Positions 1 through 64,000 of a stretch of DNA of 64,000 nucleotides are shown in pieces. Each line of letters begins with the position of its first letter. Position 1 is the stretch's first letter. The notes below the pieces were generated by a model. The model was not told the origin of the DNA. It saw only the letters and a list, made by a program, of their open reading frames with translations, and did not search any database. Made by a program: the position numbers and the translations under genes. Origin of the DNA: Sediminitomix flava (GTDB taxonomy: Bacteria; Bacteroidota; Bacteroidia; Cytophagales; Flammeovirgaceae); the NCBI RefSeq assembly GCF_003149185.1, contig NZ_QGDO01000008.1, positions 186,001-250,000 of the forward strand. The letters run 5' to 3'.

Positions 1-1671
1 CTAAAATTTACATTAAATTATTTCTTCGCACTATTACTTTTTATGGCTTTTGCTTTCAAGGCAAGCGCTCAAAATCCTACAGTAGTAAATGGAGTAGCTA
101 CTTACACAGCTAATAAAACAATTGGTTCTCAATTTGAGGTACCAGATAGTTGGAACAAAATTGTCATTAATGCTAACGTAACTATTACGGGTAGCTTTTA
201 TATGCCTACCAGAACTCGACCTATTGAGATTATGGGAAAAAACTGGAATACTTCTGTGATCACAGGAACTGGTGAAACTAAGTGGCACGAACAAGGGACT
301 ACCGAAGCTCGTCAACATTCTGCAATTCGTTGTGATAAATCTCCTGATGTTTACATTCATGACCTCAAGAGTTTAAATCCTGATAAATTTCATATTAGTG
401 CTGGCTTCGGAAATGTAACTGTAGACCATTGTAGAATTATTGATAACAGAGAACGTCATACAACTGATGGTGTACATGGAGGACGAGGAAAAGTTACAGT
501 GAAAAATTGCTACATCGACACACATGATGATGCTCTTTATCTTTCAGAATGTAAGTTAGTAGAAAACACAACTATTGTTCACAATAAAAACGGTGGTCCA
601 TTACAAATTGCATGGGGTTATGATGATTTTAATAACCATACATGTATCATCAGAAATGTAAAAGTCATTGATGCTTACAATGGAACGGACTATAACCAAG
701 GTGTTGTATCTTGGGCCAGAAGAAATGGTACTGATCCAGTGACGATTAATGTAGAGTTTCAAGGCACATTTACAAGAGAAACAAAGTCAGGTGCACAGCA
801 ATCGCATATGTACCAACTTGGTCGTAGAACTGAAACACTAAATAATGGAACATTAAAAGTTACAGGAGAATGCCGCTGGAAAAATGATCTGATTGTGTAC
901 AATAATGGAAATAGTACACTTAATGTTCAAGGTTGTGATGGAAATGATACAGGAGGAAGTATTTCTAACGGTACGTACTTTTTACAAATCAGACACAGTA
1001 ATAAGTTTGTTGAAGTTCAAGCAAGTTCAACTGCTAACGGAGGTAATGTACAACAATGGCAAGGTCAATCAGGAAATCATAAACAATGGCAAATTACCAA
1101 AGTAAGTGGTGAATGGTATAAGATCATTAACCTAAACAGTAATAAAGCCCTTGATGTCTCAAATTGGTCTACATCAAACGGCGGAAATATACACCAATGG
1201 AACTATACAGGAAATGATAACCAGCTTTGGAAATTTGTGGATAAAGGTAGTGGTTGGTATCAGATCGTTTCAAAACACAGTGGAAAAGCATTAGATATTC
1301 AAGGAGGAGTAAATGCAACAGGAAATGGAGCCAATATCTATCAATGGGCTCCAAATAATAACTTTAATCAACAATTTAAATTGATAAATTCTGGAAATGG
1401 AAATAGTAGGTTGTCTCAAACTTCTTTTGAAGAAAAAGATAACTCTATTAGAATTTATCCGAACCCTGTATCTGAAACTTTACATCTGAGCTTAAGTGAT
1501 CATACAGATACAGTTTACAAAATCTACTCTCTTTCAGGACAAGAAGTTAAATCTGGAAAAATCCGTAATGGAGTCTTTTCTTTAAACGTAGCTGATTTCA
1601 AAAAAGGAATGTATATTATCAACCTTGAAAATGCTGAGGGGATTATACGTGAAAACTTTATAGTCCGATAA
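1..1671 (+). CDS. Secreted right-handed beta-helix glycosidase-like protein with ricin-type lectin and T9SS sorting domain (5' partial)
   Basis: The reading frame is open from base 1. The residues before the first visible Met (base 43) already form the hydrophobic core of a signal peptide ending ...ASAQ, so the true start lies just outside the window. The first ~310 residues are Thr/Asn-rich beta-helix coils. They contain an Asp-Asp pair (bases 526-531, in HDDALYL) followed by NGGPLQIAWG. The two larger helix proteins downstream show the same arrangement (DD, then GPxxQxxWG), which resembles the catalytic region of GH49 and the wider clan GH-N. Next come three QxW ricin-B/CBM13-type repeats (about bases 960-1385) and a T9SS type-A sorting domain (RIYPNPV... 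to the C-terminus). I infer an extracellular polysaccharide-cleaving enzyme. A polysaccharide lyase of the pectate-lyase fold is the main alternative. Confidence 0.75.
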   Translation, partial: LKFTLNYFFALLLFMAFAFKASAQNPTVVNGVATYTANKTIGSQFEVPDSWNKIVINANVTITGSFYMPTRTRPIEIMGKNWNTSVITGTGETKWHEQGTTEARQHSAIRCDKSPDVYIHDLKSLNPDKFHISAGFGNVTVDHCRIIDNRERHTTDGVHGGRGKVTVKNCYIDTHDDALYLSECKLVENTTIVHNKNGGPLQIAWGYDDFNNHTCIIRNVKVIDAYNGTDYNQGVVSWARRNGTDPVTINVEFQGTFTRETKSGAQQSHMYQLGRRTETLNNGTLKVTGECRWKNDLIVYNNGNSTLNVQGCDGNDTGGSISNGTYFLQIRHSNKFVEVQASSTANGGNVQQWQGQSGNHKQWQITKVSGEWYKIINLNSNKALDVSNWSTSNGGNIHQWNYTGNDNQLWKFVDKGSGWYQIVSKHSGKALDIQGGVNATGNGANIYQWAPNNNFNQQFKLINSGNGNSRLSQTSFEEKDNSIRIYPNPVSETLHLSLSDHTDTVYKIYSLSGQEVKSGKIRNGVFSLNVADFKKGMYIINLENAEGIIRENFIVR

Positions 1672-1722
1672 TTTATGATTTGACCTAGTTTGTGATTTTT
1701 ATTTATAACAACTAAGCGTTAA

Positions 1723-1764
1723 GAAACCCTAGTATCTAAAATGGATACCAGGGTTTCTTTTTTG
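1723..1764 (+). terminator. Rho-independent terminator after the beta-helix gene
   Basis: GAAACCCT plus GTATC pairs with GATAC plus AGGGTTTC (one mismatch between the two helices, 7-nt loop), followed by seven Ts. It lies 50 nt after the stop codon. Confidence 0.85.
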
Positions 1765-1818
1765 TAAACTTGGATACCAATATAAAGTACCACAAATCTT
1801 AGATAAAATAGTTAATAG

Positions 1819-3711
1819 CTATTTTTCAAGATTCTTAAAAAGATCATCTTGTTTAATTGAATTACTTTCCCAACCAAAGTCCTTCGATAAAGACTCCTTC
1901 GTCATATCTTCAAGCATCAACACTTCTATAGATTCCATTCCTCGTTTACCATGCTGTAAAAGATTCTTCTCTTCATGACGAGATTTTGCTAATTCTCTTA
2001 AGAAATTTTCATCATGCTTTCGAAATTTTTTGAGTGACCTTTGGACTTGATATTTTCGATGTCCCATAAAGCCTAAAGCATCTGCTCCCATTCTGAGCGC
2101 TGTATCTGAAAACTCTCTGTACACCCCAAATAAATCTTTTTCTAACATCTCGTAGTGGTCAGACCAGTTTTGAGTCCTTACCATAATTTTTAAGTGAGGA
2201 AAATGTTTTTCGGCTGTCTCAATAATTTCCAATGACTTATCGGGTTTATCTACCGCCACTATTAGTAACTTTGCTTCATCTGCTTTTGCTGCATGTAAAA
2301 GATCATGTCTCGATGCATCTCCATAGAATACCTTCAAACCAAATTTCCTTAAACGATCTACGTTATTAGGATCTAAATCTAAATAAGTTGCTTGTATACC
2401 ATTGGCTTGTAGAAATCTACCAATAATACTTCCGTACCTTCCAAAACCAGCAATGATTACACTATTATTTTCCTCTACCTCATCTTGCTTTCGTTTCGTT
2501 TTTTCCTTAGTCCCAAATCTTGGTTGAATTAACTTTTCATTGAACAACATAAGTAATGGAGTTAAAGCCATTGAGATTGCAACAGAAGCAATAAGTGGAT
2601 CCGAAACCTCTTTTGTCATCACTCCATTTTGCAAAGCATAAGAAAGGAGAACAAATGCGAACTCACCTCCTTGAGCCAAGGAAAAAGCAAACATCAGATT
2701 GTTATCCTGTTTCATGCCGAATATTTTTCCGATAATCACGAGGATAGCTAACTTCACTATAATTAGTCCTAAAACTATTTCTGTGATCAAAGCTGGATGT
2801 TCATAGATCAGATTAAAATCTATAGAAGCACCAACCGCTATGAAAAACAGCCCTAGCAGCAGTCCTTTAAATGGTTCAATATCTGTTTCTAGTTCATGCC
2901 TATACTCACTTTGTGCCAAAACAACACCTGCGACAAATGTACCGAGTGCAGGGCTCAGTCCTACCGAAGTCATCAGTAAGGTTATTCCAATAACCAAGAG
3001 CAGTGAAGCTGCTGTAAAAAGTTCTCTGAGTTTTGTTTCTGCAATTAGTCGGAAAATGTAACTCAGAAGATATCTGCCCGCAAGAATAATTGAAGCAATA
3101 ACAGCACAAATTATAAGTGTCTGTGCCCATATCGGATAGCTTTCAATAAAATTATGGCTTTCATGTCCGCCTGCACTCTGATCTATTTCTTGTGTGGCTA
3201 ATAATGGGAAAAAAGCAAGAATTGGGATAACAGCAATGTCTTGCATCAATAAAACGGAGAAAGCATTCTGGCCACCTTCGGTCTTCATTAGCCCTTTTTC
3301 ATTTAAAGTCTGAAGGACAATAGCAGTTGAAGATAATGCCAAAGTAAGACCTATTGCAACTGCAATCTGCCATTCTAATGAAGTAGAAACTATTACAATA
3401 GCTGCTACAACTGCTGCTGTGACTAAAACTTGAAGGCCTCCAAGTCCCAAAATAGGGGCTCGTAACTTCCAGAGAATAGATGGTTGTAATTCTAAACCAA
3501 CAAGAAAGAGCATCATCACAACTCCAAACTCTGCAAAGTGCATGACATCTTGCCCTTCTTCACCGACAAGTTCTAATACATACGGCCCAATTAAAATACC
3601 TGCTATCAAATACCCCAATACTGAACCTAGTCCTAATTTCTTCGCTAATGGAACAGCAACCACTGCTGCTGAAAGATAGACAAATGCTTGATAGAAAAGA
3701 TTTCCTTCCAT
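1819..3711 (-). CDS. Kef-type monovalent cation:proton antiporter with RCK (TrkA-N) domain
   Basis: CPA2-family antiporter. Residues ~1-400 form about 12 hydrophobic segments. A Rossmann-type RCK/TrkA-N domain begins near residue 415 with GFGRYGSIIGRFL and continues through the acidic dinucleotide-binding strand end (TYLDLDPNN) and FYGDASR. At 630 aa it matches KefB/KefC. Such proteins exchange K+ for H+ across the inner membrane and are gated by glutathione adducts and nucleotides during electrophile stress. The gene sits 4 nt behind a flavodoxin-fold quinone-reductase-like gene, the classic KefG-KefB or KefF-KefC pairing. The family is clear. Whether the gating ligand here is glutathione is not visible. 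Confidence 0.92.
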   Translation of the reverse strand: MEGNLFYQAFVYLSAAVVAVPLAKKLGLGSVLGYLIAGILIGPYVLELVGEEGQDVMHFAEFGVVMMLFLVGLELQPSILWKLRAPILGLGGLQVLVTAAVVAAIVIVSTSLEWQIAVAIGLTLALSSTAIVLQTLNEKGLMKTEGGQNAFSVLLMQDIAVIPILAFFPLLATQEIDQSAGGHESHNFIESYPIWAQTLIICAVIASIILAGRYLLSYIFRLIAETKLRELFTAASLLLVIGITLLMTSVGLSPALGTFVAGVVLAQSEYRHELETDIEPFKGLLLGLFFIAVGASIDFNLIYEHPALITEIVLGLIIVKLAILVIIGKIFGMKQDNNLMFAFSLAQGGEFAFVLLSYALQNGVMTKEVSDPLIASVAISMALTPLLMLFNEKLIQPRFGTKEKTKRKQDEVEENNSVIIAGFGRYGSIIGRFLQANGIQATYLDLDPNNVDRLRKFGLKVFYGDASRHDLLHAAKADEAKLLIVAVDKPDKSLEIIETAEKHFPHLKIMVRTQNWSDHYEMLEKDLFGVYREFSDTALRMGADALGFMGHRKYQVQRSLKKFRKHDENFLRELAKSRHEEKNLLQHGKRGMESIEVLMLEDMTKESLSKDFGWESNSIKQDDLFKNLEK

Positions 3712-3715
3712 AATG

Positions 3716-4309
3716 TTAGATACTCTTTGCTAAATAATCGTTCATATAATCAAACTTCGCAGCTTTTGCTGAATCAAACTTCCCCTCAATTATCTCGTCA
3801 AGAAGTTTGAAATATTCCTTTCTATAAGTTTCAATTGCGTCTCGTTTTACACGATGTGCGCCATGAACCGCGAACGGAGGTAGTGGATTCATTTGACATA
3901 AAGTTGCTGTCTGACGTAAAGGAGAAATAAGCTGTCTGATTGTATGTTTATGAAAACTATCTTCACGATATACATCTTGCGGTCCTCCGATAGTCATCGC
4001 ACACATGAATTGTTTTCCTTTCAGAAAATTTCCCTTGCTCCCATATGCCCAACCATGCTCTAAGACCAAATCTTGCCACTCTTTCAAGATAGCAGGTGTG
4101 CTGTACCAAAAGAAAGGAAAGTGAAAGATGATATAATCATGCATGAGTAAAAGCTCCTGTTCATGCTGAACATTTATATCAAACTCTGGGTACTCTTCGT
4201 AAAGATCATGAAATGTTACCCCTTCTTTTTCCTTGAGCCCTTTTATGAGCCATTTGTTTACATGAGATTTTTCTAAAGCTGGGTGAGCGAAAAGTATTAG
4301 AACGTTCAT
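3716..4309 (-). CDS. NAD(P)H dehydrogenase (quinone)-like ancillary protein of the Kef antiporter
   Basis: 197-aa flavodoxin-like protein of the KefF/KefG/NQO1 family. It begins MNVLILFAHPALEKSHVNK, the FMN phosphate-binding start of the family. It continues with IIFHFPFFWYSTPAILKEWQD, the conserved PxxWYSxPAxLKxW active-site stretch, and an ...MTIGGP loop. It is the first gene of a two-gene operon and its stop lies 4 nt before the antiporter start. KefF/KefG proteins bind the cytoplasmic face of the channel and are required for full activity, and some also reduce quinones. No signal peptide is present, as expected for a cytoplasmic partner. Confidence 0.9.
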   Translation of the reverse strand: MNVLILFAHPALEKSHVNKWLIKGLKEKEGVTFHDLYEEYPEFDINVQHEQELLLMHDYIIFHFPFFWYSTPAILKEWQDLVLEHGWAYGSKGNFLKGKQFMCAMTIGGPQDVYREDSFHKHTIRQLISPLRQTATLCQMNPLPPFAVHGAHRVKRDAIETYRKEYFKLLDEIIEGKFDSAKAAKFDYMNDYLAKSI

Positions 4310-4811
4310 TTAAATAAATTTGAATCTAGACTTTACTCTAAAAGTCGAAGCTCGTATCGTGAGCTAAATTTTAATTTGGATTAATTTTAGGACAATGCTT
4401 TACAAGACTAATGTTTAAAGAAGAGAATAGCAATATGCCTTTTATTAGATAGCTACGACTTGATTTAAATTTAAAACATATTAACTAGTTTTTAATCCAC
4501 ACATAAATTTCAGAAGTGTTTAAACCTTATTCATTTATAGGATTTGTTAAGAGCTTTATATTTTAATTTTACTTTGAGATAAAACACTGGAATACTACGT
4601 CTTACACACGTCAATTAAAAGCTTTTAAAAACACTGTAAGTCAATGAAATAAAGGATTCCCTAGCTAATCTTTAGAAATTGCCCATTTTATCACTTTTCC
4701 TAATTAGAATATCATTTGTCAAAAATAGAACAGCGTGTTTTCAGTACTAAAACTACTTTTGATAATAGGTGCACCAATTACACTTAATCATAAGACAACA
4801 CTTTAAACATC
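4310..4811. other. Divergent intergenic region (kef operon / large beta-helix gene)
   Basis: About 500 bp of AT-rich DNA between divergent genes, so it must hold both promoters. The only element I can support is a 31-nt motif at 4758-4788 shared with the second large beta-helix gene. No small gene was seen. Confidence 0.7.
4758..4788 (+). promoter_or_regulatory. Shared 31-nt upstream motif, copy 1
   Basis: Pattern TTTGAnnATAGGTG, a variable 6-nt stretch, then TTACACTTAAT, ending 23 nt before the start codon. It matches 14304-14334 at 24 of 31 positions with no gaps. Both copies precede paralogous beta-helix genes. It is a plausible operator or promoter of a shared regulator, for example one of the hybrid two-component proteins. 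Confidence 0.6.
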
Positions 4812-7800
4812 ATGAAACACGTACTCTTTTACTCACGCTTATTGATGTGCTTCATCATTTGTAGTTTATTTTCAATTCCTGCATTTGCATTAAATGCTCC
4901 TGCAGATTTCTACTATTTTAGAAATGCAGCACTCACCGAAGTCACTTTGTATTGGACTGATAAAAGCTCAACAGAAAGTGGATTTGAAATCCAACAAAAA
5001 ACTGATGGCGGTAATTGGTCAGTGGTAAAAACTGTCAATTCAAATGTTACTCAAACCAAAATCACAGGACTGAATGCTAACAATAGTATAGAATTTAGAG
5101 TAAGAGCTTTTCAAGGGAGTTCTAACTATTCTCCATTTACAAGAGTGCAACGACTAGTTGGCAAAAATTCAAAATTAGAAGTTTACCCTGAGGTTCCTGG
5201 AATTACAAACCCTAAAAGCGTCACTGTTGATGGAATAAGCTTTGATGTGCTCCAAGACCAATGCCCTAGTGAACCTAACAAAGGAAAGGCTACAAGACTT
5301 TCTACATTTTATAAAGTAGAAGTCAAAACTGCTTCTGGTGGATCATACATGGACACACCAACGTATGAAACTCGACCACAAATACGTGATCAACGTAGTC
5401 AGAATGATCCTTTCCACAGTAATGGAGGACATACGGTTTATGGCTACGGCGATTACGGACCTAATTCAAATGTTCCTAATCTGACTTTACATTCAAGACA
5501 TTGGACAAATTTCGATGCTCAGGAAGATATCGTAGTTCGAGTTACACTACTAGGAAACGCTCCAACCAGTACCATTAACTTGAATCAAACTGAGATTCAT
5601 CCATCTCCTATTTCTGTAACGCAAGTAAATAACAAAACCATTGAGGTGAAGCTTCCTGCTGCCAAAACTGGAAACACAGATCACGCAAAACATTTCTTAA
5701 TTGCTTTTAACCGTGATAATTGGGAAACTCCAAGAGGTCAATATTCTTTTGAACACCCTCTAATGATTTTCGTAAACCCTGTAAAACCAGCCCGTGCTTC
5801 GGCACCAGAAGGTAAAATCAAGACTTTCGACAGTGGAAAACTAATGGTAATGGGAGCTGGAATACATCTTCCAGACAACCAATGGAGATTTTTCGGAACA
5901 GGTGAAAACGCAACAGTTACGGAGCTTTATGTACCTGGAGATGCTTACCTACATGGTGGATTTTATTTCAAAAATATCACACACAATGTGAAAGTTTGGG
6001 GAAGAGGGATTTACAGCGATGAGCTTTTCCAAATTTATGGAGATGCCTTAAACTGGGAACAGCGTACACCATGGGCAAGAACACTTCCCGTTGAAGGTAA
6101 TACTTGGGGTGAAAAAGGGAAATGGGATAGCAAAGTTGGCGTAGAGAATACTGGAAATTTCAAAGTTACTTTCGAAGGGCTATCAAGCCTTGGGGCAAGA
6201 ATGGGCGTTGTGACCGATATCAATGCTAAACTTGATTTACTAGACCACAAAGACGTAGGCTATGCTGGCGGTTTATATCAAGCACAAAGTACACAAACAC
6301 TCTATCAAGGAATTTATACGGTAAATGATGATGATATCACCTATTGTCATCAAAACTACACCATGCGTTATTGTACATCTCGAAACTATGTAAACGGACC
6401 AACTTATCAATTTGGCTGGGGTGTAAATACCTTGGAAGCTGGAGCAAAAGTTTACGACCATATCATTATACCTTCAGACAGACCTGCAAATGGAAGTTAT
6501 GGGAAAAATCATGGCGTATTCAATAGTCGACTACAGTCAGGAAATCTAGAAATTCATGCTGGAGGATATTTTGAAAACTTCACGATTACAGGACAAGATA
6601 ATATTATTTTCAACTTGGGTATTTCTGCTGACCCCGACAGGAATGAAGACTCTAAACCTGTGAGTATTTTCAGTGATAAAGTCTTTAAAAATTTTGAAAT
6701 AGCAAAACACTCTACAAATGATAATCTACTGAAGACAAGAGTATTGGAGGGCAAGAATTGGAAGAGCTATGTGCGCTTCATACATTTTGATAACCTAGTC
6801 ATTGAAGGGAATAAAGTCAACAACATAAATGATGGTGATTTCTTTGATTATGAAGAAGGTACGCTGTTACACACTATTACGTTTTTTAGTATGAATTCCC
6901 CTGTTGCTCAGCCAACTTCAGGAATTGCGCCAATTGGTCAAAACATTACGCTATTTTCAGAATTCAACAATAAAAATGTAAGGGTAAATAGTGGTCTTCC
7001 TGTAAGTCTGAGTCCTCTTACAGCTGATACAAATTCAGGAAGTACATTTAAAGTGGAAAATGCTGGAAATGGTTATGTCGCTTTAAAAGCAGAAAATGGC
7101 TATTACGTAAAAGTTGACGCAGGTCGTTACGGTTATGTTTACACAGAACCTGACCTTTTACGCGGAGATTCAGACACCAAAACAATTACCGATGAAGCAA
7201 AATTTGTATGGGTTGATTTGGCCAATGATACTTTCGCACTATGGTCAAAAGCAACTGGCTTATATGTTAGAGTAGAAAAAAATACAGGACCAAATAATCC
7301 TTTATATGCCGCTTCAAAGTCAGCAGGAAACCAAACCATTTTCTCAAAAAATGGCACCGGCTCATCTCCAAGTATTACAGATGGAACATACTTCATCCAA
7401 AATAAAAATAGTAATCTATATGTAGAAATAGCTTCACAATCGATTGACAATGGTGCCAATGTTCAGCAATGGAGTGGACAAACTGGCAATCATAAAAAAT
7501 GGGAGATCACACAAGTAGATGGGGAATGGTATAAAATTGTTAATGTGAACAGCGGAAAATCACTTGAAGTAGCTAACCGATCAACAGCAAATGGAGGGAA
7601 TATTCAACAATGGAATTATACAGATCAACCACAAAAACAATGGAAGTTTGTAAATACAACCGATGGGTATTTCTCAATCATTAACCGACTTAGTGGTAAA
7701 GCTATGGAAGTGGCTGCTCGAAGTACTATAAATGGAGGGAATATACAACAATGGGGGACTTACAACAGTGGAGCGACGCACAAAGAATTCAAATTCATAG

Positions 7801-8075
7801 CAACAACTTCTAATGCTAGAAAAGCTATCACTGATACAGAAATTCAAGAAATTATCATTTCACCAAATCCGGCAAAAGACTTTATTCAAATTCGTGGTGT
7901 TTCTAAAAACTCAGTAGTCAGTATATTTAACGTACAAGGCAATCAAGTCTATAAAGGAGAAATAAAAGCCAATGAAATAAAACAGTTGAGTACACATTCA
8001 TGGGCCAAAGGTTTATTTATGATTCACATTCAAAATAACGAGTATACCAAAACACTTAAATGTTTAGTGTACTAG
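4812..8075 (+). CDS. Large secreted GH49-like beta-helix protein with FN3, fascin-like and ricin-type domains and T9SS sorting domain
   Basis: 1087 aa with a signal peptide (to about ...IPAFA). A fibronectin type III domain (~28-115) precedes a domain beginning LEVYPEVPGI, then a right-handed beta-helix (~330-680). That helix contains VYVPGDAYLHGGF-type coils and an Asp triplet at residues 506-508 (VNDDDITY) followed by NGPTYQFGWG. GH49 dextranases/isopullulanases have catalytic Asps in an equivalent VNDDAIK motif, so I infer a GH49/GH28-clan hydrolase. After ~690 come a fascin-like beta-trefoil (YYVKVD, LYVRVE), a three-repeat QxW ricin-type lectin (~855-995) and a T9SS sorting domain (IISPNPAKDF to the end). 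The substrate is not readable; the context suggests a sulfated polysaccharide. It is paralogous to 14447-18553. Confidence 0.75.
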   Translation: MKHVLFYSRLLMCFIICSLFSIPAFALNAPADFYYFRNAALTEVTLYWTDKSSTESGFEIQQKTDGGNWSVVKTVNSNVTQTKITGLNANNSIEFRVRAFQGSSNYSPFTRVQRLVGKNSKLEVYPEVPGITNPKSVTVDGISFDVLQDQCPSEPNKGKATRLSTFYKVEVKTASGGSYMDTPTYETRPQIRDQRSQNDPFHSNGGHTVYGYGDYGPNSNVPNLTLHSRHWTNFDAQEDIVVRVTLLGNAPTSTINLNQTEIHPSPISVTQVNNKTIEVKLPAAKTGNTDHAKHFLIAFNRDNWETPRGQYSFEHPLMIFVNPVKPARASAPEGKIKTFDSGKLMVMGAGIHLPDNQWRFFGTGENATVTELYVPGDAYLHGGFYFKNITHNVKVWGRGIYSDELFQIYGDALNWEQRTPWARTLPVEGNTWGEKGKWDSKVGVENTGNFKVTFEGLSSLGARMGVVTDINAKLDLLDHKDVGYAGGLYQAQSTQTLYQGIYTVNDDDITYCHQNYTMRYCTSRNYVNGPTYQFGWGVNTLEAGAKVYDHIIIPSDRPANGSYGKNHGVFNSRLQSGNLEIHAGGYFENFTITGQDNIIFNLGISADPDRNEDSKPVSIFSDKVFKNFEIAKHSTNDNLLKTRVLEGKNWKSYVRFIHFDNLVIEGNKVNNINDGDFFDYEEGTLLHTITFFSMNSPVAQPTSGIAPIGQNITLFSEFNNKNVRVNSGLPVSLSPLTADTNSGSTFKVENAGNGYVALKAENGYYVKVDAGRYGYVYTEPDLLRGDSDTKTITDEAKFVWVDLANDTFALWSKATGLYVRVEKNTGPNNPLYAASKSAGNQTIFSKNGTGSSPSITDGTYFIQNKNSNLYVEIASQSIDNGANVQQWSGQTGNHKKWEITQVDGEWYKIVNVNSGKSLEVANRSTANGGNIQQWNYTDQPQKQWKFVNTTDGYFSIINRLSGKAMEVAARSTINGGNIQQWGTYNSGATHKEFKFIATTSNARKAITDTEIQEIIISPNPAKDFIQIRGVSKNSVVSIFNVQGNQVYKGEIKANEIKQLSTHSWAKGLFMIHIQNNEYTKTLKCLVY

Positions 8076-8106
8076 ATTTTAAGTATTAAATCTACTTCTT
8101 TTAATG

Positions 8107-8140
8107 GTGCTGGAGATAAAACTTCAGCACTATTTTTTTT
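8107..8140 (+). terminator. Rho-independent terminator
   Basis: GTGCTG/CAGCAC stem with a further short AG/CT pairing, followed by TATTTTTTTT, 30 nt after the stop of the large beta-helix gene. Confidence 0.8.
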
Positions 8141-8345
8141 CTCAAAATGTGATGTATAAATACTTTTTATACTATCTGAGACTCAAATGTAAATGTTGAA
8201 TCTTTTCAGATTAAGTGTCTGTTTTTATGTAGGTTCCCTTATCAGACCATATTTACTTTTTAAAGTTAGATATACTTTTTATATTCAAACCGAATTAATT
8301 TTTTATCGAATCAAAGAGTGATTCTTTTTTTAGAAAAATACATCT

Positions 8346-8564
8346 ATGGAAAGGCTACAAGGCAAAATCTGTTTTAGGAAAATCTCTTCAGGGTTTTGGG
8401 CATTGGATACAGGAGAAGAAGTTTTGAGAATTAAAGATATTCCGAATGAACTCAAAAAAGAGGGAATTGAAATTTCTGCTGATGTAGAAGATGTTGATGA
8501 AATGTCAATTTACATGTCTGGAGATGCCATTCAGATCATCCGATATGAACTTTTAAACTCATAA
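8346..8564 (+). CDS. Small acidic hypothetical protein
   Basis: 72 aa, not recognised. It has no signal peptide, no cysteine pair and no membrane segment, and is rich in Glu/Asp in its second half (KKEGIEISADVEDVDEMS). It ends 10 nt before the membrane subtilase gene, so the two are probably co-transcribed. A role as a cytoplasmic partner or regulator of that protease is only a guess from position. Confidence 0.6.
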   Translation: MERLQGKICFRKISSGFWALDTGEEVLRIKDIPNELKKEGIEISADVEDVDEMSIYMSGDAIQIIRYELLNS

Positions 8565-8574
8565 AACTATACCA

Positions 8575-10155
8575 ATGCTTAACTTTTTATCTTCCTTATA
8601 CCCGATCTCATTATTTTTGATGGTTGCCGTGTTTGCAACATGGTATACTTTCGATTTAAAAGGTATTCGTCACCGCCTGTTTGGTTATGCCAAAATCACA
8701 TCGGCTAGTATCTTTCTTCTAAGCTTCTTTGTTAGCTATAAATTAGAGTGGGCTACCCTACTCTGGCTAGCTAGAGATATAAGTATTTTTGTTGTGCTGA
8801 TGTCTCTTTATGAAACCTTCCTCAAATATAAACTTATCACAAGTACTGTAGTATTAACTATAAGTTCAGGTATTGGATTTAATATGTACCAAGCTGGAAA
8901 TCTTAATTTTCATTCGGCTTCTTCTAGTTTTTCAGCAAATAAAGGCGCAGAACTCCTCATAAATATCAAAAATACTGACCAGCTCGCAGAATTACAGAGC
9001 TTACTCAAACCCTTTGATGCTAGTTTTGCAGAGGCTTTTCCACATCTTCAAAGTAAAGGAATTACAGATTTAGATGAATGCTATACCATAGATTTAAAAG
9101 ATGCTTCGCAGCAGACAAAGTTAATTGAAGCTTTAAGATCATCAGGATTGGTTGATTGGGTGGAAGAAAATGAAACAATAAAGCTAAAGCCAAACAAGTC
9201 TGAAAAAGTCAGTTCCGCAAAGAAAAATTGGAAACATCTGAACGACCCATTATTGACTAATGTGTGGGAGTTTAACTACCTTGAAATCAATGAACTTTCG
9301 GCAAGTCTTAGAAAACTTAAACCAAAGAAAAAGGCGAGTATTTATATACTTGATACTGGAGTTGATGGGAATCATGAAGACTTAAATGCTAACTATATTT
9401 CCTTAGATAAAAAATATGATAGCGATACAGATATTCATGGAACACACTGTGCAGGTATTGCGAGTGCTGTTTCTAACAATAAATTAGGTATTGCTTCTCT
9501 AAATTTTGAAAACAAATTCACTACCATCACAGGAATTACAGTTCTTCCGAATGGTTCAGGTACCCAAGAAGCAATCATAGACGGAATAATTCTCGCAGCA
9601 GATAATGGTGCTGATGTAATATCAATGTCGTTAGGTGGTAGGTCAAATGACAAACGTCAAAGAGCTTATAATAAAGCGATTGAGTATGCAAATAAAAAAG
9701 GTGCTATTGTAGTTGTTGCAGCAGGAAATGAAGCTCAAAACGCAACAAAATCTGTCCCTGCATCTTGTAAAAATGTGATCACTGTTTCAGCAGTAGGCAA
9801 TGAATTACAAATGGCCGATTTTTCAAACTTCGTAAACGATATCGAATACAAAGTAGCTGCTCCAGGAGTTGGAATTCTTTCAACCGTACCTAATAACAAA
9901 TACGAAAGCTTAGATGGAACATCTATGGCCACTCCTTATGTAGCTGGAATTATAGGAATCCTCAAATCTCTATCTCCAGAGCTTACAACGGCTGAGGTTT
10001 ACAAGATTTTAAGTGAAACAGGAATAGATACAAATGAAACAAAACTGACAGGAAAATTTATTCAGCCAAACAAGGCTCTAAATAAATTAGATCTTTCAAG
10101 TTCTATTTGGGATTGGATTTGGAAAGTACTTTTCAATTTTAATCCTCTAAAATAA
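8575..10155 (+). CDS. Membrane-anchored subtilisin-like serine protease (S8 family)
   Basis: 526 aa. The first ~105 residues form about four hydrophobic segments instead of a cleavable signal peptide. A stretch to ~210 (LLINIKNTDQL... VDWVEENETIKL) resembles an inhibitor-I9-type propeptide. The S8 domain follows with the complete triad: Asp ~260 (IYILDTGVDG), His ~288 (DIHGTHCAGIAS) and Ser ~450 (LDGTSMATPYVAG), plus the oxyanion Asn in VVAAGNEA. The protease should sit on the outer face of the inner membrane, although its topology is not certain. It probably shares an operon with the 72-aa gene upstream. The membrane-embedded N-terminus is unusual for a subtilase. Its target is unknown. Confidence 0.88.
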   Translation: MLNFLSSLYPISLFLMVAVFATWYTFDLKGIRHRLFGYAKITSASIFLLSFFVSYKLEWATLLWLARDISIFVVLMSLYETFLKYKLITSTVVLTISSGIGFNMYQAGNLNFHSASSSFSANKGAELLINIKNTDQLAELQSLLKPFDASFAEAFPHLQSKGITDLDECYTIDLKDASQQTKLIEALRSSGLVDWVEENETIKLKPNKSEKVSSAKKNWKHLNDPLLTNVWEFNYLEINELSASLRKLKPKKKASIYILDTGVDGNHEDLNANYISLDKKYDSDTDIHGTHCAGIASAVSNNKLGIASLNFENKFTTITGITVLPNGSGTQEAIIDGIILAADNGADVISMSLGGRSNDKRQRAYNKAIEYANKKGAIVVVAAGNEAQNATKSVPASCKNVITVSAVGNELQMADFSNFVNDIEYKVAAPGVGILSTVPNNKYESLDGTSMATPYVAGIIGILKSLSPELTTAEVYKILSETGIDTNETKLTGKFIQPNKALNKLDLSSSIWDWIWKVLFNFNPLK

Positions 10156-10174
10156 ATACTTCGTCTAAAATTCA

Positions 10175-10239
10175 TTATGCTGTAAAGGTTTGCTACTACA
10201 ATTTCATTAGTGGAAAAAACCTTTGCAGCATAATTTTTT
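10175..10239 (+). terminator. Rho-independent terminator after the subtilase gene
   Basis: Long stem TTATGCTG-t-AAAGGTTT pairing with AAACCTTT-g-CAGCATAA around a ~25-nt loop, followed by six Ts. Confidence 0.8.
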
Positions 10240-10425
10240 GTTGTACCTTTTACCCAATTTAAATTCTTTTCGATAAAAACAAGTTAATAACTTACAGCCC
10301 TTCTTTAGCTTGTTGAAACTGTAAGGAAATATTCAATTTCCCTACCAATCATTTCAAAACACAAACAGCAACTAGAGACTATTTTTCCTGATTATATCAA
10401 TTTGAATTTTTAAAAGAATAAGGAA

Positions 10426-11250
10426 ATGATCGTCAGAAAAAGATTAAAGTTTAGCTTATTAGTAAAACACCTTCATCGTCCTTTAATATACTTTACCTCT
10501 GTTTCTTCTCTAACCTATTTAATCTATGAAACATTAGAGATGAAAAATGTCTATTTACCTACATCTATCACAGCTGTTATGGGAACAGCATTAGCAATTT
10601 TTATAGGTTTTAGAAATAGCTCTTCTTATGACCGATGGTGGGAAGCTAGAAAAATATGGGGCGGAATTGTAAATAGTAGTCGTACTTTCGGACGGCAGAT
10701 AACGACTCTAGTAACTCTACATCAGGTCAACAATGATAAAATCAATAAAGATGATTTAATACAAATCCATAAGGAAATGGTCTTTCGTCATATTGCTTGG
10801 ATAAATGCATTACGACTTCAATTAAGAAATAAAGATGATTGGTTAGAGGTCAATAAATATTTGTCAAAAGAAGAATGGGAAAGATTAAAAGAGAAATCTA
10901 ATAAAGCTACACAATTGATACAAAAGCAGGCTGAAAGGTTTACTGAATTACTAGAACTAGGTTTCATTGAAGATTTTAGACATATACAATTTGATAATAC
11001 ACTAACAGAATTCTACAATCTGCAAGGAAAAGCAGAAAGAATTAAGAATACTCCACTACCCCGTCAATATGATTTTTTTATCAATATGTTTATGTGGTGC
11101 TTTGTTACCTTACTGCCTCTTACATTGATCAACCCCTTAGAGACTATTGGAATTTCTTGGACAGTAATTCCTCTGACTATTTTAATTGCGATGTGCTTTT
11201 ACCTAGTATCTGCAATTGCAGCTTACAACGAAGATCCTTTTGAAAACTAA
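10426..11250 (+). CDS. Bestrophin-family (UPF0187) ion channel protein, C-terminally truncated by an in-frame TAA
   Basis: 274 aa as read. Family landmarks are an N-terminal membrane helix pair, GFRNSSSYDRWWEARKIWGG and NSSRTFGRQI, then a helical middle and two C-terminal hydrophobic segments (LLPLTLINPLETIGISW, IAMCFYLVSAIAAYNEDPFEN). Bacterial bestrophins form pentameric ion channels, and some prokaryotic members prefer cations. Family members normally continue after PFEN with a conserved cytoplasmic tail. Here that tail is present in the same frame but lies behind the TAA at 11248-11250. The truncated product keeps all membrane segments but loses the conserved tail. It could be a recent nonsense mutation, a sequencing error or read-through. 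Confidence 0.88.
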   Translation: MIVRKRLKFSLLVKHLHRPLIYFTSVSSLTYLIYETLEMKNVYLPTSITAVMGTALAIFIGFRNSSSYDRWWEARKIWGGIVNSSRTFGRQITTLVTLHQVNNDKINKDDLIQIHKEMVFRHIAWINALRLQLRNKDDWLEVNKYLSKEEWERLKEKSNKATQLIQKQAERFTELLELGFIEDFRHIQFDNTLTEFYNLQGKAERIKNTPLPRQYDFFINMFMWCFVTLLPLTLINPLETIGISWTVIPLTILIAMCFYLVSAIAAYNEDPFEN

Positions 11251-11367
11251 CCAAGCGATACACCAATGACTGCTTTGTGTAGAACTATTGAAATTGATCT
11301 TTTGGAACAACTGAATGAATCCGAAATACCTCCTAAAAAAGAGGTTACTGATGGTTACTTGATGTAA
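11251..11367 (+). pseudogene. Detached C-terminal tail of the bestrophin gene
   Basis: Directly after the TAA, the same frame stays open for 38 codons: PSDTPMTALCRTIEIDLLEQ and onward to ...KKEVTDGYLM, ending in TAA at 11365-11367. This is the recognisable end of bacterial bestrophin-like proteins (DTPMTALCRTIEIDL...PP...DGYLM). Restoring one codon (TAA from AAA or similar, giving PFEN-K-PSDTP) would yield a 313-aa protein, the usual family size. Confidence 0.85.
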
Positions 11368-11877
11368 AAGATTTATTTCTTCTTTTAGTAAAATTCTAGA
11401 GAAAAATATGCTTATTTATTTCACTTCAAATAAAATAATTTACCTAAAAAACTCCATCTCATTTCAAAACATTTTATAATACACTTAGTTAGAATAAAGT
11501 GTGTATTTACACTTATAAACGGTGTGATTTATAATCATTATCTAATTAGTCAAATTCGAAATAAAGATTTTTTGAAGACGTTTTATCACTGAAGTTAGTG
11601 TTCAAATCACGAAATTAGAACAATGACTTTTTAACCTTTTTTATATTAATAAGAATCATTCTTGTACTTTAGAGGGCTCTCACAGATGAATTCTTAGTAT
11701 AAAACACCTCTGATTTATAACCATTTACATATCAATTTCTCAATAAAATTTAATCTTTAAAGCCAAATCATTAATTTTTTTAATGTTTATTATAAAATCT
11801 ATTAATAGATTTTATGATATTATTCTAAGTTGTATTTCAGAATTTTGTGAAGGTTTTGGAAATCTTAACACGATACA
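11368..11877 (+). other. Non-coding upstream region of the SulP transporter gene
   Basis: About 510 bp, very AT-rich, with no open gene seen. It holds an ACACTT...AAGTGT inverted repeat near 11482-11503, a TTTACACTTA at 11506-11515 (also found in the shared 31-nt motif), a 13-nt perfect palindrome AAGAATCATTCTT at 11651-11663, and a 24-nt perfect palindrome at 11792-11815. Confidence 0.6.
11792..11815. promoter_or_regulatory. 24-bp perfect palindrome upstream of the SulP gene
   Basis: Arms ATAAAATCTATT and AATAGATTTTAT are exact reverse complements with no spacer, ending 62 nt before the SulP start. It could be a dimeric operator or a hairpin in the 5' UTR. There is no T-run directly after it, so a terminator is less likely. 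Confidence 0.6.
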
Positions 11878-14082
11878 ATGATTAATAAATCTATCAAATC
11901 TAACTTCATATCTGGCTTTTTAGTTTTTCTAATTGCTCTTCCACTTTGTTTAGGAATTGCAAAAGCTAGTGGATTCCCACCGATTGCCGGAATTTATACT
12001 GCAATCATAGGTGGACTTGTTGTTACCTTCTTATCGAAGGCACCTTTAGCCATCAAAGGTCCAGCAGCAGGATTAATTGCTATTGCAATCAGTGCAGTTG
12101 AAGAACTAGGAGGTGGTGACCACATCTTGGGATACAAGCTTACTTTAGCAGTTATTGTAGTATCGGGGGTACTACAAATACTTATGGGTCTTGCCAAGTT
12201 TGGAAAAATGGGAGATATGTTCCCAATATCCGTCATCAGAGGTATGTTGGCAGCTATTGGTGTCATCATCATTAGTAAACAGATCCATGTAATCATGGGA
12301 GTTGTTCCAGAAGCAAAATCTCCATGGGCTTTGTTAGCTGAAATTCCGCACAGTATTATGAACTTAAACCCAAAAGTTACAGTCATTGGTGTTTTAAGTT
12401 TAGCCTTGCTTTTTGGACATCCATATATCAAAAATGCAACATTAAAGAAGTTACCTGCACCACTTCTTATTCTTTTGGTTGCAATTCCTCTAGGGTTTGT
12501 CTTTAATCTATCGCAAACACACAGTTACAGCCTTGGATCTTTTGATTACAATATTGATCCTACTAAATTCTTGGTAGTACTACCTGAGAGTTTTCTTAGT
12601 GGTATCACTTTTCCTGATTTCTCTCAATTATTGAGCTATGCATCTATCAAATATATTTTGATGTTTGCATTGGTTGGTAGTATTGAATCAGTATTGAGTG
12701 CAAAAGCAGTAGATGCTTTAGATCCTAAAGGTAGAGTTACAAACTTGAATCAAGATTTAGTAGCTGTTGGTATCGGAAACACTATCGCAGGTCTGATTGG
12801 TGGATTACCAATGATTTCAGAAATCGTTAGAAGTTCAGCAAATATAAATGCAGGAGCAAAAGGCAGAATGAGTAACTTCTTCCACGGTCTTTTCCTTTTC
12901 CTTTTTGTATTGCTTGCCGCTGCAGTCATCAAAACTATTCCGAATGCAGCACTTGCAGCCATGCTTGTTTTCACCGGTCTTAAGTTGGCTTCACCACAAG
13001 AGTTTAAGAAGATCAACAGTGTCGGTATAGATCAGCTCTTACAATTCTTGACTACTCTTATCGTAACTTTAGCCACTGACCTTCTTGTGGGTGTAGCAGC
13101 AGGTATCGCATTAAAAGTTGTTATTGAACTTGTACAAGGCGTTAAAATCAGAGAAATGTTTGATCTTCAAGCTCAAACTTCAGCAAGTAAAGATGGTTTA
13201 GTCATCAAGTTTAAAGGAGTTGCTTCTTTCATCAACTACTTGAAATTTAAATCTTTGATTGATGCTCAGCCAAAAAATCAGAAAATTGTTCTTGATTTTA
13301 GCGAGGCCTTTTTCATCGATCATACATTCTTGAATAACATCCATAACATTCAGAATAAATTCACCAAAGAAGGTGGCGAATTGGTAAAAACAGGTTTTGA
13401 TAATCACCATTTCCAATCTCAGCACCATCTTTCTTCAAGAAGACTGATTACCAATCCATATCTACAGAAAACGCATTCAGATTTGTCAAAGCGTTCACGT
13501 ACAATTCAAGATATGGCCACTGCAAATCAGCTCGATTTTGAAGCTAATTTGAGCCCGTCGTTCATTCGTCCTCATTTAAGTGCATTTTCACTTTTAACAA
13601 GACTTCGCAGAGCGAAAAACTTTGTATTAGGGACAAGAGAGCATTACAGTTTTATGATCTGTGATATTAAGTACGTAAACTCAGACGATTTTTCAACTGA
13701 AACTAGTACAGCTACTATCGCATTGATCTTTAACATTGCAAAAGGTGGAATTCCTGAATTCTACACGCAGGGCAAAACTGACCTATTTAACTTCATCACT
13801 AAATATGACTTTAAATTGATGGATAAATCAAATAAAGTACCTTTCAACATATTTGGTAAAAATGAAGAATTAGTAGATGCCTTCTTTACTCCTCAAATCA
13901 CGGAAATGATCTCAGACAGTTCTTTCAACATTGAGTGTAAACGCCGTGAGATGCTAATCCATAAAGACTGGGGAGTGATTTCAGAAGGGGAATCGCTAGA
14001 AAAAATGCTGACATTTGTAGATCAATTCGCTTCTGAAGTTGTTAAGAAGAGATTAGAAGAAGCGACCAAAGATCAGAAATAA
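11878..14082 (+). CDS. SulP-family inorganic anion transporter with STAS domain
   Basis: 734 aa. Residues ~1-410 are membrane helices typical of SLC26/SulP, with the early GFPPIAGIYTAIIGG and KGPAAGLIAIA motifs and the VGSIESVLSAKAVDALDP stretch. A STAS-like domain (~440-540; KIVLDFSEAFFIDHTFLNNI) follows. A further ~190-residue C-terminal region (NFVLGTREHYSF... to the end) goes beyond the usual SulP length. SulP proteins move sulfate, bicarbonate or chloride, often with Na+. Because the surrounding genes encode sulfatases and glycoside hydrolases, sulfate handling is a reasonable inference, but bicarbonate transport cannot be excluded. Confidence 0.9.
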   Translation: MINKSIKSNFISGFLVFLIALPLCLGIAKASGFPPIAGIYTAIIGGLVVTFLSKAPLAIKGPAAGLIAIAISAVEELGGGDHILGYKLTLAVIVVSGVLQILMGLAKFGKMGDMFPISVIRGMLAAIGVIIISKQIHVIMGVVPEAKSPWALLAEIPHSIMNLNPKVTVIGVLSLALLFGHPYIKNATLKKLPAPLLILLVAIPLGFVFNLSQTHSYSLGSFDYNIDPTKFLVVLPESFLSGITFPDFSQLLSYASIKYILMFALVGSIESVLSAKAVDALDPKGRVTNLNQDLVAVGIGNTIAGLIGGLPMISEIVRSSANINAGAKGRMSNFFHGLFLFLFVLLAAAVIKTIPNAALAAMLVFTGLKLASPQEFKKINSVGIDQLLQFLTTLIVTLATDLLVGVAAGIALKVVIELVQGVKIREMFDLQAQTSASKDGLVIKFKGVASFINYLKFKSLIDAQPKNQKIVLDFSEAFFIDHTFLNNIHNIQNKFTKEGGELVKTGFDNHHFQSQHHLSSRRLITNPYLQKTHSDLSKRSRTIQDMATANQLDFEANLSPSFIRPHLSAFSLLTRLRRAKNFVLGTREHYSFMICDIKYVNSDDFSTETSTATIALIFNIAKGGIPEFYTQGKTDLFNFITKYDFKLMDKSNKVPFNIFGKNEELVDAFFTPQITEMISDSSFNIECKRREMLIHKDWGVISEGESLEKMLTFVDQFASEVVKKRLEEATKDQK

Positions 14083-14109
14083 ATACAGATTATATTAATC
14101 ATTCGAGTG

Positions 14110-14149
14110 AAGGGGATTCTAACTATTTAGAATCCCCTTTTATTTTTTA
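14110..14149 (+). terminator. Rho-independent terminator after the SulP gene
   Basis: Perfect 12-bp stem AAGGGGATTCTA/TAGAATCCCCTT with a 6-nt loop, followed by TTATTTTTTA. Confidence 0.92.
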
Positions 14150-14303
14150 TAAAATCTGAATGTTAAAACTATATTCTGATTTTGTACAATACGTCTTTTA
14201 AAATCACCCAAAGTAACTTTTTTCACTATCAGAATACTTCATTTCACTTTTTGAACATCCTTTTTCAAGTATAGAACACCCAAACTACGGGACGAACATT
14301 ACA

Positions 14304-14334
14304 TTTGAGTATAGGTGAATATTTTACACTTAAT
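14304..14334 (+). promoter_or_regulatory. Shared 31-nt upstream motif, copy 2
   Basis: Same ungapped pattern as 4758-4788 (TTTGAnnATAGGTG ... TTACACTTAAT), here 112 nt before the start codon. The differing distance to the start argues for an operator or promoter with a longer leader at this gene, not part of a ribosome-binding region. Confidence 0.6.
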
Positions 14335-14446
14335 AAAATCTACAGTCATTTGAACTCAGAAAAATGATTCAATAGATCGGATTCAGCTATCCATACTTTT
14401 TATAAAAATTCTACGATAAAAAGGACAACACATAATCAATTTAAAT

Positions 14447-17400
14447 ATGAGATATATACTGTCTATAGTTTTACTCATTGCTTTTATGAGTAATCTAAAC
14501 GCACAAACAGCTCCAACTGACGGAATGGTACTTTACCTACCGCTTGATGGTGACAACCTTGCTTCTATAGCTCCAGAAAGTATAGTCACAGAAGGCGATC
14601 TTTTAGGGAGTAAAGATAATTGGGATAACGCAAATAGTGCTCTTCAATTCTCTGGAGAAGGAACATATTTATCAATGCAAGCTGCTGAGATTGAAAACCT
14701 ACCTGTTGGAGCCTCAGATCGGACAATTTCATTTTGGATAAAACTAGACCCTACAACGGGCGATGGACACTTTTTCTCATATGGTACAAATGGAGGAAAT
14801 GCAGGTGCGGGAAAGCATGTTCATATGAAAATTTCTGCCGATTCAGTGATTCAATACAATTTCTGGAATTATGATTTTAAAGCACCAAAATCTACTGATG
14901 CTGATTTTATAAATATCAAAGATGAACAGTGGCACTTCATCACCGCTATGATTGAAAGCGGTCAGCCAAAATTATACATTGATGCGACCTCCGTTCCACT
15001 TACGGGGCCAACCGGAAATGGTATAGATGATATCGAAGAAGTAAATACAGACATCACAGGTAAAAAAGAGTTTATCATTGGTGCTAATAATGTCAACCTA
15101 GGAAATAAGGGAGTCGTTGGTGAGATAGACGAATTTCGTATGTATAATAGATTACTTTCTGAGGATGAAATTTCTGGACTATACGCTTTCGAACCAACAG
15201 TTACACCTAGCATAGAAATAAACGCTCCATCTGATTTTACATTTGTGAGAGATGAAAATGACGAAAGTAAAATCACATTTTCATGGACAGATAATAGTGA
15301 TAACGAAACAGGATTTGTAATCGAAGAAAAGACCGATACTAATACATGGACGATGCTTGCAGAAGTAAATGCAGATGTAAGCTCTTACATTTTTACACTT
15401 GAGAATATTCGAGTTACAGCAACTTTTCGTGTAAAAGCTGTGGTGAATGATGAGTCAAGGTCGAATTACTCGGAAGAACTTATGGTAGAAGGAATCGAAG
15501 CCCCTCCAGTTTCAGCACCTTCAAACCTAGTCTATACACTTGATGAAAATGATAATACATTAGTTTCACTCAATTGGATTGACAACAGTGATAACGAAAC
15601 CTATTTTGTCATCGAAGAGAAAAAAGCTCAGCAAGCTTGGACTATTTTAGATAGCACTGAAGCGAATGTAAATTCATTCACTTTTAATGTTCTTGATATT
15701 AGTGTAGGACTAAAATACAGAGTAAAAGCTATAAACACTGAGGTCGAATCAGAATATTCAAATACCGTTGAGCTTGGTGAAACTGTATCTACAGAGGTCA
15801 ATTCGCCTTCAGCTTTATATTATTACAGAAATACACCAAGCTACACTGAGGCTACACTTTATTGGACAGACAATAGTGATAATGAAACAGGATTTCTTGT
15901 TGAACAAAAAATTGATGGAGCATCTTGGGTAGAAACGGCAAGAGTCAGTGAAAATACCATCGAGCATTCTATAAGTCAATTAGACCCAACAGCAAGTATT
16001 GAATTTCGAGTTAGAGCTTTACTAGATGAAGCATACTCTGCATCCTCAAATAAAGTTAGGTTAGTGGGTACAGAATCTATTTTAGAAGTTTACCCTGAGG
16101 TACCAGGGATTCGAAATCCAAAAGATACTACGGTCAATAACATTACTTTTGGTATGATTCAAGATCAATGCCCTGCCGAACCTGAGCAAGGAAAAGCTAC
16201 ACGCATTTCTACTTTCTTTGACCTAAAAGTAAGACCTTCTTCGGGAGGCGATTGGTTGTATTCTCCTACCTATGAAACTCGTCCTCAAATTCGAGATTTG
16301 AGAGCGCAAAATGATCCTGCTCACAATGAAAGTGGCCATGACGTATATGCTTATGGTTGGTATGGTCCAAATTCTAAAAAACCAAACCAAACACTACACT
16401 CTCGTCATTGGAATAACTTTGATGCAGATACTGAAGTCGTTATACGTGTTTCACTTAAAGATGGGGCTTTAAGTCAAACGATAAAGTTAGATCAACTTGA
16501 AATTTATCCTGCACCACTCGCTATCAATCAAATAGATGACAAAACGGTAGACATTACTTTACCTGGAGCAGGAGAAGACAAATCGACGCCATTTTCTAGA
16601 CACTTTATGGTTACCTTCAATCGTAAAGATTGGGAAGATCCTTCAAGGGGAGAACTTGTATACGAACATCCATTAATGGTTTTTGTCAATCCAGTAAAAC
16701 CTGCCCCTGCTTCTGCACCTGAAAATGAGTATAAAGAATTTAAAAGTGGTCGATTATTAGTCATTGGTTCAGGGATTCACCTGCCAAATGATCATTTGAG
16801 ATTCTTTGGGGAAGGTGCAAACGAAATTGCTGAAGAAGTTTACATCCCGGGTGATGCCTATGTACATGGTGGTTTTGCTATGAACAATAAAAACCATCCT
16901 GTCCATGTTTGGGGGCGAGGTATTTATAGTGACGAACTGTTCTTTGTTCATCAAGAAGATGATAATTGGACTGAAAGAACGCCTTGGGCAACAATTCCTC
17001 CAGCAGAAGGAAACCCTTGGGAAGATCAAGATATGAAAGGTGCTTGGGAAGCAAGCGTATTTTTGAAAGGCGACTATGCAAACCTACAAACATTTGAAGG
17101 TTTGTCTTCAATCAGTAGACGAATGGGAACTGTAACCGTAGCAGATGGTTATGCTAAAGTGATTGATCACAAGGATGTTGGATATGCAGGAGGACTTTAT
17201 CAAAAACCTGGTTCAAAAACAGACTATTGGGGTATTTACACACATAATGATGACGATATCACCTACTGTCATTTAGATTACGAAATGAACCATAGTACTA
17301 CTCGTATTTTACACAATGGTCCTAGTTTCCAATTCGGTTGGGGTGTCAATGATCTTTTACAAGCAAAAGGAAGAGCTTATAACCACACGACTCTTCCTGC

Positions 17401-18553
17401 TGATAAAAGAGGTTTAGGTATTGGTGAAAATCATGGCGTATTCAATAGCCGATTGCAATCAGGGGGACTTATACGTCACTTAGGAGGTTACTATGAGAAC
17501 TTCAAAATCACAGGACAAGAAAATATTGTATTCAATATTGGAATCTCGAACAATGACGATAAGATTAATGATACAAATCCGAACTTGAGTCCTCGATCTG
17601 TATTTAGTGATAAAGTATTCAAAAACTTTACTTTGGAGAAGAAAACAAGAAGTAAAAACCTTCTTGAAACTAAAATCAGAGAAGGCTATGATTGGGAAAG
17701 TTACTTGAGATTCATCCACTTCGACAACCTTGTAATTGAAGGGGATCATATCGAAAATATCAACGATGGTGATCACTTTACTTATGAAAATGGGGTGTTA
17801 TTACACACAATCACTTTCTTTAGTCTTCCCCAAAGAATAGCAGAACCTAGTTTGAGTGACGCTACACAAGGTACCATGACTTTCAAGTCTGAATTTATAG
17901 GTAAATCGATCAAAGCTGATGAGTCCCTTCCCGTAAGTTTATCCCCATTGTGTGCCAATTCCGATGATAATTCAGCAAGTAGCTTTATCCTTGAAAAAAC
18001 ATCTGATGGATATGTAGCACTAAAAGCACCTAACGGTTATTATGTTAAAGCAGACCCTAGACGTTATGGATATGTTTATACTGAGCCAGACGAAATACGA
18101 GAAGATTTAAATACAAAGGTGATTTCAGAAGATGCAAAATTCGTATGGGTCGATCTAGGAAATAATCAATTTGCACTTTACTCGAAAGCTATGGGATTGT
18201 ATGTGAGAGCTGAAAGTAATACAGGACCAAACAGTCCATTATATGCTGCTAGTGATAAAATTACAGAAGCAGAAACTTTCACTATTACGAGTTCAGTAGA
18301 AGCGATTACAAGTGCTGAACAAGAGCTAAATCCTGTATCTCTTTTCCCTAACCCTGCCACGAATATTTTAAAAATTGAAGGTATTGATACTCCAAGAAGC
18401 ATTGTCCTTTACTCCTTGGAAGGCCGAATGGTTCTATTGAATGAAAATACCAAAGAAATCAATGTTAGTAAACTAACCAATGGATGTTATATCATTCGAG
18501 TAACTGCTCAAGATGGAGCTGTATCTCAAGGAAAAGTGATTGTAGGAAATTAA
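14447..18553 (+). CDS. Very large secreted GH49-like beta-helix protein with LamG/ConA-like domain, three FN3 domains, fascin-like domain and T9SS sorting domain
   Basis: 1368 aa. A signal peptide (to ...LNAQ) is followed by a laminin-G/concanavalin-like sandwich (~25-255; GMVLYLPLDGD, GEIDEFRMYNRLLSEDEI). Three FN3 domains come next, each carrying a DNSDNET-type loop. Then comes the same catalytic architecture as 4812-8075: LEVYPEVPGI, YIPGDAYVHGGF, HVWGRGIYSDELF, an Asp triplet at 935-937 (HNDDDITY) and NGPSFQFGWG. A fascin-like beta-trefoil (YYVKAD, LYVRAE) and a T9SS sorting domain (SLFPNPATNI... to the end) follow. Unlike its paralogue it has no ricin-type lectin, and it gains the LamG-like and extra FN3 modules. 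The GH49/GH-N assignment rests on motif resemblance. The substrate is unknown. Confidence 0.75.
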   Translation: MRYILSIVLLIAFMSNLNAQTAPTDGMVLYLPLDGDNLASIAPESIVTEGDLLGSKDNWDNANSALQFSGEGTYLSMQAAEIENLPVGASDRTISFWIKLDPTTGDGHFFSYGTNGGNAGAGKHVHMKISADSVIQYNFWNYDFKAPKSTDADFINIKDEQWHFITAMIESGQPKLYIDATSVPLTGPTGNGIDDIEEVNTDITGKKEFIIGANNVNLGNKGVVGEIDEFRMYNRLLSEDEISGLYAFEPTVTPSIEINAPSDFTFVRDENDESKITFSWTDNSDNETGFVIEEKTDTNTWTMLAEVNADVSSYIFTLENIRVTATFRVKAVVNDESRSNYSEELMVEGIEAPPVSAPSNLVYTLDENDNTLVSLNWIDNSDNETYFVIEEKKAQQAWTILDSTEANVNSFTFNVLDISVGLKYRVKAINTEVESEYSNTVELGETVSTEVNSPSALYYYRNTPSYTEATLYWTDNSDNETGFLVEQKIDGASWVETARVSENTIEHSISQLDPTASIEFRVRALLDEAYSASSNKVRLVGTESILEVYPEVPGIRNPKDTTVNNITFGMIQDQCPAEPEQGKATRISTFFDLKVRPSSGGDWLYSPTYETRPQIRDLRAQNDPAHNESGHDVYAYGWYGPNSKKPNQTLHSRHWNNFDADTEVVIRVSLKDGALSQTIKLDQLEIYPAPLAINQIDDKTVDITLPGAGEDKSTPFSRHFMVTFNRKDWEDPSRGELVYEHPLMVFVNPVKPAPASAPENEYKEFKSGRLLVIGSGIHLPNDHLRFFGEGANEIAEEVYIPGDAYVHGGFAMNNKNHPVHVWGRGIYSDELFFVHQEDDNWTERTPWATIPPAEGNPWEDQDMKGAWEASVFLKGDYANLQTFEGLSSISRRMGTVTVADGYAKVIDHKDVGYAGGLYQKPGSKTDYWGIYTHNDDDITYCHLDYEMNHSTTRILHNGPSFQFGWGVNDLLQAKGRAYNHTTLPADKRGLGIGENHGVFNSRLQSGGLIRHLGGYYENFKITGQENIVFNIGISNNDDKINDTNPNLSPRSVFSDKVFKNFTLEKKTRSKNLLETKIREGYDWESYLRFIHFDNLVIEGDHIENINDGDHFTYENGVLLHTITFFSLPQRIAEPSLSDATQGTMTFKSEFIGKSIKADESLPVSLSPLCANSDDNSASSFILEKTSDGYVALKAPNGYYVKADPRRYGYVYTEPDEIREDLNTKVISEDAKFVWVDLGNNQFALYSKAMGLYVRAESNTGPNSPLYAASDKITEAETFTITSSVEAITSAEQELNPVSLFPNPATNILKIEGIDTPRSIVLYSLEGRMVLLNENTKEINVSKLTNGCYIIRVTAQDGAVSQGKVIVGN

Positions 18554-18937
18554 AATTGTTGTTTCAAAACATCAATTCGTGTGTCATCGTTTACTCTTAA
18601 TTATTTCATTTATAGAAGTGAAATTGTAAGTGTTTTCTCTAAAAATTGCCCTATTGACTTAGGGCAATTTTTATAAAGAATATCATCAACTAAAGACTGT
18701 AAACCCTGCTAAAATTACAGTATTACTTTACAGACCAAAGCTAACCTCAAGTCAAGTTCTAAATTTTTTCACTATTGAATTTACACTTAGCTTCTCAAGA
18801 AATGATCTTGTCTTTTTAGTAAGAAAATCACTGTTTTTGGATGGTTTACAAATGACTTAAGACACTCTACTAGCTTAGATTTTAAATACTGTAAGGGATA
18901 CTAGAAATGAATTAATTTCATAACAAACAATATTGCA
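18554..18937 (+). other. Intergenic region before a GH43 gene
   Basis: Holds a terminator at 18643-18673 and a TTTACACTTA at 18780-18789, which echoes the end of the shared 31-nt motif. No gene was seen. Confidence 0.6.
18643..18673 (+). terminator. Rho-independent terminator
   Basis: Perfect 11-bp stem AAATTGCCCTA/TAGGGCAATTT with a 6-nt loop; the T-run begins within the stem. Confidence 0.85.
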
Positions 18938-20419
18938 ATGAATAAAATAGCGGCAATCATTTTACTCTTAATTTGTAGTTTACAACTATACGGTCAGAAA
19001 AATATGAACCAAGAGCCATACCCTTATGGCAATCCTGTTATCACTCATATGTACACTGCAGATGCTGCCCCAAAAGTAATGCCTGATGGCAGACTTTGGA
19101 TGGTTACATCAGTAGATCATAAAGACGGTGGAGGTTATTCTACGATGCATGCACTTCATGCTTTTTCAACTGATGATATGGTCAATTGGGTAGATCATGG
19201 AGAGATTTTAGGAATTAATGATTTTGATGTTCCCGAAGGAGAAGACTGGGCGATTTGGGCTCCAGATATCATTTACAGAAATGGAACTTACTACCTCTAT
19301 TTTCCGATGCGAAATAAACTTAAAGATGGGAAGATTGATCGCTATGTTGCTGTAGCAGAAAGTGATCGAATGGACAAACGTTTTACAATCACGAATCCTC
19401 GAATGAAAGGGGTTGAACGCGCAGGTCTTGATCCTTCCGTTTTCATTGATGATGATGGAGTAGCTTATTTGTATTGGAATCAAGCTTTAATGGGAGAACT
19501 AACCGAGGATATGCGAGAGATCAAAGGGGAAATGTTTAAACTCGATTATGGAGCAAATAACTTTATGGAAGCTGCTTGGATGCACAAAAGGAATGGAAAA
19601 TACTACTATAACTACCATACGAGGTACAATGGAAAAGTAGCCCCTTCAAATCCAAACGATTCTGAGCGTAAAAAATCTCATTTGGACTACAGTATGGGCG
19701 ATTCTCCTAAAGGTCCCCTCAAACATATGGGTGTCATCAACTACGAATTAGGCTATAACACCATTGGAGGCCCTAAAATGCCTAATCAAGAATATGTCCC
19801 TTGGCGATTGACTCAGTCCAATCATGGAGCTGTAGTTGAATATCATGGACAAGAATATTTCTTTTATCACACTTCTGCTCTTTCTTCTTGGAGACATGAC
19901 AAATTTAAAGAAAGAGGCGTTTGGACTCAGCGCTCTGTTTGTGTTGATTCCTTAAATTATCGAGCTGATGGTTCAGTTATACCTGTTCAACAAACAGTAA
20001 AAGGAGTTGATAAGGTTATTATAAATCAAGCCTTTGGAGTAACACTAAACCGTAAAGATGCAATTACTGAAAATGCAGATATCAAAAGAAGATACTTCCT
20101 TGCCCAAAATGAAGATATCATAAAATTTGAAAATGTAGACCTTGGTAGTGGTTACTATTATTTTGAAGTAGAATTTGAAGCTACCGAGATCAATAGTAAA
20201 ATTGAAGTACGCAAAGGTTCACCGAATGGGCTACTGATGGGGACACTTCTTCTGAATAGCCGTGTTTTAACTGCAAATAATGGAATTTCACAGACTTTTC
20301 TTCGAGAGGCAAATGGTCTAAATGATATATATTTAATCATTAAATCAGAAGGAGACACAAAAGTGAAATTTTGGAAACCACGATTCTTTGCTGGTTCTCC
20401 TAAAAAATTGAAAATCTAG
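18938..20419 (+). CDS. Secreted GH43-family glycosidase with CBM6-like C-terminal domain
   Basis: 493 aa with a signal peptide (to ...LYGQ). This is a five-bladed propeller of the GH43 type. The blade motifs are NPVITHMYTADAAPKVMPDG, WAIWAPDIIYRNGTYYLYFP, GLDPSVFIDDDGVAYLYW (pKa-modulating Asp) and FMEAAWMHKRNGKYYYNY (candidate general-acid Glu). The C-terminal ~120 residues (KFENVDLGSGYYYFEVEF... to KFWKPRFFAG) look like a CBM6 sandwich. GH43 enzymes mostly release arabinose, xylose or galactose from side chains. It is a paralogue of 32786-34324, which sits in an operon with two sulfatases, so both probably act on the same polymer. Confidence 0.85.
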   Translation: MNKIAAIILLLICSLQLYGQKNMNQEPYPYGNPVITHMYTADAAPKVMPDGRLWMVTSVDHKDGGGYSTMHALHAFSTDDMVNWVDHGEILGINDFDVPEGEDWAIWAPDIIYRNGTYYLYFPMRNKLKDGKIDRYVAVAESDRMDKRFTITNPRMKGVERAGLDPSVFIDDDGVAYLYWNQALMGELTEDMREIKGEMFKLDYGANNFMEAAWMHKRNGKYYYNYHTRYNGKVAPSNPNDSERKKSHLDYSMGDSPKGPLKHMGVINYELGYNTIGGPKMPNQEYVPWRLTQSNHGAVVEYHGQEYFFYHTSALSSWRHDKFKERGVWTQRSVCVDSLNYRADGSVIPVQQTVKGVDKVIINQAFGVTLNRKDAITENADIKRRYFLAQNEDIIKFENVDLGSGYYYFEVEFEATEINSKIEVRKGSPNGLLMGTLLLNSRVLTANNGISQTFLREANGLNDIYLIIKSEGDTKVKFWKPRFFAGSPKKLKI

Positions 20420-20464
20420 ATTTAGAGTGTAGATTAAAACTAGAATAGATTTATTTTAACATGA

Positions 20465-20505
20465 AGCCCCCTCTATATTTTAATATGGAAGGGGCTATAT
20501 TTTTA
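20465..20505. terminator. Bidirectional terminator between convergent GH43 genes
   Basis: AGCCCC/GGGGCT stem extended by TC/GA past one mismatch, followed by TATATTTTTATAG on the plus strand. It lies in the 104-bp gap between convergent genes. Confidence 0.75.
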
Positions 20506-20523
20506 TAGAATTTGATCTAATAA

Positions 20524-21684
20524 TTATTGTAGGTTGAAATCTTGATTTTCATCGGGTCCTGGCATAGCATACGCAGGGTCTTTTGCTCTGATATAGATCT
20601 CTCCATTATCCAATACCTTAACTTCAAGCGGCACTATCGTTGTTCCTCTTTGATTGATGGTCTGGGCAGTTTTAGAAAGGTCTTTTTCCTGAATCCCATC
20701 TTTTTCAAGTGGAGGTACATCTCCATTATAAAAAGCTGTACACCACCATCTACCCTCTTTATCTTGAAAAGGTGTTCCATGTCCTAAAAAACGACCGACA
20801 AACTTTCTTGGTCCATACTCTCCCAGTATTTCATCAGCCACACAGTAATAAAGATTATAAGAACCTTTTCTCATTTTATCTGTACTCCAAGCTGTTCCAA
20901 ATGAAACATACTTGCCCCCTATTTTTCGCATTGTTGCACCCTCATGTCCAATTCTGGAAATCATTTTTTCTGGATTGTTAGGATTCGGACGTTTGCTTGA
21001 AGGTCTAATAAAATAGGGTTTTGAAGCAAAACCCGAAAAATCATCATTGATTTTGGCTATATAAGTATTTGCCCATAGAGCATACCAACTTCCATCATCG
21101 TCTTGAAATAATGAAGGGTCATGTTTCTTATGAAAAGCTTTGCCCATTGTGTGGGTCCAAGGTGCTTCAACATTCTTTCCTTCAGAAAATGCTAGACTAC
21201 TGTTTCCACTTGGGCAATGTACCAAAGCCCATTTTCCATCAACCCAATGAATCTCAGGAGCCCACAAAGGTACATTTCTATCCTTTGACTTATTATCAAA
21301 CAGATAAGCATCTTCTATGCTGTAAGGTGTTCCCAAGTATTTCCAATCTATCAAATTTTTACTTATCCACAATTGTACTTTACTTCCAACAATACTTCCT
21401 TCAAATAACCCTTTATTGTATGGATCTGACTGTTCTCTTGAGTCATCGGGATTTGCTGTTGTTCCTGTCAGGTAATAATAATTATCTGGTCCTAAAATAA
21501 TGTATGGGTCACGTATCCAATGTTCTTTGATGTAAAGTGCTTTATTGTGTGTTTTAAGACCAGCTTTTATTTCTGACTTTGACATAGCTGGTAAAACTGG
21601 TGCTACAATTCCTTGAGCTGTTTTTTGTTGACCAAAAGTATTTAAAGACATAGCTATAAATACGAATAGAAATATTCTTTTCAT
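20524..21684 (-). CDS. Secreted GH43/GH117-like five-bladed propeller glycosidase
   Basis: 386 aa with a signal peptide (to ...LNTFGQ). The propeller motifs are HWIRDPYIILGPDNYYYLTG (candidate base Asp), VPLWAPEIHWVDGKWALV, KKHDPSLFQDDDGSWYALW (second Asp) and RIGHEGATMRKIGGKY (candidate acid Glu). This spacing fits clan GH-F enzymes (GH43, GH117). It has no added carbohydrate-binding module and diverges from the other GH43 genes here, so it probably cleaves a different linkage. It is convergent with 18938-20419 and lies downstream of the hybrid regulator at 22119-26198 on the same strand, 434 bp away. Confidence 0.8.
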   Translation of the reverse strand: MKRIFLFVFIAMSLNTFGQQKTAQGIVAPVLPAMSKSEIKAGLKTHNKALYIKEHWIRDPYIILGPDNYYYLTGTTANPDDSREQSDPYNKGLFEGSIVGSKVQLWISKNLIDWKYLGTPYSIEDAYLFDNKSKDRNVPLWAPEIHWVDGKWALVHCPSGNSSLAFSEGKNVEAPWTHTMGKAFHKKHDPSLFQDDDGSWYALWANTYIAKINDDFSGFASKPYFIRPSSKRPNPNNPEKMISRIGHEGATMRKIGGKYVSFGTAWSTDKMRKGSYNLYYCVADEILGEYGPRKFVGRFLGHGTPFQDKEGRWWCTAFYNGDVPPLEKDGIQEKDLSKTAQTINQRGTTIVPLEVKVLDNGEIYIRAKDPAYAMPGPDENQDFNLQ

Positions 21685-22118
21685 TCTGATTTCAATTAAG
21701 ATTGAATTAAACAGGAAGAAATAATCAGAGCACTAAAAATTACATTTAGTCATCTGAATTACAATCCTGTAAGTACAGATTGAATTACAATATTTCTATA
21801 CTGAACACTTAATCAGAAAGTCTATAATTTCTTCAAATATGTTCCTAAATTAAGCGACGCCTAAAACAAAAAATACCAAGTCAAAAACTTTAAACATTAG
21901 TACAAAAGAAATCCATGAATATTGGAGAAAAAGCCTTGAAAATTATTATTCAAAAAAGTTCGAAGGTAAATCATTTATTAACTCCAAAAGTAACTATAAG
22001 GACTAGAACTGCCTCGAATGAAAATATCTAACTCAGTTTTTAAATTTGCTCTTTTGATACCAGAGATTGAAGAATTTTCTATTTATCACAAACCAGTAAG
22101 AAACTAAATTAGGAACTA
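21685..22118 (-). other. Intergenic region between hybrid regulator and GH43-like gene
   Basis: AT-rich and without a gene. It presumably holds the promoter of the 20524-21684 gene. A small palindrome CTGTA-AG-TACAG lies at 21767-21778, about 85 nt upstream of that start, and is a possible operator half-site pair. Confidence 0.5.
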
Positions 22119-25100
22119 TCAGAGTTGATCAGCCGTTTTGACATGCTCTTGTCGATATTGGACTGGAGTCATCTGATATTTCGCTTTAAAAACCTTGTTG
22201 AAGTGGCTCGGATTCGTAAATCCTGTCTGATAAGCAACTTCTGCGACTGTTAACTTTGAGGTCTTTATAATTTTTGCAGCTGTCTCCAATCGGATATTTC
22301 TAAGAAACTCTCCTGGTGTAAAACCTGTCAGAGACTTTAGCTTAAGGTGAAGATTTCTAGTGGTCATCCCCAACTCCTTGCTCAATGCATCAACTTTAAA
22401 TTCAGAGTCAGAAATGTTCAACTTTATTTTTTGAATGATATCCTCTATAAAACTCTGATCAGTTTTATTTTCCGACACATCGGTTGGGATGAAAATATGC
22501 CTTTCTTGTAACTTTTGAATTGATTTTTCTTGATTATGGAATATATTCTGAATCTGCAATTTTAATATATCTATTTCAAAAGGCTTTGAGATGTACAAGT
22601 CGGCTCCCGTCTGTAAACCTTCTATTTTATGATCTGTAGAAGAACGTGCTGTCAATAAAACTACTGGAATATGACTCGTTTGAATATCTGTCTTCAGTTT
22701 TGTACAGAATTCTATTCCATTCATATTTGGCATCATCACATCACTGATAATCAAATTCGGCTGTGACTCAATCGCTTTTTGCCAACCTTCAATACCATCG
22801 GATGCGAATTCTATTTGGTATTCTGAGGAAAGTATACTTTTTAAATAGTCTAGAATATCCTCATTATCATCAACCAATAAAATTTGTTTACTCGAATTAG
22901 GATGCAATGGCATATTTATCTTATCCATTTTGATATCTGAAGTCAATTCCCTCTCAGGATATAAAATTTTGGAATCAGATTCTTCCGTTTGGATTTTATT
23001 TATTTCGTTGTGTTTAAAGTGTTGGTTTCCTAATGGTAATCGGATCGTAAATGCAGTACCTTTTCCTTCTTTACTATCCACCGAAATATCTCCATGATGG
23101 AGTAAGACCAATTCTTTAGAAAGTGCTAATCCAATACCCGAACCAAGACGCTTTTCCTTCTTATTTTCTTGATAAAAACGGCCAAATATATTTTGGATAG
23201 CTTCATCAGAAATTCCAATTCCTGTATCCTCTATTCTGATAATGATTTGACGATCTGAACTTACATCTTCATTCGTAATGATGACGCTCACGTTCCCTCC
23301 TTTTGAAGTAAACTTGAGTGCATTTGACAACAGATTAAACATTACTTTTGTGAACTTCTCCCGATCTAGCCATACCATGCTTTCGGTTGTCTGATCAAGC
23401 AGTCTTAATTCAATATTTTTATCTTCTGCCAAAGACTTAAATGTCATCAAAATTTCATCACAAAAAGTAACTATATCCGTTTCTGAAGCAGAAAGAGACA
23501 TATGTCCTGTTTCAAGTTTTCGGAAGTCCATGATTTCATTCACAAGTTTCAATAATATATTTGCATTTCGTTCTAAAAGAGCAAATAGATCATCATTGTA
23601 CCTTCTTTTAAGTTGTTGAATCGGACCGATTAAAAGCGTCAAAGGCGTTCGGAATTCATGAGAGATATTGGTAAAGAATCGAAGTTTAGATTGGTGAATT
23701 TCGTCCTTCTGACGAATTATTTCGTCTTGTGATTCTTTTAAAAGTAAATTGGTCTCCACTAGGTTCTGATTCAACACTGAAAGCTCTCTATTTTTCTTTA
23801 GCGTTTTAAGGAAAAGGTATAAGATGATACCTACTAAAGAACTAATCAGACTGATAAACCAAACTTGTTTGTAGACTGGAGGTAAAACCACAAAACTAAC
23901 CTTAGCATTTTCTACTGACCGATTAAAGTCGCTATCCATACACCTCACTTCAAATAAATGATTCCCGTGCTCCAAAGAGAAAAAAGTGGCTGAAGTTTCT
24001 GTTGAATATTCACTCCACTCACCATCAGAAAGTCGGTATGAGTACAATAATTTATCTTTGGGGGTATGGTGCATAAAATCTTTTCCTTCCCAAGTAATAA
24101 TGGCATTTCCTGACTGATCGATTTGTGGAGCATATTGCTTAATTTTTACTACAGGAGGAACTGTATCTGAAAGATGTTTGATTGTTAGGAATCGATAATT
24201 TTCATCAAATTCGCTATCATTGAAAACCTGATTTGTCCATGAGGTAGCATGAATATTTATCCATAAATTCCCATTATTATCTTCTCTGAATCCACCTCCT
24301 TTGTGGTAAATAGTCCAATCTTTGGGCAACACATTATACACCCATTCTCCTTTATAAAAACAATGATTGCCTTTTTCTGTAGCCACCCATAATCTGTCAT
24401 TTGCAAAATGGATATCAACAATATTATTTGTCTTAAAATTAACAGATTGATATTGCTTTCGTATCCCTTTTTTATCCCATTTAAATAAGCCCGAACTTAA
24501 GGTTCCTAACCATAGGTCACCATTAGGCATCTGATAACTACTCGATATGCGTAATATGTTTAGAGGATATTTTTCCCAATCATTCTTTTCTGAAAATTTA
24601 AATGCAGCAAAATTACTAAATGCTACTAATACTCCTTTTGGATCGTAAGTGAATCCGCCTAAAATATTTCTAGGTAATTGAAATTGAGTAAATGAAATCG
24701 AATCTAAATCTTGATATGAAATTTTGACTACGCCTCCTTTTTTAGGTAACCTGTTTTTACTATCTGCACCCAACCATAAGGATTCATCTTTGTCTTCAAA
24801 TAATGCATTCGGACTAGCACTTAATGCCAATGAATCGAATAGCTGTTTATACCAATTTCCATCTTTCAAATAGGCTACGGCAGCCGCACTTTGGTGACTC
24901 CCTGAACACCAAATATCTCCACGTGAAGTTATCATCAAACTATTTGGATTCTCTATCAATCCATCTGTTTGATCATAGACAAACCACTTTCCATTTTTAT
25001 TCTTTACAACCTCTCCATCTTTTGAAATAAACCATTTTGTACCATCCTCAGATGCCGTCTGAAAAATTAAATCGTGATAGCTTTCATTTCTTTTCCGATT

Positions 25101-26198
25101 ATACTCTACAAAATACACCTGACCTTGACTACTCCCAACCCAAAGATTCCCATCCTTTGTTTTTAATAGTTTGAGTTCTGCTGAAAATGCTACTGGAATA
25201 TTTTTGTGAGTATACTTATTCCATTTTCCTTTATAAAAATCAAGTATTGAACCATTCCCAGAAATTAAAAGGTGGTCATCATCCATTTCCGTGATTGCAT
25301 AATGCTCATCATTACCCCCAAAACCTTTTGCCAGATAGATGTTTTCCCAGCGCTGTCCATCAAAGGTGCATACAGGTCTGTAAGCTGAAGAAGATACAAC
25401 CCACAACCGATCTGAGGTATTTAAACTTTCTACTTGCAAACCAAACTGCGGATTACCTTTGTAGTTACGCTCATCTCTAAATGATAATGGATTATTTTCA
25501 TTTTTCGTTTTTTCGATGACTATTGTTCTATGATTCTTGGTTTGTGCAAACATCCATAATGAGTCACCTTTATATTTGGTTATCGTATTGATAAAAAAGT
25601 CTTTTCGAATACCTCCCTCATAAATCTGTGGATCGATACCCATACACTTTACATTTGGAAATAAACTTTGGGCTTTGGCTACTAAATTTTCTTTAGTATA
25701 AAAGAATTTCTTTCCTGATTTATAGTAGAATAAGCCATGATTAGTGGATGCCATAAAAGCATTTTTTCCAATAATTGTAATCGCCTGAACACTAATTTGA
25801 AACTCCTTGGGTTTGGTTTTCAAGAGATATTCAAACTTACCATCTTGATAGCTTAGTAACCCATTAGTCCCACCTATCAAAATAGCCCCATCGAATGTTT
25901 CAATGGTTTTAATCAAACCAACTGGCATTTTTTTCTCTTCCTCAGAAGTATGACAAGTCCATTCGTATCCATCAAAACTATAAAGGTATTTTTGAGGATT
26001 ATTAAATGCTCCCCAAATAACTCCATTATCATCTTCTGTGAAATCCGCAAAATTTAAGCCTTGAACCTCAGGGAAATTACGCCATCTCCAACGCTCAGAA
26101 ATTGGACTAGGTATAGAAGATTCATATGGTTTGAGTGCCACTACCTCGGAAATAGTGAGAAGCAAAAAAAATAGAATTGATAAGCAAGTTCTGAGCAT
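22119..26198 (-). CDS. Hybrid two-component system sensor/regulator (HTCS), copy 1
   Basis: 1359 aa. A signal peptide is followed by a periplasmic sensor of beta-propeller repeats (WGAFNNPQKYLYSFDG, LWVGSSQGQVYF, LWLGADSKN and others) and a Y_Y_Y domain. The transmembrane helix is near residues 778-800. A HisKA domain (FTNISHEFRTPLTLL, His ~846) precedes a HATPase domain (NALKFTSKGG, DTGIGIS, GSGIGLAL). The receiver domain has ISDVMMPNMNG (Asp ~1151) and the AraC-type helix-turn-helix occupies ~1255-1355. Such single-chain regulators bind oligosaccharides in the periplasm and switch on polysaccharide-utilisation genes. It lies between GH43-type genes, so they are its probable targets (inference). 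Confidence 0.95.
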   Translation of the reverse strand: MLRTCLSILFFLLLTISEVVALKPYESSIPSPISERWRWRNFPEVQGLNFADFTEDDNGVIWGAFNNPQKYLYSFDGYEWTCHTSEEEKKMPVGLIKTIETFDGAILIGGTNGLLSYQDGKFEYLLKTKPKEFQISVQAITIIGKNAFMASTNHGLFYYKSGKKFFYTKENLVAKAQSLFPNVKCMGIDPQIYEGGIRKDFFINTITKYKGDSLWMFAQTKNHRTIVIEKTKNENNPLSFRDERNYKGNPQFGLQVESLNTSDRLWVVSSSAYRPVCTFDGQRWENIYLAKGFGGNDEHYAITEMDDDHLLISGNGSILDFYKGKWNKYTHKNIPVAFSAELKLLKTKDGNLWVGSSQGQVYFVEYNRKRNESYHDLIFQTASEDGTKWFISKDGEVVKNKNGKWFVYDQTDGLIENPNSLMITSRGDIWCSGSHQSAAAVAYLKDGNWYKQLFDSLALSASPNALFEDKDESLWLGADSKNRLPKKGGVVKISYQDLDSISFTQFQLPRNILGGFTYDPKGVLVAFSNFAAFKFSEKNDWEKYPLNILRISSSYQMPNGDLWLGTLSSGLFKWDKKGIRKQYQSVNFKTNNIVDIHFANDRLWVATEKGNHCFYKGEWVYNVLPKDWTIYHKGGGFREDNNGNLWINIHATSWTNQVFNDSEFDENYRFLTIKHLSDTVPPVVKIKQYAPQIDQSGNAIITWEGKDFMHHTPKDKLLYSYRLSDGEWSEYSTETSATFFSLEHGNHLFEVRCMDSDFNRSVENAKVSFVVLPPVYKQVWFISLISSLVGIILYLFLKTLKKNRELSVLNQNLVETNLLLKESQDEIIRQKDEIHQSKLRFFTNISHEFRTPLTLLIGPIQQLKRRYNDDLFALLERNANILLKLVNEIMDFRKLETGHMSLSASETDIVTFCDEILMTFKSLAEDKNIELRLLDQTTESMVWLDREKFTKVMFNLLSNALKFTSKGGNVSVIITNEDVSSDRQIIIRIEDTGIGISDEAIQNIFGRFYQENKKEKRLGSGIGLALSKELVLLHHGDISVDSKEGKGTAFTIRLPLGNQHFKHNEINKIQTEESDSKILYPERELTSDIKMDKINMPLHPNSSKQILLVDDNEDILDYLKSILSSEYQIEFASDGIEGWQKAIESQPNLIISDVMMPNMNGIEFCTKLKTDIQTSHIPVVLLTARSSTDHKIEGLQTGADLYISKPFEIDILKLQIQNIFHNQEKSIQKLQERHIFIPTDVSENKTDQSFIEDIIQKIKLNISDSEFKVDALSKELGMTTRNLHLKLKSLTGFTPGEFLRNIRLETAAKIIKTSKLTVAEVAYQTGFTNPSHFNKVFKAKYQMTPVQYRQEHVKTADQL

Positions 26199-26282
26199 AC
26201 TTATACTTTTACATACTTTTAAAAAATTATTATTCTAGTGATAATACAACTTTTAAAGCGAATCTTCTTAGGGAAAAGGAAT

Positions 26283-26325
26283 AAAAAATGGTCTTCTTTA
26301 CAGAGGATAATCGTAAAGAAGACCA
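26283..26325 (-). terminator. Rho-independent terminator of the GH43 xylosidase-like gene
   Basis: Perfect 13-bp stem TGGTCTTCTTTAC/GTAAAGAAGACCA. On the minus strand it is followed by TTTTTTATT, 11 nt after the stop at 26337. Confidence 0.92.
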
Positions 26326-26336
26326 AAATATATTTA

Positions 26337-27959
26337 TTAATTCTCTAATACATGATCGACTTTATCTTTGTAATAGAACCAATCGAATGATGCTTTTGCC
26401 TTTGATTTTTCTCCATAACTACTAGCAAACATCCCCACATAAGGTCCATTAAAACCTCCAGTGACATTATCTCCTACAATTCTGGATTCTTGAGGTTCTC
26501 CAATTTGTTGTAAATCATTTTCTGTTTTTCCATAAGAGAAAATGAATTTATCCTTGTCACACTTCACCGAAAAGACAACATCATTTTCTTTATAACTCAC
26601 TTTTTTTACGATGTTAGCAACACCTTTTTCAATTCGTGATAAGACAATTTCCTTATTTTTCTTAGCAAGGGTATAATGATATTGAGCATTTCTAAAAACT
26701 GTCAAACCAGACGCTTCATTTAATTTTTTAGTCTTGAAAGAAAGTTTGGTTGATGCTGTAAATTCCTCACTTTCCAAACGCTTTACAATCATGGAAGGAT
26801 TACATTGCTCATCTGTTAACTTCTCAGCTCTTAACTCAACTTGGAGCTGACCTTCGTTTAACTGATACCACTGAGACTGTGGTGTTCTCAAGAAATTGTA
26901 CTCTAAACGTAGTTTTGAGCTTTCAAAATCATCTTTAGCAGGTAATTTTGTAAAAGGAGTCCAAGGCAAATTCGGTCTTTTATCTTCTGCTAGCACTTTT
27001 CCATGACCTTGATTAAATACAGGAAATCCATTTTCAAAGTTTACAGGAGTCAAAAAGGTTTCTCTTGCCAACAAATAACCTGCTGATAATTGTCTTTTTC
27101 CTAGCATTACTGCCCACCAATCTCCGTTTTGAGTTTGTACTAAATCTCCGTGACCAATTGTAGTAATTGGATAGTCACTTCCTAAATGTCTGTGAGTCAG
27201 TACAGGATTGATTTGAGAAGGAATATATGGTCCTTTAATATCTTCGCTTTCAAAAACTGTAATCGCATGAGGAAAACCTGTTCCACCTTCTGCGACCATG
27301 AGCATGTATCTTCCATCAATTTTATATAAATGAGGTCCTTCCGTATAATGAGCCATTGAGCCATGTCCGTGTGTAAGTTGGACTTTAGGACCAATCATTT
27401 TCCCTGCCTTCAGATCAATTTCTTGTAACCAAATACCATTTTGTTTTTCCCAAGGCCCAGCCAAGCTTTGCACTCTACCTGCCCCCGTATACCAACTACG
27501 TCCATCTTCGTCCCAAAAAATAGAAGGATCTATACCTTTGGCATCTGGCAACCAAACCGGATCAGACCAAGGACCCGCTGGGTCTGTAGCTGTCACATAA
27601 AAATTACCATCACATTGTACACAAGTTGTGATCATATAGAAAGTACCTTCATGATACCTTAGAGTTGGTGCATAAATTCCTCTTGATGTTTTTGTATTAA
27701 TCAATTTGGGTAATTGTTCAGGACGATCTAAGGCATGTCCAATCAATTCCCAATTTACAAGGTCTTTACTATGGTAAATTGGCACTCCAGGAAACCACTC
27801 AAATGAAGAAGTTGCCAAATAATAATCCTCACCTACTCTGCAAATAGATGGGTCAGGATGAAAACCCGGTAATATCGGATTTTTAAAGGTCTCAGGTTGG
27901 GCTACTAAACTCCCAAGACTAGCAATTAGGAATGTAAAGAGTAAGAATATTTTTTTCAT
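26337..27959 (-). CDS. GH43-family beta-xylosidase/arabinofuranosidase-like enzyme
   Basis: 540 aa with a signal peptide (to ...LVAQ). The N-terminal GH43 propeller is textbook: NPILPGFHPDPSICRVGED (catalytic base Asp), GIYAPTLRYHEGTFYMIT, KGIDPSIFWDEDGRSW (modulator Asp) and HYTEGPHLYKIDGRYML (acid Glu). The C-terminal ~200 residues form a concanavalin-like GH43_C2 sandwich (DFESSKLRLEYNFLRTP...). Length and layout match the xylosidase-type GH43 subfamilies. It is flanked on both sides by hybrid two-component regulators on the same strand. A pentose-containing substrate is suggested, but exact specificity cannot be read. Confidence 0.92.
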   Translation of the reverse strand: MKKIFLLFTFLIASLGSLVAQPETFKNPILPGFHPDPSICRVGEDYYLATSSFEWFPGVPIYHSKDLVNWELIGHALDRPEQLPKLINTKTSRGIYAPTLRYHEGTFYMITTCVQCDGNFYVTATDPAGPWSDPVWLPDAKGIDPSIFWDEDGRSWYTGAGRVQSLAGPWEKQNGIWLQEIDLKAGKMIGPKVQLTHGHGSMAHYTEGPHLYKIDGRYMLMVAEGGTGFPHAITVFESEDIKGPYIPSQINPVLTHRHLGSDYPITTIGHGDLVQTQNGDWWAVMLGKRQLSAGYLLARETFLTPVNFENGFPVFNQGHGKVLAEDKRPNLPWTPFTKLPAKDDFESSKLRLEYNFLRTPQSQWYQLNEGQLQVELRAEKLTDEQCNPSMIVKRLESEEFTASTKLSFKTKKLNEASGLTVFRNAQYHYTLAKKNKEIVLSRIEKGVANIVKKVSYKENDVVFSVKCDKDKFIFSYGKTENDLQQIGEPQESRIVGDNVTGGFNGPYVGMFASSYGEKSKAKASFDWFYYKDKVDHVLEN

Positions 27960-28133
27960 TGTATCCTTTGATAAAATTGTGATAACCGTATTGCTGTTAG
28001 CAATTTATATGTCTTGCTGAGTTACTTAATATTTAAAGAAGATCAGAATTTTACATTTACCTCTGGTCAGTTAGATTATTCTTAGATCAAAAAGGGCAAA
28101 TTTACGCTTGTTCTTTAAATTCATTCTTCAATT

Positions 28134-28175
28134 TAAAAAAACGTGTATCTCTATCAGAGAAATAGAGAATACACG
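28134..28175 (-). terminator. Rho-independent terminator of HTCS copy 2
   Basis: On the minus strand, CGTGTATTCTCTAT pairs with ATAGAGATACACG (one mismatch) around a short loop and is followed by seven Ts, 36 nt past the stop at 28211. Confidence 0.85.
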
Positions 28176-28210
28176 CTCGATCACTTTTTATAAACAACAC
28201 ATTGAAAATA

Positions 28211-31200
28211 TCAGACCGAAAGCTCTTCTTCTACTTCTTGAGCTTTCATGGCTTCTTCTTTTAAAGTCTTACCATTCATTTTGATATATTTTGATGGTGT
28301 AACTCCAAACTCCTTTTTAAATGCTCTGGTAAAGTATGATGGACTCTGGAATCCGACCTTTTCCATAACTTCTTGAATGGATAGATTTTCAGAAGCGAGT
28401 AACATCACTGCTTTTTTGAATTTTGCCTGACGGATAAATTGATTGATTGAGCAACCTGTTGTTTGTTTCACTTTTTTGTACAGATTTGAACGACTGTATC
28501 CTAATGTTCTACAGATAAAAGTTACATCAAGTTCTACATCAGAGATGTTTTCTTCAATCACTTTTGTAAACATATCGATAAACTCTTGATCTCTTCTGTT
28601 ATCTGCCAGTTCTTTCGTATCTGCAAACATATCTGTCTGATACTTTTCTTTCAAACGGCTTCTTCGCTCAAGAATTTGCTCTACTTTTACATCTACTAAA
28701 CCTACATCGAATGGTTTATTGAAGAAGGTATCAACACCAAGTTTAGCCGCTCTCAACTTATCTTGTACATTATCTTTCGCAGTTAATAATACAATTGGAA
28801 CATCAGTAGCTATATTGTCTTCCTTCATTTTCTCAATCATGGACAATCCATCCATTTTAGGCATCATGATATCACTGAGAATCATATCAGGACAATTTGC
28901 CTTAATGACCTCCAAACCTTCAAGTCCATTTTGAGCAGTAACAACCTTATATTTTTCACTAAAATGTTCTGCCAAAAACTCTAACATTCTTGGATTATCT
29001 TCAACCAAAGCAATACAATTTTTTTTCGTTTCCTCAGATGTAGAATTTTCCTTTTCCTTGACCTCTTCTACTTCTTCGTAAGCCTCTTCATAACCATAAT
29101 TTGCTTGGAAAGTTAGGCTATCTTCAACCACTGAGTCTGTATCAATATATTCATCAGCATTACTAGGCAGTCCAATAAATACTTCTGTCCCTTTTCCTTC
29201 TTCACTAAAAATATGGATTTCACCACGGTGTAAATGCACTAGATTTTTAACCAAACCTAGACCGATACCATAACCAACATTATCATTCTGATCGTCTTTG
29301 CCTCTGAAATAACGGTCAAAAATATTTGGTAAAAGATCTTTCTTAATTCCCATTCCATTGTCTTTCACTCTAATCCAGAATAAGTCTTCACCTTCTGAAT
29401 TTTCATTGATTACAAAACGATGTTCGTAAACAGACTCAGGAGCAACCTCTAAATGGCTACATTCAAATTCTAACTCACCACCTTTAGTTGTGTATTTAAT
29501 TGCATTTGAGATGATGTTATGGATAATCTTCTCCAACACTTTCGCATCACACCAAACGTAAGGATCATTCAAATTATTAAAGCTGCTTACCTTAATATTT
29601 TTCTTCTCAGCCAAAGCTTGGCACTGTGCAATGAATTTCTCTGAGAATGTTGGTAAGTCAACTTTAGAAACCTTTAGCTTGAAGTGTCCTGTTTCTAGCT
29701 TTCTAAAATCGAGTAGTTCGTTAATCAACTTATCTAGCTGCATCGAACTCTCTTCAATACGGTTAACCAATCTTGACTCCATACTAGAATCTTCTACATT
29801 GATATATCCTTTCAACTTATGCAAATTAGCCAAAATCAGCGCTAAAGGAGTACGGAATTCATGAGATACATTCGTAAAAAACTCTAGTTGCATTTCATGC
29901 ATACGCTCACTTTGCTCATATTCCATTTTCTCCATATCACTGAGTTTCTTCTCCTGTTGCCATTTTAGTAGACTATAATAGCTCAATATCAGCAGTAAAA
30001 TTCCAATGATTATGTATACACGTTTTGCAATCACCGATTTGTACCAAGGTGGTAAAATGACAATTTCTAATTTATTTACATCACTCCACTTCTCTTCTCC
30101 ATTACTCGATTTCACTTTTAAATTATAAGTCCCACTTTGTAATTCAGTATATTGAATTTCAGGCTTATCAGTATAATTCCAAGCTGAATCTATCCCTTTG
30201 ATTTTATAGGCATAAATCAACTTTTCACTGTTTGCAAAATGGAAACCCGATAGTGTAAACTCTAAACTATTTCCATGCGATGGTAATTCTATTCTGTTTG
30301 AATAAAGAATACTTTTATCTAGAACTTCCTCTCCACCCAATTGCACACCCGGAACGATTCGCTTGTTATTTACTTGAATACTCGTGATTCCTACGTTAGG
30401 CTTAAAGTCATTATTTTTGATTTGAGCAGGATAGAAATAGTTTATTCCATTTACTCCACCAAACCACAATGAAGATTTAGGACCTTTACAAACTACGTGA
30501 GGCTTGAAAGTATTAATTGACAAACCATCAATAGTACTGTAATTGATGACCTTCTCCGTTTTAGGGTCAAACAAAGAAATACCTCTACCTCCTAACCAAA
30601 GTCTATCTTGTGCATCAAATTCTATACTTTCAATATCATTTGATGAAAGGCCTTCTTCATCCGTAAAATGCTTCACTGTATATCCTAACTCTGAAAAATG
30701 TACTTTATTTAGACCTCCACCGATAGTTCCTACCCAAAGGTTATCTCTATTGTCGGGTTTAAGAGTCATAATAAAGTCAGAGTTAATACTATTACCGCTA
30801 TTGTCGGTCTTTATGTGTTGTACATTTTTGAAATTACCTACCTGATCTAAAATGATACGATTTGCCCCATTCTTTGTACCTACATACAAAATTGGTTCAT
30901 GTTTATCTGCGTAAACATCCGTAATCATATTGGATGTCAATCCATTGCTCATTTCTTGACCTGCATAGAAATGGGCAATTTCATAATCTTTTTCAGAATT
31001 GAAACGAATACGGTTTAGTCCAAATGTCCAAGAACCCGCCCAAATGAAGCCGTAGATATCTTCTGTGATCTCATAAATCTGTGTGTGTGTCAGAGAACGT
31101 TTATCCATTCCTGAAGAAGTAATATTGAAAAACTTCCCATTCCCAAGAAATACACTCAAACCATTATCTGTACCAACCCAAATACGTCCTTTTTTATCTT

Positions 31201-32422
31201 TTAATAATGATCTGATATTATTAAAACAAAGACTGTAAGGATTGTTCGGGTCGTTTTTATAGCTAACTACTTTATTCGTCTTTGTATTCACTACATAGAT
31301 ACCATCCGAAGAACCTATCCACAGATTTTGTTGATCATCAAAAAGTAAGGCTCTATAGTTTTTGCCTCCAATAATATCTGTAACTGCCTTTGGAAGTACT
31401 TCAAATTTCTTTTGGGTTAGATCAATAAAATTGACACCACCACCTGAAGTTCCTACCCACAATCCGCCTGTTCTATCTTCTAGTAATGAGGAAATAGTTT
31501 GAGTAGATGGCCAATACGCTTTAGTACTTTGTTTACTATAACGTACAGGTTGTGACATTTTTGATGTATACATCATCAATCCTTGATGCGTACCTACCCA
31601 AAGCTGACCCAAGTAATCTTTATGAATAGCTAAAACACCTGCTCCTTTAGGAAGTTCATCTGAAATATCATAATGTGTCAAAGCACTTTCCCAGTTCATA
31701 TCCTCAATCTTTTCTTTAGGGATATGTAAAATTTGCCCTCTACCACCTAAATATATGCCTTCACTTTTATTGATGTAAGCACTATGAAAAGGATTCATGG
31801 TGTGACGGCCGATATTGATTCTTTTAATCTCTCCGTTTCTATATCTCCAAACACCATTTGTACATAAAGCGAAAGTATTATTTGCTCCATCGCTAGCAAA
31901 ACCCATCACACTTACCTTCCCTAGCTGTTGTACACTGTTAACTGTTTCTATATCTTTTCCAAGTTCTACTCGGACTAAGTAACTTTGACCATAAACGAGT
32001 AACTCTTTATCATTAACCTCCAACATCTTTTTAGGTGTGATAAGGTTAGTTCCCTGAGGAAAATTGAGTTTAGTAAAACGTTCTGACTCTTTATTAAAAT
32101 GAAAAATACCTCCTTCGGTCAACACCCAGATGTATCTTCCTTTACCATGCACTAACTGTACAATTCGATTTACATGTCCTTTATTATTCTTCCCATATTC
32201 TATGTGATAGTTATGAAATTGATAGCCGTCATATTTTTGAAGGCCAGATCGAGTTCCTAACCATATATATCCTACAGAATCTTGAAGTATAGATTGAACA
32301 TCTGTATGTAATACCCCTTGTCGGAGATTGTAATTGTCTACCTTATAAACAGGTTTATGTTCACCTTCTCCAAAGCTCAAAAAAGACAATAAGGCAAATA
32401 CAAAAGTGAGTAGTTGTTTCAT
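28211..32422 (-). CDS. Hybrid two-component system sensor/regulator (HTCS), copy 2
   Basis: 1403 aa. A signal peptide is followed by a double seven-bladed periplasmic propeller of Reg_prop repeats (VGYIWLGTRSGLQKYDGY, LWVGTHQGLMMY, GLWVGTSGGGVNF, RIWVGTDNGLSVF and more) and a Y_Y_Y domain (~690-790). The transmembrane helix is near 807. The kinase has FFTNVSHEFRTPLALI (His ~853) and NAIKYTTKGG, DNGMGI and GYGIGLGL boxes. The receiver has LSDIMMPKMDG (Asp ~1184) and an AraC helix-turn-helix forms the last ~110 residues. A low-complexity Glu-rich linker separates kinase and receiver. It is divergent from the GH43-sulfatase-sulfatase operon starting at 32786, its likely target. Confidence 0.95.
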   Translation of the reverse strand: MKQLLTFVFALLSFLSFGEGEHKPVYKVDNYNLRQGVLHTDVQSILQDSVGYIWLGTRSGLQKYDGYQFHNYHIEYGKNNKGHVNRIVQLVHGKGRYIWVLTEGGIFHFNKESERFTKLNFPQGTNLITPKKMLEVNDKELLVYGQSYLVRVELGKDIETVNSVQQLGKVSVMGFASDGANNTFALCTNGVWRYRNGEIKRINIGRHTMNPFHSAYINKSEGIYLGGRGQILHIPKEKIEDMNWESALTHYDISDELPKGAGVLAIHKDYLGQLWVGTHQGLMMYTSKMSQPVRYSKQSTKAYWPSTQTISSLLEDRTGGLWVGTSGGGVNFIDLTQKKFEVLPKAVTDIIGGKNYRALLFDDQQNLWIGSSDGIYVVNTKTNKVVSYKNDPNNPYSLCFNNIRSLLKDKKGRIWVGTDNGLSVFLGNGKFFNITSSGMDKRSLTHTQIYEITEDIYGFIWAGSWTFGLNRIRFNSEKDYEIAHFYAGQEMSNGLTSNMITDVYADKHEPILYVGTKNGANRIILDQVGNFKNVQHIKTDNSGNSINSDFIMTLKPDNRDNLWVGTIGGGLNKVHFSELGYTVKHFTDEEGLSSNDIESIEFDAQDRLWLGGRGISLFDPKTEKVINYSTIDGLSINTFKPHVVCKGPKSSLWFGGVNGINYFYPAQIKNNDFKPNVGITSIQVNNKRIVPGVQLGGEEVLDKSILYSNRIELPSHGNSLEFTLSGFHFANSEKLIYAYKIKGIDSAWNYTDKPEIQYTELQSGTYNLKVKSSNGEEKWSDVNKLEIVILPPWYKSVIAKRVYIIIGILLLILSYYSLLKWQQEKKLSDMEKMEYEQSERMHEMQLEFFTNVSHEFRTPLALILANLHKLKGYINVEDSSMESRLVNRIEESSMQLDKLINELLDFRKLETGHFKLKVSKVDLPTFSEKFIAQCQALAEKKNIKVSSFNNLNDPYVWCDAKVLEKIIHNIISNAIKYTTKGGELEFECSHLEVAPESVYEHRFVINENSEGEDLFWIRVKDNGMGIKKDLLPNIFDRYFRGKDDQNDNVGYGIGLGLVKNLVHLHRGEIHIFSEEGKGTEVFIGLPSNADEYIDTDSVVEDSLTFQANYGYEEAYEEVEEVKEKENSTSEETKKNCIALVEDNPRMLEFLAEHFSEKYKVVTAQNGLEGLEVIKANCPDMILSDIMMPKMDGLSMIEKMKEDNIATDVPIVLLTAKDNVQDKLRAAKLGVDTFFNKPFDVGLVDVKVEQILERRSRLKEKYQTDMFADTKELADNRRDQEFIDMFTKVIEENISDVELDVTFICRTLGYSRSNLYKKVKQTTGCSINQFIRQAKFKKAVMLLASENLSIQEVMEKVGFQSPSYFTRAFKKEFGVTPSKYIKMNGKTLKEEAMKAQEVEEELSV

Positions 32423-32785
32423 GTGTTGGCCTAATTTGAATTAAGTATAATAGTTAAATAGTGCTATAAAGGTTGAAAAAATAATTTAAATGTAAGAAGT
32501 ACACACTTTGGTTTTTGCCCATTTAAACACTTTTGAAACATTACGAAATACAAATGGACTATTCTCACATAATTTAAAAAGCACAATTAGATCAAAAAAC
32601 TTTTAGCCTAGATTTTAATTCTCCAAAATTAAATAGACAAATTCCTCTCCAAGACTTAGATGATTAAGTGGAATTGTATCTAAATATTTCTGTTTTAGAT
32701 TTAATCAAAGTTGGCTTAGCTTAAATAATTAACGTTCTAATTACATTTAACCAATCACCTATTTTTCCATAAAACAAACATTCAA
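32423..32785. other. Divergent promoter region (HTCS 2 / GH43-sulfatase operon)
   Basis: 363 bp, AT-rich and without a gene. It must carry both promoters. I see no clear copy of the 31-nt motif; the nearest resemblance is an AATTACATTTAA near 32740. Confidence 0.5.
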
Positions 32786-34324
32786 ATGAAATCCATACTA
32801 TTTAGTATTGGCTTAAGCCTTCTGACAGTCGGTGCATTTGCACAAAAACAAAAAAAGGAGAACGTAAATAAAGAACCTTATCCCCTAGGCAATCCGGTAA
32901 TTACTCATATGTATACTGCTGATGCCTCACCACATGTAATGCCCGACGGTAGAGTATGGATGGTGACATCTGTAGACCATGAAGACGGTGGTGGCTATTC
33001 TACCATGCACGCTTATCATACTTTCTCCTCGTCAGACATGAAGAATTGGGTAGATCATGGTGAGATTCTACACATTAACGACATCATACCTGAAAATACC
33101 ACTGAGAATGAAAAAGATTGGGCACTATGGGCTCCTGACATGATCTATAAAGATGGATTGTACTACCTATATTATCCTGTAAGAATTCTTGATAATGTAG
33201 CATCCGAAAAAGCAGGAAAAAGAATCGTTACAAGCTACATTGCAGTTGCCGTTAGCGATTCACCTACAAAACGTTTTAGAGTTGTTAATCCAAAAATAGA
33301 AGGTACAAAAGGGATTGACCCTGCCGTTTTTATTGATGACGATGGCGAAATGTATTTGTATTGGGGAGAACATATGGCTGCTAAGTTAGCTGATAATATG
33401 ATTGAATTAGCTAGCAAACCTGTAAAATTGGAGGTGGGAACGAAGCGCTTTATGGAGGCCGTTTGGATGAATAAAGTTGGTGAGGAATACCATATTTCCT
33501 ACCATACCAAATACGACTGGAAAATAAAGATTACAAAAGACAACTACCTCGACCCTGACCGTAAGAAATCTGAACTATCATATTCTGTAGGTAAAAGCCC
33601 AATGGGACCTTTTACATATGCTGGTACTTTGAATTACGAACTTGGTACAAACGTTAATAATGGCCCTAAGAGTCCAAATGGCCCTTATGTACCATGGTTT
33701 CAAACACAATCTAATCATGGTGGTATCGTTGAATTTCATGGTCAGGAATACCTTTTCTATCACACTTCCGCTCTTTCTTCTTGGAGACAAGACAAGTTTG
33801 AAGGTCCTGGTACTTGGACGCAACGATCTGTTTGTATAGATAAACTCAACTACGACAAAGGCAATAAGATCATTCCCGTTCAACAAACGATAGAAGGTGT
33901 AAACTCTGTTAAAGTTAAACAATCCTTTGAACAATCATTAAAACTCAAAAAGGCAAAAATTGAAGGTAGAGTCAAATTAGTTGATAATGCTATTTTAGAG
34001 GTAAATGGACAAGCCAATGTGTCTTTTGAGAAGGTGAACTTGGGTACTGGGTACTACTATTTTGATTTAAAAACTTTAGAAGCTGCTGCATACGCTATAG
34101 AGATTAGACTAGATAGTACCGAAGGTGAATTACTGGGAACAATCAAGTTAGATGATAAATCAAAAGAAAGAAATAAAGGAGTAGCAAGTTGCTTTTTGAG
34201 AGATGCGAAAGGAAAACGTATTGTGTACCTAGTGTTTAAGTCAAAAGAGGGGAATAAAAAACCACTTCAAATCAAAGACTTGAGATTCTTTGCAGGAACA
34301 CCCTTGAAAGTAAATACCATCTAG
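32786..34324 (+). CDS. Secreted GH43-family glycosidase with CBM6-like domain (sulfatase operon)
   Basis: 512 aa with a signal peptide (to ...GAFAQ). It is a close paralogue of 18938-20419, with NPVITHMYTADASPHVMPDG, WALWAPDMIYKDGLYYLYYP, GIDPAVFIDDDGEMYLYW, FMEAVWMNKVGEEYHISYHT and the C-terminal CBM6-like NLGTGYYYFDLKTL...LRFFAGTPL. The N-terminus after the signal is short and Lys-rich. It is the first gene of an operon whose second gene starts 3 nt after its stop. Shared operon and paralogy suggest these GH43 enzymes remove residues from a sulfated polymer together with the two sulfatases. Confidence 0.88.
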   Translation: MKSILFSIGLSLLTVGAFAQKQKKENVNKEPYPLGNPVITHMYTADASPHVMPDGRVWMVTSVDHEDGGGYSTMHAYHTFSSSDMKNWVDHGEILHINDIIPENTTENEKDWALWAPDMIYKDGLYYLYYPVRILDNVASEKAGKRIVTSYIAVAVSDSPTKRFRVVNPKIEGTKGIDPAVFIDDDGEMYLYWGEHMAAKLADNMIELASKPVKLEVGTKRFMEAVWMNKVGEEYHISYHTKYDWKIKITKDNYLDPDRKKSELSYSVGKSPMGPFTYAGTLNYELGTNVNNGPKSPNGPYVPWFQTQSNHGGIVEFHGQEYLFYHTSALSSWRQDKFEGPGTWTQRSVCIDKLNYDKGNKIIPVQQTIEGVNSVKVKQSFEQSLKLKKAKIEGRVKLVDNAILEVNGQANVSFEKVNLGTGYYYFDLKTLEAAAYAIEIRLDSTEGELLGTIKLDDKSKERNKGVASCFLRDAKGKRIVYLVFKSKEGNKKPLQIKDLRFFAGTPLKVNTI

Positions 34325-34327
34325 AAA

Positions 34328-35704
34328 ATGAGAACTTTACTCATTTATATCATGTTGGTTTTTACTTTTTCTCTTTGTTTAGGAAAAGATAAAACTAAAC
34401 CTCCTCATATCATCCTCATTTATGTAGATGATATGGGAATTGGCGATGCCTCTTACACGAATGGAGCAGTAACTACGACTCCAAACATCGATAAGCTTGC
34501 CCAAAATGGGAAAATATTCACGCAATACTACACAAATGCTCCCGTTTGTTCACCCTCTAGGGTTGCAATCACCACAGGGATGTATCCTATGCGTTGGAAT
34601 ATCAACACATTCTTGAGTAGCAAAAAACACAACAGGCTATGTGATCAATCAGATTATCTAGATGCTTCTGCACCTTCAATGGCAAAAATTCTCAAAAGTG
34701 CAGGTTATCAAACAGCTCATATCGGAAAATGGCATATGGGTGGAGGTCGAGATGTTCACTCTGCTCCCTCTATTACAGCCTATGGCTTTGATGAAGTTTG
34801 CTCCACTTATGAAAGTCCTAATCCTGATCCGCTACTCACCTCTAAAAATTGGATTTGGGCGCCAACTGACAGCATCAGACGATGGGAGCGCACAGCCTAT
34901 TTTGTAGATAAAACCTTAGATTTCTTAGATCGAAATAGTAACCAAGCCTGTTTTGTAAATCTTTGGCCCGATGATGTTCATAGCCCTTGGGTTCCAACAG
35001 AGCAAGTGGAAAGAGCTGGCAAGAAAGAATTTTTCAAACTGCAAAACCTACAACCTGTTTTAGATGAATTTGATACTCAAATTGGAAGACTAATTCAAGG
35101 ATTAAAAGAAAGAGGTCTTTATGAAAATACGCTTATCATTTTCACAAGTGATAATGGCCCTGCTCCAAGTTTTGATAGATTACGAACCAATCAGAAAAGA
35201 GGTGTGAAGAACAGCCTTTATGAAGGAGGAATTAATATGCCATTCTTCGTGCATTGGCCAGCAAAAATTAAAAGTGGTCAAGTAGATTCTACTTCAATCA
35301 TTGCGGCATTTGATATTCTACCAAGTCTTTTAAATCTCACTGATTCAGACTTACCAAAACATACTCATTTAGACGGGGAAGATATTAGTAAAAGTCTGTT
35401 CGGCAACCAAACTTATAAAAGAAAAAAGGAAATCATGTGGGACTATGGTAGAACTCCTAAACATAATTTCCCGAAAAATGGAGATGCTAGTTTACAATTG
35501 GCATTAAGAGAAGGAAAATGGAAGTTTTTTACAGTTCCTGATGGCAGTAAAGTAGAACTCTATGATTTATCAAAGGACCCAAATGAAAAAGTAGATATAT
35601 CTGAACAATACCCAAGACTCGTCAAAAAGTTTAAAGCTAAAACGATACGATGGTATCAGGAAACAGATAAATCTGAGGTTAAAGAATATTTAGTCGCACA
35701 ATAA
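34328..35704 (+). CDS. Family S1 sulfatase (formylglycine type), first of two
   Basis: 458 aa with a signal peptide. Metal-binding start PPHIILIYVDDMGIGDASYT (paired Asp). Formylglycine motif C74-S-P-S-R in NAPVCSPSRVAITTGMYP. HIGKWHMGG carries the conserved Lys-x-His, and SDNGPAPSFDRLRTNQKRG the late Asp-Asn. The Cys must be oxidised to formylglycine by a maturase encoded elsewhere. It acts in the periplasm or outside the cell to remove sulfate esters from a glycan. It starts 3 nt after the GH43 gene and is followed after 11 nt by a second sulfatase. The particular S1 subfamily cannot be read. Confidence 0.93.
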   Translation: MRTLLIYIMLVFTFSLCLGKDKTKPPHIILIYVDDMGIGDASYTNGAVTTTPNIDKLAQNGKIFTQYYTNAPVCSPSRVAITTGMYPMRWNINTFLSSKKHNRLCDQSDYLDASAPSMAKILKSAGYQTAHIGKWHMGGGRDVHSAPSITAYGFDEVCSTYESPNPDPLLTSKNWIWAPTDSIRRWERTAYFVDKTLDFLDRNSNQACFVNLWPDDVHSPWVPTEQVERAGKKEFFKLQNLQPVLDEFDTQIGRLIQGLKERGLYENTLIIFTSDNGPAPSFDRLRTNQKRGVKNSLYEGGINMPFFVHWPAKIKSGQVDSTSIIAAFDILPSLLNLTDSDLPKHTHLDGEDISKSLFGNQTYKRKKEIMWDYGRTPKHNFPKNGDASLQLALREGKWKFFTVPDGSKVELYDLSKDPNEKVDISEQYPRLVKKFKAKTIRWYQETDKSEVKEYLVAQ

Positions 35705-35715
35705 ATGACAAGAAT

Positions 35716-37326
35716 ATGAAACAATTATCGCTGTTTTTCATAAGCCTATTTCTTATTAAAAGCGTATATGCTCAAAAAGATGAACGCCCGAATATTATTC
35801 TCATTCTAGCTGACGATATGGGCTATTCTGATATAGGATGTTACGGAGGGGAAATACCGACACCAAACCTTGATGCTTTAGCCGATAATGGAATTCTTTT
35901 GAGTAGCTTCTATAATACAGCCCGTTGTTGCCCAACAAGAGCTAGCTTAATGACAGGTCTTTTTCCTCATCAAACAGGAATCGGGCAAATGACAAATAGT
36001 CCTAAAGGAGATACTTTTAAAGATTGGGGTACAGAAGGATACATCGGGTATTTGAATAAAAATTGTGTAACGATTGCCGAAGTGCTGAAAGAATCAGGTT
36101 ACAGTACTTATATGACTGGAAAATGGCATTTAGGCTATCACGATAAAAGTCGTTGGCCGTTACAACGTGGTTTTGATAAATTTTACGGTAGTATTTCGGG
36201 AGCAACGAGTTATTTTTATCCTAACGGAAAGCGTCCTGTAATGTATATGAATGAAGTGCTTCCGCCACCCGATTCTACTACATATTATACCACAGATGCT
36301 TTTACAGATTATGCCATTCAGTTTATTGATGAACACGAATCTGATAATCCTTTCTTTCTATATTTAGCCTATACGGCTCCACATTGGCCCTTGCATGCCA
36401 AAGATGAAGACATCAAAAAATTTGTTGGAAAGTTTACTAAAGGATGGGATCAACTTCGTAAAGAGCGTTTTGAACGTATGGTCAAAATGGGTTTGATGGA
36501 TAAAAAATGGGGTCTTTCAGAAAGAGATCATAGGGTGAGAGCTTGGGAAGAAGTAGACGATAAACAGCAAGTTCGTTCAGACTATCGAATGGCTGTCTAT
36601 GCTGCTCAAGTATTTTGTATGGACTATAATATTGGTAAGGTCGTTGAAAAACTTAAGACAGATGATGAGCTTGACAATACCTTAATTCTTTTCCTTTCAG
36701 ACAATGGTGCTTGTGCCGAACCTTATCAAGAATTTGGTGGGAAGCCTGACTCCTTTATCAATAAAGCTACTTTTTCGGGAGCTGTTTCTTACGGAATATC
36801 TTGGTCAAACCTTTCTAACACACCATTTCATGAATACAAGGTAAAAACATATGAAGGAGGAATTTCAACGCCACTGATTGCACATTGGCCAGCCAAATTC
36901 AAAAAGAGAAAAGGTAAGATTGTACATCAACCTCATTATTTGATTGACATCATGCCTACTATTTTAGAGGCCTCTGAAGCACGTTATCCTAAAAATTACC
37001 ATCAAGGCAACAACATCCATAATTTGGAAGGAATTAGCCTTTTACCACTACTTTCTAAAGGAAAAGGTGATGCACATGAATATATGTTTTGGGAACATCA
37101 ATCTAATTGTGCGGTCAGAAAAGGAGATTGGAAAGCCATCAAAAAGTTGAATGATAAAGAATGGCAACTCTTCAATCTAAAGAAAGATCGTATTGAGTCT
37201 GATAATTGTGCAAAACGATATCCAGAAATCGTTGAGGACTTGGCTCAAAATTGGGAAAAATGGGCTAAAACGCATTATGTACTCCCAAAACGGATTTCTA
37301 AAAAAGAAACTTCTTCAAATCAATAA
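35716..37326 (+). CDS. Family S1 arylsulfatase-like sulfatase, second of two
   Basis: 536 aa with a signal peptide (to ...VYAQ). Metal-binding RPNIILILADDMGYSDIGCYG; formylglycine motif C71-C-P-T-R in YNTARCCPTRASLMTGLFPH; TGKWHLG; FLSDNGACAEP; and a late YEGGISTPLIAHWP. The Cys-Cys-Pro-Thr-Arg form and the length fit the arylsulfatase A/atsA-like branch of S1, distinct from the Cys-Ser-Pro-Ser-Arg enzyme upstream. The two sulfatases therefore probably attack different sulfate positions of one polymer. It is the last gene of the GH43-sulfatase-sulfatase operon and is followed by a strong terminator. Confidence 0.93.
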   Translation: MKQLSLFFISLFLIKSVYAQKDERPNIILILADDMGYSDIGCYGGEIPTPNLDALADNGILLSSFYNTARCCPTRASLMTGLFPHQTGIGQMTNSPKGDTFKDWGTEGYIGYLNKNCVTIAEVLKESGYSTYMTGKWHLGYHDKSRWPLQRGFDKFYGSISGATSYFYPNGKRPVMYMNEVLPPPDSTTYYTTDAFTDYAIQFIDEHESDNPFFLYLAYTAPHWPLHAKDEDIKKFVGKFTKGWDQLRKERFERMVKMGLMDKKWGLSERDHRVRAWEEVDDKQQVRSDYRMAVYAAQVFCMDYNIGKVVEKLKTDDELDNTLILFLSDNGACAEPYQEFGGKPDSFINKATFSGAVSYGISWSNLSNTPFHEYKVKTYEGGISTPLIAHWPAKFKKRKGKIVHQPHYLIDIMPTILEASEARYPKNYHQGNNIHNLEGISLLPLLSKGKGDAHEYMFWEHQSNCAVRKGDWKAIKKLNDKEWQLFNLKKDRIESDNCAKRYPEIVEDLAQNWEKWAKTHYVLPKRISKKETSSNQ

Positions 37327-37330
37327 AAAT

Positions 37331-37376
37331 AAAAGCCCAATTAGTAGACATCAGAAGCTACTTATTGGGCTTTTAA
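37331..37376. terminator. Bidirectional terminator between convergent genes
   Basis: AAAAGCCCAAT pairs perfectly with ATTGGGCTTTT, extended by AGTAG/CTACT across one unpaired T on each side. T-runs are present in both directions. Confidence 0.9.
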
Positions 37377-37429
37377 TTTATTCTTATTTAAAAAATAGAT
37401 ACTCAAATTACTCTAAGAAAATCAAAGGA

Positions 37430-39547
37430 TTATAGTTCACTAGCTTTCTTTCTGAAAGACTTGGATAAAATTCTAGCATTTTCAATTAAACGCACCATTT
37501 CTGCTCGATAGCCTTCGTCATCTCTTCCTTTGGCACCTTTGGCTAGTTCTTTAGTAGAATCCCAAGTAGCGTTTCCTCTGTATTTGGAGTTTTTGAGAAG
37601 CATCCCAAATTGTGCTACAGCAGCAGAGAAACGGAAATTATTGCTACTTACTTCAAAAGGAATTGGCGTGTTTTTGACTACTTTTTCAACCAACTGACTC
37701 TTAGTGCCTTCAGGTTGTTTGTATCTTAGCTTGAGTGTGATAAGGTCATTACTTTCAAGTGCTGCAACTGTTGGTGCCGATTTTTGATATTTTAAATTCG
37801 TATTTGATTCCATACCAGATGCAGGTACAATTTCATAGAGTGCTGTTACGTTATGCCCAACGCCAATTTCTCCAGCGTCCTTTGTATCATCATTAAAATC
37901 TTTATTGGCTAAAGCTCTATTTTCATAGCCTATAAGTCGATACTCAGCAACCATAATCGGGTTGAATTCTAATTGGAATTTGACATCTTTTGCAATGGTA
38001 AATAATGTACCACCAAATTCTTTCACCAAGACTTTCTGAGCTTCTAAAAAGTTATCGATATACGAGAAGTTACCATTCCCTTTGTTGGCAATGATTTCCA
38101 TCTTGGCATCTTTATAATTCCCCATTCCAAAACCGAGAACAGAAATGGCTATCCCTTTTTCTCTTTCTCTTACAACGATTTGCTCCAATTCTGCATTACT
38201 GCTTTGCCCTACATTAAAGTCTCCGTCTGTGGCCATTACAATTCGGTTATTTCCACCTTCTATAAAATTATCGTTGGCAACTTTATAAGCCAATTGTAAA
38301 CCTTCTCCTCCAGCACTAGCACCACTTGCACGTAAATCTTCTAATGCTTCAATGATTCTATCTTTTTCATTACAAGGCGTGGACGGTAATACAATACCTG
38401 AACTTCCTGCATAAACAACAATCGCTACGCGATCCTCAGGTCTGAGTGTTTCAAGTAGCAGCTTAAGAGACGATTTTAAAAGAGGGAGTTTATTACTGTC
38501 AGACATAGAACCCGATACATCCAATAAGAAAACGATGTTGGAAGGAGGTAAATCTTTATGGTCAATTTGTTTTCCTTGAAGACCAATATGAAGTAGTAAA
38601 TTATCTTGATCCCAAGGACAAATTGATAGTTCAGAGTTTATACTAAATGGGACATCACCTTCAGGTTGAGGATAGCTGTAATCAAAATAATTGATCATTT
38701 CTTCCAATCTGACAGAAGCTCTTGGAGGAAGAGTACCGTTATTCAAATACCTTCTGACATTGCTGTAAGAGGCAGCATCAACATCGACCGAAAAAGTTGA
38801 AAGCGGGTGAGCAGTAACAGTTTTGAAAGGGTTTTCTTCTACGAAGGCATATTCTTCATTAGGGTTTGTCTGAGGATCTTCTTCCTCTGGTAAATCTTCA
38901 GGTTTTTGCTTTTTTGGAAGTTGGTTAGGCTTCTTCTTATTAGGCTTGAAACCTAAAGATTTTTTTACTTCAAGACCAGAGACTTTTTGCTCTATGATAG
39001 AATAGGCACCCTCTTCTTCAGAAACTTCATAATAGATACCTTCTTGGCTATATTCTTCAGGAGATATCTCTTCATCATACTCAGGGACAGAAATCTCTAT
39101 TTCTTCAATTTGAGTTTCGTCAGGCACTTCTACAATAGCTGGCACTGATACTACAGATTGATTATTCTTCCCTTTTTTCTTTCTTGGCTTGAAACCAAAT
39201 ACCTTTTTTCTACCATATCCTGATACTACAACTTCGTCTAATTGTTCTGTGTCAGGTTGAAGTTGTACATCAATTAGTCTTTTGCCTTCAATTTTAATTT
39301 CTTGACTTTTATAGCCTATGTATTCGAAGACTAGTATGTCTGAAGGTTTTGCTTTTATACTGTACTTTCCATCAAAGTTCGATACTGTGCCCATTGAAGT
39401 GCCTTTTACTTGAATATTAACACCAGGTAAAGGATCCTGATTCTCATCTGTAACAGTTCCAGCGACAGTAATCTCTTGAGCAAGACTTAAGCTAATGGAG
39501 CTGATAAAAAATAGTAGAGAGAAGATGCTAAGAAGTTTATTTTTCAT
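37430..39547 (-). CDS. Von Willebrand factor A domain protein with carboxypeptidase-regulatory-like, TonB-plug-like N-terminus
   Basis: 705 aa with a signal peptide (to ...LSLAQ). A carboxypeptidase-D regulatory-like domain (VAGTVTDENQDPLPGVNIQV ... FEYIGYKSQEIKI) is followed by the SusC-type hinge QLDEVVVSGYGRKK, but no beta-barrel comes after. Instead there is a ~150-residue charged linker with two similar basic stretches (GFKPRKKKGK and GFKPNKKKPN). A YfbK-type region follows: an N-terminal vWA-associated segment (HPLSTFSVDVDAASYSNVRR), a vWA domain with MIDAS DVSGSMS, and a C-terminal domain. Homologues of the vWA half are common cell-envelope proteins of unknown function. The receptor-like head may dock to an outer-membrane or TonB component (inference). 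Confidence 0.85.
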   Translation of the reverse strand: MKNKLLSIFSLLFFISSISLSLAQEITVAGTVTDENQDPLPGVNIQVKGTSMGTVSNFDGKYSIKAKPSDILVFEYIGYKSQEIKIEGKRLIDVQLQPDTEQLDEVVVSGYGRKKVFGFKPRKKKGKNNQSVVSVPAIVEVPDETQIEEIEISVPEYDEEISPEEYSQEGIYYEVSEEEGAYSIIEQKVSGLEVKKSLGFKPNKKKPNQLPKKQKPEDLPEEEDPQTNPNEEYAFVEENPFKTVTAHPLSTFSVDVDAASYSNVRRYLNNGTLPPRASVRLEEMINYFDYSYPQPEGDVPFSINSELSICPWDQDNLLLHIGLQGKQIDHKDLPPSNIVFLLDVSGSMSDSNKLPLLKSSLKLLLETLRPEDRVAIVVYAGSSGIVLPSTPCNEKDRIIEALEDLRASGASAGGEGLQLAYKVANDNFIEGGNNRIVMATDGDFNVGQSSNAELEQIVVREREKGIAISVLGFGMGNYKDAKMEIIANKGNGNFSYIDNFLEAQKVLVKEFGGTLFTIAKDVKFQLEFNPIMVAEYRLIGYENRALANKDFNDDTKDAGEIGVGHNVTALYEIVPASGMESNTNLKYQKSAPTVAALESNDLITLKLRYKQPEGTKSQLVEKVVKNTPIPFEVSSNNFRFSAAVAQFGMLLKNSKYRGNATWDSTKELAKGAKGRDDEGYRAEMVRLIENARILSKSFRKKASEL

Positions 39548-40042
39548 AGTGTATGATTAAAAAATGAATACTTGAAAGGATTTACTAAGTACTTTGATTT
39601 TAATCTAACAATTAATCAGTCTGAATAAAAGTAGATTGTATAAAATTTATGATAAATAAAGATATGATTATCAATTGAAATGCTCCACGTTATCAGAATT
39701 AAAAACAATAGTATAATTATAAGCTTTTGAGATTTAGTTGCTCTACTTTTTAGTTAAAGAATCACCATTTTAAAAGCAAAAAGTAACCCCTTCTTCTAAA
39801 AGCTAATTAGACTTTAAGAAAAAAGGGTTTTTGTAAAAAGTAATCAAGTTCTAAGGCTAATCAATTAATAGTCTTCAACAATGCGAGCTAATTTTTCACT
39901 CATTCTTTAGTATGGTGACCGATGAAGAATGACAATTAAATTTATAATAGGAAAATATAAAGGTTTTTAAAGTCTACTAAAGTTGAAGCTATAGATATAC
40001 TTAGTTGTGAATGATTCTGAAACCTGATAATTTACATTCAAA
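39548..40042. other. Intergenic region with one hairpin
   Basis: 495 bp without a gene. A hairpin at 39785-39833 (AACCC..TTCTT pairing with AAGAA..GGGTT, then TTTTTG) may be a terminator. The rest is AT-rich with no recognised signal. Confidence 0.5.
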
Positions 40043-40384
40043 TTAATCCTCTTTCATTGATAAAGGAATCAAATAGCTTTGTCCTTTGAACAATAAATGG
40101 ATTGTTCCCTTACCTTGATCTGGAGTAGCATGACAGTGGTAGCTTTCGCCTGTGCTTTCATACGTGAATACAAAAATCACACTTGACTCATTACCTGACC
40201 ATGTTCCTGTTGCAGAAAAATATCCGTTTACAGATTCAACAGAGCATACACCGTTAGCTTCAAAAGTGATGTTGAAAGGAACAAAATTACCTGATACTAA
40301 CCACTTCGTGCCATTCAAGCTAGACACAAAACCTTCTTTTAATGCTTCTGGTTTTAAAAACGATTTTTCAACAACTTTTTCCAT
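40043..40384 (-). CDS. Small beta-rich hypothetical protein with conserved leader
   Basis: 113 aa, not recognised. It has no signal peptide and an alternating beta-strand pattern (GTKWLVSGNFVPFNITFEANG ... SATGTWSGNESSVIFVFTYE ... GKGTIHLLFKGQSYLIPLSM), reminiscent of lipocalin- or avidin-like small barrels but without a diagnostic motif. The gene is single and followed by a long gene-free stretch. Its 5' leader (40408-40443) closely matches the leader of the tandem peptide genes at 62329, so the two loci probably share regulation even though the proteins are unrelated. Confidence 0.7.
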   Translation of the reverse strand: MEKVVEKSFLKPEALKEGFVSSLNGTKWLVSGNFVPFNITFEANGVCSVESVNGYFSATGTWSGNESSVIFVFTYESTGESYHCHATPDQGKGTIHLLFKGQSYLIPLSMKED

Positions 40385-40407
40385 AATTTTAATAATTAAA
40401 TATTGTC

Positions 40408-40443
40408 TCCTACTCTATTCATTAGGCTTTTCGGATTACGCCT
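40408..40443 (-). promoter_or_regulatory. Conserved leader element, copy at the 40384 gene
   Basis: Read on the minus strand it has an AGGC...GCCT stem enclosing TAATCCGAAAA, then AATAGAGTAGGA, ending 23 nt before the start codon. The element shares TCCTACTCTATT and AGGCTTTTCGGA (plus-strand reading) exactly with 62354-62388, at almost the same distance from a start codon. It is a candidate 5'-UTR RNA element. Confidence 0.65.
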
Positions 40444-40512
40444 ATCCATCTATATAAATGACTAATGACCGCTAAAGGCATGGACTACGGACAATCCATC
40501 TTTTGAAAACTA

Positions 40513-40929
40513 TTAATTGCTTGACATATCAACTAGACTGATTCCGCCAAATAAATCTTCAGAAGCTAGGTCAATGACAAGTTTAAATTTAGATGGCGTT
40601 TTAATACTGATCGTATCTAAGGCCTTCTGATTTTTTGGATATGGAGTTTCTGTCGTAAGACATTGTAGCATAATAACTGCTTCATCTTCATTTCCATCAT
40701 TCCAATACAATTGGTACTGTCCTTTGAATGTCGAAATCTGTAATAAGCTTGTGTTTGGAAAAGGTGCGTCAAATTTTAGAATTGGAAAATTAGGCACTTG
40801 AATAGTTCCTGTACAGACTTTTCCCCACTCCCAATTATTTAAAGTGTTTTCTGCATAAACAAATGGAGTACCTGTAGTTGTAGTCTGATTTTGTACCTCC
40901 ACCTCGGCAACTGAATATAATACTGACAT
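40513..40929 (-). CDS. Small hypothetical protein, beta-rich
   Basis: 138 aa from the first ATG (an upstream TTG would add 11 residues but gives no better start). Not recognised. No signal peptide. It has a predicted beta-sandwich pattern with aromatic and Asn-rich loops (NNWEWGKVCTGTIQVPNFP, YQLYWNDGNEDEAVIMLQC). It lies upstream of the 40043-40384 gene on the same strand with a 128-nt gap that contains that gene's own leader. It is divergent from 41327-41785 across a palindrome-rich region. Function unknown. Confidence 0.65.
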   Translation of the reverse strand: MSVLYSVAEVEVQNQTTTTGTPFVYAENTLNNWEWGKVCTGTIQVPNFPILKFDAPFPNTSLLQISTFKGQYQLYWNDGNEDEAVIMLQCLTTETPYPKNQKALDTISIKTPSKFKLVIDLASEDLFGGISLVDMSSN

Positions 40930-40962
40930 TATAATAGGTTTTAAGTTTAACTTATTTATCAA

Positions 40963-41326
40963 TTTTTTGGGTTACTAATCATAATCTATATCACATTGGT
41001 AGCTACTCAAATGAGTCTTTGTGTTTGATTACTTTACAAATGTGGAGTTTTCACCTTCAGTATCCATACCTCATACAGCGTATACTGAGATATACCACAT
41101 TTGTGCATCTAAATTTCTCAGAATCAGAGTTACCCCATATATATAATATACCTTAAATAGTGTTTTAAACGGGCTGTCAGTAGCTCATACCACAAATGAG
41201 GTATTGGTATTTACCACATACTGACGATGTTTCTACAAAAGTCAATTGCTAGATTTGTATTAAACTTTCTAAATAAGAGAAAGGAGCTTATTTAATGAAG
41301 ATAGATCTTAAATTTTTTCAGATAGG
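40963..41326. promoter_or_regulatory. Palindrome-rich divergent regulatory region
   Basis: Between divergent genes. It contains ACTCA-AA-TGAGT (~41004-41015). A nested inverted repeat follows: ACAAATGTGG (41036-41045) with CCACATTTGT (41095-41104), enclosing TCAGTAT (41057-41063) with ATACTGA (41082-41088). A second module has GTCAGTA (41176-41182) with TACTGAC (41219-41225), enclosing ATACC...GGTAT and GGTA-TT-TACC. The motif TACCACA recurs in both modules. The density and repetition suggest multiple operator sites or a structured transcript. Confidence 0.65.
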
Positions 41327-41785
41327 ATGCATAGACTTTGGTTAATAATGATTTGCCTAAATACGCTGCTTTTAATACTGCCAATCGCTTTCGGTAAAGG
41401 CACACTTTATTTTACAAAGCAGAAGAAAAAGCATCATCTTAATACCATCGAAAAAAAAACTCAAAGGCAATCAGAAATAAGACTGCAACTACCTTCATAT
41501 AAAATTGAAGTGGTAACAGGTAGTAATGTATCTGATGTTCATCTCTCGGTCAGCTCAAACTTAGATGAAGAAATTATTTTTTTAAGGCTGAACGTAGCAA
41601 GTAAACACCCCTTTTTCACTTATCAAGTTTATGACAATAACAGTCGGCTTATACAAGCTGAAAGAGTAAAATCAAGCACTTCTTTACTCAATGTTTCTAG
41701 ACATTCATCCACATCATTTTTTATGGTGAAAGTTTATGAAGCTGGAAAAATCAAGAAAGTATTCAAAGTCAGTGAAGAGATTTAA
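41327..41785 (+). CDS. Secreted small protein with sorting-domain-like C-terminus
   Basis: 152 aa with an N-terminal hydrophobic segment (MHRLWLIMICLNTLLLILPI), probably a signal peptide or anchor, and a basic linker. The C-terminal half (YQVYDNNSRLIQAERVKSS ... STSFFMVKVYEAGKIKKVFKV) has the strand order of T9SS type-A sorting domains, but there is no cargo domain. It may be a small surface protein made almost only of such a domain. It lies upstream of 41957 with a 171-nt gap. Not otherwise recognised. Confidence 0.6.
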   Translation: MHRLWLIMICLNTLLLILPIAFGKGTLYFTKQKKKHHLNTIEKKTQRQSEIRLQLPSYKIEVVTGSNVSDVHLSVSSNLDEEIIFLRLNVASKHPFFTYQVYDNNSRLIQAERVKSSTSLLNVSRHSSTSFFMVKVYEAGKIKKVFKVSEEI

Positions 41786-41956
41786 TAGTTGTCGCTAGTA
41801 ATCATTAGACATACACTCTTTTTTAAGAAATCAGATTGTAGTCAAAATGAAAAAATATACCCTAAATTATCAATCATTCAAGCTCAAGAATGATTATTCT
41901 AATATTTTAATTTTAAATAGTATATTTAATTATCCAAAAACCAAAAGCTAACATTT

Positions 41957-42322
41957 ATGAGTAACATTGTCACAATCTTTTTCCGTATTAACTCTGACGA
42001 TACAGGATTAGTATTTTCAAATAGTGAAAATGGTCCTTGGGAAACAGATCAGAACTTCTCTACAAGTGTACAAGGTGGAGATACTGTATATTGGAAAATG
42101 CCTCCTACAAATCCTCCTAAAACCATTAATAGTATATCTTTTACTAAAGATGGAGGAGAAAATATTTTTACATCTACTCCACATGAACCTCAGTCACATG
42201 ACTGCCTCGAAGGCGTAGTTCAAACTGGCTTACCTGCTAACACAGTAGAAAAGTATGAACTGACTGTTGAAATCGATGGAAAGACATATAAACATGATCC
42301 TTCAATAAAAATTGATACTTAA
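41957..42322 (+). CDS. Small cytoplasmic beta-sandwich protein (DP-EP/cupredoxin-like pattern)
   Basis: 121 aa with no signal peptide. The pattern MSNIVTIFFRINSDD ... VQGGDTVYWKMP ... INSISFTKDGG ... YELTVEIDGKTYKHDPSIKID recalls small Bacteroidota proteins of the DP-EP type, which have a GDTVxW strand and a C-terminal DPxI. That family has no established function. The next gene, a TPR histidine kinase, starts 11 nt later, so this protein is probably co-expressed with the two-component system. The family assignment is tentative. Confidence 0.65.
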   Translation: MSNIVTIFFRINSDDTGLVFSNSENGPWETDQNFSTSVQGGDTVYWKMPPTNPPKTINSISFTKDGGENIFTSTPHEPQSHDCLEGVVQTGLPANTVEKYELTVEIDGKTYKHDPSIKIDT

Positions 42323-42332
42323 TTCTAAGTTT

Positions 42333-44192
42333 ATGAAAACTTCAATAAAAGCCTTTCATCTATTGATGGGCTTTTTTTGTCTGATAATAGGAACTGTTTA
42401 CGGACAAAATCAGAGAATTGCTGATAGCCTTAAGATCATCTATGAACAAGGTTATAATGATGACTCTATTCGTTTCGAACATTTAAGAAAACTAGCTTTT
42501 AATGAGGTTAATGACTTATCGCTTTCCATAAAGTATGCCGATGAACTGATAGAACTGGCAAAAAAGAAAGAAAACAATCTTTACTTATTTAGAGGTCATC
42601 ATATCAAAGGTTATAAATTAAGAGATTTTGGTGAGCTAGATTCTGCTACAGATGCTTTCATAAATGCTCTTCATGCGGCTCAAAAAGCTCAATTTAAACC
42701 TGGAATTGGGACTTCTTACAGTAGTATCGCAGATGTATATAAAATATCTGGGAATCATGATGTTGCAATTCAGTATTATAAAAAAGCTATTGGCATATTG
42801 AGAGAATCTAGTGATTCTTTAACTTTAGCTGGCATTATACTTAATACTGGAGATGAATATCTTACAATTCAAAAATATGATTCGGCATTGCTATTTTTCG
42901 AGGAGTCGGGTGAGCTTTTTAGAAAAGTAAATTACCCAATTGGTTCTGTTTACAACTTAGGAAACATGGGGATGGTCTATGCAAATACAGGAAAATACAC
43001 ACTAGCACAAGACTGTATAAATGAGGCCATTCAAATGCTAGAAACCTCAGAAGACTTCTACCCTATTTGTTTCTATCTGCTGACAATCTCTGATATTTAT
43101 AAGGATAAAGAAGATCATGCGAATGCAATTCAGACAGCCAAAAGAAGCTTAGATATTGCAGAAAGACATGGAATGAAGCAACAAATCAGTGATGCTAACC
43201 AAAAACTGTATGAGCTGTATGAGTTGAAAAAAGATGATCAAAAAGCTTTGTCTCATTATAAAGCACATATTGCTTTTAGAGATAGCGTCAATAATTTAGA
43301 GTCTGTTCAGAATCTAGCTGATTTACGTACCAATTTTGAAATCAACCTTAGAGAAAAAGAAATCTCTATTTTAGAGAAAGAACAGAAATTAGATAGAGGA
43401 TATATTCTGATAAGCCTTGTTCTGTTATTGTTTGCTGTAGTTCTTATTTTATACTTCAGACAAAACCTTAAAAATACTAAGCTTTTAGCATTGAGTCAGC
43501 GAAAAGCACATGAAAGAGACATTGAAAATCTTTTGAATAAACAAGAGACCAAAGCTTTACAAGCAATGCTAAATGGAAGTGAGCAAGAGCGAAAGCGTAT
43601 CGCTCAAGATTTACATAATCATTTCGGGAGTCTAATGGCTACGATTAAGGTAAATGTAAATGCAATAGAAGAAAATCAAGCGCCAAATAAGCCTACTTTA
43701 GAAAAGTTGGTGAACAAAGCTTGCAATGACATTAGAAGTATTTCTCATGAACTAAATATGGGAATTTCAGAGAACTTTGGTTTAGTACCTGCTATAAAAG
43801 AGCTCATACAGCATTTACAAGTTGCAAAAGACATTTCTGTAGAACTATCCTGCTCTGTTGGAGACTCTCAACTCGAATTAGAAGATGAAATTTTAATTTA
43901 TAGAGTCGTCCAAGAGCTTATCAGTAACGCCTTAAAACATGCTCAGGCTACAAAATTGAGTGTCATGCTTACTTGCTTTGAAGATGATGAACTCATCAAT
44001 ATTCTAATTGAAGATAACGGAAAGGGTTTTTCACCAGAAAAGATAGCAAAAAAGTCATCAGGTATTGGCTTAGATAGTTTAACCAAAATGATAGAAGAGC
44101 GTTCTGGTGAATTGAAGATAGATAGTCATCCTAAAAGAGGGACAACAATATCAGTTGATTTACCAATTCATATTTCACAAGTAATACTCTAA
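42333..44192 (+). CDS. TPR-containing sensor histidine kinase (HisKA_3 / NarX-type)
   Basis: 619 aa from the ATG at 42333, which gives a clean signal peptide (MKTSIKAFHLL...VYG); the longer frame starts with TTG. Periplasmic TPR repeats cover ~60-340 (e.g. ALHAAQKAQFKPGIGTSYSS, ALLFFEESGELFRKV). A coiled coil and one membrane helix follow (YILISLVLLLFAVVLILYF). The dimerisation/phospho-acceptor motif is QERKRIAQDLHNHFGSLMA and the HATPase boxes are ELISNALKHA, EDNGKGF and GIGLDSL. It is paired with the NarL/LuxR regulator 3 nt downstream. The TPR sensor suggests peptide or protein sensing (inference). Confidence 0.92.
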   Translation: MKTSIKAFHLLMGFFCLIIGTVYGQNQRIADSLKIIYEQGYNDDSIRFEHLRKLAFNEVNDLSLSIKYADELIELAKKKENNLYLFRGHHIKGYKLRDFGELDSATDAFINALHAAQKAQFKPGIGTSYSSIADVYKISGNHDVAIQYYKKAIGILRESSDSLTLAGIILNTGDEYLTIQKYDSALLFFEESGELFRKVNYPIGSVYNLGNMGMVYANTGKYTLAQDCINEAIQMLETSEDFYPICFYLLTISDIYKDKEDHANAIQTAKRSLDIAERHGMKQQISDANQKLYELYELKKDDQKALSHYKAHIAFRDSVNNLESVQNLADLRTNFEINLREKEISILEKEQKLDRGYILISLVLLLFAVVLILYFRQNLKNTKLLALSQRKAHERDIENLLNKQETKALQAMLNGSEQERKRIAQDLHNHFGSLMATIKVNVNAIEENQAPNKPTLEKLVNKACNDIRSISHELNMGISENFGLVPAIKELIQHLQVAKDISVELSCSVGDSQLELEDEILIYRVVQELISNALKHAQATKLSVMLTCFEDDELINILIEDNGKGFSPEKIAKKSSGIGLDSLTKMIEERSGELKIDSHPKRGTTISVDLPIHISQVIL

Positions 44193-44195
44193 ATT

Positions 44196-44837
44196 ATGAT
44201 TCGAGTTTTATTAGTAGAAGACCATCAGTTATTTGCTGAAGGTCTTAAATCCATGTTTAAAGTTCAAGATGGAATAGAAATAACACAGCATACCGTAAAT
44301 GGATATCAGGTGCCTTCTTTATTAGTAGAACATCCAATTGATATCATTCTTTTAGATATCGATATGCCGATAATCAATGGAGTTGAGGTGCTAAAACTTT
44401 TAAATGAGAAAGGAATAGATACTCCTGTTCTGATGCTCACAATGCATCAATCGATAAATCATATCAGAAAAGCACTCGAGAAAGGGGCTAATGGCTACAT
44501 CATGAAAGATGCTTCTAAACCCGAATTGGTCGAGGCAATTGAGAAGACAAGTCAAAAACAAAGTTACTTTCACCCACAAATCAGTGAACAAGTATTTGAC
44601 TACTTCAGAAACAAAAACAAAAGTACTGAGAGCTTGAATGGCCTCTCTGAAAGAGAAATTGAAATCATAGAATGCTTAACTGAAGGTTTAAATAGTCGAA
44701 TGATTGCAGAAAAACTTTTTATAAGTGAGCATACTGTGAGAACACATAGGAGAAATATAATGCACAAGCTCAATGTAAAATCAGCGACAGCACTTGTACG
44801 CTATGCCATCGAAAATGAGTTGGTTAATGGAAATTAA
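44196..44837 (+). CDS. NarL/LuxR-family response regulator
   Basis: 213 aa. The receiver has paired acidic residues VEDHQLF, the phospho-acceptor in IILLDIDMPIINGVEVL, Thr in MLTMHQS and Lys in MKDASKPEL. The C-terminal LuxR helix-turn-helix is LSEREIEIIECLTEGL ... IAEKLFISEHTVRTHRRNIM. Its start is 3 nt after the kinase gene, so this is a complete two-component pair. The palindrome-rich region at 40963-41326 upstream of this cluster is a natural candidate binding region (inference). Confidence 0.95.
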   Translation: MIRVLLVEDHQLFAEGLKSMFKVQDGIEITQHTVNGYQVPSLLVEHPIDIILLDIDMPIINGVEVLKLLNEKGIDTPVLMLTMHQSINHIRKALEKGANGYIMKDASKPELVEAIEKTSQKQSYFHPQISEQVFDYFRNKNKSTESLNGLSEREIEIIECLTEGLNSRMIAEKLFISEHTVRTHRRNIMHKLNVKSATALVRYAIENELVNGN

Positions 44838-45229
44838 ATTCTTCAAGCTTTTCAAAACTAGCTAAATTATAAACTACCTAATTTACCCCATTGTATATCT
44901 ATGATTCAACCTCATAAATACTCTTCAAAAAACTGACTCAACTTTTAGTATCTAATTAACTCTATTTCTTTCCTTATCATTTTAGACATCTATAAGCAGT
45001 TAAATACCAATCTGCTTCATTTCAGCGTGCGAAATCGTACAAGACTGTCTCTTTTTCGAATAGTATTTTTCAATTACCTCATATCCATAACAACCACTAA
45101 ACCTTAATTATCAATCAATTACAAATTGATGGCATAGCTTTGGCATTTTCCTTAAGCGTACTACAACAGTACAACTTAATTAAGATTCAGTGTTCAAATA
45201 ACTTATAAAGAAATTAACTATTACAAATT
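44838..45229. other. Intergenic region, nothing recognised
   Basis: 392 bp, AT-rich, between same-strand genes. I see no gene and no clear terminator hairpin. It presumably carries the promoter of the 45230 gene. Confidence 0.5.
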
Positions 45230-45643
45230 ATGAAAAAGATTACTACCCTTATCGCTCTTGTAACTCTAAGTGTCACTGCTTTTGCTTCAAATGATCTTTT
45301 CAATGAAAAAGAAAACAAATTTGAAAGCTTAAAAATAAAAGTAGCTTCAGCAAAAAGTTCAGATTGGAATACACCTTTTGAAGCTGCACAAATCTGTCTA
45401 AACAACCAAAAGAATATGTCTGATGCGTATGTTTGGGTGGAGCAATCAATTAAGGCTAAGGCTACCCCTCAAAACCTTGAGCTAAAAGGTGATTACTTGG
45501 CATTACATGGCTTGAATCAAATGGCTTTTGAGAACTACAAAAAAGCTTTGGAACTTAAAATTGCTTTAGGAAGTGAAGACTTCAAAGCACTACAGCAAAA
45601 AATTCAAACTTTAAAAAAAAAATTCTTTCAACTCAACAGTTGA
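45230..45643 (+). CDS. Periplasmic helical (TPR-like) small protein
   Basis: 137 aa with a signal peptide (MKKITTLIALVTLSVTAFAS). The remainder is helical with a TPR-like pair (NMSDAYVWVEQSIKAKATPQ, LKGDYLALHGLNQMAFENYKKALEL), similar to the helical C-terminus of DUF2911-type proteins but without their N-terminal domain. The last codons run through ten consecutive As (LKKKFFQLNS), and the stop lies in a perfect hairpin that serves the opposite strand. Function unknown. Confidence 0.75.
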   Translation: MKKITTLIALVTLSVTAFASNDLFNEKENKFESLKIKVASAKSSDWNTPFEAAQICLNNQKNMSDAYVWVEQSIKAKATPQNLELKGDYLALHGLNQMAFENYKKALELKIALGSEDFKALQQKIQTLKKKFFQLNS

Positions 45644-45649
45644 AAGAAT
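45622..45649 (-). terminator. Minus-strand terminator embedded in the end of a plus-strand gene
   Basis: Perfect 12-bp stem ATTCTTTCAACT/AGTTGAAAGAAT with loop CAAC (GTTG on the minus strand). Read on the minus strand it is followed by about nine Ts, the ideal intrinsic layout. It overlaps the last seven codons of the 45230-45643 gene and would stop transcripts from 45779-46246. Confidence 0.75.
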
Positions 45650-45673
45650 GTAGACGCATAAATGTATCAATAA

Positions 45674-45707
45674 AAAAGCTCCATACTTTAGTTAGTATGG
45701 AGCTTTT
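45674..45707. terminator. Bidirectional terminator between convergent genes
   Basis: Perfect 14-bp stem AAAAGCTCCATACT/AGTATGGAGCTTTT with a 6-nt loop; T-runs on both strands. Confidence 0.92.
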
Positions 45708-45778
45708 CACATTATAAAATACGATATATAAACGTTCGAGAAGTTGATAATAGATCAATACCACAAACTTCAACTATT

Positions 45779-46246
45779 CTACTCTTTATTTACTTCGTTT
45801 TGTTGTAATTTTTTAATCTTGACAATTGGCCCAGGACACAAAGCTTGATGACATGATATACAGTTCTTAATCAAATTATCATAAACCCCGATTAATTGAT
45901 CTGGTTCTGAAGATTTCAACTTTTTAATGTTTTGCAAATGAACATTTGCATATGCTTTGTAATCCATTGAAGCCACTTTTTCAGCTTGAGTTGCCTCAGC
46001 TGTTAGTATTTCATCATGCTTCAAACTGATCTTTATAGGTTCACCATTTGTAATTTGCTTTTTAACAAGTTCAGCTTCATCAAACATCGCCCTCATCAGT
46101 AGAGCTAATTCACTATCTCCATTAGGGTTAATACTTTGTTGCGTCTGATTTTTACTGTTTTTAGCTTCATTATTTTCATTTTGACAGGAAACTACCGTAA
46201 TAAAAATCAGAAGTGAGTATGTTAATAATTTTAGTTTAGCTATCAT
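45779..46246 (-). CDS. Lipoprotein c-type cytochrome (single CxxCH)
   Basis: 155 aa. Lipoprotein signal with lipobox VVSC (Cys about residue 21). The body is helical and a haem-c attachment motif C-I-S-C-H lies near the C-terminus (LIKNCISCHQALCPGP). A C-terminal CxxCH after a helical body is the layout of cytochrome c'-type four-helix bundles. It is probably membrane-anchored in the periplasm or envelope. There are no redox neighbours, so its partner is unknown. Confidence 0.8.
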   Translation of the reverse strand: MIAKLKLLTYSLLIFITVVSCQNENNEAKNSKNQTQQSINPNGDSELALLMRAMFDEAELVKKQITNGEPIKISLKHDEILTAEATQAEKVASMDYKAYANVHLQNIKKLKSSEPDQLIGVYDNLIKNCISCHQALCPGPIVKIKKLQQNEVNKE

Positions 46247-46590
46247 CTAGTTTTAGTTTTACTAATTACACAAAACGATCTATCTAAATGTAATAAATAG
46301 AATAAAATCATACTAATAAAATTGATCTTAATAAATTAAAGAGATAGATGATTTCACAACTATACCAGCTGTAATTAAAGATTTAGGGAGATAGAAGAAC
46401 TATGTCTAAACAGCATCTTTTAAAATTACGTAGCCATATTTTTCATATACGAAAGCCCATATCCACTTCAATGGGAAAGGGCTTCTTTCATATCTTCCGT
46501 ACATAATTACAGAAGCCTCTTTTTTAAAATAGCTTTAAAAAAGAGGCTTGGGAATAATACTGAGTTTTGGTTTTATCTAAAACGCTAACT
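46247..46590. other. Gene-free region with two strong hairpins
   Basis: A perfect 16-bp stem (46513-46528 with 46534-46549; AAGCCTCTTTTTTAAA and its complement, loop ATAGC) and a weaker one at 46452-46484 (AAGCCC...GGGCTT). They probably end transcription of the esterase gene on the minus strand. The first has its T-run inside the stem. No gene was seen. Confidence 0.65.
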
Positions 46591-48465
46591 TTAGAATAGC
46601 TCTAAACCTCCAATCTCAATAACACTTTCACCGTATACTGTAATCTCAGATTTTATAAAATCTTCTGCCTCTGCTTTATAGATATTATCTACATATTTTT
46701 GAGGGTTACGATCAATATAAGGGAACCAAGTGCTGTGGATCTGAATCATTACTTTATGACCTTTTTTGAAAGTATGATGAATATCCTGCAAAACAACATT
46801 TACATCAGTTACTTTATTTGGCTCGAAAGGCTTCGGTTTCTCAAAGCTATCTCGGAAACGACCTCTTAGTACCTCTGATCTTACTAATTGCTGATATCCT
46901 CCCATGATGATGTTTTCTGGGTTATGATCATAATTTGGATGATCTTGCGGATATACATCAATTACTTTTACCACAAAATCAGCATCAGTTCCAGTCATAG
47001 CAACTTTTAACTTAGCCAAAATCTCACCTGACAACAATAAATCTTCTTCCAAAACTTCTGTTTTAAAAGTCAATACATCTGGTCTGCGAGATGCATATCG
47101 TTGATCATCTGTCATGAAACGACGTGGTGTAAAAGTCACTCCTTCAGTTTGTGAAGTATAAGGCACAGGTTTCATTGGATCACTGATGTAAGAGAATTCA
47201 GCAGCTTTATCTGTTGGTTCGTTGATACTTAAGGTCTCATTACCTCCAAAATAAAATTTATAGTTCTTTGTACTTGCTGCTGGCCATTGATCATATGTAT
47301 CCCACTGTTTCTTACCTGTATCATAGACATATGCCTCAGGTAATTCTTCTATTGATTTACCTTTTAGATAATGTTCGAAGAAATTAGCTTCGATTTCTTT
47401 TTGAAAAAATGTTGAAATACTATCACCAAAGTAAATATGATTATGTACCGACTGTCCATCTTCTTTTGCCCAACGGCCATGATCCCAAGGCCCCATCACA
47501 ATGGTATTTTTTGCCTTAGGGTTATGTTTTTCAATGGTTTTATAAATATTCAAAGGCCCATACAAATCTTCTGCATCAAACCATCCGCCAACTGTTAGTA
47601 CAGCATGATCAATTCCTCTAAGGTGGGGAAGAATATTTCTCTTTTGCCAGAATTCATCGTAGTTAGGATGTTCAACGATATTGTTCCAGAAGAAATTACC
47701 TTGTAAATACTTTTCTGTCAAATTTTTCAGAGGCCCTTGAGCTAAGTGAAAGTCGTATCCGTCTGCACCTGCATCATTATAAAGCTTACGAATATGGTCT
47801 ACATACCAAGGCTTCTTTGTCAGACTATCTTTATGATAACCAAAAACAGCCAATGCACCTGTATAACTTTGCAGGTATGCTCCATTATGGTGAAAATCAT
47901 CAAAGAAGAAATCTGCAATAGGTGCTTGAGGTGAAGAAGCCACTAACGCAGGGTGAGCATCTGGAAGAGCAGCAGCCGTATAATGCCCTGGGTAAGAAAT
48001 CCCTTGCTGCCCAACTTTCCCGTTATTATTCGGAATATTATTAATCAACCACTCAATCGTATCCCAAGTATCAGAGCTTTGATCTATCTCCTTTTTATTC
48101 TTAGGATTGTTTCCCTTAATGTTCGGAGTCATATTCGTAAATACGCCTTCAGATTGATACCTTCCTCTTACATCTTGGAAAACAAAAATATACTTATCCT
48201 TCACCAAATAAGGAGATGGTTGACTTCTCAATTTGAAGTTATCTTGATTAGAGGCATTGTAACAAGTACGATGCATAATAAAAGGATACTCAGTTGATTG
48301 ATCTTTTGGGGTATAGACTAGCGTATACAATTTGATTCCATCACGCATTGGGATAAAATGTTCTGACTTATCATAATGCGTAGCCATATACGTTGAGTCT
48401 ACTTGCTGTGCCTTTACATACATTGAAATCAATGCGAGGCACCATACTAGAAATAATCGTTTCAT
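46591..48465 (-). CDS. Secreted CocE/NonD-family (S15-type) hydrolase
   Basis: 624 aa from the ATG at 48465, which gives a proper signal peptide (MKRLFLVWCLAL...VKAQ); an upstream in-frame start would add 16 residues. The alpha/beta-hydrolase core has FQDVRGRYQSEGVF, the nucleophile Ser in QQGISYPGHYTAAAL, GWFDAEDLYGPL (Asp) and GPWDHGRW (His), followed by a jelly-roll domain (from ~VPYTSQTEGVTFTPRR). The family includes cocaine esterase, alpha-amino-acid ester hydrolases, glutaryl acylases and X-Pro dipeptidyl peptidases. It is probably a periplasmic esterase or peptidase. The substrate is not visible, and the gene stands alone. Confidence 0.9.
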   Translation of the reverse strand: MKRLFLVWCLALISMYVKAQQVDSTYMATHYDKSEHFIPMRDGIKLYTLVYTPKDQSTEYPFIMHRTCYNASNQDNFKLRSQPSPYLVKDKYIFVFQDVRGRYQSEGVFTNMTPNIKGNNPKNKKEIDQSSDTWDTIEWLINNIPNNNGKVGQQGISYPGHYTAAALPDAHPALVASSPQAPIADFFFDDFHHNGAYLQSYTGALAVFGYHKDSLTKKPWYVDHIRKLYNDAGADGYDFHLAQGPLKNLTEKYLQGNFFWNNIVEHPNYDEFWQKRNILPHLRGIDHAVLTVGGWFDAEDLYGPLNIYKTIEKHNPKAKNTIVMGPWDHGRWAKEDGQSVHNHIYFGDSISTFFQKEIEANFFEHYLKGKSIEELPEAYVYDTGKKQWDTYDQWPAASTKNYKFYFGGNETLSINEPTDKAAEFSYISDPMKPVPYTSQTEGVTFTPRRFMTDDQRYASRRPDVLTFKTEVLEEDLLLSGEILAKLKVAMTGTDADFVVKVIDVYPQDHPNYDHNPENIIMGGYQQLVRSEVLRGRFRDSFEKPKPFEPNKVTDVNVVLQDIHHTFKKGHKVMIQIHSTWFPYIDRNPQKYVDNIYKAEAEDFIKSEITVYGESVIEIGGLELF

Positions 48466-49068
48466 TAATGAAAGTTTGTTGTAACTGAATTGATAAAAAA
48501 TATGAATAAGCAATATAGAAAAATTCAGTTAACACTTGTTGCAATTATTCGTGTTATGAAAATATTGTGATGATCATATGAAATAGAAAACGCATCTGTT
48601 TAAATCACATATGATCGAAATTAAACTATACAAGCGGTGTTTTTATATTGTCTTTTTTATGAAGTACTAGGACAATTGATTTTTAGATAAAAAAATACTG
48701 TTCTTTGAGTTACTCTAAGTACTCATACATGAAGAAATAAGGCGGGAACAGTTCTTCTGGCTCGATAAATCTGCTAAAATGTCGAGTCTTAAGACTCTTG
48801 CTTTCATAGATAAATCCTTAGATGCTGCACTACTCACTTCAATAACTCTTCGAATAGGTCTTTACTTTCTTCCTTTATAACACCACATTTTAGTGTTTCT
48901 TTCTTTCAGTACGAGGTAATCTAAAACAACAAAATCCACCCGATCATATCAAAATCCCAAAGTGGCTTATATTGTTTCATCCTCAATTCCTCAAGCTATG
49001 ATTATCTTTTCATTTTGGCACTATAAGTGCCTGATTCGAGTATACTCGGCTAAGCCAAGTACGAAAGA
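48466..49068. other. Gene-free region ending in clustered palindromes
   Basis: About 600 bp with no supported gene. Near its right end are three adjacent small palindromes: GGCACT-ATA-AGTGCC (49017-49031), CGAGTATACTCG (49037-49048, perfect) and GGCT-A-AGCC (49048-49056). They lie just downstream of the minus-strand gene at 49069. Confidence 0.5.
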
Positions 49069-49443
49069 TTAGTCTTTAATCATTCGAGGATGATCGGGGG
49101 AAAATCCAATAATGTTATGACTTTTGACAGACCAAACATTTCCACTATCTCTAAACATATGTAATTCTATATCAACAAAGGATGATAGGCTAGTCCTTAT
49201 CCTATAATTCCTTTTTAATTTTAAAATGGTCGTATCTTGAATAGAGCCCATTTCGTTTAAATTATCAATACGCTCCTTTCTAGGGAATCTTTTTCTAAGT
49301 TCACTATTATTATTAATATATTCTTTTGCCACACTATCTAAACTCAAATTGAATTCAAAATTATTTGACAATAAATAAAAAATCAAAGCAACAGTAATAA
49401 ATGCTGCCAAAGCCTTAAAAATTGATTTATAGATATGCTCCAT
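49069..49443 (-). CDS. Small membrane-anchored hypothetical protein
   Basis: 124 aa, not recognised. One N-terminal membrane helix (IFKALAAFITVALIFYLL) precedes a soluble domain of ~90 residues with a cystatin/NTF2-like mix (EYINNNSELRKRFPRKERI ... SFVDIELHMFRDSGNVWSV). Its ATG overlaps the stop of an orphan coding tail in a TAATG arrangement, which suggests it was the second gene of a translationally coupled pair. Confidence 0.65.
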   Translation of the reverse strand: MEHIYKSIFKALAAFITVALIFYLLSNNFEFNLSLDSVAKEYINNNSELRKRFPRKERIDNLNEMGSIQDTTILKLKRNYRIRTSLSSFVDIELHMFRDSGNVWSVKSHNIIGFSPDHPRMIKD

Positions 49444-49589
49444 TATCTTTTGTGTATTGTAAGTTGTACATCAGTTTGTATCTTAATTAAGACAGCAGAA
49501 GATGCTGAGCTTTTAACTAGAACTTTAGAGTAACCTGTTACAACATCATACTCCTTTTCACCATAAACACCTGGAGGAATGATTAGTTT
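49443..49589 (-). pseudogene. Orphan coding tail lacking a start
   Basis: Directly after the stop of the 49590-50165 gene, the same frame is open for 48 codons (KLIIPPGVYGEKEYDVVTGY ... VLIKIQTDVQLTIHKR) to a TAA that overlaps the next ATG as TAATG. Composition is protein-like, yet no ATG, GTG or TTG start precedes it. It is either the remnant of a small gene that lost its 5' end or a C-terminal extension cut off by a nonsense codon. Confidence 0.5.
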
Positions 49590-50165
49590 TTAGTCATTAC
49601 TCGGACATTGGAGGGGAATCTCAGAATACAACAACGAATCTAATTCACTGTAAATCATTTTATTCCAAATATTCTGTTCACTTGAAATAGCTCCATGTAA
49701 TGTTTCTTTATCATATTGTTTTTGTTTTATATCACGAGCTTCAAATAGTGTATATATTTGTTCTAAGTATCTATCTAATTCAGAAATTCTCTTCGTTCTT
49801 AAATCTTTGATAGACTTTTTAATTTTAAGTACATACAAATAAGTAATATCAAAATGAAGTCTTTCATGTTCTAGTAAAGAGTTATCAATATCTTGATCAC
49901 CAGTTAAGACTAAAAAGGATTCATTTGGTAAAAAAATAGCTTCAACTTCAAAATTTGGGTATAAGCTTCCATCATTGTATTTTTCAATTATAATTACTGA
50001 TGAACAACTGCCTTTATAATAAGAAATTGAATCAGGTTTACCCTTGAAGTCAGATATTTTTAACTTTAATTCTTCATTCCAATAGATTGAATCCTTTAAA
50101 CTTTGTCCATAAAGAATTGAGAAAAAACTGTAATAAAGAAAAATAAAAGATATTATTATTTTCAT
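49590..50165 (-). CDS. Secreted DUF922-like putative zinc protease
   Basis: 191 aa with a signal peptide (MKIIISFIFLYYSFFSILYG). The start of the mature part (IYWNEELKLKISDFKGKPDS) and an HExxH motif (LLEHERLHFDITYLYVLKI) match the layout of Bacteroidota DUF922 proteins, predicted secreted Zn-dependent proteases. The helical C-terminus (KRISELDRYLEQIYTLFEA) also fits. The third metal ligand is not evident. It sits in a run of small secreted orphan genes. The assignment is by motif resemblance. Confidence 0.65.
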   Translation of the reverse strand: MKIIISFIFLYYSFFSILYGQSLKDSIYWNEELKLKISDFKGKPDSISYYKGSCSSVIIIEKYNDGSLYPNFEVEAIFLPNESFLVLTGDQDIDNSLLEHERLHFDITYLYVLKIKKSIKDLRTKRISELDRYLEQIYTLFEARDIKQKQYDKETLHGAISSEQNIWNKMIYSELDSLLYSEIPLQCPSND

Positions 50166-51039
50166 TTTTAGTAGTTTAGTTAGGTATATTTAAGATCTCA
50201 AAAATAACAACTTTCTTATATTTTTTTGAACATATTAAAATACCAATTTGGTCAACATCTAATGATAACTGATTCGAATTAACACCTGTATGTAGTAATA
50301 ATCCTCTTACAGCTCTTGCTCTCCTTATCATCAAACTATAATAATTCATTCCATCCCTTCATGTATTTTCTCTACTATTCGTCCGTAAATGCTTTGCGGA
50401 TGCTTGCATGTGGCACATCCTGTGCCAAAACTTACACAAAAGTTAATACCTAAATAACTACTTTACTAAAAAAGAAACCACCCTATACTACTTGAGTATA
50501 AGGTGGTTCTGTCTTTTGCTTACTTTACTTTCTTGATTCTTGACAGTTATCGAGTAATTTCAATTTTTCATTCAATTTGATCTTTCACTGCGGGTATAAT
50601 CTATCATTTATTTTTATAGCATTCTTGACTGAGTCCGCCAATTTCCCTTGATGAAACACGAATGTTGCACTCGCACAAAAATTAACTCCCATTCAATATC
50701 CACCCCACAAATCAACCCAAGCTTCGCATGATGGGACAAGAATCCCACTTAAACGTATTAGCGGGGAGTTTGTCACAAAAGCGGTAGAGGGGTTGTCTGT
50801 GGGCTGACCGTTTTTTATGTGGCTTGATTTTCTGGGCGGACGCAGTCTTCGTTTCTTTGATCAAGCAAAGAAATGAAGACTTACATTTGAATAAGGAATA
50901 TAACCTCCACTGTGCATGAATTTATATGAATGGAAAATAAACCTATTTTCTTATGTCCTAGTACTTATCTTCCATTATTGAGTTTGACTACTCTTCGAGC
51001 ATCCGCAAAAAAATTATTGAGCAAATGATTAGCATTTTG
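50166..51039. other. Relic non-coding region with hairpins and inverted ends
   Basis: 874 bp with no intact gene. It holds an inverted repeat TTTGCGGATGCTtG (50393-50406) and CGAGCATCCGCAAA (50996-51009, one mismatch) enclosing ~600 bp, a GGCACA-tcc-TGTGCC hairpin near 50423, a terminator-like hairpin (50476-50508, AACCACC..TATACT) and a 15-bp hairpin at 50845-50880. GC content is locally higher around 50740-50860. The minus strand there has a ~60-codon stretch without ATG (ending ...FKWDSCPIMRSLG). It looks like decayed accessory DNA. Confidence 0.55.
50845..50880. repeat. Long hairpin in relic region
   Basis: GTCTTCGTTTCTTTG pairs with CAAAGAAATGAAGAC (15 bp, one G-T wobble) around the loop ATCAAG. 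No T-run follows. It resembles short dispersed hairpin elements of Bacteroidota accessory regions (inference). Confidence 0.6.
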
Positions 51040-51618
51040 TTATTCATCGAAAGTCGGGGGTAGTTGAACAAACAATTCCATTTTAATGGTTGAGTCTCTA
51101 TGATTCTCATTAAGCCATACTTCTTTAAGAATTATTTTATGTTTTAAATCATAATAAATAACCTTATCTGGCATAAATGTATTTACCCCTTCACTATAAT
51201 CAATTTTATAAATATATGTGCTATCACTCAAATAATCATATGTCCTGTATTTGTTAAGTTTTTCTAGACAGATTACAGTCCCCCTATAAGAACCTCTATG
51301 TGTAGAGAATTCATAGCTCTCACCTTTATTGACATTAGTGTTCAACGGAATTTCTTCTAATACGTCTCCACTAGTATAGACTGTATCTATTAAATTTATT
51401 GAGTTTATATCAAATTTATCTCCATCACAATAAGTAACTTTATAAGTGTAAATTGATACCTTTTCCCAGTATGCTGTTGTTGTATCCCTAGACCTATAAT
51501 ACTGAGTGTAAAAATTTATCAGGTCATTACCATTTTTATTAATACTATTACAACTACACAGTAATATAAAAAGTGACAAAATAATTTTATCCAATCTTTT
51601 GAATAATAACTTTCTCAT
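51040..51618 (-). CDS. Putative lipoprotein, unknown function
   Basis: 192 aa from the ATG at 51618; the longer frame would need a TTG start. Basic N-terminus and hydrophobic segment end in LLCSC, a plausible lipobox. The rest is beta-rich and polar with many Tyr/Asp (IYTYKVTYCDGDKFDINSI ... YDYLSDSTYIYKIDYSEG). Not recognised. It belongs to the run of small secreted orphan genes between 49 and 52 kb. Confidence 0.65.
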   Translation of the reverse strand: MRKLLFKRLDKIILSLFILLCSCNSINKNGNDLINFYTQYYRSRDTTTAYWEKVSIYTYKVTYCDGDKFDINSINLIDTVYTSGDVLEEIPLNTNVNKGESYEFSTHRGSYRGTVICLEKLNKYRTYDYLSDSTYIYKIDYSEGVNTFMPDKVIYYDLKHKIILKEVWLNENHRDSTIKMELFVQLPPTFDE

Positions 51619-51728
51619 ATATACCAAGCCATTTCATTACCCCAGAATCATTTTTATAAGTGAAGAAGCAAGATAAAAAGATACAATTTTGAGCCATTCT
51701 TTTAGCTTACTATTCTAGAATAGTAGAC

Positions 51729-54700
51729 TTACATTTCACTAAATGTAAGCTTCTGCTTGATTTTACTGATCAACTCGTTTTTCGTTTTAGCACTCAATTC
51801 AAAGCTTTCTTTGTCTTGTCCACAACGAAGTTTCATGGAAAAAGAAATGCCCTCTTCACTTTCTGAATAAAACCCACTCACTTTACAGGCATTTGGATAT
51901 TTTTTGGTATTGAAGAAAACAATTGAAGTATCCTCTCCACGAGCAGCCAAGCCTTCTAGCTCTTTGTCGATAGCATCAGATAGTCCGAGATTATCTTCTC
52001 CCTCATCAAGGTTGATCACAGATGAGTAGACAAATACCCTTTTCGGTTGTGCCAAAGGAATCTTTCCTTTATCTGCATCTTCCAAAATACCGATATCAAA
52101 CGAACCTCCTTTGGGCATCAATAGTTGAGGTTGCTGGATTCCGCCCAATCCTTCTGCTAAAGTAGGTACAGTCTCTCTTGCATGATTCAAAACTGTAAAA
52201 ATGTCAATGTATTTATCTTCTTTAAGGGCTGCACCTTTCATGGCTTGCAAGATTGAATAAGTCAACAAGCCTTGCCCGTATAGACTCGCTTCATAAGAAA
52301 CCGCATCAGCTGCACAGCCCGAAATGATGTACATACCTGTTCGGTCTTTCATTCTGTCCATTGCCTTAAACTGCGATGCTTCAATGCTTCTTGAAGCCAC
52401 AAGATTGTCTACTGCTTTTCCAGAACCACAAGCATCAATGATCATCACTTGCTTTAGGGCAGCACTCATATTGATCCAATCTACCCACTCATTAGTACTG
52501 ATGGTACGCAAGTTTCTCACCTGTGGATCGTTGTAAGCATTTTTGTTAGAAGCAGTCGCATCAGAAGTTAAGTAATAGAAATCTCCATTTACACCTCCCC
52601 AAGTCACACCATGCCCCGACAGGTAAATCACGATCACATCTTTGTTGGTCGCTTTCTCACTGATCTCTTCAAAAGTTGCCTTGATATTACTTTTGGTCGG
52701 TGTAACCTCATCGGCAGAGGTCAGTGAATAAATGTGTGTTTGCTCTTTACCAAAGAGGTTTTCTGCCCCTAGCTCCATGGCTTTGGCTATGGCTTTTGCA
52801 TCTTTGACGGTATATTTCAAATTGATCTCTTCGTTGGCATACTCTCCTACTCCTACAACCACTCCGTAAAAATTCGGTTGTATTTTAGCTTCTTCTTCAA
52901 GGTTTAGGAATATTTCGATTTCTTCACCTTTTGTCTCCACAAAACCATCGGCAGAAGCCGCTTTTACAACAACTGTATTGTTGCCATTCTTCAAATACGG
53001 ATGATCTTTGAGAGTATATGAGATTTCTTGAACAGCAAGTGTGGTATCTATTTCACTGCCCCTTGTGTCATTAGCTACTTCTTTTCCATTAATGAAAATA
53101 GACACTTTTCCATAGCCACCATCTCGTTTTTGGAGCGTAATGGGAACTTTACCATTTTCTAGTTTACCAAGCATCACTTTAGGTGCAGACTTCACTTGAT
53201 TTAGGTTTCTCACATCGGGTAAGGCTTCTCCGCTCAGTACTCTTTTGGCAAGCTGTGGATACCAGTATCGGTCTTTTAGCTGTGAAAAAGCAATGACTTC
53301 GTTTCCCTTTGTCCAGTAAAGCTTGTCCATTATTTTAGGGTCAGCATCAAAAAGACCACTAGGGTGAATATCGACAGAACTATGGTTTTCATCATCCAAT
53401 TCTATTCGTCTAAAAAGGACTTTTTTGGTTTTGAGATTGGAGAAAGTCACACTTCCATCCATAGAGGTCGAAAAAATCAAGTCATTGTCTAGTAACTGAA
53501 GCTGTGTGACCTGTTGATCATGCGTCTCTAATGTGTGTGCTAATTTCAGATCTGAGGAGTTGATAAACCTTAGCTTTCCATCTGCACATCCTGCTATGAG
53601 AAGTCCATCGTTAGTCATTCTCAAATGTGTAATGGCTCCAGAGCTAAAGGCTTTGACTTCTGTTTTTTCATCCAATAAATCCCATTTAATGATCTGTCCA
53701 TTAGCCGTTCCGATAAACACATAACGGTGATCTGTACTAAACTCAATACAAGGGAAATAGCCATATTTCCCACCTGTATCAAGCATCTTTTGCTTGCTTC
53801 CATTTTCCATTGACCAAACAATGCATTCTCCCCAAGCCGTTGAAATTGCCAAATCTCCGAAGGCATTCATAGACCTTATGCCCGAGTCATGTCCTTTTAG
53901 GCTGTGGGTGATAGCTTGTTTTGTCGTATCCCACACTTTAATTCTGTGGTTTTCTCCCAGTAAGAAAATATACTGTCCTGTTGTGTCGGTCGTAAAGCTT
54001 TTAATCTCTTCTTTAAAACTATCGATTAATTCACCATTGGGTAATTTCCAAATTTTTACTTCCTTATCGTTTTTTGAGTGTGTAGCATAAAACAGATTAT
54101 CCTTAGTCATTACACTATTGGTAATACGAGTATTGTGCGCATTATTTTTTTCTAGTACCAGCTTTTGGTTCTGATCTAAAATTTGGAAGTGCTGATTATC
54201 TACTATTGCTGTGTATGTTGAACCAGTTGTGATGGTTTCTTCTAAATCCCAAGCCCAAGATTCACTTGAAAGTGCATTTCCTTCCAGAGCTGTGTAAGGT
54301 TGATCAAGTCGATATGATTTGAATCGGTTATTGGTGGTATTGATGGTAAAAATATTGCCTGTGGCAGAAGCATTTCCAATTCCTGTTACATTCCCTCTGA
54401 ATTCTTTGACTTTTTTGCCTGTGCTTACTTGAAATATTTCAGTTCTCATGACTTTATTCTCTTCGTAGACAAGCGCAAAGAGGTCATCCGAAATAAAATT
54501 ATATTTTTTGAAATTATCGTTTAGCGTTATTTCTAATAATTCTTCTCCTGTACGATTGAGGACTTGTATGTGTCGAGCATTTCTAATCAAAAACAAAGAT
54601 GCAGAAGGGTTTACTTGATATTCCCCATATTTTTCTGTCAGTTTTACTTCATGGGCTAATGCTCCATTTTCTAGGTTATAGATTTTGACCTTGTTAAAAT

Positions 54701-55385
54701 CAGTCCCATCATGATCGAGAATATATTTGCCCTCTTTGTCTGTACAAAGGCTAGGATACATAGAAGAAGAAGTGCTTTTTGCCGCTGGCTTTGAGAAGGG
54801 GTATAATACTTTTTCTTTGAATTCCCCTGTCTCGACATCAAATTTGAGTGATAGTTTCTTCGTCTTGTCGTAAGCGTAAATACTCTTGAAATCAGGAGAA
54901 AATGCTAAATAGTCATAACCGAAATATCCATGCTCAAATGTGCGGATTACTTTTTCTGATTTTAGATCAATCAGCACTATTGAACCTGTGCCAGACACAA
55001 GGAGTTGACTTCCATCTTCATTGAATTTGATGTCATTAGCAGCATTAAAAGGGAGGGATAGCGTTTGTTTCAATACACCTGTACGGAGATCATATAATCG
55101 GATTCCTTCCGTTAGTTCATCAATAGCAATTGTTGATGAAGAAGGATCAAAATCAAAAACCTCAACCCAATTGCTACTCGAAAAGGTATATAATAGTTTT
55201 TCGCTTTTCCAGTCCCAAAGCTTACAGGTATTATCGTATGAACCCGTTGCCAAATATTGTTTGTTTGGACTTAAAATCAACTTTGTAATTCTATTTGTAT
55301 GTGCACTTGATATACCCAGTTTGACTTCTTGTGAAGAAGCCTCCAAGCAACACAACAATAAAATAGATAGTAATAAACTTCTCAT
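51729..55385 (-). CDS. WD40-repeat protein fused to a caspase-like (C14) domain
   Basis: 1218 aa from the ATG at 55385, which opens a clear signal peptide (MRSLLLSILLLCCLEASSQ); an upstream in-frame ATG adds seven residues. Residues ~20-690 are WD40-type propeller blades (TRITKLILSPNKQYLATGSY, CKLWDWKSEKLLYTF, HTLETHDQQVTQLQL). A linker with an Ig-like domain (~740-840) follows. The C14 caspase fold then begins VVVGVGEYANEEINLKYTVKDAKAIA, with catalytic His ~931 (IVIYLSGHGVTWGG) and Cys ~992 (VMIIDACGSGKAV). A small C-terminal domain (YPNACKVSGFYSESEEG) ends it. Such WD40-caspase fusions occur in Bacteroidota and cyanobacteria. The signal peptide places the protease outside the cytoplasm. Substrate unknown. 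Confidence 0.9.
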   Translation of the reverse strand: MRSLLLSILLLCCLEASSQEVKLGISSAHTNRITKLILSPNKQYLATGSYDNTCKLWDWKSEKLLYTFSSSNWVEVFDFDPSSSTIAIDELTEGIRLYDLRTGVLKQTLSLPFNAANDIKFNEDGSQLLVSGTGSIVLIDLKSEKVIRTFEHGYFGYDYLAFSPDFKSIYAYDKTKKLSLKFDVETGEFKEKVLYPFSKPAAKSTSSSMYPSLCTDKEGKYILDHDGTDFNKVKIYNLENGALAHEVKLTEKYGEYQVNPSASLFLIRNARHIQVLNRTGEELLEITLNDNFKKYNFISDDLFALVYEENKVMRTEIFQVSTGKKVKEFRGNVTGIGNASATGNIFTINTTNNRFKSYRLDQPYTALEGNALSSESWAWDLEETITTGSTYTAIVDNQHFQILDQNQKLVLEKNNAHNTRITNSVMTKDNLFYATHSKNDKEVKIWKLPNGELIDSFKEEIKSFTTDTTGQYIFLLGENHRIKVWDTTKQAITHSLKGHDSGIRSMNAFGDLAISTAWGECIVWSMENGSKQKMLDTGGKYGYFPCIEFSTDHRYVFIGTANGQIIKWDLLDEKTEVKAFSSGAITHLRMTNDGLLIAGCADGKLRFINSSDLKLAHTLETHDQQVTQLQLLDNDLIFSTSMDGSVTFSNLKTKKVLFRRIELDDENHSSVDIHPSGLFDADPKIMDKLYWTKGNEVIAFSQLKDRYWYPQLAKRVLSGEALPDVRNLNQVKSAPKVMLGKLENGKVPITLQKRDGGYGKVSIFINGKEVANDTRGSEIDTTLAVQEISYTLKDHPYLKNGNNTVVVKAASADGFVETKGEEIEIFLNLEEEAKIQPNFYGVVVGVGEYANEEINLKYTVKDAKAIAKAMELGAENLFGKEQTHIYSLTSADEVTPTKSNIKATFEEISEKATNKDVIVIYLSGHGVTWGGVNGDFYYLTSDATASNKNAYNDPQVRNLRTISTNEWVDWINMSAALKQVMIIDACGSGKAVDNLVASRSIEASQFKAMDRMKDRTGMYIISGCAADAVSYEASLYGQGLLTYSILQAMKGAALKEDKYIDIFTVLNHARETVPTLAEGLGGIQQPQLLMPKGGSFDIGILEDADKGKIPLAQPKRVFVYSSVINLDEGEDNLGLSDAIDKELEGLAARGEDTSIVFFNTKKYPNACKVSGFYSESEEGISFSMKLRCGQDKESFELSAKTKNELISKIKQKLTFSEM

Positions 55386-55613
55386 AGTGGTATAGTCAAA
55401 AAACATAAACTCATGTTTTAGATATGTGATGAGTGATATTGAATAAACGCGAACATACTACTATCTATTTTTATAATTATTAGTTTTTAGACAAAAAAGG
55501 AATTTTTTAGAGTATTTGGAGTATCTACTTTTAGTGTACTGAAATGTTGATCTTGCTAAATTTGAGTAGGTTTGGAGTTGCTACTCCACTGCAATTTAAA
55601 GGTTTTGGTGTTT

Positions 55614-55850
55614 TCACCATTTCTTGATCGATAAACAGCCTATCCAAGACAAACTCACATTCGTTGATCTGGCTATTCCTCGCTGACTAACCCTTTCTAA
55701 AAGTAAGCGTATGATAATTGCTTTGGCTTCTTCGCTTGCATGATGGTTATTTTGCTCTACAAATTGCCTTATGCAGCTTTTATATTTTTGCTTTTTATTG
55801 GTATAAATTAAACCATTTTTGACAATATCATTTTTAATACAATTTGGACA
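55614..55850 (-). pseudogene. Remnant of IS1-family InsA (transposase N-terminal protein)
   Basis: 78 codons without a start: CPNCIKNDIVKNGLIY ... KYKSCIRQFVEQNNHH ... AKAIIIRLLLERVSQRGIAR ... VSLSWIG, ending in TGA at 55614. The zinc-ribbon start (CPxC), the CxRQFV segment and the LLLERxSxRGIARxxxVSxxWL helix-turn-helix are hallmarks of IS1 InsA-type proteins. The second zinc Cys of the CxxC pair is lost and no InsB frame follows. It is a decayed insertion sequence. Confidence 0.8.
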
Positions 55851-56036
55851 AAAAAGAATATTTAGAATTAGGAATAGTAAATTCGTTTTCTATTCTAAAT
55901 TCATTACAAATTTAATGAACTTGAGAAGGATAGCTTAAAATTGTATCCTTTTAGGTTGCTACTCCACTACTCCATTTCTTAGAGTCTAAATTAATCTTTA
56001 AAACATAACCTTAATACTTAAAGTATAAAAGATTAA

Positions 56037-56065
56037 AAGTCTACCACCTATACGGTAGCAGACTT
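56037..56065 (-). terminator. Probable terminator of the 56-62 kb cluster
   Basis: On the minus strand, AAGT..CTACC pairs with GGTAG..ACTT (3-nt bulge) and is followed by TTTTAATCTTTT. It lies 32 nt after the stop of the DCC-family gene. Confidence 0.65.
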
Positions 56066-56096
56066 ATCAAACACAGATTATACCTAATATGAACGG

Positions 56097-56477
56097 TTAG
56101 AAAACTTTTCTCGGAGTTATTATACATTGATCATCGCAACCCATTGGGATGATCTTTCTTTTCAGAGCCAATTCGGTGTACAAATAATCTCCGAGTTTAC
56201 TTCTTTTTAAAAATGCTAAGAAAGGAACAAATAACCATAGACTCGGAACTCTTAAGAAAATAAAGAATATAGAATCAAAACCATAATAGACTTTATCTTC
56301 TATTACTGAAGCCATTTGTTTCAAAGCTTTCCCTTGGTCTATTTTTGAGGCAAACTCATTGGGTAAAGGTGCTCTAATTCTAATAAAGACAATGGCCTTT
56401 CTGCGATCAATTTTCTTTACCCATGTGGCAAAACGAGTACAATTCGGACACCAATTGTCATAGAATACATACATCAT
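56097..56477 (-). CDS. DCC-family thiol-disulfide oxidoreductase (DUF393)
   Basis: 126 aa. It begins MMYVFYDNWCPNCTRFATWV, the defining D-x-x-C-P-x-C motif of DCC proteins, in a thioredoxin-like fold with a central hydrophobic segment (SLWLFVPFLAFL). A second Cys pair lies near the C-terminus (GCDDQC). DCC genes are often neighbours of, or fused to, HTTM membrane proteins, and here the gene follows one after 3 nt. It probably transfers electrons to or from thiols of a membrane or secreted substrate. The Cys-x-Cys peptides encoded upstream are an attractive candidate (inference). Confidence 0.85.
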   Translation of the reverse strand: MMYVFYDNWCPNCTRFATWVKKIDRRKAIVFIRIRAPLPNEFASKIDQGKALKQMASVIEDKVYYGFDSIFFIFLRVPSLWLFVPFLAFLKRSKLGDYLYTELALKRKIIPMGCDDQCIITPRKVF

Positions 56478-56480
56478 CTT

Positions 56481-57389
56481 TTAGTTTTTGCTAAGACTTT
56501 TCTTCTGTAAAAGCGCACTTATTTTCCATATATATTTACTTACATCCTCTTTTAAAATGTAACCAAAGCAAATAATATTGAAGATGATCATTGTGAATCC
56601 GAAAAAGTGAAGCTGCATGGCCAAAGCGATAAATACATGCATCAAGATCACTAAAATAAGTGTGATTTTTCGGATTCGCTTATAATAGATCAGCACCGGA
56701 TACAGTAATTCTAGAAATACAACACTTAGGGCTATTAATGCAAATATCATTGGATAATCATAAAGCTGGTTGCTGATAGATTGTATAAAATCTGTTCCCA
56801 TTATATTTACCGAACTCCAAACTGCATTTCCATCAATCCAGTCGGTTCCTAATGCTTTACCCAAACCTGCAAAAAAGTAAACAATGCATAAATGAATCTG
56901 CAAGAAACGTATCATCGCTGTATAATATCGCTGATGAAACGAAAAATAATCAATGGCATGAATACCTATGTTCACTAAGAGTAAGAAATTAATGAAGAAG
57001 TCGACCCCATAATTATACAACTCTAGAGTACTGACAAGCATGTAATTAAGCACCCACACGATTATGGCACTATAAAACGGCTTTACATTCAGCAAACTAA
57101 GCACAATTGCACCCACATAAATAGCCAACAACATCTTAAATATTAAAAATGCTTCGATACCGAATTTAGAGAAAAATGTATATAGATTAAATACACTGAA
57201 CTGATACCAATTTGTCATTTCATGAATAACTTCTGCACGTATTAATGCTGATGGTCCTATCATTTTGGCAATGTCTGTGGAGATCAAAATCAACTGAAGC
57301 AAAGCCAATACACCAATCATGTTTTTAACAATATGAATAGGTAGAAATGCCTTATTCTCTTGAAAGAAAAATTTATCTATACGGTTCAT
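56481..57389 (-). CDS. HTTM-domain (vitamin-K-carboxylase/SdpB-like) multipass membrane protein
   Basis: 302 aa with about eight hydrophobic segments. The HTTM signature is RFLQIHLCIVYFFAGLGKAL followed by GTDWIDGNAVWSSVN, with the later LELLYPVLIYY. HTTM proteins include the membrane part of vitamin-K-dependent gamma-carboxylases and SdpB, the maturation protein for the B. subtilis toxin peptide SdpC. At 302 aa it is the short SdpB-like form without an extra periplasmic carboxylase domain. Its ATG overlaps the stop of the upstream gene (ATGA), and the DCC gene follows 3 nt later, so the three genes are translationally coupled. Confidence 0.85.
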   Translation of the reverse strand: MNRIDKFFFQENKAFLPIHIVKNMIGVLALLQLILISTDIAKMIGPSALIRAEVIHEMTNWYQFSVFNLYTFFSKFGIEAFLIFKMLLAIYVGAIVLSLLNVKPFYSAIIVWVLNYMLVSTLELYNYGVDFFINFLLLVNIGIHAIDYFSFHQRYYTAMIRFLQIHLCIVYFFAGLGKALGTDWIDGNAVWSSVNIMGTDFIQSISNQLYDYPMIFALIALSVVFLELLYPVLIYYKRIRKITLILVILMHVFIALAMQLHFFGFTMIIFNIICFGYILKEDVSKYIWKISALLQKKSLSKN

Positions 57390-57946
57390 TTTTTGACAAT
57401 TTTATGGGTGAAAAACTCATCATACTCTACTTTATTCTCGGCTCTCAGACGATCATTTGTTCTTGATTTTACAATCAGATTCACTTCCTCTACATCAGTA
57501 TATTTATTTAAGTAGAAATTTGAAATCGATTTGAGTACCTCGTCTTTCATCTTATTATTGATGATAAATTTTACGAAATGGGCACTAAAAGTATATGTTT
57601 TGGGTACAGACTCAAAGCCATCTAAGGGAAAAGCTAACTCATTACCGTCTTGGTCATAGAAGTGCAAATCTTGGCTGAAGCTATATAGATTAGGCGAAAA
57701 GAATGCAAAACCTTTAGTGGTTGAATTAAGCGTGGTATAAAATCTCAAGAAATCTGTAAAATGCTCATTAAATTCACTATTCTTCACTGTTTCTATCACA
57801 AACTTTCCTACTGGATTAATATGAGCTGCAGTTTCCTCATGTTCTAAAAATTTGTGATACGAACCAAATAAGTGAATATTATGAATACTTATAATTGAAA
57901 AATGAGCAAAGAATATGAAGAGAAGAATCTTTTTAGCATTCAACAT
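57386..57946 (-). CDS. Membrane-anchored partner protein of the HTTM gene (FFSPN motif; SdpA-like candidate)
   Basis: 186 aa. An N-terminal membrane anchor (KKILLFIFFAHFSIISI) precedes a soluble domain with GFAFFSPNLYSFSQDLHFYD and a basic C-terminus. Small proteins with a (Y/G)xFFxPN segment followed by a dG-containing strand are frequent partners of HTTM genes, and SdpA of the SdpABC system has a similar WGFFTK-type motif. The resemblance is weak, so SdpA-like is a hypothesis. It overlaps the HTTM gene by 4 nt, which argues for a stoichiometric complex. Confidence 0.7.
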   Translation of the reverse strand: MLNAKKILLFIFFAHFSIISIHNIHLFGSYHKFLEHEETAAHINPVGKFVIETVKNSEFNEHFTDFLRFYTTLNSTTKGFAFFSPNLYSFSQDLHFYDQDGNELAFPLDGFESVPKTYTFSAHFVKFIINNKMKDEVLKSISNFYLNKYTDVEEVNLIVKSRTNDRLRAENKVEYDEFFTHKIVKK

Positions 57947-58044
57947 AATGGAAAGATTTGAGTGAAATATTGATAAAAGAAAAATACATTTCTTAGGAAG
58001 GATAAAATGGAGATGCCATCTTCAGGCATCTCCATTACCTTTGG

Positions 58045-58746
58045 CTATTGGTTTTCGATTGCTTTTCTGAAGTTATCTTTCTTCGCTAAAATCTCATTGA
58101 TCGAAATATATTTCTGCTGATCCGAGATATAGTCTGCCGGTGTAACTGTAGCCCCCTCTGACACTTTCTTGATTTTGGTCACAAAGATTCTTTCAAAGCC
58201 TGTATCTACTTCCATGATCAATCCTGGCAAACCATTGTAAAAAGAAGGTCCACAAGAGATGGGCAATTTTGGCGTATACCAAGCAATTATGTTATTGTTG
58301 GTAACGGCTTTAATACATTCGTAACCACCAATCATTCTTTTTTCTGAAGTGATTTCCCAGTTTAGGCTATTCACTTTATTCTTATAATTGATTTCTTTCC
58401 CTATAAAATACTCTTTTCCAATCACTTCCTCTCCTACTTTAAAGGTGTATTCGGTATATCCTGCGGCACTCACATTGTTAGGGTTGGCTATCGTATCTAG
58501 TACGTAAGAATAGTCGCCATTTGAAGGGTTAAAGGTAAGTGTACTTTGGCAGTCATAGGCCTCCATAGATCTTAATAATTCGGCTTTTTCGTTTGGGTTT
58601 GATACCTGCCCCTCTAATACAGAAACAATAAAGCTAGACATACATGAAGTGGAGTAATTAACTTCGATGAGCTCTGTGTTATTTTGTGCAAATAAATGAG
58701 AGCTAAAGCTTAATAGTAATGCGGTCAGTAATAATTTTACGTTCAT
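58045..58746 (-). CDS. GLPGLI-family secreted protein
   Basis: 233 aa with a signal peptide (to ...HLFAQ). It carries the family-defining motif in PSFYNGLPGLIMEVD, preceded by ITSEKRMIGGYECIKAV and IAWYTPKLPISCGP. GLPGLI proteins are Bacteroidota-specific, exported, of unknown function, and usually sit beside carboxypeptidase-regulatory/TonB-receptor-like outer-membrane proteins, as here (32 nt downstream of the barrel gene). Its leader contains a 20-bp tandem duplication (58745-58784). Four Cys residues are present. Confidence 0.92.
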   Translation of the reverse strand: MNVKLLLTALLLSFSSHLFAQNNTELIEVNYSTSCMSSFIVSVLEGQVSNPNEKAELLRSMEAYDCQSTLTFNPSNGDYSYVLDTIANPNNVSAAGYTEYTFKVGEEVIGKEYFIGKEINYKNKVNSLNWEITSEKRMIGGYECIKAVTNNNIIAWYTPKLPISCGPSFYNGLPGLIMEVDTGFERIFVTKIKKVSEGATVTPADYISDQQKYISINEILAKKDNFRKAIENQ

Positions 58747-58778
58747 GGTATAAAGTGTTTTAAAATGGTATAAAGTGT

Positions 58779-61325
58779 TTAAAATTTTAATTTCAGATTC
58801 AGAACCAAATAGCTTAATGAAAGGGTATTTATGCGTGAAATGAGCATTCCATTCTGGAAGTTCAGACTCGAGTTATAGGCCTGATTGTCTATTAAATTGA
58901 ATAGCTCGCCGAGTCTTTTTCCTTGAAATCCGATCGCATAATTTTTGGTTTCATATAGAAAGTTTAAATCTATATTGAAACGCTTATAGCGTTGCTCATC
59001 AATGCTATTTAGATCGTGTTTTAGGACTAAGTTTGAGCTTATCTTTTTATGCTTATAGATTAGCTCAAAAGCTTGATTTATATTCTGTATTTTCTGCTGC
59101 AGCTCTCCAGTAGTGTAATTTTCTCTTAGATAGCCCAAATTGTATTTAAAATTGAATCGGTTTCTGGTAATGGTTTTCAATCCCAGATTCCCCGACAGAG
59201 AGATATTTTCTATTTGTTCTCCCTTACCTAAATCGATCTTCGTTTCGGAAACTTGAGGGCTTACACTAAACTTAATCGGGTAATTGATTTTGGTCAGTAA
59301 GTTCTGAGCATATCTTAGTTTTAAACTGTTCTGGGTATACGAATTGGCTAAAACATAAGCTAATTCATTGAGGCCCTCTCTTTGTACCAGAAAATCTTGT
59401 ACTATAAAGTCATTTTGCCTGTTATGGCTGATTCTGGCATAAAAGGATATACCTTCAAACAGATCATTGTAATTGTAACTCAGAGAGCTATTATAATTGG
59501 TATTGACCATAGTGCTAAGCGATGCATCTCCCACAATCAAGTTATTGTAGATGTCTAAAGTGCTTACGCCATATTTGATATCGTTGAGTTGATAGCCTTT
59601 ATTAGCTGAAAAATAAATACTGTGTAATCTAGTTTTATAACTCAATGAAAGATCAATTGGATATAGCCTTTTGGTCTGCGTTAGCTCTGCAATGTCGTTT
59701 TGCAGCTGGTCATAACCTATGTTGAAATAGTAATTTAGATGCTCTCTTATTTTTTCGCCATAAATCCTATAATTCAAACTATATTTATTAGTCTTTCGCT
59801 CCAATTTATTCGTAAATAGCGGTTCAAAAACCTTGTCTTGTTTTTCCATAAAAGAAAAAATCAAGTCTGATTTGGCATATATACTAAAGTTGGTTTTTAA
59901 TGCTGTTTTTGTTCGAAAATAGGCTCCGCTATATTCAATTTGCTGCTCTCTGGGCTGATTGATCACATTTATTTCATCAGCCTCCTGATTGATTGAAACT
60001 TCTGTACTTATAATCATATGTCGGTAAAGCTTCTTGGCCCATTCTAAGTTGTTGTGCATTGCCTTTACCTTACTGACTTGAGTAATTTGAGTATTTAATG
60101 TATCTGCAGTTACTTCGTCTTCGAAAATAATAAGCTCATTGTTGCTCTTATATTCGCGCTCGCTTAAGGTATAGAATAGCTTATATTTTAGAATAGAGCT
60201 TGCCGAAAACTTATAAGCCAGTTCTGTATTTCCGACAGCTACTTTTCCTTGCTGTCCAAACCTATTATTCTTTGATAGAATACGATTATTCTCTAAATCT
60301 GAATAGCCTTCAGCGGTTGTGTAGGTTCTTTCTGGAAATATAAAATACAGGCTTGTTGAAACCCTGAACCTGCTTTTTTGCAGACGATAGGTCGCATTGC
60401 TTACCGAGTTGAAATTCTTCAGGTAGTTGTCATTGGTTTGAAACAAACCACTCAATGCTTTCTTCTGATAATCTGAAAATGCTTCTGCATTTTTCACGCT
60501 AGATTGTAATCCGCTCGCACTGATATTGGCTTGGCCTAAATTGTTGGTATTACTTAATACAAAGCCATTTGAATAGCCACTGAATAGAAAGTAATTTAGA
60601 TCAAGCCCATATTTTTCTTTCAAACCGCCTCGTCCATCTAACTCTCCAGACTTTATATTTTTTAGACTTTCTTTTGTATCAACGTTTAAGATCGTCTCTT
60701 TTGACTCATTGAAGTTTAAGCTAAAGTTGTCGTCATAATTATTGACTACACTAATATTTTCAATAATATTATTCTTGATAGAATTTAAGGCTATTTTGTT
60801 CTGATTATCAAAAGAGGGTTTTCCATTTATCAATACTTTCTTGATATCTTTCCCTTTATAAATAATAGAGCCTTCTTTGTCTACACTAAAATTGGGAATT
60901 TTATCCAGTATTTCGCCTAGATTATCATTTTCATTCAAATGAAGATCTGCGATATTAAGAATGGTTGTATCTTCTTCTATATTATTTCGGATCACAACCT
61001 CTTTTAATTCAAAAGCTTTTTCTTCCAATACAATCGTCAAGCTCTTGTAATTTTTTGCACTAAGCTTAAGTAATCTTGAATGATAAGATAAATGACTCAG
61101 CTCTAGGTAAACAGGAAATTGTTTAGGTTTATCAATTTTAAATTCCCCTCCTGTATCAGTAATCGCATAGGTATTCGAATTGTTGAATAAAGAATCTTTT
61201 ACGATTACATTTACCCCTTTTATAGGCTGACCCTCTGTATCTTTCACTATACCTGTAATAGATTGAGTATAAGCTTTCAAAGTATAGATGGTCAAGATCA
61301 ATAGCATAAAAAATCCCTTCTTCAT
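58779..61325 (-). CDS. Outer-membrane TonB-receptor-like beta-barrel with carboxypeptidase-regulatory N-terminus
   Basis: 848 aa from the ATG at 61325 (one codon earlier is a GTG). Signal peptide (to ...KAYTQ). A carboxypeptidase-regulatory-like domain follows (SITGIVKDTEGQPIKGVNVI ... LELSHLSYHSRLLKL). A plug-like region (ADLHLNENDNLGEILDKIP, INGKPSFDN) precedes a ~600-residue barrel with alternating aromatic strands. It has no SusD partner and pairs with GLPGLI, the usual arrangement for this receptor type. It lies 104 nt downstream of the tandem peptide genes and may be the exporter, receptor or anchor for those peptides (inference). Confidence 0.88.
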   Translation of the reverse strand: MKKGFFMLLILTIYTLKAYTQSITGIVKDTEGQPIKGVNVIVKDSLFNNSNTYAITDTGGEFKIDKPKQFPVYLELSHLSYHSRLLKLSAKNYKSLTIVLEEKAFELKEVVIRNNIEEDTTILNIADLHLNENDNLGEILDKIPNFSVDKEGSIIYKGKDIKKVLINGKPSFDNQNKIALNSIKNNIIENISVVNNYDDNFSLNFNESKETILNVDTKESLKNIKSGELDGRGGLKEKYGLDLNYFLFSGYSNGFVLSNTNNLGQANISASGLQSSVKNAEAFSDYQKKALSGLFQTNDNYLKNFNSVSNATYRLQKSRFRVSTSLYFIFPERTYTTAEGYSDLENNRILSKNNRFGQQGKVAVGNTELAYKFSASSILKYKLFYTLSEREYKSNNELIIFEDEVTADTLNTQITQVSKVKAMHNNLEWAKKLYRHMIISTEVSINQEADEINVINQPREQQIEYSGAYFRTKTALKTNFSIYAKSDLIFSFMEKQDKVFEPLFTNKLERKTNKYSLNYRIYGEKIREHLNYYFNIGYDQLQNDIAELTQTKRLYPIDLSLSYKTRLHSIYFSANKGYQLNDIKYGVSTLDIYNNLIVGDASLSTMVNTNYNSSLSYNYNDLFEGISFYARISHNRQNDFIVQDFLVQREGLNELAYVLANSYTQNSLKLRYAQNLLTKINYPIKFSVSPQVSETKIDLGKGEQIENISLSGNLGLKTITRNRFNFKYNLGYLRENYTTGELQQKIQNINQAFELIYKHKKISSNLVLKHDLNSIDEQRYKRFNIDLNFLYETKNYAIGFQGKRLGELFNLIDNQAYNSSLNFQNGMLISRINTLSLSYLVLNLKLKF

Positions 61326-61371
61326 CACTTTATCAATTAAATGGAATCAATATCAAAACATAAACAACTAC

Positions 61372-61414
61372 TTATAGTAGTACTACCTGCTTACGCAGGT
61401 AGTCTATACTATAA
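61372..61414 (-). promoter_or_regulatory. Strong hairpin between peptide array and outer-membrane barrel gene
   Basis: TTATAGTA...TACTATAA (8 bp) outside ACTACCTGC...GCAGGTAGT (9 bp), loop TTAC, small internal loop. There is no long T-run in either direction, so it may act as an attenuator or mRNA-stabilising element that keeps peptide transcripts above receptor transcripts. Confidence 0.65.
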
Positions 61415-61429
61415 AATCAGAACTGTTTA

Positions 61430-61654
61430 TTATTGTTCTGGAGCAGGAGGAGCTGGACTATCACAGTCACAACCTCTTACAAGTACCCAATCTCCAATGA
61501 TTACTGGTGCTTTTGCTGTCAATTCTGCTGCTGCTGCATACTCTTGTACATCCATGTTGTACTCTACACTTGAGTCAGCACTTGCTGAAAATGAGAACAT
61601 AGTAAATGCTACTACTGCTGCTGACAATGCACTGATTGTTTTTAATACTTTCAT
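61430..61654 (-). CDS. Tandem secreted Cys-x-Cys peptide, copy 1 (long-tail variant)
   Basis: 74 aa. The signal peptide (MKVLKTISALSAAVVAFTMF... to SASA) is identical to that of the other three copies. The mature part reads DSSVEYNMDVQEYAAAAEL...APVIIGDWVLVRGCDCDS, then a unique tail PAPPAPEQ. It is last in transcription order and has diverged at the C-terminus: Lys to Arg before the Cys pair, Glu to Asp between the Cys. No family recognised. It is probably co-transcribed with copies 2-4 and perhaps the barrel gene downstream. Confidence 0.85.
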   Translation of the reverse strand: MKVLKTISALSAAVVAFTMFSFSASADSSVEYNMDVQEYAAAAELTAKAPVIIGDWVLVRGCDCDSPAPPAPEQ

Positions 61655-61675
61655 CTGAATAAAATTTAATAGTTA

Positions 61676-61879
61676 TTATTTTGAATCACACTCACAACCT
61701 TTTACTAGTACCCAGTCTCCTATGATTACTGGCGCTTTTGCTGTCAACTCTGCTGCTGCCTCATACTCTTGTACATCCATGTTGTACTCTACACTTGAGT
61801 CAGCACTTGCTGAAAATGAGAACATAGTAAATGCTACTACTGCTGCTGACAATGCACTGATTGTTTTTAATACTTTCAT
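61676..61879 (-). CDS. Tandem secreted Cys-x-Cys peptide, copy 2
   Basis: 67 aa: a signal peptide ending SASA, then a ~41-residue mature peptide DSSVEYNMDVQEYEAAAEL ... PVIIGDWVLVKGCECDSK. Its protein is identical to copy 4. Small size, secretion, a hydrophobic PVIIGDWVLV segment and a terminal Cys-x-Cys point to a processed extracellular peptide. The family is not recognised. Confidence 0.85.
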   Translation of the reverse strand: MKVLKTISALSAAVVAFTMFSFSASADSSVEYNMDVQEYEAAAELTAKAPVIIGDWVLVKGCECDSK

Positions 61880-61900
61880 CTGAATAAAATTTAATAGTTA

Positions 61901-62104
61901 TTATTTTGAATCACACTCACAACCTTTTACTAGTACCCAGTCTCCTATGATTACTGGCGCTTTTGCTGTCAATTCTGCTACTGCTGCATACTCTTGTACA
62001 TCCATGTTGTACTCTACACTTGAGTCAGCACTTGCTGAAAATGAGAACATAGTAAATGCTACTACTGCTGCTGACAATGCACTGATTGTTTTTAATACTT
62101 TCAT
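61901..62104 (-). CDS. Tandem secreted Cys-x-Cys peptide, copy 3
   Basis: 67 aa, identical to copies 2 and 4 except EYAAVAEL in place of EYEAAAEL in the acidic segment before the hydrophobic part. The signal peptide and GDWVLVKGCECDSK tail are unchanged, suggesting these two parts are functionally constrained. Confidence 0.85.
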   Translation of the reverse strand: MKVLKTISALSAAVVAFTMFSFSASADSSVEYNMDVQEYAAVAELTAKAPVIIGDWVLVKGCECDSK

Positions 62105-62125
62105 CTGAATAAAATTTAATAGTTA

Positions 62126-62329
62126 TTATTTTGAATCACACTCACAACCTTTTACTAGTACCCAGTCTCCTATGATTACTGGCGCTTTTGCTGTCAATTC
62201 TGCTGCTGCCTCATACTCTTGTACATCCATGTTGTACTCTACACTTGAGTCAGCACTTGCTGAAAATGAGAACATAGTAAATGCTACTACTGCTGCTGAC
62301 AACGCACTGATTGTTTTTAATACTTTCAT
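62126..62329 (-). CDS. Tandem secreted Cys-x-Cys peptide, copy 4 (promoter-proximal)
   Basis: 67 aa, protein identical to copy 2. It is first in the transcription unit, directly behind the conserved leader element at 62354-62388. The upstream spacer differs from the intra-array spacers by a one-base contraction and then diverges, which marks the edge of the duplicated unit. Confidence 0.85.
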   Translation of the reverse strand: MKVLKTISALSAAVVAFTMFSFSASADSSVEYNMDVQEYEAAAELTAKAPVIIGDWVLVKGCECDSK

Positions 62330-62353
62330 TTGAATAAAATTAATAGTTATGAA

Positions 62354-62388
62354 TCCTACTCTATTGAAGGCTTTTCGGAATACCGCCT
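62354..62388 (-). promoter_or_regulatory. Conserved leader element, copy at the peptide array
   Basis: On the minus strand: AGGCGGTATTCCGAAAAGCCT (AGGC/GCCT stem) then AATAGAGTAGGA, ending 24 nt before the first peptide start. Two 12-nt blocks are identical to 40408-40443, and a similar TTAGT..ATTTA stretch precedes both. It is probably a transcribed leader with structure. Confidence 0.65.
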
Positions 62389-62501
62389 GTTTATAAATAG
62401 TTAAATACTAACAGTCATTAAACAAATTTTTTAGGAGAAGTATATGTTTTAAAAATACCTACTAACGTAATACTAAAACACTTTGTATTCACTAAATTTT
62501 A

Positions 62502-62726
62502 TTAATTGCCTTTTGGCTTATCCTTTAATGGATCTGTATCATCATCATTGGTAGTTGTATTACCATTGTACAATTCTAACTCATTTATCATATAGCTTGA
62601 GTCTGATGCCATATATGCTGTTTCATCCATTTGCTCAAACTCCTCTTCAAATCCCTCTTGATAACAACTTGTAAAAAAACCTAAACCTAAAAGTAGACCA
62701 ATGCTAATTTTCTTTACCGTTTTCAT
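62502..62726 (-). CDS. Small acidic lipoprotein
   Basis: 74 aa. The N-terminus MKTVKKISIGLLLGLGFFTSC gives a lipobox-type Cys, then a strongly acidic tail (QEGFEEEFEQMDETAYMASD ... TTTNDDDTDPLKDKPKGN). Not recognised. It lies upstream of the peptide array on the same strand, 172 nt away with its own promoter space. An accessory or immunity role is a positional guess only. Confidence 0.65.
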   Translation of the reverse strand: MKTVKKISIGLLLGLGFFTSCYQEGFEEEFEQMDETAYMASDSSYMINELELYNGNTTTNDDDTDPLKDKPKGN

Positions 62727-63489
62727 AATCGTTTATAATCTGTTGTGAGTGTATCAATTACTATGGAGTACATTTCGAAATCGAGAAAAAATTTTATATT
62801 TTGATGGCAAACTTTATTTACATCAAAAAAATAATTTCTAAATCATCACTAACTCAATAACTAAATGCTAAATAATTTTCTTTTGTTAGACTTTCTATAC
62901 TGAACTCCTGCTCTTTATTCTTTAGATCAGAATTGTTTTGATTGTCATCACTAAAGCTGAAAAAAAGTTTTTTTTATCTGATTTAACTAAGAAGCTGAAT
63001 CGACTACGTTTTAGTCTTTATTCTTTAGATCAGACTCGCTTTCATTGTCATCACTAAAGCTGAAAAAAATTTCTTTTTTTTTATCTGACTTAATTAAGAA
63101 GCTGAATCGACTACGTTTTAGTCTTTATTCTTTAGATCAGACTCGCTTTCATTGTCATCACTAAAGCTGAAAAAAATTTCTTTTTTTTATCTGATTTAAC
63201 TAAGAAGCTGAACCGACTACGTTTTAGTCTTTATTCTTTAGATCAGACTCGCTTTCATTGTCATTACTAAAGCCGAAAAAAATTTCTTTTTTTATCTGAT
63301 TTAACTAAGAAGCTGAACTGACTACGTTTTAGCCTTTATTCTTTAGATCAGACTCGCTTTCATTGTCATCACTAAAGCCGAAAAAAATTTCTTTTTTTAT
63401 CTGACTTAACTAAGAAGCTGAATCGACTACGTTTTAGTCTTTATCCTTTAGATCAGACTCGCTTTCATTGTCATCCTAAATATTAAAAA
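62727..63489. other. Divergent intergenic region occupied by a direct-repeat array
   Basis: 763 bp between the lipoprotein gene (minus) and a TPR gene (plus). About 185 bp of plain AT-rich DNA is followed by the repeat array, which ends 13 nt before the TPR start codon. Confidence 0.75.
62912..63476 (+). repeat. Array of ~105-bp direct repeats, five units plus a partial sixth
   Basis: Units start at 62912, 63015, 63122, 63228, 63333 and 63438 (lengths 103, 107, 106, 105 and 105). Each starts TCTTTATTCTTTAGATCAGA and contains CTTTAG...CTAAAG, an A-tract/T-tract block and GACTA-cgttt-TAGTC. TCTGAT and CTAAGAA pair with TTCTTTAG and ATCAGA of the next unit across the GACTA/TAGTC hairpin. The first unit is the most diverged. 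Lengths are not multiples of three, so the array is not coding. Confidence 0.92.
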
Positions 63490-64000
63490 ATGTCATTCCT
63501 ATATTTTATTTTATCCCCATTACTATTACTGATATATCCGCAGATATATCAAAAATTAAACGATGATATACTCAGAGAAAAAGCTATTGAAGCCTTTTAC
63601 AATAGGGATTATGATTTATCTATCAAGCACTTTAAAACGATAGAATGTACTACTTCTAACAGGGAAAATAAACTAAATGCTTCCCATATATTAGGACATA
63701 TTTATGCCAAAGAAAAACTGAACCTAAAAGAAGGAATAAAATGGTTTAAAAAAGGGCTTGTCAATAACGGGCAAAAAGAAAAAGAGATATTTTCTTTCCA
63801 GATGCTTAATTATAAATACTTGAGTGAATCTTATCATCATTTAGGAAAGCTTGATTCTGCCGAATTCTATTGTAGAGAAGGAGTTCAACTTTACTTCAAG
63901 TACCCTGAAAAGTTTAAAAATTCATCTATACTAAACCAACTAAGCATCATTTTCTTTCATAAAAAGGAATACCACTTAAGCAGGGAAATACAGGAAAGAG
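63490..64000 (+). CDS. TPR-type protein, 3' partial
   Basis: The ATG at 63490 opens a frame that runs off the window (170 codons seen). An N-terminal hydrophobic segment (MSFLYFILSPLLLLIYP) is followed by TPR-like helices (AIEAFYNRDYDLSIKHFKTI, LGHIYAKEKLNLKEGIKWFK, SESYHHLGKLDSAEFYCREG). This resembles the sensor part of TPR histidine kinases or TPR-LuxR regulators of Bacteroidota, but the effector end lies outside the window. Its upstream region is the ~105-bp repeat array. Confidence 0.75.
   Translation, partial: MSFLYFILSPLLLLIYPQIYQKLNDDILREKAIEAFYNRDYDLSIKHFKTIECTTSNRENKLNASHILGHIYAKEKLNLKEGIKWFKKGLVNNGQKEKEIFSFQMLNYKYLSESYHHLGKLDSAEFYCREGVQLYFKYPEKFKNSSILNQLSIIFFHKKEYHLSREIQER

Follow-up and report, generated by a model that had tools for sequence, protein, structure and literature searches.

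DUF805b RNA in Sediminitomix flava: a candidate cis-acting pseudoknot at a fixed distance upstream of unrelated genes

Why should two small-protein loci that lie about 22 kb apart in the genome of Sediminitomix flava be preceded by the same short leader? The window analyzed here is a 64,000 nt stretch of contig NZ_QGDO01000008.1, for which a preliminary description had reported two 12-nt blocks and an AGGC/GCCT stem common to positions 40408-40443 and 62354-62388 and had suggested either a new cis-regulatory RNA or a shared promoter-leader. We found each block exactly twice in the window, in conserved order and on the minus strand, and the reported distances to the start codon were also correct, with 23 nt between the last element base and the ATG in copy 1 (40407-40385; ATG at 40384) and 24 nt in copy 2 (62353-62330; ATG at 62329). 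A cmscan search against 4227 Rfam families assigned both copies to RF02914 over model positions 1-35, with 43.3 bits for copy 1 (E = 5.5e-9) and 36.7 bits for copy 2 (E = 9.2e-7), values that argue against chance. Both scores exceed the gathering score of 35.6 bits, and the two copies are therefore instances of a known candidate RNA; in the whole window, these two RF02914 matches were the only ones to pass the Rfam cut-offs. The copies and the neighboring genes comprise the following features:

40407-40444, minus strand: DUF805b RNA copy 1 (RF02914; cmscan)
40440-40443, minus strand: copy 1, 5′ strand of P1, AGGC, partner 40424-40427 (sequence and Rfam structure line)
40433-40435, minus strand: copy 1, 5′ strand of P2, TCC, partner 40408-40410 (covarying helix)
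40424-40427, minus strand: copy 1, 3′ strand of P1, GCCT (sequence)
40408-40415, minus strand: copy 1, conserved tail GAGTA (40411-40415) and 3′ strand of P2, GGA (40408-40410) (sequence, covarying helix)
40385-40407, minus strand: copy 1, A/U-rich leader, 23 nt up to the start codon (sequence)
40043-40384, minus strand: gene of a 113-aa protein, 3′ of copy 1
40513-40929, minus strand: 138-aa ORF, 5′ of copy 1 (149 aa if read from the TTG at 40962)
62353-62389, minus strand: DUF805b RNA copy 2 (RF02914; cmscan)
62385-62388, minus strand: copy 2, 5′ strand of P1, AGGC, partner 62368-62371 (sequence)
62377-62379, minus strand: copy 2, 5′ strand of P2, TCC, partner 62354-62356 (covarying helix)
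62354-62361, minus strand: copy 2, conserved tail GAGTA (62357-62361) and 3′ strand of P2, GGA (62354-62356) (sequence)
62330-62353, minus strand: copy 2, A/U-rich leader, 24 nt up to the start codon (sequence)
62126-62329, minus strand: 67-aa Cys-x-Cys peptide with a signal-peptide-like N terminus, first of four tandem genes
61430-62104, minus strand: three more tandem peptide genes (61901-62104, 61676-61879 and 61430-61654) without an element of their own

RF02914 is the DUF805b RNA, of Rfam type 'Cis-reg' and clan CL00115, whose name presumably derives from an association with DUF805 genes and for which we know of no function. The window copies resemble it in passing the cut-off over the whole model, in hairpin, loop and tail, in their cis-regulatory type and in belonging to the Bacteroidota. 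Of the proposed new cis-regulatory RNA, the cis-acting behavior was borne out by the covariation of the pairing, the orientation and the fixed distance to the AUG, while the novelty was not. A full-text literature search for 'DUF805b', with most subscription papers outside its coverage, returned no paper, and searches on the element found nothing in titles or the beginnings of abstracts; the accessible part of a Flavobacterium psychrophilum transcriptome study names Flavo-1 and does not name DUF805b (PMC9723704). The present analysis contributes the covariation test of the second helix, the finding of phage copies between cistrons, the constant spacing and the signature of the leader.

The AGGC/GCCT stem, P1, is present in both copies, but it does not form a simple hairpin, since a second helix, P2, crosses it and yields a pseudoknot. 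The structure line printed for the Rfam model contains only P1, and P2 was added here by covariation; the original description of DUF805b may already show the pseudoknot. Overall, DUF805b appears as an H-type pseudoknot of 30-42 nt, with a P1 of 4 bp, typically AGGC/GCCT, a loop that is usually GGAA or a similar sequence, a P2 of the form NCC/GGN, a near-invariant GAAAA loop, and the tail AGAGUA. The 4-bp P1 hairpin with the loop CCGAAAA and the tail AGAGUAGG was recognized in copy 1 from the alignment and in copy 2 from the sequence. P2, which was first suggested by the aligned copies, pairs the hairpin-loop triplet in front of GAAAA with the triplet following AGAGTA, that is, TCC (40435-40433) with GGA (40410-40408) in copy 1 and TCC (62379-62377) with GGA (62356-62354) in copy 2.

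The existence of P2 was examined with 88 loci, of which one could not be parsed and the remaining 87 contained 83 distinct matches to the Rfam model. All three P2 pairs were formed in 75 of these 83, whereas 10,000 shuffles averaged 35.1 and did not exceed 48, and when the partner strand was slid by 1-4 positions, at most 3 of 83 still paired. Two-sided changes occurred at all three pairs; at the inner two, CG was replaced by TA in 3 and 4 of the 83 matches, and the outer pair was found in all four Watson-Crick types. In an independent pattern scan of GTDB contigs, in which CC and GG were fixed and the outer pair was left free, 108 of 121 copies could form it as a Watson-Crick or G-U pair (TA 40, GC 35, AT 24, CG 7, GT 1, TG 1), as could 40 of 41 viral copies. 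Free variation is mostly confined to one pair because the model scores, or the pattern fixes, the CC and GG letters. The innermost pair of P1 covaries as well (CG 48, GC 15, AT 13, TA 3, TG 1, unpaired 3), whereas GAAAA is conserved in 81 of 83 matches and the tail GAGTA in 83 of 83, with only A or G accepted by the parse at its first place. Judged by these comparative data, the pseudoknot structure is well supported.

How far does the element extend beyond this genome? The preliminary description would have counted an absence of further copies in related genomes against its reading; covariance-model searches found many. Within the family, 12 of 18 genomes contained a match at E <= 1e-4, 11 of them over the Rfam cut-off; in the order, matches were found in at least 200 of 390 genomes at E <= 1e-5 (at least 153 over the cut-off), and in a sample of the phylum in at least 93 of 395 at E <= 1e-6 (at least 76 over the cut-off), the latter two counts being lower bounds because the filters were stricter and 17 candidates were scored per genome. 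Up to 14 copies per genome were present in the family and phylum searches, and none of 14 control genomes, including one Bacteroides, had a match over the cut-off. The genus-level search covered the own genome only. There, a third copy on another contig scored 32.5 bits, below the cut-off, and has both helices, with GCT/AGC as P2; a fourth match (22.9 bits) did not display both helices by eye and was not counted, and 14 weaker matches (E between 0.04 and 8.9) are likely due to chance because all 14 control genomes also have matches at E up to 10. The GTDB pattern scan yielded at least 118 stretches. Of the 80 matches listed, 77 have titles naming a member of the Bacteroidota, the remainder including one Chlorobiota MAG and one Erysipelotrichaceae MAG, and the record titles among these matches place copies in several Bacteroidota orders. 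A plasmid search returned 36 records, two of which, from Aureibacter and Aureispira, cover at least 80% of the query, together with a partial match in a Flammeovirga plasmid; Rhizobium accounts for 29 of the 36, and those listed are 19-nt matches that we took as chance. A 16S rRNA gene, sought in the own assembly for comparison, was not found.

The orientation of the neighboring genes points downstream. An ATG-initiated ORF of at least 25 codons in the same sense starts 5-69 nt downstream of 169 of the 181 core elements, and for 154 of the 181 this start lies at 15-35 nt. The same search in the opposite direction gave 33 of 181. After dropping 11 redundant products of the 154 with a start at 15-35 nt and leaving out the other 27 elements, 143 non-redundant downstream proteins remained. 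The earlier claim of a conservation that concerns the element itself and does not depend on the gene behind it agrees with this set, in which unrelated genes follow and the most frequent annotated family accounts for 9 of 143 proteins. Among the families listed at E <= 0.001 were Chryseobacterium bacteriocin-like leaders (9), type A T9SS sorting domains (6), outer-membrane barrels (5-6, depending on the model), CCPGW bacteriocins (5) and class I lanthipeptide leaders (4), and caspase, aegerolysin, tail collar and bacteriorhodopsin were listed as single cases. A crude sorting by script divided the 143 proteins into 47 with an N-terminal double glycine, 64 with a signal-peptide-like start and 32 others; 75 have at most 100 aa. 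DUF805 itself was absent among the 25 of 35 Pfam families listed for these proteins. The gene context found here is broader than the DUF805 genes behind the name. The downstream genes are likewise mixed where one genome has several copies. Precursor genes within one locus may each possess their own copy, as do six double-glycine precursor genes in locus L141, four in L175 and three precursor genes in L065. An obligatory tag of double-glycine precursors was considered and rejected: only 8 of 30 matches to the precursor family NF047798 with available loci are themselves preceded by the element at the start codon, and DUF805b is thus not needed for this gene class. A wider regular expression for precursors gave 52 ORFs, false matches included, of which 11 have the element.

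In the window itself, Pfam searches gave no match for the 113-aa protein following copy 1 or for the first peptide following copy 2, the latter with a slightly trimmed query. In a relative (locus L040), a DUF805b copy is followed by a 116-aa protein with 50% identity, over the aligned part, to the 113-aa protein. At the Cys-x-Cys locus, only the first of the four tandem peptide genes is preceded by DUF805b. These genes form 225-bp tandem units at 61430-62329 on the minus strand, with 97% matches, and the spacers between the units have kept the A/U-rich leader beside the ATG and lack the pseudoknot. A 105-bp tandem repeat with 5.4 copies and 94% matches (62912-63480) adjoins the peptide locus. 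The sequence TTGAGTAGCTAC occurs at 40999-41010 on the minus strand, 69 nt 5′ of the ATG of the 138-aa gene that precedes copy 1, and when up to two mismatches are allowed it has 15 matches in the window versus 4.6 expected. In the relatives G006, G007 and G009, four of seven exact sites are located 17-22 nt upstream of a DUF805b match, and in the own genome none of three exact sites has such a distance; TTGAGTAGCTAC is possibly an operator or promoter element.

Across the larger collection, an ATG ORF of this kind was found downstream of 203 of 216 elements and within 40 nt in 194, for which the distance from the pseudoknot to the AUG has its mode at 21 nt, with a standard deviation of 4.2. 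The leaders in between were compared with control ORFs from loci L074-L232, which have 150 aa or more and are thus longer genes, with uncertain, script-called start codons, the targets coming from L001-L259: in the last 16 nt, none of the 194 leaders contains GGAG, GAGG or AGGA, while 30 of the 423 bacterial controls and 5 of the 177 viral controls have Shine-Dalgarno-like strings; the G content is about 4% versus 10%; and A residues at -3, -12 and -13 occur jointly in 69 of 154 leaders of the bacterial set (including one copy from a named phage) versus 82 of 423 controls and in 19 of 31 viral leaders versus 44 of 177. Raising the control length to 300 aa hardly changed these figures. According to the portion available of a study on Flavobacterium johnsoniae, A residues at -3, -6, -12 and -13 accompany high ribosome density, altering them reduces reporter output, and ribosomal protein S1 is predicted to be close to the region from -14 to -11 (PMC6847099). 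The positions at which A is raised in DUF805b leaders, -3, -12 and -13, are among those of these Kozak-like, A-rich initiation signals; the latter are sequence determinants near the start codon, and that portion of the study makes no mention of an upstream pseudoknot.

Many copies lie between cistrons. Among non-redundant copies, the stop codon of a preceding co-directional gene lies at most 20 nt before the start of the element in 17 of the 32 viral cases and in 26 of the 153 bacterial cases; copy 1 in the window begins 69 nt past the stop of the co-directional 138-aa ORF. The viral copies originate from a scan of viral contigs that found the element in 41 stretches. Of the 22 viral contigs searched as a whole, 21 contain one copy over the cut-off and one contains two. 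In an annotated phage collection, ten records matched (E = 0.03), RefSeq duplicates included, all of them phages of one Flavobacterium host; the copy of Flavobacterium phage lillamy9-1 (12781-12815) has both helices and lies between a gene ending at 12776 and a gene starting at 12836. The genes following viral copies encode ParB-like proteins, a PHROG 'DNA binding protein' that is HU-like in our reading, an Acb2/Tad1-hairpin protein and small proteins without matches. The Acb2/Tad1 hairpin domain, which follows the copy in L214, is a counter-defense fold. Phage proteins of 85-102 aa starting with MYTLR, MYTLT, MFALR or MFSLR follow the element in L194, L196, L205, L209, L211, L212, L216, L224 and L228; Pfam searches with four of these proteins and PHROG searches with two gave no match.

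Does the element act as DNA or as RNA, and on what? The shared promoter-leader of the preliminary description, a DNA promoter or operator common to the two loci, would fit the position of both window copies upstream of genes, and TTG-N17-23-TAnnT pairs are weakly in excess upstream of 150 elements, with 16 at 31-40 nt and 13 at 61-70 nt, versus about 5.4 per 10-nt bin in shuffles. Since these -33/-7-like pairs are only weakly in excess and many copies are intercistronic, we reject this explanation, to which the compensatory changes in two crossing helices and the fixed distance to the AUG likewise run counter, and consider it highly improbable. Taken together, the spacing, the lack of Shine-Dalgarno strings, the A signature of the leader and the intercistronic copies fit an action on the start codon below and not on transcription. 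A role in mRNA stability or processing, in which the element would shield full-length or processed transcripts at their 5′ end, would be in line with the ability of small pseudoknots to block exonucleases, and intercistronic copies could mark processed 5′ ends; for such a role the constant distance to the AUG would be needless, and we regard it as improbable.

A riboswitch similar in size to the preQ1-I class, in which binding of a small molecule stabilizes the pseudoknot and thereby alters translation of the next gene, deserves more weight. The preQ1-I riboswitch is about 35 nt long and is an H-type pseudoknot with short helices and an A-rich loop near the start codon, features shared by DUF805b; the near-invariant loops of this compact fold and the multiple copies in some genomes would also suit a riboswitch, and phage copies could sense the state of the host. 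In translational preQ1-I riboswitches, however, the 3′ strand of P2 overlaps the Shine-Dalgarno sequence, whereas the P2 strand of DUF805b is not a Shine-Dalgarno sequence and ends about 21 nt before the AUG, so that the start site is left uncovered; the 194 leaders contain no Shine-Dalgarno-like string in their last 16 nt. A riboswitch with an anti-element in the leader was unsupported, as the element has no excess complementarity to the leader together with the 45 nt at the start of the ORF, the longest match averaging 4.82 versus 4.84 in shuffled sequences (n = 185). The families listed for the 143 downstream proteins (25 of 40 and 25 of 35) reveal no common pathway and include no queuosine family, and at copy 1 no preQ1 model of Rfam matched, RF02914 being the only family found up to E = 1. 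If DUF805b were a riboswitch, which we think unlikely, its set of target genes would be unusually broad. Slightly less probable still is a site bound by a regulator, either a protein or an sRNA and either activating or repressing, with a regulon of accessory genes such as those for peptides and secreted proteins, a site that phages would have adopted. Its multiple, gene-independent copies with strongly conserved unpaired bases would agree with such a site, as would the restriction of the element to a subset of paralogs, which a regulon predicts; we identified no candidate protein, and the element is common to several Bacteroidota orders and to phages that differ in their gene sets.

The reading we favor, tentatively and at somewhat less than an even chance, is that DUF805b is an mRNA pseudoknot acting in cis on the initiation of the next gene, most likely by aiding the docking of the 30S subunit. 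The element would be part of the mRNA, also between cistrons; the pseudoknot would end about 20-24 nt before the AUG and be followed by a G-poor, A-rich leader, and it would affect translation initiation of the gene below by helping the 30S subunit to dock at the start codon, near the mRNA exit side of the subunit. As far as sequence comparison can tell, the pseudoknot, the cis orientation, the spacing, the intercistronic position, the leader signature and the independence from the downstream gene are supported; DUF805b is probably transcribed, and we infer that its effect is activating and that its partner is the ribosome rather than a ligand or a separate protein. Enhancement is favored because the leaders have the signature of well-translated genes, the element is gene-independent and carried by phages, and the start site is left uncovered. 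Against an enhancer stand its presence in only 8 of 30 NF047798 members and at only one of the four tandem peptide genes in the window, and the phylum-sample count together with the Bacteroides control speaks against universality. That GAAAA and AGAGUA are so strongly conserved could also be explained by a ligand pocket or a protein site, and structured elements within the initiation region are usually inhibitory to initiation, as stated in the available portion of the F. johnsoniae study (PMC6847099).

If the proposed role in initiation is correct, DUF805b may even be a portable, structure-based ribosome recruitment signal of ~35 nt that takes the place of a Shine-Dalgarno sequence for certain genes, also within operons and on the genes of phages, a more doubtful extension that we nevertheless consider possible. 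Bacteroidota mRNAs lack Shine-Dalgarno sequences, and to our knowledge it is poorly understood how these bacteria choose genes for strong or regulated initiation. A widespread short pseudoknot at a fixed distance from the AUG of bacterial and phage genes provides a testable candidate for such an initiation signal and, in that capacity, would be a useful part for the engineering of Bacteroidota.
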